Shown in pieces: positions 1 to 40,945 of a stretch of 40,945 nt of DNA. Origin of the DNA: Acidobacteriota bacterium. Lineage in GTDB: Bacteria; Acidobacteriota; Terriglobia; Bryobacterales; Bryobacteraceae. The stretch spans positions 1 to 40,945 of the forward strand of contig QHXW01000094.1 of the NCBI GenBank assembly GCA_003223115.1, in the 5' to 3' direction. The first letter of the stretch is position 1, and each line of letters opens with the position of its first letter. The position numbers and the translations under genes were made by a program. A model generated the notes under the pieces. It saw only the letters and a program-made list of their open reading frames with translations, was not told where the DNA came from and ran no database searches.

Positions 1-2069
1 GGTCCGAAGTCGAAGAATGAAGTGCGGTTATATTTCTCTACTGCTGGCCGCGAAACGTCCCAGCGAAAGCCCCAATTCACGCTCAGCTTGCTGGTCGCGC
101 GCCAAGTGTCCCCGAAATGCAGGTTCCAGGAGTCCGCGCGAGCATACCATGCTTCGACGGTATTGAATTGACCCGAAGCATTGTCTACCGAGCCGAGGAT
201 GAAGCTTGCTATCGCGTTTCCACTGGTCTCGCCGATCAAACCGGTGCTGAGCCTTGAGAAGCCGAATGAGCCGGAGCCGTTAAAACGGTCGACTCGATTG
301 ATTCCCATCCTTCGGTACTCGCCGCCGAATTTGAATATGTGGCTGCCGTGGACCTTGGTCATCAGATCGGTGACGATATAAGTAGGCCGGCTCCCGCGGA
401 ATTCGTTGTTGCAACCCCAACCGTTGAAATCTGAGAAGGACATCACGGGCGGGTTGTTGTGGTCCGCTACGCCGGGGATCTGGGGCAATTGGCCGGCGAA
501 CTTCTTGTCGATACAGAACGACTCGGCGTACGTATCGTTGTAGCCGGCGGCAATGTGGTTCAACAGCGTTGGGTTGAAGGTATGGTCCCAGCCGGCACGA
601 GGCATCACCGTCCAGTTGGTCTGATAGGGCTGCTCTTGTGCGAGTTGCGGGGGCAACTGTGTTGCCGCGGGAGCGAACGACCTACGCGAATGAGACGATC
701 CGAAAAAGTGGTCCTTATCCCCGTAACTGTAGTCGAGGCGCACATCCCACAGGTTTGAGTCGTTGAATATCCCCGCCCCGACCGGCACCGGCACCACATA
801 GTTGTTCAGCGCCCCGCCGAACGTCGGAGTCGGGAGGAACTTAAACCACTGTTGGGCGAGCGAGTTCTGGAGGCGTGAATCGGATTGGCAGATAACGTTC
901 GGTGTCTTGCCGTCGCAGCCCATGAACTGGTCGCGAAGGAATGGCAGACTTGCGGTTCCGGAAGTCGCGTTCGGATCGAAATTGGGGTTGGCCTTGGTCG
1001 TGGCAGGATCGAAGACGGGGATCAGCTTTCCATCGCTATCCACCCAATCGCTGAAGTCACCATTTCTCTCCTTTTGCGACGGGATACTGAGGACCGGCGT
1101 GCTTGCGCCGCCGCGAACCCGGAAGCGTTCGTGCGCCAGGAAGAAATATGCTTTACGGTTGGCCGACCACAGCCCGGGAATCTTGACCGGGCCTCCCACG
1201 GTTCCGCCGAAATCGTTCTCGATGTCTTTGGGCCGCTTCGGCACGCCGAACTGACGCGCGTTGAGCGACGTATTCCTGAGGAACTCGAACAGAGAGCCGT
1301 GGAAGACGTTGGTGCCGGCCTTTGTGACGGCTGTGACCACGCCCGATGAGGTTGAGCCGTACTGCGGCTCGACGTTCGAGGTCAACACGCTGACTTCGCT
1401 GATCGCCTCAGGCGAGAACGGGCTGTTGCCGAATACCAGGGCAGCACCCGTCTGCGTATTGAGTCCGTCCTGGATGCTAATACCGTCGAGTACCGCCTCG
1501 TCACCCGAGCCCATGCCCCCATTGATGCGTGTGTCATAGGTGTTCGCGCCGGCGCCGGTTGTCACGCCGGGCATCAGCACAATAAACGAAATGGCCGATC
1601 GCGGCAGGCCGCCCACGATCAGTGGCAATTCGCGCAGCGTGTCCGGCGTGATGGCCTGCTTCAGTTCCGCGTTCTCGGTATTCAGCGGAGAAACGTCGGC
1701 TGTGACTTCAATTGCCTGTTCCGCCTGCCCAACTTCGAGCGGAACCTTGATGTTGACCGTATCATTGATGCTCAAGCTGATGCCGCGCTGCACGAAATCC
1801 CTGAACCCTGCCGCCGAAACCGTGAGTTCGTAGGCTCCCGCCTGCAGGTTGGGAAATCGAAACAGACCGGACTCCTTCGTCGTTCCCTTAGAAACAGTTC
1901 CAGTAGCGAGTGACTTCAAGGTGACCCCAGCGTTTGGGATCAAAGCCCCACTCGGATCGGTGACGGTTCCTCCGACCGAAGCATTAATGTTCTGCGCCTC
2001 GGCACTGGACACCGGCAGAATCAAAGCCACGGCCGTTGCCAGGGCGATTTGTAAGAGATTACGAGACAC
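1..2069 (-). CDS. TonB-dependent receptor, Oar-like, with N-terminal carboxypeptidase-regulatory domain (3' end outside window)
   Basis: The frame opens at a GTG preceded by AGGAG and stays open to the left edge of the window, giving about 689 residues of an incomplete protein. A hydrophobic signal segment (about residues 4-24, ending in SSAEA) is followed by a carboxypeptidase-regulatory-like domain (GGTVTDPSGALIPNAGVTLK, then GLFRFPNLQAGAYELTVSAAG). A plug-like region (about 130-260) contains NGGMGSGDEAVLDG and VSVLTSNVEPQYGSTSSGVV. After it come aromatic-rich segments typical of the start of an outer-membrane barrel. In Acidobacteria this family is present in many copies and is usually proposed to import glycans or other large substrates across the outer membrane, but the substrate cannot be read from the sequence. 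The domain order is clear; the role is inferred from family. Confidence 0.88.
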   Translation of the reverse strand, partial: MSRNLLQIALATAVALILPVSSAEAQNINASVGGTVTDPSGALIPNAGVTLKSLATGTVSKGTTKESGLFRFPNLQAGAYELTVSAAGFRDFVQRGISLSINDTVNIKVPLEVGQAEQAIEVTADVSPLNTENAELKQAITPDTLRELPLIVGGLPRSAISFIVLMPGVTTGAGANTYDTRINGGMGSGDEAVLDGISIQDGLNTQTGAALVFGNSPFSPEAISEVSVLTSNVEPQYGSTSSGVVTAVTKAGTNVFHGSLFEFLRNTSLNARQFGVPKRPKDIENDFGGTVGGPVKIPGLWSANRKAYFFLAHERFRVRGGASTPVLSIPSQKERNGDFSDWVDSDGKLIPVFDPATTKANPNFDPNATSGTASLPFLRDQFMGCDGKTPNVICQSDSRLQNSLAQQWFKFLPTPTFGGALNNYVVPVPVGAGIFNDSNLWDVRLDYSYGDKDHFFGSSHSRRSFAPAATQLPPQLAQEQPYQTNWTVMPRAGWDHTFNPTLLNHIAAGYNDTYAESFCIDKKFAGQLPQIPGVADHNNPPVMSFSDFNGWGCNNEFRGSRPTYIVTDLMTKVHGSHIFKFGGEYRRMGINRVDRFNGSGSFGFSRLSTGLIGETSGNAIASFILGSVDNASGQFNTVEAWYARADSWNLHFGDTWRATSKLSVNWGFRWDVSRPAVEKYNRTSFFDFG

Positions 2070-2314
2070 TGTGCGCTCCTAAAAAGGGGAATTAGACGGA
2101 TGTGTGAGCGCGACGTTTTGAAAACGATATCCGAGGGTTGCTTCGATGTCAACCGTGCATTTTGGTGGCCTCGATCAGGACCGTATGCTTTGGCACTGTT
2201 GTTTGTGACTGCGAACCCCGTGTAGCCGGAATTCACAACGGAAGCATGGATCGGAATATAGCCGGGGCACGATGCGAAATCGCTTCCGGACTGCCGGGCG
2301 ATCTGAGAGGCCTG

Positions 2315-2656
2315 CTACGGTTCCTGGACCGTGACTTTCACCGGCTCCTCGATGTACTTCGGTTCTTTCCCGCCAGTGAGCACCATGACGGCGAATCGTC
2401 CGGCTGCAATCTTCGGAATCTTGAACTTGATGGCCGTGGGGGCCTGGTCCGTCACTTCAACTTTGGTGTCCTTCTTGCCATCGGTCAGATAGAGCTCCAT
2501 CACCTCACCCTTGCCCAGATGCTCTCCGCTGATGGTCAGCACGTCCCCTGTTTTCCCGTTATCCGGCTCTACGGACGTGACGCGCGGCATGGCCTGTTGC
2601 GCATAGAGAGCTGCAGATGCCACCGTCAACAACACGACAATTAAAGACAGCTTCAT
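2315..2656 (-). CDS. Small secreted IPT/TIG-domain protein
   Basis: A 113-residue protein with a signal peptide (MKLSLIVVLLTVASAALYA, cleavage likely before QQ) and a single IPT/TIG immunoglobulin-like fold. The visible core is PRVTSVEPDNGKTGDVLTISGEHLGKG, the usual start of such domains (P-x-V-x-S-V-x-P-x-x-G), followed by beta-strand alternation up to the C-terminus. AAGGACGG lies a few bases upstream of the ATG. The product should be periplasmic or exported; a single TIG domain without an enzyme partner suggests a binding or structural role. It lies 245 bp downstream of the start of the TonB receptor on the same strand, but that receptor reads away from it, so I infer no operon. Confidence 0.8.
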   Translation of the reverse strand: MKLSLIVVLLTVASAALYAQQAMPRVTSVEPDNGKTGDVLTISGEHLGKGEVMELYLTDGKKDTKVEVTDQAPTAIKFKIPKIAAGRFAVMVLTGGKEPKYIEEPVKVTVQEP

Positions 2657-2710
2657 CTGATTACCGTCCTTGTACCCTACATCCTATTCCCGAAATATTC
2701 GGATTACAAC

Positions 2711-2737
2711 AGCGACACCTTCGGAGCGACACCTTCG
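2711..2737. repeat. 13-bp direct repeat, 1-bp spacing
   Basis: The sequence agcgacaccttcg occurs twice, at 2711-2723 and 2725-2737, about 75 bp before the mqnC start and within its presumed leader. It may be simple slippage; no regulator can be assigned. Confidence 0.6.
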
Positions 2738-2809
2738 ACGGGCCCAACCCAACTATCGCGCCTCCGCCCTCCGGGACACCGGCCTGATAAGATATTTGGA
2801 TCGGGACCC

Positions 2810-3841
2810 ATGATCACCCGCGACCAAGCTCTCGACCTGCTGCGCTCTGACGATCTCATCGGGATCGGCATGGCGGCCGACCAGGTGCGCAGAAAATTCC
2901 ACCCCGAGGGCATCGTGTCGTACATCATCGATCGCAACATCAACTACACCAATTTCTGTACCGAATACTGCAGCTTCTGCGCGTTTTATCGGCCCATGGG
3001 CCATCAGGAAGGCTACATCCTGCCGAAGGAAGTGATTTTCGACAAAATTCAGGAAACCATTGACCTCGGCGGCACCGGTATCCTGATGCAGGGCGGGCTT
3101 CATCCGGATTTAAAGATCGAGTGGTACGAGGATCTGTTGCGCTCCATCAAGAAACGGTTCTCCATCCATTGCCATTGATTTTCGGCGCCAGAAATCACGA
3201 ATATCGCCGATGTCAGCGGACTTTCCCTTCGCGACACCATCGCCAGGCTGCGCGACGCGGGGCTCGATTCCATCCCGGGCGGCGGCGCCGAAATTCTGGA
3301 CGACGGTGTGCGCCATCGCATCAGCCGGCTAAAGTGCTCCACCCGCGAGTGGATTGAGGTGCACCGAACGGCTCACGCGCTGGGCATGCGAACCACGGCC
3401 ACGATGATGTTCGGCTGCGGCGAAACGTTCGAGCAGCGGATCAATCACCTGGAGATCGTACGCCAGATCCAGCAAGACACCGGAGGCTTCACCGCGTTCA
3501 TCCCGTGGACCTTTCAGCGGGAAAATACGTCGCTCGGCCGCTTCATCAAAGAGGAAGCCACGGCCGTCGAGTACCTCCAGATGCTGGCGCTTTCGCGCAT
3601 TTACCTCGATAACATCGAAAACATTCAGTCCTCATGGGTGACGCCCGGGCTCAAGACGTGCCAACTGGGTCTGCGCTTCGGTGGAAATGACGTTGGCAGC
3701 ATCATGATCGAGGAAAACGTGGTCTCCGCGGCCGGCACTCATAACCGCGCCTCTGAAGAAGAACTTCGCAGGATGATCCGTGACGCGGGCTTCATTCCGA
3801 AGCAGCGCGATACTCTTTACCGCACTTATTTTCTGAACTGA
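2810..3841 (+). pseudogene. mqnC: MqnC-like dehypoxanthine futalosine cyclase interrupted by one in-frame TGA
   Basis: MqnC is the radical SAM enzyme that cyclises dehypoxanthine futalosine in the futalosine route to menaquinone. The frame begins MITRDQALDLL and carries the [4Fe-4S] motif C-TEY-C-SF-C near residues 46-53. At codon 123 (TGA, 3176-3178) translation would stop, giving 122 residues. Homology continues in exactly the same frame for 220 codons: FSAPEITNIADVSG, LRDTIARLRDAGLDSIPGGG, TTATMMFGCGET, GGFTAFIPWTFQ and QSSWVTPGLK, ending RDTLYRTYFLN. There is no indel. The total of 343 codons is close to a normal MqnC. No other futalosine gene lies nearby. The TGA is a nonsense mutation, a base error, or less likely a recoded codon; a 6-bp hairpin follows it (3182-3187 with 3205-3210) but lacks SECIS features. 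A second intact copy elsewhere cannot be excluded. Confidence 0.85.
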
Positions 3842-3890
3842 TACCGCTGTCCGGTTGGTTGCAGGACCGGGCCGTAACTCGTGTCGCTAA

Positions 3891-4715
3891 CTATTTCACA
3901 ACTGTAGGTGGGGCGTAGCGAGGGTCCGGCACATATTTGGCGCCGGGTTTCCAGGTGAAATCCCAAATCTGCATGTTCAGCTTGCCAGGCGTGTACTCAA
4001 CCACGGCGTATTCGCCCGGCTCGAGCGGCTTCTGCGGCCAAATCTTGTACAGGCCATTCTGATCGAGCTGCCGGCGGAAAATCTCAACTTCCTCCGGCTC
4101 TTCCACAACTTCTTTTGAAACCGGGATAATCGTCAGCTTCTCGGCGATGCGCACGTTCTCATGGGGAATGAGGCGAACGATTCCGAACCGCTCCTCGCGC
4201 TCGATCTGAATGTAGAATTCCGGCGCGTCGTTTTCAACGTTGTAGTTCGAGTGTAAATTATCTAGCTCGAGCGTGGCCTTGCCTGAAACCAACGGAATAG
4301 GTGATATGGCCTTCAGCACCGATCGGCGCTTGTTGTTATGAACTTTGGATTCGGCCAGGTGTAAGATGCGCAGCTCTTTTCTGTCAATGAGTTGATAGAC
4401 GCCGGGATTTTGCGGAATTTTCGAGATCTCCTGCACCTGTTCGCGCTCGACCTTTTCCTCGGCCGAGATCACTTTGGCATCCTCTTCGAGCCTCTGCTTA
4501 CGGTCCGCCGCCTCGTCTTCAGTACGCTTCAGATCCACGAGGTCCGCCGGGATTTCCTCCCATTGGCTTCGCTCGACGCTGTAAAAACGCACACGATCCT
4601 TCTGGACGCCGTACTCGCGCACAATGTGATAACTGCCGTCCTTCAGGTACATCCGCAGGTTGGCGGCGAAAGCGGAGACAGCAAGAAGAACCAGCGCGGC
4701 CAGAGCTCTACGCAT
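3891..4715 (-). CDS. Secreted protein of unknown function, conserved-looking
   Basis: A 274-residue protein with a short signal peptide (MRRALAALVLLAVSAFA). After it comes NLRMYLKDGSYHIVREYGVQ, a strand-turn-strand motif seen in many acidobacterial secreted proteins of unknown role. A charged, probably helical or coiled-coil segment follows at about residues 60-100 (rich in E, K, R, Q), then beta-rich sequence such as PGVYQLIDRKELRILHLAES and a C-terminal half with EPGEYAVVEYTPGKLNMQIW. No catalytic motif is recognisable. It lies tail to tail with mqnC (50 bp apart). I judge it a real gene from its signal peptide, composition and length, but give it no function. Confidence 0.7.
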   Translation of the reverse strand: MRRALAALVLLAVSAFAANLRMYLKDGSYHIVREYGVQKDRVRFYSVERSQWEEIPADLVDLKRTEDEAADRKQRLEEDAKVISAEEKVEREQVQEISKIPQNPGVYQLIDRKELRILHLAESKVHNNKRRSVLKAISPIPLVSGKATLELDNLHSNYNVENDAPEFYIQIEREERFGIVRLIPHENVRIAEKLTIIPVSKEVVEEPEEVEIFRRQLDQNGLYKIWPQKPLEPGEYAVVEYTPGKLNMQIWDFTWKPGAKYVPDPRYAPPTVVK

Positions 4716-4906
4716 ACTACTAAAGACCAGTTTATCGCGAGGAATGGTTTCAGCAATGGGAACCAGCTTTTATGCTAAGAGCGTTAAATCTGGTTAGCCA
4801 ATTTTGTGAAAGTGTTCTGTGTAGGAAAGATAAAGGACGTCAATAGAGAACCGCAAAATCACCATCTTGAGGATTCAGCCTAATTTTTCTAGTTTCCTCG
4901 ATCGTC

Positions 4907-5365
4907 CTAAGAACTACCCCCGGCAACCAGATTGGAACCGCCGTCCTCACGAAACAGCGGATGTGGAGTAAAAGACTCAGGAAGGTCTTGTTCGTACCTT
5001 CGCACGTCTGAGGGTTTATAGTGATACTCCTTGCCGCACTCATCGCACCGGACCACGAAAGGGCCCTCAAGAGCAGGGAGAGTTGCGACAGCATCCGTCT
5101 CGGCAAGGGGGATTCTATGCCCGAAGAAAATATTCTGCCGAACATGAAACCAATGATTCTTGCAGATTACCACCCAGCAATAACGGCTGTCTTCCCACAT
5201 ACCACATCCTCCAAACCATCGAATGTTTTTGGCATCCTGACCGGCCTCTAATATACACCACTTGCCTCCGTTAGGGATGTTACTTCCGGGGCCAAGAAAG
5301 GGCCAGCCTGCCTCTTCCGGGTACAGAAAAACTAGGAACTGGCTCATTTTCAAGCGATTTCTCAT
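4907..5365 (-). CDS. Hypothetical protein with CxxC zinc-ribbon-like motif
   Basis: A 152-residue soluble protein. The N-terminal half is rich in Trp, Cys and Gly (GGKWCILEAGQ, WFGGCGMWEDSRYCW). A later segment, VRCDECGKEYHYKPSDVRR, looks like half of a zinc ribbon (one CxxC) and is of a kind found in small acidobacterial proteins. I do not recognise the family and suggest no reaction. The start is uncertain: Met-7 (ATG at 5347) is an alternative that removes the basic tail MRNRLK. It stands alone, with 190 bp to the next minus-strand gene and 29 bp after the aldolase-like gene, which is on the same strand upstream, so co-transcription with that gene is possible. Confidence 0.55.
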   Translation of the reverse strand: MRNRLKMSQFLVFLYPEEAGWPFLGPGSNIPNGGKWCILEAGQDAKNIRWFGGCGMWEDSRYCWVVICKNHWFHVRQNIFFGHRIPLAETDAVATLPALEGPFVVRCDECGKEYHYKPSDVRRYEQDLPESFTPHPLFREDGGSNLVAGGSS

Positions 5366-5394
5366 ACACTGACGCCTGATCTGTGACGTGCGTT

Positions 5395-6096
5395 TTATTC
5401 GGCCGTGGTGGAGCGCGCTGATTCCGCGATGGCCAGCGCCTCAGTAAAGGGGATGCCCTGATGCACCAGGGCGTTGATACCGGCCAGCACAGGCTCCGGC
5501 TGCGGCTCAACCAACACGCCTTGAGCGCCGGTTTCCATGCAATCGTGCACGAAGCGCACCAGATTGCGGGGCGTCAGAGAACGCGGCGTCGCGGCCAGCA
5601 CCGGACGGCCGGCATTGCGTACGGTCTGCCGGAAATCGGGAAAGTCCGTGACGGTGGGCGCCAGGATCGCATCGGCGCCGTACTCGACCGCGATGGACAC
5701 AGCGCCGGCCAGGTCTTCTCCAGCGATCTCGGCGATCACAGGCATGCCCAGGCGGCGTGCATCTTCCGTCACGCGCCCCAGCCTTTCTAGATCGTGCGCC
5801 AGATGACCATCCACCCTCAGCAGAACGGCCTCTGCTCCAACCTCGAGTGCGCCCTGCACACTCGCCAGTTGCGACGCCCGGCTGGTTCCGTTCAGCCGCA
5901 GAATCACCGCCAGCCCCGCCAGGTCTTCAATCACCCATTCCAGAATTCCTGGCGACAGCGCCACCGCGTCAGCACCCGACCGCGCAATGGTGCGGATCAG
6001 CGCTACCGGGCTCTCCGCACCTGGATCAAGCGGTACGATCAGCGCCCGGCCATTCGCAAAAATGCGGCGTAATCTCAACGATTTGCCGAGATTCAT
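5395..6096 (-). CDS. DhnA/FbaB-type class I aldolase-like TIM barrel lacking the Schiff-base lysine
   Basis: A 233-residue protein whose start, GKSLRLRRIFANGRALIVPLDPG, matches the beginning of archaeal-type class I fructose-bisphosphate aldolase/DhnA proteins (usually RLxRIF...IVPMDHG). The regular pattern of strands (SGADAVALSPG, GLAVILRLNG, GAEAVLLRV, GMPVIAEI, GADAILAPT, RPVLAATP) fits a TIM barrel. The characteristic DHG is DPG here. The only lysine in the whole protein is residue 5, so the strand that normally offers the Schiff-base lysine (here ADAILAPTVTD) cannot do so. It is therefore either a non-aldolase member of the fold or an inactive paralogue. It is divergent from the aldo/keto reductase with only 20 bp between the start codons, which suggests shared regulation but not a common pathway. 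Confidence 0.65.
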   Translation of the reverse strand: MNLGKSLRLRRIFANGRALIVPLDPGAESPVALIRTIARSGADAVALSPGILEWVIEDLAGLAVILRLNGTSRASQLASVQGALEVGAEAVLLRVDGHLAHDLERLGRVTEDARRLGMPVIAEIAGEDLAGAVSIAVEYGADAILAPTVTDFPDFRQTVRNAGRPVLAATPRSLTPRNLVRFVHDCMETGAQGVLVEPQPEPVLAGINALVHQGIPFTEALAIAESARSTTAE

Positions 6097-6101
6097 GTCT
6101 T

Positions 6102-6107
6102 TATAAT
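6102..6107 (+). promoter_or_regulatory. Perfect TATAAT in a 20-bp divergent gap
   Basis: TATAAT lies 9 bp upstream of the aldo/keto reductase ATG, between two divergent starts. No good -35 box is seen at 16-18 bp (the hexamer there is cgattt). If it works, the mRNA would be nearly leaderless. It could be coincidence. Confidence 0.25.
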
Positions 6108-6116
6108 AGTTGTGTC

Positions 6117-7091
6117 ATGCACTACCGCAAACTGGGCAGAACCAATTATCACGTAAGCGAGATGGGTTATGGTGCCTGGGGTGTCGGTGGCACACAGTGG
6201 CTCGGCGGTGACGACAGGCAATCGCTCGATGCCTTGCATGCGGCCCTTGAACGCGGCGTGAACTTCATCGACACTGCCCTGGCATACGGAAATGGCCATA
6301 GCGAGCAACTGGTCGGACAGGTGGTGCGCGCGGCCGGCTACAAGATTTACGTCGCCACCAAGGTCCCTCCGAAGAACCAGAAGTGGCCCGCCCGGCCCGG
6401 CGTCGATATCTCGGAAGTGTTCCCCCACGACTACATCATCAGCTCGACAGAGCACAGCCTGAAGAATCTGGGCTTGGATACCGTTGACCTGCAGCAGCTC
6501 CATGTCTGGAATCCAGAGTGGATCGACCGTGACGACTGGATGCGGGCTTTCGAGGAACTCAAGACATCCGGCAAAGTGAGGGCGGTGGGAGTTTCGATTA
6601 ACGATCACCAGCCTGATAGCGCGCTCACAATCATCGAGACCGGCCTCATCGAAACCGTCCAGGTAATTTACAACATCTTCGACCAGTCGCCCGAGCAGCA
6701 TCTGTTACCGCTTTGCACCGCCCGTGGCATCGGGGTCATTTCGCGCGCGCCTCTCGATGAAGGCGGGCTCACTGGAAAGATCAACAAAGATACGCATTTT
6801 GAGCCCTCGGATTTCCGCGCCAGTTACTTCGAAGCAGATCGCAAGAAGGAAGTGGCCGAACACGTTGCCGCCATCGAACGCGATCTGGGCATTCAGAACG
6901 GCGCCATGCCTGAGCTTGCGTTGCGATTCTGCCTGTCGCATCCGGCGGTCACAACCGTCATTCCGGGCATGCGCAACCGCGCCAACGTGGAATTCAACTG
7001 CGCAATACCGGGAAAAGGCCCTCTACCTGAAAAGGTGCTGGCTGTATTGAAGCGGCACGCCTGGAACCGGAATTTTTACGGACTGGATTGA
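6117..7091 (+). CDS. Aldo/keto reductase
   Basis: A 324-residue NAD(P)H-dependent oxidoreductase that would reduce aldehydes or ketones. The start MHYRKLGRTNYHVSEMGYG is typical of the family; the open frame extends further upstream, but that part overlaps the divergent gene. The catalytic tetrad is visible: Asp and Tyr in FIDTALAYGNGHSE, Lys in IYVATKV, and His in DTVDLQQLHVW. The C-terminal cofactor-binding region reads LALRFCLSHPAVTTVIPG, followed by a Met-Arg-Asn segment in the place of the usual phosphate-binding residues. It belongs to the group with the AYGNGHSE motif (YghZ/oxidoreductase type) rather than to xylose reductases. It ends facing the CRTAC1-type gene (46 bp). The substrate is unknown. 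Confidence 0.92.
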   Translation: MHYRKLGRTNYHVSEMGYGAWGVGGTQWLGGDDRQSLDALHAALERGVNFIDTALAYGNGHSEQLVGQVVRAAGYKIYVATKVPPKNQKWPARPGVDISEVFPHDYIISSTEHSLKNLGLDTVDLQQLHVWNPEWIDRDDWMRAFEELKTSGKVRAVGVSINDHQPDSALTIIETGLIETVQVIYNIFDQSPEQHLLPLCTARGIGVISRAPLDEGGLTGKINKDTHFEPSDFRASYFEADRKKEVAEHVAAIERDLGIQNGAMPELALRFCLSHPAVTTVIPGMRNRANVEFNCAIPGKGPLPEKVLAVLKRHAWNRNFYGLD

Positions 7092-7137
7092 TCCCGCGCT
7101 GCAGGCTTTCTTCGCCGCGCGCCATGGCAGCGATGAA

Positions 7138-8844
7138 TCACCGGCCCGCGGGACCGGATTTTGAAATGATACCTTTTCCTTCTTCGATCGTAATGAATTG
7201 GTTGGCGGCCACCTCGGCCACGTGCTGTTTTGTTCCACTCGGCCACTCGATGTCGATCCCTTTAACACCGCGGTCCTGTGCCAGGCCAAACGTCAGCGCC
7301 AAGTCGCTCTGCGAACAATAGCTGCCGCCCGAGTGCACCATATCCCACTGCTTGCCGGAAGCGCTTTCCACGTAAACTTTCGCTCCAATGCCATCCCGGT
7401 TGGATTTCGTCCCTACCAGGCGCAGCGAAACCCAGTTGTTTCGATTGCCGCCGTCGTTGCGGAGCAGGTACGCCGCGCCGTGGTTGGTCGTGATCAGAAT
7501 ATCCAGGTCCCCGTCGTGGTCGTAATCGCCGTAGGCGGCGCCTCGTGCGACCATCGCCCGAGCGAATGCCGGACCCATGGAGGCAGTGACATTTTCAAAC
7601 CGCCGCTTCCCCAGATTCCGGAACAACAGGGGTGGCTCTCTATACTGCACTTTCGGTTGCACGCGCCCGATCTCTTCTTCAATATGCCCATTGGCGGCAA
7701 AAATATCGGGCCAGCCGTCCAGATCGTAATCAAAGAAAAACACGCCGAAGGCGAGTGAGAGCAAGCTGGCTCGGCCGACAGTAGACGAAGGCGCTTCGTC
7801 CACGAACAGGCCGGTGCCTTCATTGTGGTAGAGGCCAATCATCTGGTTCGAGAAGTTGCCCACCAGCAGGTGCGGTCGTCCGGAGCGGTCATAGTCTCCG
7901 GCATCTGTACCCATCGCGCCGCGCGCCACACCGTCTTCGCCAAACGCCACGCCCGCGGCCATTCCCTCTTCGGTGAATGTGCCGTTGTGATTGTTGCGGT
8001 AGAGTTTGTTGGGCTCCGTGTCGTTCGCCACGAAGATATCCGGCCAGCCGTCATTGTTGTAGTCGAACACGGTAATGCCGAGCGATTTACTGGTTGGCTC
8101 GGCAACTCCCGCCTTCTCCGTCACATCTTCAAACTTGCCGCCGCCCAGGCCGCGGTACAGCTTACACGACGTGCCTTTATAGGATTCCGGCGTGCAATAG
8201 GATTTCGTGGCGCCATCGAGCGAGCACCACAAATCGCCTTTGGCCGTCCACTGCACGTAATTCGCCACGAACAAATCCAGTTTGCCGTCACGATCGTAAT
8301 CCAGCCAGGCGGCGCTGGTGGAAAAGTTCGCATTCCGAATGCCCGAGGCCGCCGTCACGTCCTTGAACTTGCCGTTACCTTCGTTGTGGAACAGGCGGTC
8401 GCCTTCGAGCGCAGTAATGTAGGCGTCGTCGCGGCCGTCGTTATCAAAATCGCCGATCGCCACGCCCATTCCGTACATTTCTATATTCAACCCGCTCGCT
8501 GCGGTGACATCGGTGAATGTGCCGTTGTGGTTGTTGTGGTAGAGTGCGCAGTACGATTTGCGTCCGCGCGGTGCCCAGTCTTTGCTGTTGATCAGCAGAA
8601 CATCGAGCCAACCGTCGCCATCGGCGTCAAAGAAGGCGCCGCCCGCGCCCAGCGTTTCCGGCAGAAACTTCTTCCCTGCCCTGCCGCTATTGTGAACGAA
8701 ACGGATGCCCGCCTGTTGCGTGACATCGGTGAAATGAACCGCCGCCACGGGCAATGTCGCCGCGGCCCCCACCAGCAGGGGCAGTGAGAACAGGAATAGA
8801 ACGAAATTCCGTCTGCGCGCCGGCATTTTTCCGCTTCTCTTCAC
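7138..8844 (-). CDS. CRTAC1-type secreted protein with FG-GAP/VCBS repeats and ASPIC/UnbV domain
   Basis: A 568-residue exported protein (Arg-rich N-terminus, then FVLFLFSLPLLVGAAATLPVA). It carries at least seven beta-propeller repeats with calcium-loop sequences such as FFDADGDGWLDVL, GDFDNDGRDDAYI, LDYDRDGKLDLFV, FDYNNDGWPDIFV and GDYDHDGDLDILI. It ends in an ASPIC/UnbV domain (NNWVSLRLVGTKSNRDGIGA, then GGSYCSQSDLALTFGL and IDIEWPSGTKQ). Such proteins form extracellular propellers; in Acidobacteria they are common and not biochemically defined. It is the last gene of a three-gene operon: its ATG overlaps the stop of the cytochrome gene by 4 bp, indicating translational coupling. Confidence 0.9.
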   Translation of the reverse strand: MKRSGKMPARRRNFVLFLFSLPLLVGAAATLPVAAVHFTDVTQQAGIRFVHNSGRAGKKFLPETLGAGGAFFDADGDGWLDVLLINSKDWAPRGRKSYCALYHNNHNGTFTDVTAASGLNIEMYGMGVAIGDFDNDGRDDAYITALEGDRLFHNEGNGKFKDVTAASGIRNANFSTSAAWLDYDRDGKLDLFVANYVQWTAKGDLWCSLDGATKSYCTPESYKGTSCKLYRGLGGGKFEDVTEKAGVAEPTSKSLGITVFDYNNDGWPDIFVANDTEPNKLYRNNHNGTFTEEGMAAGVAFGEDGVARGAMGTDAGDYDRSGRPHLLVGNFSNQMIGLYHNEGTGLFVDEAPSSTVGRASLLSLAFGVFFFDYDLDGWPDIFAANGHIEEEIGRVQPKVQYREPPLLFRNLGKRRFENVTASMGPAFARAMVARGAAYGDYDHDGDLDILITTNHGAAYLLRNDGGNRNNWVSLRLVGTKSNRDGIGAKVYVESASGKQWDMVHSGGSYCSQSDLALTFGLAQDRGVKGIDIEWPSGTKQHVAEVAANQFITIEEGKGIISKSGPAGR

Positions 8845-11666
8845 TGAGAGCCTCCACTCGAAACCGCCGCAGGCAACACTTTTACCTTGAGCTGGCTTTC
8901 GCCGGGCTTCGCGCCACGGGTCTTCGCACCACCCATCGGCACACTCTCATGATCGTGAATCTGCTGGCGCTCGTTATTGTCCTCCGGGCTGATCAGGCGT
9001 CTGATCGAGGTGATGGATTGCGCCGACTCCTCGGCCTTGAAGCGGCGGAACAATGCCTCTTCGCGGGCCCCTCGCTCCCGGTCTCCCAGGCCCCGGTAGC
9101 AAAGCATCATCGTGTAATGCATCTGCAGATCTTCCGGATCCACCCGGCACACGCGCTGCAGCACCTTGAGCGCCTCCGCATACTGGCGCTTCAAAAACAG
9201 AATGCGGGCAATCTGGTTCAGAACCACGCGATCCCGTGGATACATGGCTGACGCCGTCTGCAACGACGCCAGCGCCCCGTCGTAATCCCCATCGGATTTC
9301 TGCACCATCGCCTTGAAGAAATAGATGCGTCCGAGTTTGGAGTTGATGGAGAGCGCTTTTTCGATGTAGGACTTGGCGGCTTCGGTTTCGCCTTCCTGAA
9401 TCAACGCGCGCGCCACGTTCAGCCAGCCGTCGGCATATTTTGGATCGGCTTCGGTGACTTTCTTGAACGCGTACTCCGCCCCTTTCAAATCGCCTTGCAG
9501 CAGCAGGCCGATGCCCCAATCATTCCACCGTTCCCAATCGACTTTCTGAACCACCGGCGTCCAGTTGGTTTCACCCAGACCAACCGTCGTCTTTGTCTGC
9601 GCCAGCGTGATGATCGGCAGGTCCGGAATGCGATCTTTGATTTGACCGGAGACATTCTTGGGAACGTTGCTGGCATCGAGCGAATAATCCCGGCTGTCAA
9701 AACTGGTGCTGACGAGCGAGGCGTTTCGCCCGGGCTTCGGTTGTCCCGCGTAAGCGAATTGTGTGTAGTACCACGCGAATTTGCGATAGTTCAGCTTCGT
9801 CGCAAATGTAATCGGACCTTTGGCGTGCTTGGGAATCTTGACCCGGTAGTGCGCCACATCGGCCGCGCCAGGCGGGATCAGGCGCACGTAAAGAACACTG
9901 CGCGCGGACCACGCGTTGCGCTTGTTGATGGGGTTGCCCTGCCCGTCAAGTTGGTAGGACTTGTAGAAGTGTGCGCCCGGCTCGACAGGTCCTTTTCCGT
10001 TGTCCTCCACCTTTCCGCTCCAGAAAATCACGCGGCCGTCCGCATCCTTAGCTTCCAGTTCGAGCCACACATCGAAGGCGTCCACGGTCCCACCCGGGAA
10101 GAAGTGGCCGATCTTTCGCGTGCGCACCACCACGTCAACGCGCGCCGTGCTGCCCGGCTGCAGTTGAACGCCGGCGTGGTCGATGGGCGCGACTACTTTG
10201 CCCACTTCGCGGATCACTGCATTGCCAGACTGCTCGGCCTCTTCACCCACCGCGAAGCCGGACATGGCTTGGGGTGATGAGTCGCCTCCGCGGCGCACCA
10301 TCTGCGTGCCCTTGTCTTCTACCGGCGAGATGGCGAAAATGTCCACCGTTATGAAGCCCGACTGCAGGAACTTTCGCTCCGCCTCCATCTGCGTTTCATC
10401 CTGGTTCGCATAAGCCAGCGCGGTATTGGCCGCGGGGAACCGGTGCGAATGGATCATGCCGCCGCGGTTGCCTGGGTCGTGCGAGGGCACCATTGGCATA
10501 TGACAATCACCGCAAACCTGGCTCTTCGGCGGATAGTAGAACGAACGCGCGCCCTGGCCCGATACCCCGCTGGCCTGCCAGTTGTCGTAATCGTTGAAGC
10601 CTCGGAACCAGCGGTAATTATTCACTGGAACATCGAGGTGCACCTTGTGACACGCCGCGCAGAATTCAGAGTTGCTCCGCATGAAAGGCTTTAGAAACGA
10701 TTTCCTGTGCGGCGCCGGATTCAGGTAGGTGAGAAACGTATCCATCGCGTGGATGTACGGGTTGTGGCTGGTGGCAATCTCGTGCAAAGGCGGATACTCG
10801 ATCAGGAAATCGCCGTTGCCCATGGAGCTGCGCACGTGCACAATCGAATGGCACGACGTGCAGGCGAGGCCCGCGTGTGCTTCGGGCGTGTCGATCTGAT
10901 CCTTGATCGGCTTCTCGAACCGGCCATTGAAGAACACCGCATGGTCGTGGCAGCCGGCGCACCATTTGCTCGGTTTTGTGCCGATTACCGACTGCATATA
11001 TTCGATGGATTTCCGGTAGAACTGGTTGTTGAACGATGCGAAGTGATGCGCCGAGCTCTTCCACTGTTCATAAATGTCCTTGTGGCATTCGCCGCAGCGC
11101 GCTGAGTCCATGAAAAAATTCGATGGAATAATTCCCCCGACGTTGGTATCAGCCGACGACGGAAAGAAGGGCGACTTGGGCCCGCTGCCCTCGCCGTCCA
11201 TCGAAGTGGGAACCACCAGTGGATTGCGAATGGTGGCATACGGATGCGGATTCATCTTGCGGTAAAGCGCTGTCGAAACCGGACACAGCACCAGCAGGGC
11301 CAGTGAAACCTGGAACGCTCTCCTGAAAACAGGCGCCTGCTGCATAGCGAAAGGAATCAGCGCCATCAGCCCCATGGCCGCCGCCACGATGTGCGCCATG
11401 AGCAGCCAATTGTGATCGCGAGTGTTTCCGAATATCGCGAGATAAAGACCTAGGGCCGCCGCTGTCAGAAAAAATCCGCTCGCAATCGGAAAGTTTCGCA
11501 GCAGGTAGAACATGGCCACCGTGAGCACCGCACCCAGCACCAAGTGGATCAGCACGTTGCCCATGTAGAAGACCGTGGGCGACACGAACGAAGCGATATA
11601 CGCCGTATTCACTAACAGAACGATGAACAGAACGGCAGTCCACCGTACCAACTGATTCCGATTCAT
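8841..11666 (-). CDS. Membrane-anchored pentaheme cytochrome c with C-terminal TPR repeats
   Basis: A 941-residue protein. Residues 1-135 contain about five hydrophobic segments (VLFIVLLVNTAYIASFV, VLIHLVLGAVLTVAMFYLL, FFLTAAALGLYLAIFG, LMAHIVAAAMGLMALIPFA, VSLALLVLCPVSTALY). Between about residues 190 and 390 there are five CxxCH heme-binding motifs: CGECH, CAGCH, CTSCH, CAACH and CGDCH, with spare His residues that could be distal ligands. A beta-rich region follows (about 470-640), then TPR-like helices (about 690-880). The architecture suggests electron transfer at the outer face of the inner membrane, with a TPR scaffold for partner binding. It sits between two UnbV/FG-GAP proteins, 16 bp from one and overlapping the other. 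The redox partner and substrate are unknown; the arrangement recalls cytochrome c554-type proteins but I cannot place it exactly. Confidence 0.9.
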   Translation of the reverse strand: MNRNQLVRWTAVLFIVLLVNTAYIASFVSPTVFYMGNVLIHLVLGAVLTVAMFYLLRNFPIASGFFLTAAALGLYLAIFGNTRDHNWLLMAHIVAAAMGLMALIPFAMQQAPVFRRAFQVSLALLVLCPVSTALYRKMNPHPYATIRNPLVVPTSMDGEGSGPKSPFFPSSADTNVGGIIPSNFFMDSARCGECHKDIYEQWKSSAHHFASFNNQFYRKSIEYMQSVIGTKPSKWCAGCHDHAVFFNGRFEKPIKDQIDTPEAHAGLACTSCHSIVHVRSSMGNGDFLIEYPPLHEIATSHNPYIHAMDTFLTYLNPAPHRKSFLKPFMRSNSEFCAACHKVHLDVPVNNYRWFRGFNDYDNWQASGVSGQGARSFYYPPKSQVCGDCHMPMVPSHDPGNRGGMIHSHRFPAANTALAYANQDETQMEAERKFLQSGFITVDIFAISPVEDKGTQMVRRGGDSSPQAMSGFAVGEEAEQSGNAVIREVGKVVAPIDHAGVQLQPGSTARVDVVVRTRKIGHFFPGGTVDAFDVWLELEAKDADGRVIFWSGKVEDNGKGPVEPGAHFYKSYQLDGQGNPINKRNAWSARSVLYVRLIPPGAADVAHYRVKIPKHAKGPITFATKLNYRKFAWYYTQFAYAGQPKPGRNASLVSTSFDSRDYSLDASNVPKNVSGQIKDRIPDLPIITLAQTKTTVGLGETNWTPVVQKVDWERWNDWGIGLLLQGDLKGAEYAFKKVTEADPKYADGWLNVARALIQEGETEAAKSYIEKALSINSKLGRIYFFKAMVQKSDGDYDGALASLQTASAMYPRDRVVLNQIARILFLKRQYAEALKVLQRVCRVDPEDLQMHYTMMLCYRGLGDRERGAREEALFRRFKAEESAQSITSIRRLISPEDNNERQQIHDHESVPMGGAKTRGAKPGESQLKVKVLPAAVSSGGSQ

Positions 11667-11682
11667 TGTGCCCCCACCGTAC

Positions 11683-14600
11683 TCACTCGCCGTGAGCGGA
11701 GCCGGTCAGCGGCCGCAACAGCCGCAATGCCGGTCTGGTATTGTACTCCTCCCGGTAGAGGCGGTGCGCCGCATCATCCGGAAAATGCTGCGAGCTGGCG
11801 TACGGGTAGCGCGCCATCTCATGAAATGGCAGCGGTTCAACCGACTGCGAATGTGCCGTGTTGTAATCCCCGTCCTTGGCCCAACCGTCCACTAACAACA
11901 GAAAATCGCGGCGCCACCCCGGCCGCACCGCGGGCAAATTACCCGCCGGAAACAGCAGCCGCAGTTCGTCCCCCGAACCCATGATCACCATGCGGTCGTC
12001 CACTGCACCAACCAGCGGCCGCACATCGCCATATCGCGTGTAAAGGCCTGGCGTTGGGTTCCACATCGATACCGGCATCCAGGTCTGGTAATCGAATGCC
12101 TCGGGTTGCTTGCGTCGCGGGTCGATCTTGGGTTTCGAGAATCCGCGGAAATGCAAATCAGCGAATGTTGCATCCACCGGCGTCATCCGCACTTGGGGAC
12201 TCGCGGCATTTTCCGTCAGGAAGATCTCGTCCCAGTACACGCACAAGTTGGTGACGATGCGTACCTGGCGCGAAGCGGAAAGCCATTTGCCTGTCAGATC
12301 CACCGCAATGGTCTTGGGCTTACCGGCCGGGATACCCATGTCATCGATCACCGTTTGCCACTCGCCCCTCGAGTTCTTCACCTGCAAATAGGGCAGAATC
12401 AGGCCGCTCTTCGATTCCTGTGAAGCTCGCAGGAAAGTGCTGCCGTCCGCCCAATCGACCCAGCCGTTGAGAATCAAAGCCGCGCGCCCGTCTGCCGCCG
12501 CTCCGCTGAAATCGAGATCCAGATGATGGAGTTCAGCAGCGCCGTTGTAATCCCGCCGGAATGCATCCGGATATATCTGATCGTGTTTGATCAGCCGCGC
12601 CCGGACATCGCGCCCGTTTGAATCCCGCGCGGCGACTGGATAGATGCGCTTCTCCACGCCATAGAGCCGAAACTCCGGAAATTGCGGTGACTTGAACTTG
12701 TCGTTTGTAAAAATCTCCTCGCCCGCCGGGTGATCGAGCGCCATCAACTGTATGCGATCCAGATACGAAACCTCGCGCAGCTCCTCGGTGATTCGGATTT
12801 CAAAGATGCCCTTTTTTTCGACTAGCGATTCGCCGGGAATGCGGATATATTCACTGTGGTTCACTGGGAAATAATTCCCATCGCCGGAACTCGCGCCGAG
12901 TGGCGCCACGCCCAACACATCCGTGATGAACTCGAATCGCTTGCCGTTCCAGGCGAAGATCATGGGACAGGAGCCGGACAGCCGCTGTGCTTCTTTGAAA
13001 TTCAACGCGGTGGTCACAGGCTGCTTGGGCTCGTTCTGGATCAGCCCGTTCGGCCAGGTGATGCGCACCGTGTCGACATTTTTATATGCGGCAAGACCAA
13101 ATAGAAGCGGGACGCTGTGATAGATCTTCTTCTGATAGCTCGCTCCGGCTTTTACCTCGACCGTGGCGCCTGGCGCCAGCTTCATGTTTTTGATGCCGGC
13201 GATGGCGACGCGCAACCAGTTATTCGGTGTGACCGTGCGATTCTCGAAAACGTGCAGCGTGCCGTCTGCGGCGATCGCCGCCAGGTCCACTTTCCCGTCA
13301 CCATCGAAATCGTCCGCCGCCACTGCTCCACCGATAGCCACTCCTGCAGGCTTCTTGACGCCTTCAAACTTTCCCTCGCCTTTGTTTCGATAAATCCCAT
13401 TGGCCGTGACCAGGTCTGCCGTTCCCCGGTCTTCCAGATCAGCGAACACTGCTGGTCCTTGTGCCTCGAGCGTTCCGGTTGGTTTCAGTGAGCCTTCCTG
13501 GTTCTCGATCAGCACTGTAGTCGACGCCACCGCGGCCAAATCCGGAAATGCGTCATTATTGAAATCTTCGGCCAGCACCAGCTTTGCTCCAGCCGGGACT
13601 GCATCGAGAGGTATGGCTTCAAATTTTCCGTTCAGCCGGTCCCGATAGATCACGCCTACCCGATCGCTGTAAGCCACCGCCACATCGCCGGCTGCCATAT
13701 CGTGGCGTACCGCGAAAATCGCCGCATCCGTCGCACGCCCATCAACGAATGGAAAATCCGCGGTCTGGTTACTGAAGCCGGCTTCGCCGTTATTGCGCAT
13801 GAGCGCTGAATTCGCGCCGAGCAGCAGCAAGTCCAGATCGCCGTCGTGGTCGTAATCCATCCAGACAGCTTTTTCAAAACGCCCGGGCGCCAACTTCGCG
13901 TCCCGTTTTTGAAAAGTTCCCTTTTGGTTGTGATACAGATTGGCTCCGGACTCGGTCAGGATGCACAAGTCGGGCAGTCCGTCATTATCGAAATCGCCGG
14001 CAGCGATCGAGATGATTCCCTTCAAGTCCTTGAGCCCCGAATTCGCCGCCGGTTCAGTGCCGCTCTTGTAGAGTTGGGCCCCGTCGGCGGACCAGGCAAT
14101 CAGATCGGTGCGGCCGTCCCCATCGAAATCGAGTAATACAATGCCCGCGGTCTTAGTGTCGAAGTGCCCCCCGAGCTTGCGATCCGTAAACTTGAGTTCG
14201 GCGGGCGTGGCCGGAGCGGGCTGCGGTTCGATGGTCTCATACACTTCGGCGTAGTAGCTCCACTCCATGTCCTCAGCCACAGCGGCCCCTGCCGTACGCT
14301 TCTTGATCTCCTGAAAAACTTTCAGTTCGCGGGCGGCGTCATCAGCACGGCCTGCCTGCCGGTATTGATTGAAGAGCTGGAAGTGCGGTCCGGCCAGATT
14401 CGGGTTGAGCTTTTCTGAGATTTCCAACTGCTCGAGCGCGACCGCGCCTTTTCCAGCCAGCTTATTCAGCACTCCGAGGTTGTAATGCGTCACCGGCTCA
14501 TCCGGCACCAACTTCGCCATGCCTTCGAGCTGATGAATGGCCTTCTCGTAGTCGCCCTCTTTTTTCAGCGCGATGCCGAGATTGAACCACGTGTGGGGAA

Positions 14601-14901
14601 TTGCGGGGTCCCGCTGTTGAGCCTTCTCGAGCTCAACGATGCCATCCTTGGTCTGCCCCGCGCGCAGCAGCGCCAAGCCGTAGTTGACCCGTTCGCGAGC
14701 CGAATCCGGCGCTAGGTCCAATGCTTTCTTGAACTCGGCAACCGATTCCTTTTGCGTCGTGGGGTTTTCGTAGAAAGCCTTGCCCAGGTTGCGATAATGC
14801 CAGAGCAGGTCTTGCTGCTCCCTCGAAAGGCTGGAGGCATTTAGGAACCAAAGTGCCAGCAGCGGGACGACGGCAGCGAGAGTCCAGGTTAGCCGCTTCA
14901 T
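11683..14901 (-). CDS. TPR, FG-GAP and ASPIC/UnbV multidomain exported protein
   Basis: A 1072-residue protein and first gene of the three-gene operon. An N-terminal hydrophobic segment (LAAVVPLLALWFLNASS) acts as signal or anchor. TPR repeats occupy about residues 30-215 (GLALLRAGQTKDGIVELEKA, LGIALKKEGDYEKAIHQLEG). FG-GAP/VCBS repeats follow at about 240-560 (LLDFDGDGRTDLIAW, GDFDNDGLPDLCIL, MDYDHDGDLDLLLL, DDFDGDGKVDLAAI), and an UnbV domain near 565-640 (NNWLRVAIAGIKNMKLAPGA, VRITWPNGL). The last 430 residues form a beta-rich region beginning CPMIFAWNGKRFEFITDVLG that I do not recognise. The TPR and propeller halves suggest a large periplasmic or outer-surface scaffold. Its linkage to a pentaheme cytochrome points to a role in that redox assembly, which is inference. 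Confidence 0.88.
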   Translation of the reverse strand: MKRLTWTLAAVVPLLALWFLNASSLSREQQDLLWHYRNLGKAFYENPTTQKESVAEFKKALDLAPDSARERVNYGLALLRAGQTKDGIVELEKAQQRDPAIPHTWFNLGIALKKEGDYEKAIHQLEGMAKLVPDEPVTHYNLGVLNKLAGKGAVALEQLEISEKLNPNLAGPHFQLFNQYRQAGRADDAARELKVFQEIKKRTAGAAVAEDMEWSYYAEVYETIEPQPAPATPAELKFTDRKLGGHFDTKTAGIVLLDFDGDGRTDLIAWSADGAQLYKSGTEPAANSGLKDLKGIISIAAGDFDNDGLPDLCILTESGANLYHNQKGTFQKRDAKLAPGRFEKAVWMDYDHDGDLDLLLLGANSALMRNNGEAGFSNQTADFPFVDGRATDAAIFAVRHDMAAGDVAVAYSDRVGVIYRDRLNGKFEAIPLDAVPAGAKLVLAEDFNNDAFPDLAAVASTTVLIENQEGSLKPTGTLEAQGPAVFADLEDRGTADLVTANGIYRNKGEGKFEGVKKPAGVAIGGAVAADDFDGDGKVDLAAIAADGTLHVFENRTVTPNNWLRVAIAGIKNMKLAPGATVEVKAGASYQKKIYHSVPLLFGLAAYKNVDTVRITWPNGLIQNEPKQPVTTALNFKEAQRLSGSCPMIFAWNGKRFEFITDVLGVAPLGASSGDGNYFPVNHSEYIRIPGESLVEKKGIFEIRITEELREVSYLDRIQLMALDHPAGEEIFTNDKFKSPQFPEFRLYGVEKRIYPVAARDSNGRDVRARLIKHDQIYPDAFRRDYNGAAELHHLDLDFSGAAADGRAALILNGWVDWADGSTFLRASQESKSGLILPYLQVKNSRGEWQTVIDDMGIPAGKPKTIAVDLTGKWLSASRQVRIVTNLCVYWDEIFLTENAASPQVRMTPVDATFADLHFRGFSKPKIDPRRKQPEAFDYQTWMPVSMWNPTPGLYTRYGDVRPLVGAVDDRMVIMGSGDELRLLFPAGNLPAVRPGWRRDFLLLVDGWAKDGDYNTAHSQSVEPLPFHEMARYPYASSQHFPDDAAHRLYREEYNTRPALRLLRPLTGSAHGE

Positions 14902-15003
14902 TTGAATAAGTTTGAAAGGTGTAATCAGACATTATGCAACCGTGCGGCGTCCAGCCCAAATAGTAGATTTATGTTAGTGGGCAGCGTGGCTTTCGCAGGT
15001 CCA

Positions 15004-15109
15004 GTGGAATAGGCATTCCTGCCTGTCGGGACCGGCGTCGCGTCGAAGATCCGCGATTCTCCCGGAACCCGCGTCGTATCCGGGCTTTCGCCGGCTGTGG
15101 AATAGGCAT
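15004..15109. repeat. 13-bp direct repeats flanking an intergenic GC-rich segment
   Basis: gtggaataggcat occurs at 15004-15016 and again at 15097-15109. The first copy runs into ggcattcctgcc, an imperfect palindrome. It lies in the 244-bp gap between the divergent UnbV gene and the ABC ATPase gene. It may be a small dispersed intergenic repeat, but no other copy was seen here. Confidence 0.45.
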
Positions 15110-15145
15110 GAACACAGTGGCGAGAGGCATACCTTTTCTGATGTG

Positions 15146-15901
15146 ATGGTGGATGCTCCCGTGCCCATCTCACCCGCTGAAACCGACGCGATCTTCCGCG
15201 TCGAGAATCTGTCGAAAATTTATCGCTCGGGAAACAACCAGTTGGCAATTTTCGAGGGCTTGAACTTCGAAGTGACTCGCGGTGAGCGGCTTGCGCTGGT
15301 TGGGGAATCAGGCGCGGGCAAGTCCACGCTACTGCATTTGTTGGGCGGCCTGGACAGGCCGTCGAACGGTACGATATACTACTTTTCGAAAGATATTTCT
15401 GTACTTGGAGATTCGGAGCTAGCACAATTCCGAAACCAGGAAATCGGGTTTGTTTGGCAGATTCACTATCTGCTGCCGGAGTTTACGGCACTGGAGAACG
15501 TGATGATGCCACTGCTGATCCGAGGGACATCCCACGCGGAGGCAGCCTCGGCTTCACAGTCGAGACTGGAGGAGGTTGGGCTTGGTGGGCGCGCAGGGCA
15601 TCGCGCAGGGGAACTATCCGGGGGGGAGCAGCAAAGGGTGGTCCTCGCCCGTGCCCTGGTTGGCAATCCCTCTGTTCTTCTCGCCGACGAGCCGACCGGA
15701 AACCTCGACTACAGGACCGGCGAAATGATCTTCGAGCTGCTGACCACGTTGCACCGGTCACACCAGCTCACATCCATTCTGGTCACCCACAATTGGTCAT
15801 TTGCCCGAAAATGTGACCGTGTTCTCAGGCTTGAGGGTGGCGTCCTAGTACCGGGTCTTCCAAATGGTGTGCAACCGGACGCGCGTAAGGAGTATCTTTA
15901 A
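15146..15901 (+). CDS. LolD/MacB-type ABC transporter ATP-binding protein
   Basis: A 251-residue ATPase. Walker A is GESGAGKST (about residue 52-60), the signature is LSGGEQQRVV, Walker B is VLLADEPTGNLD, and the switch His is in ILVTHN. The Q-loop region IGFVWQIHYLLPEFTALENV closely resembles lipoprotein-releasing LolD proteins (GFVxQxHHLLPEF). Function by family: powering a LolC/E- or FtsX-like permease that moves lipoproteins or other substrates out of the inner membrane. No permease gene adjoins it, so the partner must be encoded elsewhere. ATG at 15146 is preferred over the overlapping GTG three bases upstream. It ends 47 bp before clpC on the same strand and may be co-transcribed. Confidence 0.9.
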   Translation: MVDAPVPISPAETDAIFRVENLSKIYRSGNNQLAIFEGLNFEVTRGERLALVGESGAGKSTLLHLLGGLDRPSNGTIYYFSKDISVLGDSELAQFRNQEIGFVWQIHYLLPEFTALENVMMPLLIRGTSHAEAASASQSRLEEVGLGGRAGHRAGELSGGEQQRVVLARALVGNPSVLLADEPTGNLDYRTGEMIFELLTTLHRSHQLTSILVTHNWSFARKCDRVLRLEGGVLVPGLPNGVQPDARKEYL

Positions 15902-15948
15902 GGTAAGGGAGAATTTTTCATCGCAAATGAGCGGGGGCGCTGGGCATT

Positions 15949-18423
15949 ATGTTTGAACGTTATACCGAGAAGGCCAGAAGAGTCATCTTCTTTGCGCGCT
16001 ACGAAGCCAGCCAGTTTGGTAGCCCTTATATAGAAACAGAGCACCTCCTGCTGGGGCTGCTCCGGGAAGATAAAGCTTTGGCTAACCGTTTCCTGCGTTC
16101 TCATGCAGCGGTTGAGTCCATTCGCAAGCAGATCGAAGGTCACACCACCATTCGGGAGAAGGTTTCGACGTCGGTGGATCTGCCGCTGAGCCACGAGTGC
16201 AAGCGCGTTCTGGCCTACGGCGCCGAGGAGGCCGAACGCTTGAGCCACAAGCACATCGGCACCGAGCACCTGCTGCTGGGGCTGCTGCGCGAGGAAAAGT
16301 GCTTCGCCGCTGAGATTTTACACGAGCGCGGGCTTCGACTCTCCCAGATTCGCGAGGAGTTGGCGCGTTCCTCGTCCGAGAAGGTCGCTTCCAGCCGTCC
16401 CAAAGAAAGCTCTTTACTGGCCGAGTTCAGCCGCGATCTGACTCAGGCGGCCATGGATAACGCCCTCGATCCGCTCATTGGCCGTGATTATGAGCTGGAG
16501 CGGGTGGTGCAGATCCTGTGCCGGCGCACCAAGAACAATCCAGTGCTCATCGGCGAACCCGGTGTGGGAAAAACCGCCATCGTGGAAGGACTTGCCCAGC
16601 GCATCGCCGAAGGTGACGTGCCGTCATTTCTCGCCGATAAGCGCATTCTGGCACTGGACCTTTCCTTGATCGTCGCCGGCACCAAGTACCGCGGGCAGTT
16701 CGAAGAGCGGCTCAAAACCATCATGAAGGAATTGATGGAAAATCAGAACGCCATCATCTTCATCGACGAGCTGCATACGCTGGTAGGCGCTGGCTCCGCT
16801 GAGGGTTCGCTCGACGCAGCCAACATTCTGAAACCTGCTCTGTCGCGCGGCGAGATTCAGTGCATCGGCGCAACCACCCCGTCTGAATATCGCAAGTCCA
16901 TCGAGAAGGATCGCTCGCTCGAGCGCCGCTTCCAGGCAGTGAAGGTTCCTCCGCCTTCAGAGGGCGATGCCATCAAGATTCTGTTCGGCATCAAGGATCG
17001 CTACGAGAAGTTTCACGCGGTCGCTTACACGGATGAGTCTCTCGAGACCGCAGTCTACACCTCCAGCCGCTATATTCCGGACCGTTTCCTTCCCGACAAG
17101 GCCATTGACCTGATTGATGAAGCGGGCGCGCGAGTCAAACTGCGTCAGACCACGCTTCCCGCCGATCTCGCGGACATTCAGAAGCGCATCAAATTCATCG
17201 TGCACCGCATGGAAGCCGCCATAGCCAATCACGAGTTCGAAAAAGCGCGCTTCTACTCCGATGAAGAGCGCAAGGAGCGGGACAATCTGCGCCAGCTCCG
17301 CGAAAAATACAATCTCGATGACACTTCGACTGGCATCGTAACCAAGGATGACATCGAAGATGTGGTGGCGCGCTGGACCGGCGTTCCCATGACCGCCATT
17401 AGGGAAGAGGAGATCACCAAACTCCTGCGCATCGAGGAAGAGCTGCATAAACGCATCATCAGCCAGGAGAGAGCGATCTCCGCGTTGGCTCGGGCCATTC
17501 GCCGCTCCCGTGCCGGGCTGAAGGCCAGCAACCGTCCGGCCGGGTCTTTCCTGTTCCTCGGACCCACAGGCGTCGGCAAGACCGAAGTGGCGCGAGCGTT
17601 GGCCCAGTTCCTGTTCGGTAGCGAAAAATCACTCATCCGCTTCGATATGTCCGAGTTCATGGAAAAACACTCGGTGTCGAAGTTGATCGGTTCGCCGCCC
17701 GGATACGTGGGCTACGAAGAAGGCGGCCAGCTCACTGAGCGCGTGAAGCGTTCGCCTTACTCGATCATCCTGCTCGATGAAATCGAGAAGGCACATCCCG
17801 ACGTGTACAACATCCTGCTGCAGGTTTTCGAGGATGGCCAGTTAACCGACGGGCTCGGCAATACGGTTGACTTCAAGAACACCATCATCATCATGACCTC
17901 CAACCTGGGCGCGCGATTCCTCGAGAAGCGCGGTCACCTAGGCTTCTCGGCCCCGCCGACCGAGGGGATTCCCACCAAGATCGACGAGATGGTGCGCGGT
18001 GAAGTGAAGCGGGCGTTCAATCCGGAGTTCTTGAACCGCCTGGATGAAATCATTCTCTTCACATCGCTCGCCGACGACGATTTGATCAAAATCATCGACC
18101 TGCTGGTCACTCAGGTCAACGGAAACCTGGTCAGCAAGCAGATCAAGATCCGCTTGACCCCGGACGCGGCCAAGTACATTCTCGAGAAGACCTGCGGCGA
18201 TCGCAGCTATGGCGCTCGTCCGCTGCGCCGGGCCCTTCAGAAATACATCGAGGATCCACTGTCGGAGGCCCTCATTCAGGGTGCGCTCCCGCGGCCCTCC
18301 GAGCTCGAGGTCTATCTCGGAGACACGGGCATCTACTACCGGCCAGTCGGCGAACCCCAGCCCGTGGGCGCTGGCGACGCTCCCGCGGAACCGGTCGCCG
18401 GCACTCCGCTTTATACTTTCTGA
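15949..18423 (+). CDS. clpC: ClpC-type AAA+ unfoldase of the Clp protease
   Basis: An 824-residue class I Clp ATPase that unfolds proteins and feeds them to ClpP. The order is: two N-terminal Clp repeats ([20 protein letters not shown] and [18 protein letters not shown]; residues 1-145), first AAA+ domain (GEPGVGKT near 202, [14 protein letters not shown]), a middle helical/UVR-like segment (about 415-450, [20 protein letters not shown]) that distinguishes ClpC from ClpA, and a second AAA+ domain (GPTGVGKTE near 538, [14 protein letters not shown]), with a short Pro/Ala-rich tail. Length and motifs agree with active ClpC. No McsA/McsB or CtsR gene adjoins it, so the Bacillus-type adaptor operon is absent here. 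Confidence 0.96.
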
Positions 18424-18574
18424 CACACCGTTTTGCTCGAGGCTTTTCCCCTTGCGGACAGCCTCGTCTCTGGCGAGGGCTCAACCTGAATCAAGTTGCG
18501 AAACCTTTTGTCCCTTCCACTAGCTTAGCTAGGCTAGGGTGTTCACAGGATTCAGTCAGACCGCGTGATTTCGG

Positions 18575-18580
18575 TATAAT
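18575..18580 (+). promoter_or_regulatory. Candidate -10 box (TATAAT) upstream of the JAMM-TonB gene
   Basis: A perfect TATAAT lies 37 bp before the ATG at 18618. The upstream hexamer at 17-18 bp spacing (tcagtc/ttcagt) is a poor -35. The same 194-bp gap has a 5-bp inverted repeat, ctagc-tta-gctag, near 18520. The promoter is plausible, not proven. Confidence 0.4.
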
Positions 18581-18617
18581 GGATTTCCGCTTTACTGAAC
18601 ACCGGTAGCCCTCAAAA

Positions 18618-20198
18618 ATGCAAGTTCCTGAGGAACAAGTCCCTGTAAGCCCATCCGTTGTTCCAGATTTCTACGTCTGGAGCTTTCCCGGAGCTCCGGT
18701 CCGCATCCATCTCTATTTAGACGTTGTCGAGCGCCTGGCGCGCGAAGTCAGGCGGGCCTATGGCTCCATCCCGTCCCATAGCGTCGAAGTCGGCGGATTC
18801 CTGCTCGGCGCCTCGGACTTTTATTCCTCTCACGTCATTGAGGTCAAGGACTTCGAGCCGTTCCTCTGCGAGTATCGGGCTGATCACCGCTTCATTTTGT
18901 CTGAGGCGGACCGGAGCAAGATGGAAAAAGTGCTCGCGGCCCGAAGATCTGCGTCTGGCGAACCCCTTACCGTGTTGGGCTTCTATCGCAGTCACATTCG
19001 AGAGGGATTGCGGCTCGCTGAAGATGATCTCTCGATCATCAAAAGCTATTTTTGCGATCCTGCAAGCATTTTTCTTCTGATGAAGCCCACTGAAGAGGCC
19101 TTGAGCGCAGGCTTCTTCTTTTGGGACAGCGGACGGATCGATTCCGAATTTACGTTTCTCGAGTTCCCGTTTGAAGCGCAGCAACTAGCGGCCGCGCACA
19201 CCAAATCTCCCGGCTATGCTGAAGAAGCCAAACCCGATGAGGACACGTCGGAACCTGACTTGGCACACGTCGGTGAACACCTCTCACCCGCGCCGCTTCC
19301 AACTCCGGTTCAGCCCGGACGCGCGAATTGGCTGCACTGGTTGTTTTATCCCGTGTTTACGGCGCTGGTGTTCGCTCTCGGAGCCGCTGGTTATGTCTCG
19401 TTTCTCAAATGGTTCTCGGCTCCTACTAGAACCATAGATCCCGACGTGCCCGCGCTGTCACTCCGGGTTGAACGACAGGGCAACGACTTGCGTGTCGGTT
19501 GGAAGCGAACCGCACCAGCCATCCATAGCGCGAAAAGCGCGATTCTGCTGATCCGCGATGGCGAGTCCCAGCGGCAGGAGCTGACACTTGAGCCGGATCA
19601 ACTCCGCACCGGAAGCGTAGTCTACACGCCCGCCAGCAGTAGCGTCCAATTCCGGCTGGAAGTAACCGGACTCGATGGCAAAACCGCCACCGAGACGGTA
19701 TTAGCTCTTACTTCGCGCCGGACGGCTGAGGTGAATTCGGCGTCACCTGCCCTGCCCTCACCTGTTGCGGGACCTGCCTCCGGCGCCTCGCTCGCCTCGC
19801 CGCCGGTAATGCCGCCACCTACACAGAGCGCCGCCGCCGTGCAGAAACCGGTGGCCACCAACTCTCTCGTTGAGGCGCCCACTATTCCCGCGCCCACCAC
19901 GGCGGTGACAGCCGTTCCCGCGACTCCCATTCGACAAGCGCAGCCCAACGTGCCGGCTAATTTACGAACCATGATTGCGTCGGAGATCGAGGTGGAAGTA
20001 AAGGTACTGATCGATGAGGCGGGCCGTGTGCTCAAAGCCGAGCCGGTTCCGCGACGGACTCCCGTCAGCGCGTCCCTCATTGGCGCAGCCCGGAATGCTG
20101 CTCTGCTTTGGAGATTCGAACCGGCTAAACGCGGCGGCCAGCCTGTTCAAAGCGAAATGATTTTGAAGTTTCGCTTCCTGCCGGCGGCGCGAACCTGA
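18618..20198 (+). CDS. Degenerate JAMM/MPN-like domain, single membrane helix and TonB C-terminal domain
   Basis: A 526-residue protein with three parts. Residues about 30-190 resemble a JAMM (Mov34/MPN) domain: SVEVGGFLLGASD supplies the expected Glu strand, GFYRSHIREGLRLAEDD stands where H-x-H...S-x-x-D is expected, and a final strand reads ASIFLLMKPT. The first His of H-x-H is Arg, so zinc peptidase activity is doubtful. One membrane helix follows at about 237-262 (WLFYPVFTALVFALGAAGYV), then a beta domain and a Pro/Ala-rich linker (about 375-440). Residues 455-523 form a TonB-like C-terminal domain (VEVKVLIDEAGRVLKAEPV, NAALLWRFEPAKRGG). The helix would place the JAMM-like part in the cytoplasm and the TonB part in the periplasm. 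It is tail to tail with the aminotransferase (3 bp). Confidence 0.75.
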   Translation: MQVPEEQVPVSPSVVPDFYVWSFPGAPVRIHLYLDVVERLAREVRRAYGSIPSHSVEVGGFLLGASDFYSSHVIEVKDFEPFLCEYRADHRFILSEADRSKMEKVLAARRSASGEPLTVLGFYRSHIREGLRLAEDDLSIIKSYFCDPASIFLLMKPTEEALSAGFFFWDSGRIDSEFTFLEFPFEAQQLAAAHTKSPGYAEEAKPDEDTSEPDLAHVGEHLSPAPLPTPVQPGRANWLHWLFYPVFTALVFALGAAGYVSFLKWFSAPTRTIDPDVPALSLRVERQGNDLRVGWKRTAPAIHSAKSAILLIRDGESQRQELTLEPDQLRTGSVVYTPASSSVQFRLEVTGLDGKTATETVLALTSRRTAEVNSASPALPSPVAGPASGASLASPPVMPPPTQSAAAVQKPVATNSLVEAPTIPAPTTAVTAVPATPIRQAQPNVPANLRTMIASEIEVEVKVLIDEAGRVLKAEPVPRRTPVSASLIGAARNAALLWRFEPAKRGGQPVQSEMILKFRFLPAART

Positions 20199-20201
20199 AC
20201 C

Positions 20202-21560
20202 TCACACCCGCGCGATATTCGATTCGATTGCCGAAATGATGACATCGGCCTGCTCGCGATTCAGAATCAGAGGCGGCGAAAGAATCAGCACGTTGCAAAA
20301 CCCTGTCACCGAATCATTGTTTCGGCCCACCAGCACGCCGCTCTCGCGAAACGCGCGCTGAAGCTGGATCATGCGGCCCTCAGCCAACGGCGTTTTGCTC
20401 CGCTGATCTTCCACCAATTCAAGCCCGATCAGCAGACCCCGTCCGCGAACCTCGCCGATATGCGGTGACTCGAGAGCGGTCAGCTTTTCCAGCAGATATC
20501 CGCCCAGGCGCGCCGAATTTTCCCACAGGCGCTCGCGCGTCAGGATATCCAGATTCGCCAGCGCGGCTGCCGCAGAGCACGGGTGCCCGCCGAACGTGCT
20601 CACCTGCGTGAATTTGGCCTCTCCTCCGTCGTCTTCAAACGCTTCGAAAACGTGCTCGGCGGCCACCGTCGCACCCAGAGGCAGGTACGCCGACGTCAGT
20701 CCTTTGGCGAAAGTGAGGATGTCCGGACGGATGCCCGAGTGCTCGAACCCGAACAGCTTTCCGGTGCGGCCGAATCCGGTAATCACTTCGTCGACGATCA
20801 ACAGCACTCCGTGACGATCGCAAATCTCGCGCAGGCGCGCCAGATAACCTTCCGGGTCCGGAAGAATTCCGCCGCCACCGATCACCGGTTCCGCGATGAT
20901 CGCCGCCACCGTCTCCGGCGCTTCCATCCGGATCACCCGCTCAAACTCGTCGGCGCAGGACAGCGTGCACGTCGATTGAGCCGAACAAAAACCGCAGCGG
21001 TAGTGGTCTGGCGGCGCCACGTGCAGAAATCCCGGAACCAACGGCTCGAAGGCCTGCCGGCGCGGCGCTTGGCCCGTGGCCGATAGTGCCCCCATGGTGA
21101 AACCATGATACCCGCGATGCCGCGCAATCACCTTGTACCGGTTCTGTCCCGGATGCATACGCCGCGAGCACTGTCGCGCCATCTTGAGCGCGGTCTCGAC
21201 CGCTTCCGATCCACTGTTGGAGAAAAACACGCGTCCCAGCGGCTTGGGTAGTAAACCCGCCACTCGCGCGGCCAACCGTGCGGCAGGTCCATGCGATTGC
21301 GTCAGCGGATAGTACGGCAGCTCCGCCATTTGCTTGGCTACCGCGTTGACAATTTCTTTCCGGCCGTAGCCCACGTTGACGCAGAACAGGCCGGCCATCG
21401 CATCGAGGTAACGGCGGCCCTCGGTATCGAACACGTAGCAGCCCTCAGCCGAAGCAACTTCGAGCGGGGGCCGCTTTTTCAGATCTTTGTGCTGCAGGTT
21501 TCCATGCCAAAGATGTTCGATATCCAAATCACGAAGAGAAACGCTGGTGGCTTCGGGCAT
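20202..21560 (-). CDS. Class III PLP-dependent aminotransferase
   Basis: A 452-residue omega-amino acid:pyruvate-type transaminase. PLP-site features are VFFSNSGSEAVETALKMAR, HRGYHGFTMGALSATG, LLIVDEVITGFGRTG (Asp of the cofactor pyridine contact) and the Schiff-base Lys in TFAKGLTSAYLPLGA. An insertion carries four cysteines, C-GF-C-SAQST-C-TLS-C (about residues 187-200), where relatives such as taurine:pyruvate aminotransferase have a similar Cys-containing loop. Met at 21560 (MPEATSVSLRDLD) is preferred to 21605, whose extra 15 residues look unlike the family. Substrate cannot be read. It shares only a 3-bp gap with the convergent JAMM-TonB gene and is not obviously part of an operon. Confidence 0.9.
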   Translation of the reverse strand: MPEATSVSLRDLDIEHLWHGNLQHKDLKKRPPLEVASAEGCYVFDTEGRRYLDAMAGLFCVNVGYGRKEIVNAVAKQMAELPYYPLTQSHGPAARLAARVAGLLPKPLGRVFFSNSGSEAVETALKMARQCSRRMHPGQNRYKVIARHRGYHGFTMGALSATGQAPRRQAFEPLVPGFLHVAPPDHYRCGFCSAQSTCTLSCADEFERVIRMEAPETVAAIIAEPVIGGGGILPDPEGYLARLREICDRHGVLLIVDEVITGFGRTGKLFGFEHSGIRPDILTFAKGLTSAYLPLGATVAAEHVFEAFEDDGGEAKFTQVSTFGGHPCSAAAALANLDILTRERLWENSARLGGYLLEKLTALESPHIGEVRGRGLLIGLELVEDQRSKTPLAEGRMIQLQRAFRESGVLVGRNNDSVTGFCNVLILSPPLILNREQADVIISAIESNIARV

Positions 21561-21969
21561 GCGCTGATTGTACTGAAAAATGACGCCACCGGCTTGAGAA
21601 AACATGCCCGGCCAGCCACCATGATGCAGATGTGCTAGTTACCGAAGTGTGTGACCGGCCGTACAAAGGATTTCCCAAAACTTGGGAACTTAGCATGGAT
21701 TTTAGGATTCCACCGGACCCATCTAAGGTATCAACCCCAATTAAATCTAGGACTTCGGTGTTGGTCACCTACGTGCATTTTTGGACATTCCTAAGGGTGT
21801 CATCATGTTCCAACGTGTCGCGGATCGGGCGGTTCTGGGTGCGTTCGCAGTTCTTTTCGACCTGGCGGTTGCCGTCCTCAGGCAGCTTCGCCGAGCCTGA
21901 AACGCCGCCTGCGGGAACGGGGGTTGGGCCTGCGCGGGTTTTTCCCGATTTCAGATTGCTGCTTCCACG
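21561..21969. other. 409-bp intergenic region between divergent aminotransferase and deacetylase genes
   Basis: No gene is seen. It contains a perfect 7-bp inverted repeat with a 3-bp centre, ttcccaa-aac-ttgggaa (21672-21688), which has no T-run after it and so is more likely an operator than a terminator. It also contains a TGG-N9-TGC-A site at 21762-21777. The right half (about 21800-21960) is GC-rich with no recognisable motif. Confidence 0.55.
21762..21777 (+). promoter_or_regulatory. Candidate sigma-54 promoter before the polysaccharide deacetylase
   Basis: tggtcacctacgtgca has GG and GC exactly 10 bp apart, with T before GG and T before GC, as in the sigma-54 -24/-12 element (TGGCAC-N5-TTGCA). 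The inner bases after GG deviate. It lies 192 bp before the deacetylase ATG. Weak alone; supported by similar sites at 26659 and 28108. Confidence 0.35.
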
Positions 21970-22839
21970 ATGAAGAATATCATCAGCGTTGATGTCGAGG
22001 AGTACTTCCATCCCACGGAATTAGAAGGCTGCATCAGCGCCGGACGGTGGACTTCGCTTCCTTCTCTGGTAGAGCCGCAGACACGACAGGTGCTCGATTT
22101 GTTTTCCCGGCACGGCGTCAAGGCTACCTTCTTTTTGCTCGGCTGGGTCGCCGAGCGGCATCCAAAACTGGTTCGCGACATCGCCGCGGCGGGACATGAA
22201 ATTGGCTGTCACAGCTACGCACACCGTTTGATTTATACCCTCACACCGGCCGAGTTTCGCGACGACACCGTGCGGGCCATTCAAGCCATCGAAGATGCCT
22301 GCGGTGTTACGCCCCGCGCATACCGTGCGCCGAGTTACTCCGTTACGGCGCAGTCCCTCTGGGCCCTCGAGATTCTGGTCGAGTGTGGGTTCACTCATGA
22401 TTCGAGCATTTATCCGATCAGCCATGATCGTTACGGAATTCCCGAGTTTGGCAGCCGCGCTCGCACTTTATGGACGCCCTCCGGACCTTTGGTCGAAGTG
22501 CCCATCGCCACTGTAAAACTCTCCGAAAGCCGAATGGCTCCGGTCGGCGGCGGTGGTTATCTACGGCTGCTTCCGTATCGCTACACGGCCGCCGGCATTC
22601 GCCGCATCAACCGACATGAGCAGCCCGCCTGCATCTACTTCCACCCTTGGGAATTAGATCCGGAGCAGCCGCGAATGGCCCGGAGCTGGATCTCACGACT
22701 GCGCACCTATACGGGCCTCACGTCGATGCGCAGCAAGGTCGAACGGTTGTGCACTGATTTTGAATTCGGTCCTCTCACCGCAGTCCATCCAACTCCGGAA
22801 CCAGTCGATCACCCCCTCACCGCCGTCGCAGCCTGTTGA
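21970..22839 (+). CDS. XrtA/PEP-CTERM-type polysaccharide deacetylase
   Basis: A 289-residue NodB-fold deacetylase, probably acting on N-acetylated exopolysaccharide. Motifs are ISVDVEEYFHP (Asp-bearing first strand), GHEIGCHSYAHRL (H-x3-H metal site) and YRAPSYSVTAQS. The C-terminal part (LRLLPYRYTAAGIRRINR, then IYFHPWELDPEQPR) matches the DUF3473 extension of deacetylases from exosortase A-linked exopolysaccharide clusters. No signal peptide is seen, which agrees with that subfamily. It lies close to a sigma-54 regulator, a Wza-like export protein and a TPR lipoprotein, so a role in the same export system is likely. Its stop is 1 bp from the stop of the convergent SUMF1-like gene. Confidence 0.9.
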   Translation: MKNIISVDVEEYFHPTELEGCISAGRWTSLPSLVEPQTRQVLDLFSRHGVKATFFLLGWVAERHPKLVRDIAAAGHEIGCHSYAHRLIYTLTPAEFRDDTVRAIQAIEDACGVTPRAYRAPSYSVTAQSLWALEILVECGFTHDSSIYPISHDRYGIPEFGSRARTLWTPSGPLVEVPIATVKLSESRMAPVGGGGYLRLLPYRYTAAGIRRINRHEQPACIYFHPWELDPEQPRMARSWISRLRTYTGLTSMRSKVERLCTDFEFGPLTAVHPTPEPVDHPLTAVAAC

Positions 22840-22840
22840 A

Positions 22841-23575
22841 TCACTCTCGTTCAACGGCGTCAGTCGAGACCACTCGAAATCCGTAATCGGCGTATTGAAA
22901 CGAAGGCGGGATGCTCGAGCGCGCGGCGCACCGGCTGAACTTGATATGGTGACGCCAGGACCCGCCCCTCGACGCCCGCCGTTCACCGGTATCCGGCCCT
23001 TGCGGATTGCGCGCGGGCGAGTTGGCGTAGTATTGCCTGTCGAACCAGTCCGAGCACCATTCGTGCACGTTCTCGCCCAGTTCGTAGACGCCCCACGCAT
23101 TTGGCACACCGCCGCCCACCGGCAGCGTGCTGTTCACTTGTCCACCCCAGCGCTTCATGTATTCCGGGCGCGCGTGCGGCGCCTCATCGCCCCACGGATA
23201 AAGCGCACCTTCGCGGCCCCCTCGAGCCGCGCGTTCCCATTCCGCTTCCGTAGGCAGGCGATAGTCCCGCCCTGTGACTGCGCTCAGCCACTCGCAATAC
23301 TTCGCCGCTTCGAACCAGCTCACGGCAACCACCGGCTGGTCTAGATGATCGAAATTGGGATCGTTCCACAGTGGCGGCGGCTGCCCGCCGGCCTCGAGAA
23401 ACGGCCGGTAATCGCGGTTCCTCACCGGAAAGACCGCCATCCGGAATTCATCAACCCACACGCGATGCGGAGGCTTTTCCTCATCGCGGCCCCGCTCGCA
23501 GCCCATCAGGAATGAATCGCCCGGGATCGAGACGCAGTGAGGTTCTGAAAAGGTGACGGGAGACGACACTGGCAC
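22841..23575 (-). CDS. SUMF1/FGE-fold protein without the catalytic cysteine pair
   Basis: A 244-residue protein with a complete formylglycine-generating-enzyme-type fold: VSIPGDSFLMGC, KPPHRVWVDEFRM, PVVAVSWFEAAKYCEWLS, YRLPTEAEWERAARGG, WGVYELGENVHEWCSDWF and RASRGGSWRHHIKFSRCAARS. In active FGE the stretch after RGGS contains two active-site cysteines; here it reads WRHHIKFSRC, so both are missing and only the later structural Cys remains. It is unlikely to convert Cys to formylglycine. Relatives lacking the pair serve in other roles, including EgtB-like and ligand-binding proteins. There is no signal peptide. It is on the same strand as the sigma-54 regulator (58 bp downstream of it). Confidence 0.85.
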   Translation of the reverse strand: MPVSSPVTFSEPHCVSIPGDSFLMGCERGRDEEKPPHRVWVDEFRMAVFPVRNRDYRPFLEAGGQPPPLWNDPNFDHLDQPVVAVSWFEAAKYCEWLSAVTGRDYRLPTEAEWERAARGGREGALYPWGDEAPHARPEYMKRWGGQVNSTLPVGGGVPNAWGVYELGENVHEWCSDWFDRQYYANSPARNPQGPDTGERRASRGGSWRHHIKFSRCAARSSIPPSFQYADYGFRVVSTDAVERE

Positions 23576-23633
23576 CTTCGATTTTACTGCGGCGCGACGG
23601 AATTCTTTTTGGGACGCGGGCGCGCTGTGAGCG

Positions 23634-25064
23634 CTAGTTCTCGATCGAAAGCTTCTTCATCTTGTACAGCAGCGCTTTGTAATCGATGTTCAGTAGTTGC
23701 GCGGCCTGTTTGCGATTCCATCGCGTGGAGTTGAGCGCCGTCAAAATAGCATCGGTTTCGGCTTGTTCCTTGGCCCTGTTGACCTGCTTCAATATCGGCG
23801 TGGCGGGCACGGGCTCATCAAAAGTCGGCGCTGGATCTGCCGCTGCAGCGGCAACCCTTGGCGGCGGCATCATTGGGGACCGGCGCATTGATCTCGATCG
23901 CAAATCATCGATGATCAACTCCGGCTCGCGAACCACCAGATACTTGCGCATCACGTTTTCCAGCTCGCGAATATTGCCGGGCCAATGATGTGAAATCAGA
24001 GCCTGATGCAAGGCGTTTGTGATCGGCGGGGGAACCGCGCCTCCCGCATGTCTCTTCACCAGAAATTCCGCCAGCCCTATGATTTCTTCCTGTCGCTCGC
24101 GCAGAGGCGGCACCCTGATAGTGACCACGTTGAGACGGTAATACAGGTCCTCGCGGAAGCGCCCGTCGGCAATGGCTTTCTCGAGATCACAGTGAGTCGC
24201 GGCAATGACCCGCACATCAACATGGATCGTCTCTTTTCCGCCCAGCCGCTGGAATTCCTGATCCTGAAGCACCTGCAGAAGTTTAGCTTGCAGCTTGAAA
24301 TCCATGTCGCCGATTTCATCCAGCAGAATCGTGCCGCCATCGGCCATTTCAAACATGCCGGGCTTCTTCTGAAAAGCTCCAGTAAACGCGCCGCGCTCGT
24401 ATCCGAACAGCTCGCTCTCCACCAGTTCCGACGGCAAAGCCGCGCAGTTGAGCTTGAGAAAAACGTTGCCCGCCCGAGGCGATTGCGCGCAGAGTTGACG
24501 AGCGATGACTTCTTTGCCGACCCCGGTCTCGCCCTGTATGAGCACTGGGATCTCGGAACCGCCGATCTGTCTCAGCAACGGTTCCACGGATTTCACACGG
24601 ATTCCGCCCGCGAGCGGATGATCGCCTTTCAAGTGGCGGCCTTGCTCGCCCAATACGTCCGGTACGTGTCCGCTGAGAGTCCCGTTTCCAAGCGCCTTCT
24701 CAATGGCGCTCTTCAGGTCATCATGGCTCACCGGCTTCGGAATGAAATCGGTGGCGCCGCTCTTCATGGCCTCCACCACCTTGAACGGCGAGGAAGCGCC
24801 CGACAGCATCACGATGGGCAGGTCTTTATCCCAGCGACGGATTTCCCGCAGCGTTTCCAGACCGTCCTTGCGCGGCATCATGATGTCGAGCAGCACCAGC
24901 GAAATACGCCGCCCTTCGCGCTCCAGGCAACTGATGACCTCTTCGCCATCTTCAGCCGATTCTATGGAATATCCGTGGCACTTCAGCGCCATCTCCAGGT
25001 AACTGCGTACTTCCAGTTCATCCTCACCTAACAGAATGGTCCTGCCGTTGTTTGCGGTGGGCAT
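23634..25064 (-). CDS. Sigma-54-dependent response regulator (AtoC/PrsR-like)
   Basis: A 476-residue NtrC-family activator. A receiver domain covers residues 1-120, with the phosphoacceptor Asp-60 in LVLLDIMMPRKDG and conserved Lys in IPKPVS. The AAA+ domain has Walker A GETGVGKEV, the sigma-54 contact loop GAFTGA within ERGAFTGAFQ, and Walker B GGTILLDEIGDM. A Fis-type helix-turn-helix ends the protein (RWNRKQAAQLLNIDYKALLYKMKKL). The intact GAFTGA means it should activate sigma-54 promoters. It is 26 bp downstream of the histidine kinase gene and almost certainly its partner. Three sigma-54-like sites in the neighbouring exopolysaccharide genes are natural targets. In exosortase-type clusters the equivalent is PrsR; the assignment here is by context. 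Confidence 0.94.
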   Translation of the reverse strand: MPTANNGRTILLGEDELEVRSYLEMALKCHGYSIESAEDGEEVISCLEREGRRISLVLLDIMMPRKDGLETLREIRRWDKDLPIVMLSGASSPFKVVEAMKSGATDFIPKPVSHDDLKSAIEKALGNGTLSGHVPDVLGEQGRHLKGDHPLAGGIRVKSVEPLLRQIGGSEIPVLIQGETGVGKEVIARQLCAQSPRAGNVFLKLNCAALPSELVESELFGYERGAFTGAFQKKPGMFEMADGGTILLDEIGDMDFKLQAKLLQVLQDQEFQRLGGKETIHVDVRVIAATHCDLEKAIADGRFREDLYYRLNVVTIRVPPLRERQEEIIGLAEFLVKRHAGGAVPPPITNALHQALISHHWPGNIRELENVMRKYLVVREPELIIDDLRSRSMRRSPMMPPPRVAAAAADPAPTFDEPVPATPILKQVNRAKEQAETDAILTALNSTRWNRKQAAQLLNIDYKALLYKMKKLSIEN

Positions 25065-25090
25065 AATTCCTTTTTTCGAGTCGTCCCGGC

Positions 25091-26335
25091 TTACACACCC
25101 GCCTGCAAAGCCTGGCGCGGCGACTCGGTCATTAGGGCCAGCTGGGCATCCTGGTGCGCAAAGGGTAGAACGAAACTGAACGTGGACCCCTCTGGACCAG
25201 ACTCAGCCCAAACCTGACCTTGGTGTAAATTGAGGATGAATTTACAAATTGCCAGCCCCAGACCTCCTCCAGATCTGTCCTGGCCGCCGGAATATGAGGT
25301 GTATTCTTCAAAAATCTTTTCGATGTGGTCCATCGGCACGCCGGGACCCGAATCTCGAATATCCACACGGAATGAATTCGGCGCTTGCATCTTGCAGATT
25401 CGCCGTTCTCCATTTGTCACCGAACTGGCCAGCCTGCCGCGACGCTCCCAGAAGTACGGATAACCGCTCACTTCGATGGAGCCGTACTTCGGCGTGAACT
25501 TGCAGGCGTTGTCCAGCAAGTTAATCAGCACTTGTTCGATCTGTTCCCGATCAAAATAGAGCGGCTGCGGTGACGTCATCATCTGCAGCGTGAGCTGAAT
25601 ATGTTTGGCTTCACTAAAAGGCGCGATCTCGTGCATGGCCTGATCGATGCACGCCTCGATGTCGCCTTTCTGCAGATTCGGCCGTTTCTCGATCTGTCGT
25701 CCAACGCTCAATTGGAACATCGCCGTCGCCATCCGCGAAAGCCGCTTGATCGAATGCTGCATGCGTTCAAGGACTTCGTGCTGCTCCTGGTTCAAAGAGC
25801 CCAGCTGTCGGCCCAGCAGCAGACCGCAATATCCGTCGATGGCCGTCAAAGGAGCCCGGAAATCATGTACGGCCCGCGCCAGGAAATTTGTTCGGTCCTG
25901 GTCGTATTCCTGCAGTTTCAGATTCGCATTCAGCAGGCATTGCAAAATTTCGTCGCGATCCGCGCGCAGCGACTGCACATCCAGCGCCTGGTTCATCGCA
26001 TGCCGCGCCGCCGCGTGCTCCACAAAGGTGCGGAGCGTTGCCTTGTTCAGCGGCTTCAGCAGTATCGATACAGCAGCCAGGGGAAAACGATCCCGCAACG
26101 CTCCTAGTTTTTTGCGGGGTAGCACAAACAAGTTTTTGCGTTCCTGCTCAAAATCCAGCTCGCGCGGCAACTCCACATCGGAATCGCAGTCCCAGATGTA
26201 AAGATCCGCCGGAAGTTCACCGCTATCCGGCGCGCCTTTCATGTCCAGCGTCCAATCACTGCTCCGAAAACCGGCCAGCGTCTCGCGACACAGCTTATAC
26301 AACTGAGAATCTGTGGAAACTAACCTGATGTCCAT
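25091..26335 (-). CDS. Soluble histidine kinase with pseudo-receiver-like N-terminus
   Basis: A 414-residue kinase. The first 120 residues (MDIRLVSTDSQLYKLCRETL, then DLYIWDCDSDVELP) have alternating strands and helices like a receiver or flavodoxin-like fold and no membrane segment. A coiled-coil-like linker leads to the H-box AVHDFRAPLTAIDGY. The ATP-binding domain has the N-box LLDNACKFTPKYG, G1 IRDSGPGVPMDHIEKIFEEY and G2 GGGLGLAICKFI. It should autophosphorylate the H-box His and pass phosphate to Asp-60 of the downstream regulator. PrsK kinases normally have membrane helices, so this is a cytosolic variant. Start at 26335 is chosen because the upstream ATG (26407) would read through a palindromic leader containing a usable AAGG. 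Confidence 0.9.
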   Translation of the reverse strand: MDIRLVSTDSQLYKLCRETLAGFRSSDWTLDMKGAPDSGELPADLYIWDCDSDVELPRELDFEQERKNLFVLPRKKLGALRDRFPLAAVSILLKPLNKATLRTFVEHAAARHAMNQALDVQSLRADRDEILQCLLNANLKLQEYDQDRTNFLARAVHDFRAPLTAIDGYCGLLLGRQLGSLNQEQHEVLERMQHSIKRLSRMATAMFQLSVGRQIEKRPNLQKGDIEACIDQAMHEIAPFSEAKHIQLTLQMMTSPQPLYFDREQIEQVLINLLDNACKFTPKYGSIEVSGYPYFWERRGRLASSVTNGERRICKMQAPNSFRVDIRDSGPGVPMDHIEKIFEEYTSYSGGQDRSGGGLGLAICKFILNLHQGQVWAESGPEGSTFSFVLPFAHQDAQLALMTESPRQALQAGV

Positions 26336-26343
26336 GCGGCGCG

Positions 26344-26358
26344 TTACCTTAAAGGTAA
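26344..26358 (-). promoter_or_regulatory. Palindrome overlapping the ribosome-binding site of the kinase gene
   Basis: ttacctt-a-aaggtaa is a perfect 7-bp inverted repeat whose coding-strand AAGGTAA lies 9 bp before the ATG at 26335. In mRNA the loop would be too small for full pairing, but partial pairing could mask the Shine-Dalgarno; at DNA level it may be an operator. Confidence 0.5.
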
Positions 26359-26844
26359 TACCGACCAAAGATAGAGAGCAGGATATCGCAATCCTGATTT
26401 TTGTCAAGAATTTCCAATTGCGAGTCCAAAAACTTTTCCCTTGCCCCTTCTCTAGCTATATCCGCAAACCGGTTGGACTTCAAGCCCGGTAAATCCCCTA
26501 TGCTCCTCACAAGTTATCCAAAAGAGCGGGATAAATTCTCACAAATTGTTACAGCTCTGTTGCTTGCCCGGCTAGGTATGACAACGTAAACATTGAGCCT
26601 GAAGGGACTAAATCTTGTAACCGAAGCCCCAGTCAGAGGTTTATACCCTCCTTATGACTGGTGATCAAAATGCTCAAGACACCCGAGCCCGGAGAGGCAT
26701 CCACCAGGAACTTACACGGCTTCAGCCGGTTACGGGTTGAGGCGAAAGATTCCAGGTATTTCGACCGAGCTTTTGGTGTGTATTCCATAGAAAGGGCGCT
26801 GGAAGCCAGTCTTAAGCTTAGCAGCTCTTGAGGGTTATCAGTTG
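26359..26844. other. Divergent intergenic region between kinase and PilZ genes
   Basis: About 490 bp without a convincing gene. It contains several A/T-rich blocks (for example near 26520-26560 and 26590-26620) and a TGG-N9-TGC-T site at 26659-26674. The region upstream of the kinase probably also holds its promoter, but no clear -35/-10 pair was found. No RNA gene was recognised. Confidence 0.5.
26659..26674 (+). promoter_or_regulatory. Candidate sigma-54 promoter before the PilZ/export genes
   Basis: tggtgatcaaaatgct keeps GG and GC 10 bp apart and has the outer T-GG and T-GC-T bases of the -24/-12 element, but not the inner CAC. It lies 170 bp before the PilZ ATG. Judged with the sites at 21762 and 28108. 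Confidence 0.35.
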
Positions 26845-27210
26845 ATGGACACCTTCACGGATCGCCGCAAAAGGAAGCGCGTGGGACTGCGCTGGCCGGT
26901 GCGTCTGTTTCGTCGGCAGGAGATGCGGTCTGTTGAGAGCACAACCGAAAATATTACGAGCAACGGGTTCTATTGTGTATCCCAGGAGCCGTTCCGACCC
27001 GGAGAACGGCTGGAATGCATTATAGTAGTTCCGGCTGGCAGCTATGGCTACTCCGAAGCCCCTATCTGCTTGCAATGCCGCGTCCGCGTCACTCGTGTGG
27101 AAGATCAGCAAGAGGGCTTTGGCCTCGGCTGTTCTATCGAAGATTACGATCTTTTGGTCAACTCCAAGGCAGCACACCGGATGGCCAGGGCTCGGCCTCC
27201 TGTGGTCTGA
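26845..27210 (+). CDS. PilZ-domain protein
   Basis: A 121-residue single-domain protein. The N-terminal basic stretch DRRKRKRVGLRWPVRLFRR fits the R-x3-R half of the PilZ c-di-GMP site, and ENITSNGFYCVSQEPFRPGE fits the second half (usual D/N-x-S-x2-G; here N-x-T-x2-G). The rest forms the expected beta-barrel (LECIIVVP, LQCRVRVTRVE, GFGLGCSIEDYDLL). Role by family: binding c-di-GMP and changing the activity of a partner, here likely exopolysaccharide synthesis or export, because the next gene 53 bp downstream is a Wza-like export protein. An overlapping TTG start one codon upstream is less likely than the ATG. Confidence 0.85.
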   Translation: MDTFTDRRKRKRVGLRWPVRLFRRQEMRSVESTTENITSNGFYCVSQEPFRPGERLECIIVVPAGSYGYSEAPICLQCRVRVTRVEDQQEGFGLGCSIEDYDLLVNSKAAHRMARARPPVV

Positions 27211-27263
27211 ATTTTGCCACTCTGTTCCAAAAATTGGTATACGTAGAGAAGTATCCTCCCAAA

Positions 27264-27956
27264 ATGACAACTCAGGGCCAGCGACCTTCGTCCAATTGCC
27301 GGCGACCCGGTAACCTTCGCGCCATGGCTGCGGCAATTGTTGTGGTATTGGCAGTGGTCCCCCTCTCGGTGCTAGCCCAATCCGAGAGTCCAAAGCCCGC
27401 TCCCGCGGCGGTGGTTCCCGAACAAAGCACCCTAGCCAAACCCGCAGCCGGCAATGACGCCGCGGCGCCTGGCTATCGCATCGGGGCCGGAGACGCCCTT
27501 CAGATCAATGTCTGGAAGGAAACCGAAGCCTCAGTTCCCAGTGTCGTCGTGCGCCCGGATGGGAAAATCTCGCTGCCCCTGGTCAAGGAAGTCGACGTCA
27601 TGGGCCTGATGCCCGCCGAACTCGAGAAGGTGCTCACCGCCAAACTGGCGCGCTTTATCCGCGATGCGGATGTGACTGTTGTGGTTCAGCAGATCCACAG
27701 CAAGAAAGTGTACTTGGTCGGCGCTGTGAAGAAAGAAGGGCCCGTTGCTCTGCTCTCGAGTATGACAGTGCTCCAGGTGCTGTCCGAAGCCGGCGGGCTC
27801 AGCGATTATGCCAAGAAGCGCAAGATTTACGTGCTTCGCACCGAAAACGGAAAGCAGGTAAAACACGCCTTCGACTATCAGGCCGTCATCAGAGGTGAGC
27901 ACATCGAGCAGAATATCCCGGTGCTGCCTGATGATATCATTGTGGTCCCCCAGTAA
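27264..27956 (+). CDS. Polysaccharide export protein (Wza/poly_export type)
   Basis: A 230-residue exported protein. The start MTTQGQRPSSNCRRPGNLRA precedes the signal helix MAAAIVVVLAVVPLSVLAQ. A Pro/Ala-rich stretch leads to the poly_export domain (YRIGAGDALQINVWKE, SVVVRPDGKISLPLVKEVDV, GLMPAELEKVLTAKLARFI), then an SLBB-like domain (KKVYLVGAVKKEGPVALLSS, LQVLSEAGGLSDYAKKRKIY). By family it forms the outer-membrane or periplasmic channel for exopolysaccharide. No lipobox Cys is seen, unlike Wza itself. The frame extends upstream through the PilZ gene, but that extension is only a shadow. It is probably co-transcribed with PilZ; a weak hairpin with T-run follows the stop. Confidence 0.92.
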   Translation: MTTQGQRPSSNCRRPGNLRAMAAAIVVVLAVVPLSVLAQSESPKPAPAAVVPEQSTLAKPAAGNDAAAPGYRIGAGDALQINVWKETEASVPSVVVRPDGKISLPLVKEVDVMGLMPAELEKVLTAKLARFIRDADVTVVVQQIHSKKVYLVGAVKKEGPVALLSSMTVLQVLSEAGGLSDYAKKRKIYVLRTENGKQVKHAFDYQAVIRGEHIEQNIPVLPDDIIVVPQ

Positions 27957-27990
27957 AATCCTACGGACCTCCTGTCAAGCCGCGTTGGCG

Positions 27991-28007
27991 AATCTTGTAG
28001 ATTTTTT
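27991..28007 (+). terminator. Weak hairpin with T-run after the export gene
   Basis: aatct-tgt-agatt followed by four more T residues, 35 bp after the stop. The stem is short and A/T-rich, so efficiency would be low; the T-run also overlaps the TTGACA at 28006. Confidence 0.3.
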
Positions 28008-28036
28008 GACAATCTTTTGCACATTCTGTGCATAAC
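28006..28036 (+). promoter_or_regulatory. Sigma-70-like promoter with embedded palindromic operator
   Basis: TTGACA (28006-28011, perfect -35) is followed by cataac (28031-28036, 19 bp spacing) or tgcata (17 bp). Between and overlapping the -10 is a perfect inverted repeat, tgcaca-ttc-tgtgca (28018-28032), placed where a bound repressor would block RNA polymerase. It lies 150 bp before the NHL gene. Confidence 0.45.
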
Positions 28037-28107
28037 GCCGCCTCGGCTCTGTTGCCAGCGGTCGACTAGCTAGCTTCTGTTGGCTGAAGAAGCCGCTCCT
28101 CTTCGAG

Positions 28108-28123
28108 TGGCATCAAGCGTGCA
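28108..28123 (+). promoter_or_regulatory. Good sigma-54 promoter candidate before the NHL gene
   Basis: tggcatcaagcgtgca matches the -24/-12 consensus TGGCAC-N5-TTGCA at TGGCA, at the final TGCA and in exact 10-bp GG-GC spacing. The predicted start of transcription is about 12 bp past the GC (near 28134), leaving a leader of about 50 bp with GGGAGGAAA before the ATG at 28183. Confidence 0.6.
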
Positions 28124-28182
28124 GCTTCACCCTTAAAGTTTCGGTGCTTAAAGCTATTGATCCAGGGAGGAAACGCTCAGAA

Positions 28183-31100
28183 ATGCAAGTGTCAATAGGC
28201 CGGATAGCAGTTTTGGCTTCTCAGTGCTGCGCTATCTTTGGCCTGCTGCTGGCTCCGTGCGCATGGGTTCACGCGCAGTTGTCCAGTTCTGCATATCGCG
28301 CGCTCGGCCAGAAAGATCTCCGGCAAAACGGCACCAATATGGTGGACTCTGGGACGCTGTCTTCGCCCAACGCACTGGCCATTGACTCCGAAGGGCACTT
28401 GTTTGTCGCCGACACTTCGAACAACCGCATCCTTGGCTGGAAAAGCGCGGCGTCGTTCCAGAATGACGCTGCAGCGGACCTGTGGCTCGGTCAACCCACG
28501 GGCGGGCACTCGAATCCACTCGGCATTGGCGCGAAAGGCTTCGTGTTTCCGCTGGGACTGGCTGTCGACCCGGCAACCGGAAATGTGTTTGTGGCCGATC
28601 TCGGGAACAATCGCGTGCTTCGTTTTCTGAAACCCTTCGTTAACCCGTCACGCGTCGAGCCGGACGCGGTTTATGGCCAGCCGGACTTTAGCACTCGGGG
28701 AGCCAACAGCTCCGGCATTACGGCTCGCACCATGAGTGGTCCGCGAGGCGCGGCTTTCGACCGTGCAGGCAACCTTTGGGTGGCAGATTCGGGAAACCAC
28801 CGCATTCTGCGCTTCCCCGCGTCGGTGTTGAGCACGGCCAATCCGGCCGCTGATCTGGTGCTGGGGCAAAAAGACTTTATCTCGGGAATCCCGGACCATG
28901 GCGATGCGGTATCCGCTTCGGGTTTCAATACGCCTGTCAGTTTGATTTTTGACGCTCAGGACAACCTTTACGTCGCGGATTTTCTCAACGCGCGCGTGCT
29001 GAAGTTTCCGGCGCCGATCACTGTCGATTCCCTGGCCACGAACGTCTTCGGGCAGGCAAATCTCACGACTCGTGGAGTTCCTCAAGTGGCGACCGCATCG
29101 AGCATGGCCGGCCCCACGAACTTGTGGCTGGACGGAGCAGGAAATTTATACGTCGCGGTGCCCAACGATAATCGTGTTCTCATTTTCGACAGTGGCGCAA
29201 AAGCCGGTTCCCCCGCGAAGGACGTCATCGGACAGCCGAATTTGACTATTGTCACCGCAAACACAAACGCATTCCCCCGCGCTTCAGCTACATCGCTCGC
29301 TGCTCCCGCAGACGTCAAAATGGACGCTGACGGAAATATCTTTCTCGCTGATTCCGGTAACAATCGCGTGCTGCGCTTCCCCCCGAGTTCCAAGGCGGCG
29401 GCGGGAGTATTGGGGCAAATCGATTTTGCCGGCAACGGTCCCAACCAGATCAAGCCCGGCAGCATCAACGCGGCGTTCAAGATCGCCATCGATTATTCGC
29501 ACTCTCCCTTCGCTCTCTACGTGGCCGACAGCAACAACAATCGCGTTCTGGTTTGGAAAGATTCAGCCCGCTTCCGCACTGGAGATCCAGCCGATCTCGT
29601 CATCGGCCAGCCGGATTTGACGACTGCGGTCGCAAATGTGGACAGCGGAGGGACACGAGCTCCCACGCGCACCAGCCTATCTGCCCCGAAAGGGCTCGCC
29701 GTGGCGAGCGATGGCACTGTGTACGTGGCTGACGCCGGCAACAATCGTGTGCTGCGCTATCCCCGTCCTGTCGATCAAAGCGCCCGCATTACACCGGACG
29801 CGGTACTCGGTCAACCCGATTTCACCAGCGCCAACTCTGCCTCCGTGAGCGAAAGTTCGCTTCACTCGCCTGCCGGCTTGGCCCTCGGTCCCAATCGTGA
29901 TCTTTTCGTGGCGGACGCCGGCAACAATCGTGTGCTCGAATTTTCAGCCGGCGCTGGAACAGGCGCTACAGCAGTCCGGGTGTTCGGCCAACCGTCGTTT
30001 CTTTCATCTACGCAGCCAAACGGAGCTTCCGCGCAGGTGCTATTTGCCCCCCAGGGTTTGTTCGTGGATGCTGCGTCCAACTTGTATGTCGCCGATGCGG
30101 GATTTAGTCGCGTGTTGATTTTTCCGGACACCAAGGATGCTCCCACCACCGGTCTGGCTGCTTCCATCGTGGTGGGGCAGCAAACCTTCGACGCCTCCGT
30201 TCGCGGCGCCGGTCCCGCTGGCTTGAATGTGCCCCTCGATCTGGCGCTCGACAGCACAGGCAGCATCTGGGTCTCCGACGAAGGCAATAACAGAGTTCTG
30301 ATGTTTCCATCTTTGCTCACCCTTCCCACGGCCGGCGCCCAGGCTTCGTTCGTCATCGGGCAACCGAACGCCTTCACTGCCTCCTCGAACTACAATTCTC
30401 CCGATGCGCTAGCTACACCCGAAGGACTTTCCGCGCCGGCTGGAATTTACCTCGATCGCAGGGACACGCTCTACGTCGGCGATGCCGGTAACAACCGCGT
30501 GGCGCACTATCTGAAACCGGTGGCGGTCGTCAACGGCGCGCACTTTCAGGCCAGCGTGCCAGTGGGCAGGGGCGCCTGGACCACGCTGTTCGGATCCGGG
30601 CTCTCGACTGAAACGAAGTTAGTCCACACCAGCACTCTTCCGACAGCACTGGCCGGGCGCGAACTGGTAGTCAATGATGAATTCAAATCGCCGCTCTATT
30701 ACGTTTCGCCGGGCCAGATTAATCTTCTGATTCCTTCCGCTGCACCCTTGGGACTGCAGCGTCTCGCCGCACGCGTCTCCGACACCGGAGAACTGCTGGC
30801 TGGAGGTCCCTTCAGCATCGCGGCTTATTCTCCAGGGTTCTTCACCGAAGGCAGCACAGGCACCGGACAAGCCAGAGCGCTCAACCAGGACAATAGTTTG
30901 AATGGTCCCTCAAAGCCCGCAGCGCGAGGTACCGTCGTGCAGTTGTTTGGCACCGGCCAGGGCCCAGTTGTTTCGCCGGTTGTCGACGGACAACCCGCGC
31001 CTTCCGCCCCCGACAAGACCGTGGCCGTTCCCACCGCGGACGCCTCGACGTGTTTGAACCACCAGCCTGCCCTTTGTGTGGCTGTGGGCAGTAAGCTGGT

Positions 31101-31266
31101 CGAGACTCCTTACTCTGGTCTTGCTCCTGGTCTGATCGGCGTTTGGCAGGTCAATATCAAGATTCCAGCCGATTTCCCCGACGCTCTGACCGGCAATGCG
31201 GTCCCGGTAGTCGTCTTAATCGGCGGAGCCAACAAAAGTAATGTCATCACTTTGGCAATCAAGTAA
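28183..31266 (+). CDS. Secreted 12-repeat NHL beta-propeller protein with Solibacter C-terminal domain
   Basis: A 1027-residue exported protein; signal peptide MQVSIGRIAVLASQCCAIFG plus LLLAPCAWVHA. ATG 28183 is chosen for its GGGAGGAAA; the in-frame GTG at 28144 lies too close to the likely transcription start. About 12 repeats of 60-75 residues cover residues 40-790. Each has an NHL strand of the type YVADAGNNRVLRF and a second signature of the type VLGQPDFTS, rarely seen together. Twelve repeats would build two six-bladed propellers. The last 250 residues (VVNGAHFQASVPVGRGAWTT, YYVSPGQINLLIPS, GTVVQLFGTGQGPV, GVWQVNIKIPADFP) match the Solibacter C-terminal domain TIGR03437. Likely outside the cell, perhaps binding glycan or protein. 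The TPR lipoprotein gene follows after 3 bp. Confidence 0.9.
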   Translation: MQVSIGRIAVLASQCCAIFGLLLAPCAWVHAQLSSSAYRALGQKDLRQNGTNMVDSGTLSSPNALAIDSEGHLFVADTSNNRILGWKSAASFQNDAAADLWLGQPTGGHSNPLGIGAKGFVFPLGLAVDPATGNVFVADLGNNRVLRFLKPFVNPSRVEPDAVYGQPDFSTRGANSSGITARTMSGPRGAAFDRAGNLWVADSGNHRILRFPASVLSTANPAADLVLGQKDFISGIPDHGDAVSASGFNTPVSLIFDAQDNLYVADFLNARVLKFPAPITVDSLATNVFGQANLTTRGVPQVATASSMAGPTNLWLDGAGNLYVAVPNDNRVLIFDSGAKAGSPAKDVIGQPNLTIVTANTNAFPRASATSLAAPADVKMDADGNIFLADSGNNRVLRFPPSSKAAAGVLGQIDFAGNGPNQIKPGSINAAFKIAIDYSHSPFALYVADSNNNRVLVWKDSARFRTGDPADLVIGQPDLTTAVANVDSGGTRAPTRTSLSAPKGLAVASDGTVYVADAGNNRVLRYPRPVDQSARITPDAVLGQPDFTSANSASVSESSLHSPAGLALGPNRDLFVADAGNNRVLEFSAGAGTGATAVRVFGQPSFLSSTQPNGASAQVLFAPQGLFVDAASNLYVADAGFSRVLIFPDTKDAPTTGLAASIVVGQQTFDASVRGAGPAGLNVPLDLALDSTGSIWVSDEGNNRVLMFPSLLTLPTAGAQASFVIGQPNAFTASSNYNSPDALATPEGLSAPAGIYLDRRDTLYVGDAGNNRVAHYLKPVAVVNGAHFQASVPVGRGAWTTLFGSGLSTETKLVHTSTLPTALAGRELVVNDEFKSPLYYVSPGQINLLIPSAAPLGLQRLAARVSDTGELLAGGPFSIAAYSPGFFTEGSTGTGQARALNQDNSLNGPSKPAARGTVVQLFGTGQGPVVSPVVDGQPAPSAPDKTVAVPTADASTCLNHQPALCVAVGSKLVETPYSGLAPGLIGVWQVNIKIPADFPDALTGNAVPVVVLIGGANKSNVITLAIK

Positions 31267-31269
31267 GGC

Positions 31270-33597
31270 ATGCATATGAGCAATATTGAAAAGCGAGTTT
31301 GTATAGGTCGGTGGTCAAGGTTGGTCTGGGGCTTTGTGCTTGTACTTTGCATCTTGGCGCCAGGCTGCGCGCGGTCTCCGCAGGAGAAAGAAGCGCGCTA
31401 CCTTGAATCGGGCAAGAGACTTCTAGAGAAGAAGGATTACGCTCGAGCCGTTATCCAGTTTCGGAATGCGGCTAAGGCCACGCCCAAGGATGCTGAACCT
31501 CATTATCAAATGGCACTCGCGTCCCTGGAGCGTTCCGATTGGCAGAGCGCCTTCAATAGCCTGCGTAAAGCTTTGGAACTTAACCCCAAGCATCAGCAGG
31601 CGCAGCTCAAACTCGCCGAGCTGAAGGTCGCCAGTAGCCAGAGAGAGTTGGTTGAGGAGGGGCAGAAACAGCTTCAGGACCTTGTGAACACAGCACCACC
31701 AAGCGCAGAGATCCTCGATTTTCTCGCCGCCAGTGAACTGAGGCTAAACAATCCGCAGAATGCGCAGAAGCATTTCGAAGAGGCCTTTGCCAAATTCCCG
31801 AAAGACCTGTCATCCGCGGTCAATCTGGCTCGTATGCGCCTTGCCAAAAACGACCGGGCCGCGGCCGAAGAGGTGCTGAAGAAGGCCGCTGCCCAGACAC
31901 CGCCGTCAGCCAACGCTTTCCTGGCGCTCGCTGAGTTTTACATCGCAACCGGAAAGCTTCCCGAAGCCGAGACGCAGTTTCGCCGGGCTGTTCAAATCGA
32001 CGCCAAGAGCGGCCCCGCCGTTCTGAGCCTCGCAGCTTTTCAGGTCAGAACAGGCAAATTAGATCAGGCCGAACAGACTTATGGCCAGCTCTCCTCGCTT
32101 CCCGACAAACGGTACAAGGCTTACCACGCGGCCTTTCTGGCTGGGCGCGGTAAACATGAACAGGCGCTCGCGGAATTTGAAAAGCTGTATCATCAAGACC
32201 CCGACGATCGTGCCGTTCGCGCCTACCTCGTCAGGGAATACGTGTTGCTTCGCAAGATCGCTGACGCCGAAAAATTAGTCACAGCCGCGGTTAAGAAACA
32301 CGCCAACGATGCGGATGCGTTGCTCGAGCGCAGCAGCATCTACTTAATAACAGGCCGTCTGAATGATGCAGAAATGGACTTAAATAAGATGCTACAGATT
32401 CGCCACGATTCCGCGGAGGGACATTACCTCGTGTCCAAGCTGCATGAGATGCGCGGCGCTGTTCCGAATGAGAAAAATGAACTCACTGAGGCGCTCCGCC
32501 TGAAGCCTGAATTTCTGACGGCCCGCGTGCAGTTGGCCCGGGTGATGCTGGCAACCGGCGTCCCCCAGGCGGCGCTTGATCTGTTAGACAGCGCCAAAGG
32601 GCAGGAGAACAACCTATCGGTCATCATCCAACGGAACTGGGCCTTGATCGCCCTCAACCGGACCGCTGAAGCTCGCAAAGATGTGGATCGCGGCCTGACG
32701 GCGTTCAGATCGTCCGAGTTGCTTCTTCAAGACGCATATCTCAAGCTCCAACAGAAGGATCTTCAGCCCAGAGATTACGATTCCGCTCGGGCGTCGTTGA
32801 CTGAAGCGCTCAACAAGAATCCGGAAGACGTGCGCATCCTGCGTTTGATAGTGGGCAGCTTCAGCGCTCAAAAGCGGCCGTTGGAGGCTATCAGGCTGGT
32901 TCAGGCACACGCCGAGCAGCACGCCAAATCAGCTCCCATTCAACAGTTTCTGGCTCAGTTATTACTGGCGACTGGCGATCACGCCCGGGCGCGCACGGCA
33001 TTGTTCGCCGCAAAACGAGCCAATGCCATGCACACTCCCGCCGACCTGATGCTGGCGCAGTTGGATGTCGCCGACGGTCACCCGAACGTCGCCGTCAAAA
33101 CGCTCGATGACGTACTCATCCAGCAACCGAAAAACGTCACGGCGCGATTGCTGCGCGCAAATGTGGAAGAGACCCGCGGAAATCACAGCGAAGCCATCAA
33201 GCAGTACCGAAAGGCACTCGACGCGCAGCACGATAATCTCATGGCCCTGAACAATCTGGCCTACGATCTCGCCGAGTATGGGAATCAGCCTGACGAAGCC
33301 TTGCAGTATGCCCAGCGCGCCGCCGAACTCGCTCCGGAAGCGCCCGCCGTCCAGAACACGCTAGGATGGGTGCTCTACCACAAAGGTCTGTACAGCGCTG
33401 CGCTCCCCTATCTCGAAAAGGCTGCTGAGAAGGAGCCTAGCGCCCGCCGGAAGTGTCACCTTGCCATGGCCTATTCAAAAATGGGCGACCAGGAGCGGGC
33501 TTTGAAAAATCTTGCAGCCGCCATGAAGCTGGATCCGAACGTTCCCGAAGTCCAGACTGTACAACGTCTCTTGGATGAAGCGCAGGGAGCGCGCTGA
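31270..33597 (+). CDS. Large TPR lipoprotein (PrsT-like)
   Basis: A 775-residue lipoprotein: basic N-terminus, hydrophobic helix LVWGFVLVLCILAPGC and lipobox L-A-P-G-C at about residues 33-37. The remainder is a nearly continuous run of TPR helices (YARAVIQFRNAAKATPKDAE, AFNSLRKALELNPKHQQAQL, NNLAYDLAEYGNQPDEALQY, LGWVLYHKGLYSAALPYLEK), roughly 18-20 units. This layout and length match PrsT, the TPR lipoprotein of exosortase/PEP-CTERM exopolysaccharide clusters, where it is thought to scaffold the export machine. Its ATG is 3 bp after the NHL stop and the AAGG of its ribosome site overlaps that stop, so the two are translationally coupled. Confidence 0.88.
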   Translation: MHMSNIEKRVCIGRWSRLVWGFVLVLCILAPGCARSPQEKEARYLESGKRLLEKKDYARAVIQFRNAAKATPKDAEPHYQMALASLERSDWQSAFNSLRKALELNPKHQQAQLKLAELKVASSQRELVEEGQKQLQDLVNTAPPSAEILDFLAASELRLNNPQNAQKHFEEAFAKFPKDLSSAVNLARMRLAKNDRAAAEEVLKKAAAQTPPSANAFLALAEFYIATGKLPEAETQFRRAVQIDAKSGPAVLSLAAFQVRTGKLDQAEQTYGQLSSLPDKRYKAYHAAFLAGRGKHEQALAEFEKLYHQDPDDRAVRAYLVREYVLLRKIADAEKLVTAAVKKHANDADALLERSSIYLITGRLNDAEMDLNKMLQIRHDSAEGHYLVSKLHEMRGAVPNEKNELTEALRLKPEFLTARVQLARVMLATGVPQAALDLLDSAKGQENNLSVIIQRNWALIALNRTAEARKDVDRGLTAFRSSELLLQDAYLKLQQKDLQPRDYDSARASLTEALNKNPEDVRILRLIVGSFSAQKRPLEAIRLVQAHAEQHAKSAPIQQFLAQLLLATGDHARARTALFAAKRANAMHTPADLMLAQLDVADGHPNVAVKTLDDVLIQQPKNVTARLLRANVEETRGNHSEAIKQYRKALDAQHDNLMALNNLAYDLAEYGNQPDEALQYAQRAAELAPEAPAVQNTLGWVLYHKGLYSAALPYLEKAAEKEPSARRKCHLAMAYSKMGDQERALKNLAAAMKLDPNVPEVQTVQRLLDEAQGAR

Positions 33598-33688
33598 TTC
33601 CGCGAGCCCCCGCTGACTGATTACGACCGCGTCTTGCGAACATCCGACGGATGGACGTACCGCTCATCCGGCGCTACGTCAGACGAAC

Positions 33689-34257
33689 CTAACCTGCTCC
33701 ATGGGCCGTGGTTTTCTCGACTCCATGGCTGCTGACTGCCTTCTCGCCGGCCGGCGCGATATCCTCTGCTCCGGCGCGCTTCAGGATGTCCTTCGCCTTG
33801 CTAACCCAATCGGAATCGTCGCAGTGCACCGACAACAGAATGCCCCGTCCTTAACGCGGCCTTCGTAGCGCTTGGCGTCATACTCCGGGATTCCCATCCC
33901 GACGAGAGCGCCAATCAGACCTCCTGCCGCAGCGCCTGCTCCCACTCCCGCAAGTGCCCCCATCATCGGACCGGCAGCGAACGGCCCTAGGCCGGGGGAG
34001 TGCGCCGATACCGGCACCGATACCGGCCAGCAGCCCTAGAGTCCCGCCGATGGCCCCTCCCGTCGCTGCCCCCGTGGTTGTACCCTCCGGAGCCTTCGTG
34101 TTCTTCTCTGTTGCGAGTTCCCTCGTCGCCTTCTAGTCCGGCACCAGGATCGATATGTCCCTGCTTCTATATCCCGCCGCAATCAACTCGTTTACCGCGT
34201 GCTCGGCGCTCGCCCGAGAACAGAAAATGCAAAAACCGCTGTATTCTTTCCGGCCAT
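33689..34257 (-). pseudogene. Broken YflT-like general stress gene (three indels and one TAG)
   Basis: Reading the minus strand from ATG at 34257, preceded by AAAGGAA, gives MAGKNTAVF and then needs three frame changes to stay coding: near 34225 (one G missing), near 33995 (one extra base in a C5/G5 run) and near 33860 (one G missing). An in-frame TAG also follows ISILVPD (about 34134). The repaired product, about 188 residues, has an N-terminal alpha/beta part (AEHAVNELIAAGYRSRDISI), a Gly/Ala-rich zipper (GAATGGAIGGTLGLLAGIGA) and a C-terminal segment (GILLSVHCDDSDWVSKAKDI). This is the acidobacterial stress protein with a YflT-like domain. All three indels are in or next to homopolymers, so either natural decay or sequencing error could explain them; the TAG favours decay. 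Confidence 0.8.
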
Positions 34258-34306
34258 GATAAATTCCTTTCGTTGTTAAGTTCGCTCGTTGCTAAATCCG
34301 CCGGCC

Positions 34307-34507
34307 CTAGGCCGAAGATTTCTTCTTCGGTGAAGCTTTATCGACTTTTACGGAAAGCTGATTCGTAACATTTCAGGACCGTGCCACGTCAACGGCTTTG
34401 GCTTCGATGCTCTGGCGTTCATCGTCAGAGCGCACGGGGCCTTTGAGCGTGACCTTGCCGTGCTGCGCAATTACTTTGACATTGTGAGCATAGGTTGACA
34501 GGGACTT
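34307..34507 (-). pseudogene. 3' fragment of a BON-domain gene with an in-frame TGA
   Basis: Minus-strand reading gives KSLSTYAHNVKVIAQHGKVT, then LKGPVRSDDERQSIEAKAVD, VARS, a TGA (34373-34375), and NVTNQLSVKVDKASPKKKSS. This is the C-terminal half of a BON domain, the phospholipid/periplasm-associated fold of OsmY-like stress proteins. The N-terminal half is missing: directly upstream, in the same frame, is the TAG that ends the giant secreted protein. BON and YflT-like genes are often neighbours in Acidobacteria, so the original order was probably BON followed by YflT, with the 5' part of BON replaced when the giant gene arrived or was rearranged. Confidence 0.7.
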
Positions 34508-37500
34508 CTAGGTGTCGGTAGTCGTCAAATTGATGGGCCTGCCGACGCTCAAACGCTGGGGAAAGCGACGGGTGACCGGCGCGAGCGGTAGCGTGTCGCC
34601 AGTTGCGGCAAGCGTCTGGGTGAAGGCCGAGCTGACAGTAGAGGTCGAGAGCGGCGAAGCGGTGGAGATGACTGGCGCCGCATTGATGGTGACGGCGAAT
34701 GCCTGGGTGGCCGTGTTCGAGGCGCTGTCTGTCGCCTGCAATGTGAAGCTGGAAATCGCGACAGTTGTGGGCGTCCCCGTAATCACACACGTTGTCCCGG
34801 TCGGAGCCGCGCTCAATCCGGCGGGCAAGGAACCAGCAGTAATCGCACAGGCTGTGACGTTGCCCGTGGCGCTGGCTGTGGTGATAGCCTCGCTATATAG
34901 TAATCCTACTGTGCTCGAAGGCAGCGGTGAATCGGTCGTAATTGTGAACACTGACGAGATCGCATACGTGCCGCTCATCCCGCTAAACGAAAGCGTCCCA
35001 TCCGAGCCTACTGTCGCCGCGCCGCAAGGCCCGTTTTGTGTCGCCACGCAATTGCCGGCGACCGCATAAACCCCAGGAGCAAGCTGGCTGAGCTTATACG
35101 CGCCCGTGCCGGCATGGGTAGTGTGCAGCGTACTGATGGAAGTGAGCGGGGTCACCGTGTAGTTCTGTGCCCCGTTCGCCACAATCGTGGATGCCGCGCC
35201 AGTGGCGTACACCTTTGCAATGCCGTCTGAAGTCCCCGTGATTTGCATCCCGGCCCAATTCGCGTCAAGAGCGCCCAGCGTGGTGAGATCGACTGCCACC
35301 GGGGCTGAAGCGCCCGATGCGTCGGTCGTAACGGCGGTCATGATGGCATCAGTGGCCGGCGCCGCAGTGTTCATGATGTCGGCGCGGGGGGTAAAGAATG
35401 AAGACGCACCAAAACCAGATGTGGCACCGCGTTGATTATCTCCGGTCGCGCTTGGGGTCCATCCGATCGAAGCTTGAGCTGTGGCTGGGGAAACCGGCTG
35501 AATCCACATGGCGCTCGTTCCGACTACGCTTTTGATGGTGTTCGAAGCGAGCGTTGTGGTACTCGTGGGGTTCAAATGGAACCGGAAGTGTTGGGGCTGC
35601 GCGACGGCGTAAAATGTCCAGAACTGCCCGAGCGTATGCCCGATGCCGCCCGTGAATGTCAGCTTTGTACCGTTTGCTCCGATCGCCTGCACCGTTCCCG
35701 GAGTCATGCAGACACCGGTTGTATACGCACTTTTATTTACCGACCACTTGAACGAGTCGTTCCCAGAGCATCCGCCGACTGCGGTTCCGTCGATAGCCAC
35801 GTCGTAGGTTTCGTTCTGGGTTCCGGTATATGATCCCGATGTCGCCGCGTCGCAAAGCCCCCCAGAACAAAAGGCCAGGGTGATAAAAGGAATTCCGGCA
35901 TAGGTCGCGGCCGTGGCTTTGGTCCGGTCGTAGACGCCGTATGTGCCGCCGCCAAGCCAGACAAAATCCCGGTACCAGTAGCGCAGGGTTCTTGAAGCGA
36001 GCGGTTTATTAGGCATGTAGCCCTGCGTCAGATCCACCAGCGCATGGGCGTAATTCGTTGCGAGCTTGTCAGGCACGACCGGAGGCGTGTAGGTTCCCCA
36101 TAGACGCGCTCCACTGCCCTCGTACAGGTAGCTCGACGCGCTTGCCGGATTGAAGATGCCGAAAGTCCCGCCATCGTAAAAATACAAATTGCTCGCGTAT
36201 CCCGACGCCAGCAGAAAGTTGTAAGGGTTTCCCGTGACGCCGTTATTGTCCTGCCACTGGTAGGCCGGAATGATCAGGTTGTCGATACCGCGGACCAGCG
36301 TGAGATCACCTGGAGTAGAAGTCGTGTGGACATTCGTAAAAAGAGTCTGGCCATACAGCACTGCCCAGTTAGCAGTGCCCGCCCATGAGCTGCGGATGAT
36401 GTGATGTTCGTCGCCCTGGCTGTAGCTGCTCGACGGCTGCGTCAGCGTGTAATCGGTCGAGGTAAATGCCGTGTCGTGCCAAAGCATCTTGTCTTCTACG
36501 ACGGCTTGGTTGGCTGTCACTCCGGACGGCAGCGTGGCTGCCGCCTGGTTGGCGCAGTAGAAGTTCATCCAGCCAGCCTCGGTAAGTCCTTGCAGTGTGC
36601 CTGTCAACAGATTGCAAAACGATTGCGAGACGATACCGCTCGCCCCTGGATAATCACCGTGGCGCGTGGTTTCCCAATTGTTGGGAGCCGTTTCATAAAT
36701 GACCGAATCGGCCATCGGCTTGATGTAGTTCGCAGTGAAGTCCTCCACTCCGTTGGTGGCTGTTTTCCTGGCAAACGTGGACTTGGCGTAATTCGACAGG
36801 GTTCCTGCACCGTATCCGTAGCTCTCCGTGGGAACTCCACTGAAGCACAGGCCATGCGGGAAAGTCCCCCCGGCCACTGGCGCGGTAGTAAAGCAGTCCG
36901 GGAACTTCACATCCATCTGATTCGCTACCCAGTATTTCCAGATGACGAATGGGTCGATGAATATTGGCGTGGCTTGCGGGAACTCTCCGGTCGGCTGTGC
37001 AAGATCGCCGCTAACAGCGAAAGCCGTCAGGACTCCGGCGCCCACGTGCCCGGCGTAGTAATTGTCCACCATCATGTCGGCTGTGGCATAAGATCCATAA
37101 GGCCCAGATCCCAGGTTTCCCGCCTGGTCACGGTAGATATTGATCGCGGTGAACCACATTTGCAATGTGGTCATGGTCCGGCCAATGTCGTATTGCCCCA
37201 TCGGCAACCCCGAGATCGGCGAAGCGCGCGCATCGGTGACCATGTACGGCCTGAGCCAATCGAAAGCCAAAGCCACGCCTTCGATGGCGAAGCGATCCGC
37301 ATAATAGGCATCCTCCATAAGAGGAGCCATCATTGCGCCCTCGATGGTGATGGTGTTGATGTATTCCAGAAGGCGCTGCGCCGCAGCCGCGTAAGTATTT
37401 GCCAGCGTTGGATTCGTAACAACGTTGGCCTGATAGGCGAGCGCCAAACGCACCAGCGGGTAATACCAGTCAGCACCGCGGATGTTGACGCTTTCCCATG

Positions 37501-39868
37501 TAAACAGATTCGGCAACGTCGGGTTTCTCAGAAACAACGTCAGCTTTGCATTCTGGGCCACGCCGGTTTGCGGATTGACTGTCGAGTAGCTTCCCCAGCT
37601 CGTCGAATCCATTCCGGTGACGCTAAACGAGGTGGTCGTAAGCGCATTGCACGTTTTGGATGTCCCGAGCGGTGTATTCAGCGGCGACCACTTTCCGAAT
37701 GCACCGCCGAAATAACACAAGGATGAGCCGGTCCAGGGCAGTGTTCCGGACGATGTGAACACGACCGGATTGGCATTGGTCGCGGAACTGATCGTCACCG
37801 TGGGCGCGTTGTAGTTGACATACGTGTCCAAGGACTTGCCCTGGTTGCCGACCACGGTCGATTTCATCGCGGTCCAGTCCGCGTTGTTTCCAGCCGAAGA
37901 CGTTCCAGCGGCTTTCGCTCGGACGCGAGCCACAACCGCCGCATCGGCCAGGTATTCTCTAGGATGCGGCAGCAGATAAACCACCGTGATCGTGTCCGAA
38001 GCGGTGAGCGCTCCGTCCGATCCGGTGACCTGAAACACGTAAGTTCCGTATTTGGTGACCGTTGCTGATGTGATCGACTTGGCGGGCTGAGTGAATGTGA
38101 CGGTCGCTCCAGTCGGCTTTGTGAGCGTCGTCCATGCGATCGTCAGAGTACCGTTCGGGAGCCCGTCATCCGATACGCCTGCGCTGAGATTTGCCACCAA
38201 TCCGTTGATGGTAAATCCGCCGCCCGGGGACATGTTGGAGTAGACGACCGGCTTCTGGTTCACCCCGGACTGGTAGAGCGAGCTCTGTGATGGAGAGCTT
38301 TGCACCGCTCCAATGTTCGCCAGATGCGCCGGGTCGCCAGAACCGATCAGCGGGCTGCCGGCTTTTGGAGCGTAGGCATAGTGGTAAAAATTCAAGACCT
38401 GCTGAACCGTGACCGTACCGGCCATGATGTCGGTGTCGTAGTATGGGAAGCCGATGGGCAATGAGCCGTTCCCGTCTGCTCCCTGAAACACTCCGGTGAG
38501 TGAGGCGTTCCCGTTCGGGCAGCTTGGTAGGTCGTGCAGTCCGTACTGATTGGAGCATAGGGCCGCTCTTCCCGTGATTCCGATGGCGTAATTCTGTGGG
38601 GTCTGCCCCGAAACATAATTGAAAAAGTTGTAATCCAGCTTGTCGGCTCGCTGCGGGTACGGCGGGGAACCCACGGGCTCATAATTGGAATTCATCCCCG
38701 CGCCGACCGTGGCGTGCAGATTGCCGAGCGTGCTTGTCGTCCGCACGAAGGCGTTATTGCTCACCTCATTGACGTGCGAACCGCTCACCACCTCGATCGC
38801 GGTCTGTGGCGCGCAAGGATAGCCGCCGTCGAAGGTGTTGTTGTAGATAGTGAAATTGTTGTTGGGGTTGGTGAACGAGATATTGCCGTTCTGCGCGTTG
38901 TAGCAGCTCAGATCCGTGTACCGGCTCTGCTGCTGAAAATAATCAGTAAAGATATTGCCGGTGACGATTCCGGCGGTGTCGCCGCCCAATCCCTGGAGGC
39001 TCGTGATGCCGTTCTGCTCGAGGACCACGCCGTTTGAGAATGTCCCGCGAATGTTGCGCAGAATCCAGTGCCCCTTGCGGATGACGTTGCCGTCGCAGGT
39101 AGATCCTGCTTCGCAAGTGAAGGTCCAGTTCTCGACGTAGTAGGGCTGCTGCGGAGTGGGTCCGCCCAGCAGCGAATTAACGTAATTGGTCGAGCAGGTC
39201 GAGTTCGTTCCGCACCAGATGCCAGCTCGGTACCCCCAGGCCCGGTTGTCCGTGATCGTCCACCCCGGCGATGCGGCCCGTGCCCCTACATCGCTTGAGG
39301 TATCGATCCGGCCGCCGTACCAGGTGTTGCCCGTGATGCTTCTGGTACCGGTGGTCGTCCCGGTAATCGACAGGCAGTAATTGGCATCGCCGCCATGCAC
39401 GGCTGCACGATCTACCGCAATCGGCAGGATGTTGTCCTGAGCGCACAGGTTGTTATTCGTGTAGGTGAGGTTGTCTGCCCCGGAAATCGAGGCGTAGTGA
39501 CCTGCGGAGCGCCGGAAGGTGCTACCGGTCCAATTGATCGTCGCCGTCGCACTGGTCATGTCCAGATGGGTACAGTCTGCGTTCCAGGCTTGCCGGCCGC
39601 AGTCAAACATCGTGGCATTGGTCAGCGTGTAGCTCCCGGTCCAAGTCGAATCCGACCACCAGGCCTGATTCGCCATATAGATGTTACAACCGGAAAAGTT
39701 CACGACATCCGTGCCGGTGAGCACGATGTCCTGAAGCGCGATGACATTAGTCCCAGTGACCGTGGTGAGACCGGCCACCGGTGTCGTGCAGTTGAACGTG
39801 AGTCCGTTCGCCCAGGCGAACGGCGCACAGGCGAAAGCCAGAAGCGAGATGAGAAGGAGACGGCGCAT
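34508..39868 (-). CDS. Giant secreted beta-helix/alpha-toroid/Ig protein, probable polysaccharide-active or surface protein
   Basis: A 1786-residue protein starting MRRLLLISLLAFACAPFAWA, a clear signal peptide (start 39868 rather than 39937). Residues 20-525 look like a right-handed beta-helix (repeated short N-rich strands such as GTRSITGNTWYGG and NNFTIYNNTFDGG, with many Cys). An Ig-like module follows at about 540-630 (TATVTKYGTYVFQVTGSDGA-like strand pattern). Residues about 630-1130 are helical, beginning HPREYLADAAVVARVRAKAA, and with the next beta region (SSSYSQGDEHHIIRSSWAG) resemble heparinase II/III-type lyases. Two putative-Ig (He_PIG) repeats are at about 1640-1786 (SPLPSSTVGLLYSEAITTAS). 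The second breaks off at ATGDTLPLAP; the last 25 residues do not fit the repeat, so the C-terminus is truncated. Substrate is unknown. Confidence 0.7.
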   Translation of the reverse strand: MRRLLLISLLAFACAPFAWANGLTFNCTTPVAGLTTVTGTNVIALQDIVLTGTDVVNFSGCNIYMANQAWWSDSTWTGSYTLTNATMFDCGRQAWNADCTHLDMTSATATINWTGSTFRRSAGHYASISGADNLTYTNNNLCAQDNILPIAVDRAAVHGGDANYCLSITGTTTGTRSITGNTWYGGRIDTSSDVGARAASPGWTITDNRAWGYRAGIWCGTNSTCSTNYVNSLLGGPTPQQPYYVENWTFTCEAGSTCDGNVIRKGHWILRNIRGTFSNGVVLEQNGITSLQGLGGDTAGIVTGNIFTDYFQQQSRYTDLSCYNAQNGNISFTNPNNNFTIYNNTFDGGYPCAPQTAIEVVSGSHVNEVSNNAFVRTTSTLGNLHATVGAGMNSNYEPVGSPPYPQRADKLDYNFFNYVSGQTPQNYAIGITGRAALCSNQYGLHDLPSCPNGNASLTGVFQGADGNGSLPIGFPYYDTDIMAGTVTVQQVLNFYHYAYAPKAGSPLIGSGDPAHLANIGAVQSSPSQSSLYQSGVNQKPVVYSNMSPGGGFTINGLVANLSAGVSDDGLPNGTLTIAWTTLTKPTGATVTFTQPAKSITSATVTKYGTYVFQVTGSDGALTASDTITVVYLLPHPREYLADAAVVARVRAKAAGTSSAGNNADWTAMKSTVVGNQGKSLDTYVNYNAPTVTISSATNANPVVFTSSGTLPWTGSSLCYFGGAFGKWSPLNTPLGTSKTCNALTTTSFSVTGMDSTSWGSYSTVNPQTGVAQNAKLTLFLRNPTLPNLFTWESVNIRGADWYYPLVRLALAYQANVVTNPTLANTYAAAAQRLLEYINTITIEGAMMAPLMEDAYYADRFAIEGVALAFDWLRPYMVTDARASPISGLPMGQYDIGRTMTTLQMWFTAINIYRDQAGNLGSGPYGSYATADMMVDNYYAGHVGAGVLTAFAVSGDLAQPTGEFPQATPIFIDPFVIWKYWVANQMDVKFPDCFTTAPVAGGTFPHGLCFSGVPTESYGYGAGTLSNYAKSTFARKTATNGVEDFTANYIKPMADSVIYETAPNNWETTRHGDYPGASGIVSQSFCNLLTGTLQGLTEAGWMNFYCANQAAATLPSGVTANQAVVEDKMLWHDTAFTSTDYTLTQPSSSYSQGDEHHIIRSSWAGTANWAVLYGQTLFTNVHTTSTPGDLTLVRGIDNLIIPAYQWQDNNGVTGNPYNFLLASGYASNLYFYDGGTFGIFNPASASSYLYEGSGARLWGTYTPPVVPDKLATNYAHALVDLTQGYMPNKPLASRTLRYWYRDFVWLGGGTYGVYDRTKATAATYAGIPFITLAFCSGGLCDAATSGSYTGTQNETYDVAIDGTAVGGCSGNDSFKWSVNKSAYTTGVCMTPGTVQAIGANGTKLTFTGGIGHTLGQFWTFYAVAQPQHFRFHLNPTSTTTLASNTIKSVVGTSAMWIQPVSPATAQASIGWTPSATGDNQRGATSGFGASSFFTPRADIMNTAAPATDAIMTAVTTDASGASAPVAVDLTTLGALDANWAGMQITGTSDGIAKVYATGAASTIVANGAQNYTVTPLTSISTLHTTHAGTGAYKLSQLAPGVYAVAGNCVATQNGPCGAATVGSDGTLSFSGMSGTYAISSVFTITTDSPLPSSTVGLLYSEAITTASATGNVTACAITAGSLPAGLSAAPTGTTCVITGTPTTVAISSFTLQATDSASNTATQAFAVTINAAPVISTASPLSTSTVSSAFTQTLAATGDTLPLAPVTRRFPQRLSVGRPINLTTTDT

Positions 39869-39983
39869 TGTCGGATCAGGTCGAAAGATTATCTGGAGAC
39901 GTCGACGGTCCATCGGGAGGTGAGCTATGAACCGCACGATTCAACATAGTCCACTCCGCAATTTTCCGCGACTGCCTGCCTTG

Positions 39984-40376
39984 TCACGCATGCCACATGC
40001 ACACTGGTTTGAGCGCAGCGGTGGTAGCCACAGTCACGGCAGCAGATGTGTTGGTATCAACCGCACAGTAAACCGTCCCAGCCGCTTGCGTGCCGTCTGC
40101 TGGATTGATGGTCGTGACACGGAAAACGTGCATGGCTGTGTCCGCCACGCTGCCGGTGATCGCTGTGCGCGTCCTCGTGCCACGGGCCGATCTGGTTACG
40201 CATTGATAGGCCGCGTTTGACGCATCGCTCCGGTTCGTATCGTGCGAGATCCCGACATAGTCGACATAGTCGGCATCGTCTTCTGTACAGTCGTTGTTAC
40301 AGGTTGCAAACCCGACAAAGAAAGAGATTGTGGTCGCAATACTTTCCTGCGCCCTAGACATATGTAGAGTAAACAT
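39984..40376 (-). pseudogene. Possible fragment of a jelly-roll/LamG-like phage or surface protein
   Basis: The minus-strand frame contains FVGFATCNNDCTEDDADYVD, NAAYQCVTRSARGTRTRT, then ITGSVADTAMHVFRVTTINP and NTSAAVTVATTAALKPV. The pattern (short aromatic strand, D/N-rich turns, one late Cys, Thr/Ala-rich end) recalls jelly-roll structural modules found in phage-like loci of Acidobacteria. There is no convincing start site and the ends look cut. It lies between the giant gene (115 bp) and the nuclease remnant. It may be no gene at all; I report it as a probable fragment. Confidence 0.3.
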
Positions 40377-40651
40377 ATATAGTCGAACGCCTTCGTGCTG
40401 AAGTGGGTAATCAGACGGTTGCCGAGAAACACACCGGCAGCATTACCTGAGCTGGCGTGCAACTCGTGCAGCAGAGTTGCGAAATCGGAGCAGAAGAGCA
40501 GCGGTATGCAGAGATGCTTTACCCGATGGTGCAGGAGGCGATGCGGGATGGAATCTACACGCCGCGTCGCGCCAGCCCGCTCTGTTCTCGCCGGTATTGC
40601 GGCTAGTGGCGCGAATGCGAACGGGAATTCGGCGGGAAAGTATCGGAATGA
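40373..40651 (+). pseudogene. Remnant of a phage-type RecB/Cas4-like PD-(D/E)XK nuclease C-terminus
   Basis: One plus-strand frame reads ERLRAEVGNQTVAEKHTGSI, a TGA at 40448-40450, then EEQRYAEMLYPMVQEAMRDG, IYTPRRASPLCSRRYCG, a TAG at 40604-40606, and WRECEREFGGKVSE before a final TGA. The C-x4-C-G-x-W-x2-C arrangement is the C-terminal cysteine cluster typical of phage and Cas4-like RecB-family nucleases; the TAG stands where relatives often have Tyr (YCGYW). The N-terminal catalytic part is absent. Two in-frame stops and a truncated 5' end mark it as decayed phage or mobile-element DNA. Identification rests on a short C-terminal match. Confidence 0.45.
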
Positions 40652-40822
40652 AATCCGTCCAGATCTTGACGAACTCGGCGTTTCGCTGTACAGTAAATAA
40701 TGTAGATGCGGCATTTCTTCAGTCGCGACCTCCTATCGTACCGACTCTTAGTCGGGCACTCTTGGTGTCTCTCACCAAGTCTGTAATTTCCTCTAAACTA
40801 AATCAATTTGAAGTTTGCACCC

Positions 40823-40909
40823 GGAAGGCTCGGGTAATTGGTATCCCACTGGTTTGCTAAAACCAAGGTCCCTCGGGACATAGGCGTTCGAGTCGCCTGC
40901 CTTCCGCCA
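40823..40909 (+). tRNA. tRNA-Ser (GCU) with an irregular anticodon arm
   Basis: Perfect 7-bp acceptor stem (GGAAGGC with GCCTTCC, discriminator G, encoded CCA at 40907-40909). The D arm is GGG-TAATTGGTAT-CCC. The long variable arm GTCCC-TC-GGGAC is that of class II tRNAs. The T arm is AGGCG-TTCGAGT-CGCCT. The anticodon at 40856-40858 is GCT, so it would read AGC/AGU serine codons. The anticodon arm has one base too many: CTGGT and ACCAA enclose an 8-base loop, TTGCTAAA, and the lowest pair is C-A; the other register, TGGTT/AACCA, leaves a 6-base loop. It lies just past phage-like debris, as tRNA genes at integration sites often do. Confidence 0.8.
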
Positions 40910-40945
40910 GATCTTTGACAATTCGCGTTTGGGCAGTTGGCTGAG

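Follow-up and report, generated by a model that had tools for sequence, protein, structure and literature searches.

Locus mqnC of the draft genome analysed here, that of an acidobacterial soil bacterium, raises the question why a gene of menaquinone (vitamin K) synthesis that its owner should need carries a stop codon in its first half, and whether this stop is read by the cell or ends translation. The window, i.e. the whole stretch of 40,945 nucleotides under study, is contig C489 of a 9.14-Mb draft of 594 contigs, which according to the tool's figures is 97.49% complete with 4.8% contamination. The gene for dehypoxanthine futalosine cyclase (MqnC), a radical SAM enzyme, occupies positions 2810–3841 of the forward strand. 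Its frame comprises 343 codons followed by a terminal TGA, and the sole internal stop is a further TGA at codon 123 (3176–3178, forward strand), located between KRFSIHCH and FSAPEIT without any change of frame. The earlier note had described a lone in-frame TGA in an otherwise intact mqnC and this description holds.

With the TGA read through, the product reaches 488 bits against the MqnC model of NCBIfam (TIGR03699, cut-off 428.1) and is matched from residue 2 to 338 in a single stretch, so it represents one gene. It resembles MqnC in passing this curated cut-off and in possessing the CxxxCxxC motif with cysteines 50, 54 and 57 (codons at 2957–2980, forward strand, located from the translation and the list of cysteine positions), but differs from the family in that the TGA of codon 123 interrupts the full-length frame. 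CxxxCxxC is the iron–sulphur ligand motif of radical SAM enzymes, and since it lies upstream of the TGA, codon 123 is not among the motif ligands. Two genes of the same genus are 92% and 93% identical to mqnC, and the regions 2808–4739 and 5414–7093 are collinear with the same-genus genome G094. The nearest named relatives are mostly metagenome-assembled Acidobacteria (Terriglobia, Bryobacterales) with a few under other labels, and in a search of the PDB the nearest relative with a solved structure was MqnE (6xi9).

The window copy is the single MqnC found in the 9.14-Mb assembly. Another copy, which the earlier note had offered as a way out, is unsupported: the assembly's other match, on contig C277, was rejected as a second mqnC because it is MqnE (TIGR03700, 496.8 bits, cut-off 434.55). 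This MqnE is without stops and so are the two PF02621 genes (MqnA/MqnD family) on contigs C150 and C66. The classical menaquinone route was probed through a single marker, menD, whose best score in the genome was 44.3 bits against a cut-off of 244.2. Because the MqnA/MqnD-family genes are free of stops and menD stays below its cut-off, this organism probably makes menaquinone by the futalosine route alone, and since there is no second copy either, MqnC should be needed.

Codon 123 was compared in 109 fetched MqnC loci representing 105 distinct sequences, all of them without the TGA. Cysteine occupies this column in 102 of the 105, and alanine, glycine and serine occur once each; both same-genus genomes (L004, L005) have cysteine. 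The alignment with relatives proposed earlier thus reveals a conserved cysteine, although a catalytic thiol at this position is doubtful because three relatives do without it. Not one of the 105 distinct sequences has an internal stop, and therefore a stop is unusual for mqnC and the background rate of stops low. In a search of 237 genomes from the family and 396 from the phylum, many of them drafts, the TGA-type pattern matched no genome besides that of the window. Of the 105 distinct relatives, 94 are found by the cysteine form of the same pattern, which also recovers 28 of 29 loci tested from the family; as this form misses some relatives, the search is sensitive and incomplete, and divergent genes were possibly missed.

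The machinery for selenocysteine, whose search the earlier note had recommended, is at hand. A tRNA-Sec (69.9 bits; anticodon TCA according to ARAGORN) and SelB (370.9 bits, cut-off 242.25; one row above cut-off in this genome) were both found, and selB matches above cut-off occur in 87 of 101 family genomes. SelD is present too, with an in-frame TGA at its selenocysteine site; counting this genome, such a TGA is found in 27 of the 34 SelD rows above cut-off. Around the TGA it (L138) resembles the SelD of the same-genus genome G035 (L131) and is therefore not an obvious contaminant. The alpha subunit of formate dehydrogenase (1328.7 bits) likewise contains one in-frame TGA. With these genes the genome decodes UGA as selenocysteine. 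A second, formate-dehydrogenase-like gene (G000:C109; 85.6 bits, below cut-off) also has one in-frame TGA; this TGA (L206, position 1743) lies within a formate-dehydrogenase-like motif and is accompanied by a strong SECIS-like hairpin of -19.4 kcal/mol, which makes the gene a candidate for a second selenocysteine-type molybdenum enzyme of this genome.

How old the lesion may be can be estimated from the trio formed with the two same-genus genes. In the 220 codons after the TGA the window gene differs from them by 100 silent and 12 replacing and by 92 silent and 13 replacing codon differences, and the two differ from each other by 90 and 8. The corresponding silent and replacing values for the 122 codons before the TGA are 46/14 and 38/10, with 42/8 between the two same-genus genes. 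Private amino-acid changes before and after the TGA number 7 and 8 in the window gene, 5 and 3 as well as 1 and 4 in the others, so that its excess is slight and found on both sides. Among the columns that do not vary across 39 distinct close relatives (the ones aligning over the full length without gaps), mqnC departs at one only, cysteine 123, which has become the stop. Signs of a decaying pseudogene, namely several lesions or relaxed selection, were not found in mqnC: there is a single lesion, and the differences downstream of it are mostly silent, and therefore the lesion is young. Judged by these codon patterns, mqnC appears to be still under selection or to have lost it only very recently. 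Drafts from this family do contain conserved genes with a single stop: the selB match of genome G005, which is above cut-off, carries a TAG.

The TGA is most probably an isolated and very recent nonsense change, whether it arose by true mutation in the strain sampled or by an error in the draft's consensus; between these two origins the balance is about even. We favour this reading because a SECIS element is missing (see below), the TGA has turned up in no other genome searched and the lesion is young. A single base change can create a stop in mqnC by 99 routes, of which eight begin at cysteine codons; a stop on a cysteine codon by chance (about 8% by route count) is therefore not remote, and this was counted for a nonsense change. 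Counted against it were that a near-invariant cysteine has been hit, that the stop is TGA and that the genome decodes UGA as selenocysteine, a coincidence of about 8%, which shifts the odds towards recoding roughly tenfold. Further points against it are that mqnC is without signs of decay, as recoding also predicts, and that MqnC should be needed and stops in mqnC are rare (none in the 105 distinct relatives).

Very improbable, as we see it, is the insertion of a canonical residue at UGA 123 by leaky readthrough or by a nonsense-suppressor tRNA resembling the allo-tRNAs. Allo-tRNAs with unusual acceptor arms have been reported from Acidobacteria, and allo-tRNA and selC-like tRNA-Cys opal suppressors were described by Mukai et al. 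2017, both as related in the review PMC7609411. This phylum-level likeness, together with a gene that looks selected downstream of its stop, speaks for suppression, but here no tRNA with anticodon UCA besides tRNA-Sec was found. It is the sole UCA anticodon among the tRNAs called by ARAGORN (66 tRNA-model matches fetched), and in the 23 matches of a UCA/T-arm pattern ARAGORN finds tRNA-Sec and other known tRNAs and no further UCA. ARAGORN left 18 weak matches of the tRNA model uncalled, mostly fragments of tRNA 3' halves; inspection by eye detected a UCA anticodon in none of the 15 readable ones (L186, L187 and L189 are unreadable). As 150 of 258 candidates were scored in the first-look search, a tRNA of very unusual form may have escaped. 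A TGA followed by A is a leakier stop; in mqnC the following base is T, which argues against plain readthrough.

Some by-products of the tRNA search may be mentioned. The 3'-half fragments (L174–L191; contigs C231, C83, C121, C460, C341 and others) are many, retain the anticodon arm, the T arm and CCA and lack a corresponding 5' half. An identical anticodon loop recurs in several of them, and they resemble copies of attachment sites left behind by integrated elements. A dispersed repeat at C148:19413-19463, C148:31496-31546 and C165:4055-4105 begins with TTCAGTAACTTA and ends with the T-arm-like GGGTTCGA(C/T)(C/T)CC. A hit on contig C370 with TTCAA near a T-arm-like stretch was rejected, as neither ARAGORN nor Rfam recognises a tRNA there.

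Very improbable is that MqnC is a selenoprotein in which SelB and tRNA-Sec place selenocysteine at UGA 123 for an ancestral cysteine. The arguments in its favour are the following: cysteine in 102 of 105 distinct relatives, a genome with tRNA-Sec and SelB at the scores given above, a SelD and a formate dehydrogenase with in-frame TGA codons of their own, and a conserved frame downstream of the TGA. In these respects mqnC is like known Cys/Sec (UGA) pairs such as the SelD and the formate dehydrogenase alpha subunit of this very genome. It differs from them in being without a SECIS element by the rule used, in the lack of any other UGA-type genome among the 237 and 396 searched, and in a column that is not known as redox-active and tolerates alanine, glycine or serine. 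UGA in more than one lineage is the usual support for a selenoprotein, though not a strict requirement, and here it is seen in the window's genome only.

The test for a SECIS element speaks against selenocysteine. According to PMC13188914 a bacterial SECIS has a loop of 3–9 nt with G in its first two places on a stem of 4–16 bp, lies 16–37 nt after the UGA and reaches an energy of -7.5 kcal/mol or lower. There were 11 selenocysteine-type controls, namely nine SelD genes (one from the window's genome) and two further genes of this genome; the SelD controls are not independent and are the nine TGA-type genes among 11 SelD loci fetched (of 34 above cut-off), the other two being Cys-type. All 11 controls pass the published rule (-8.5 to -19.4 kcal/mol), whereas mqnC fails it with a best hairpin of -3.3 kcal/mol; the two Cys-type SelD genes score 0.0 and -3.1. 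Since 43 of the 109 non-TGA MqnC loci pass as well, by chance, the rule is sensitive and not specific and passing it proves little (76 of the 109 score as low as mqnC or lower); failing it is informative because every control passes, and a rule loose enough to accept 43 loci without a TGA still rejects the window gene. A strict scan, in which uninterrupted stems of at least 4 bp with a loop start at +14 to +25 were considered, yielded zero qualifying stems for mqnC, and the controls have a G-bearing loop whose start lies at +18 to +21 from the UGA. The folding energy of the segment from +11 to +36 is -1.4 in mqnC, a value reached or undercut by 78 of 109 non-TGA MqnC loci, and -6.7 to -10.6 in the controls. 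One control, FdhA, passes the published rule via a hairpin at 26 nt, its +18 hairpin having -6.3 in the strict scan. The three selenocysteine-type sites of the window's genome share a common layout with a G-bearing loop that starts at +18 to +20, and this, like the single SelB row above cut-off, was counted against selenocysteine in mqnC. The objection from the missing SECIS is weakened by the statement in PMC13188914 that some bacterial elements deviate from the model.

Among the SelD genes the element has a recognisable form, common to the nine TGA-type family genes examined, with a 6–7 bp stem around GUCCAA/UUGGAC and a loop with GG or GU; the two Cys-type SelD genes examined have lost it.

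A hairpin of 6 bp with a 17-base loop, to which the earlier note had drawn attention, does exist past the TGA at 3182–3210 of the forward strand (TCGGCG at 3182–3187 pairing with CGCCGA at 3205–3210). As a SECIS it was rejected for its 17-base loop and its closeness to the TGA, and because its six pairs form at the same place in 32 of the 109 non-TGA MqnC loci; it is a by-product of conserved codons. The earlier opinion that selenocysteine is unlikely hence stands on better grounds, since mqnC is without the cis element that the genome's own selenoprotein genes have. Its proposed test, by which a conserved cysteine plus selenocysteine genes would support recoding, came out positive, as cysteine and genes are both there; against recoding stands the missing SECIS.

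A recent swap of cysteine for selenocysteine in the MqnC of this bryobacteral lineage without a recognisable SECIS accordingly deserves very little credence. If true, it would imply that SelB is relaxed or that the recoding signal is of an unknown type, and selenium would enter menaquinone synthesis. To our knowledge this would be the first selenium-dependent step of that pathway, and the insertion of selenocysteine would proceed without a conventional SECIS. In the literature "MqnC" and "selenocysteine" occur together in one paper, on a Campylobacter genome, and the word "menaquinone" is absent from the main text, as available, of a 2026 review of prokaryotic selenoproteins.

That the TGA splits mqnC into two working polypeptides, for which a downstream GTG-started frame of 177 amino acids (3308–3841) could be invoked, can hardly be maintained, since this GTG is codon 167 and 43 codons after the stop are therefore lost from both pieces, the CxxxCxxC motif is confined to the first piece, and all 105 distinct relatives are free of stops in mqnC.

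In our judgement the missing SECIS, the lack of a second TGA lineage and the tolerance of the column for alanine, glycine or serine outweigh the 8% coincidence. The case is instructive because mqnC passes the usual first screen for selenoproteins, a UGA opposite a conserved cysteine in a selenocysteine-using genome, and fails once the SECIS elements of the same genome serve as yardstick. Cys/UGA pairs seen in a single genome should therefore not be called recoded. For the organism we infer both the recency of the TGA and a loss of MqnC function: a nonsense change at codon 123 would very recently have hit the only mqnC found. If the TGA is real, translation would end after residue 122 of the 343, leaving the strain unable to complete menaquinone via the futalosine route, barring supply from neighbouring cells or slight readthrough.
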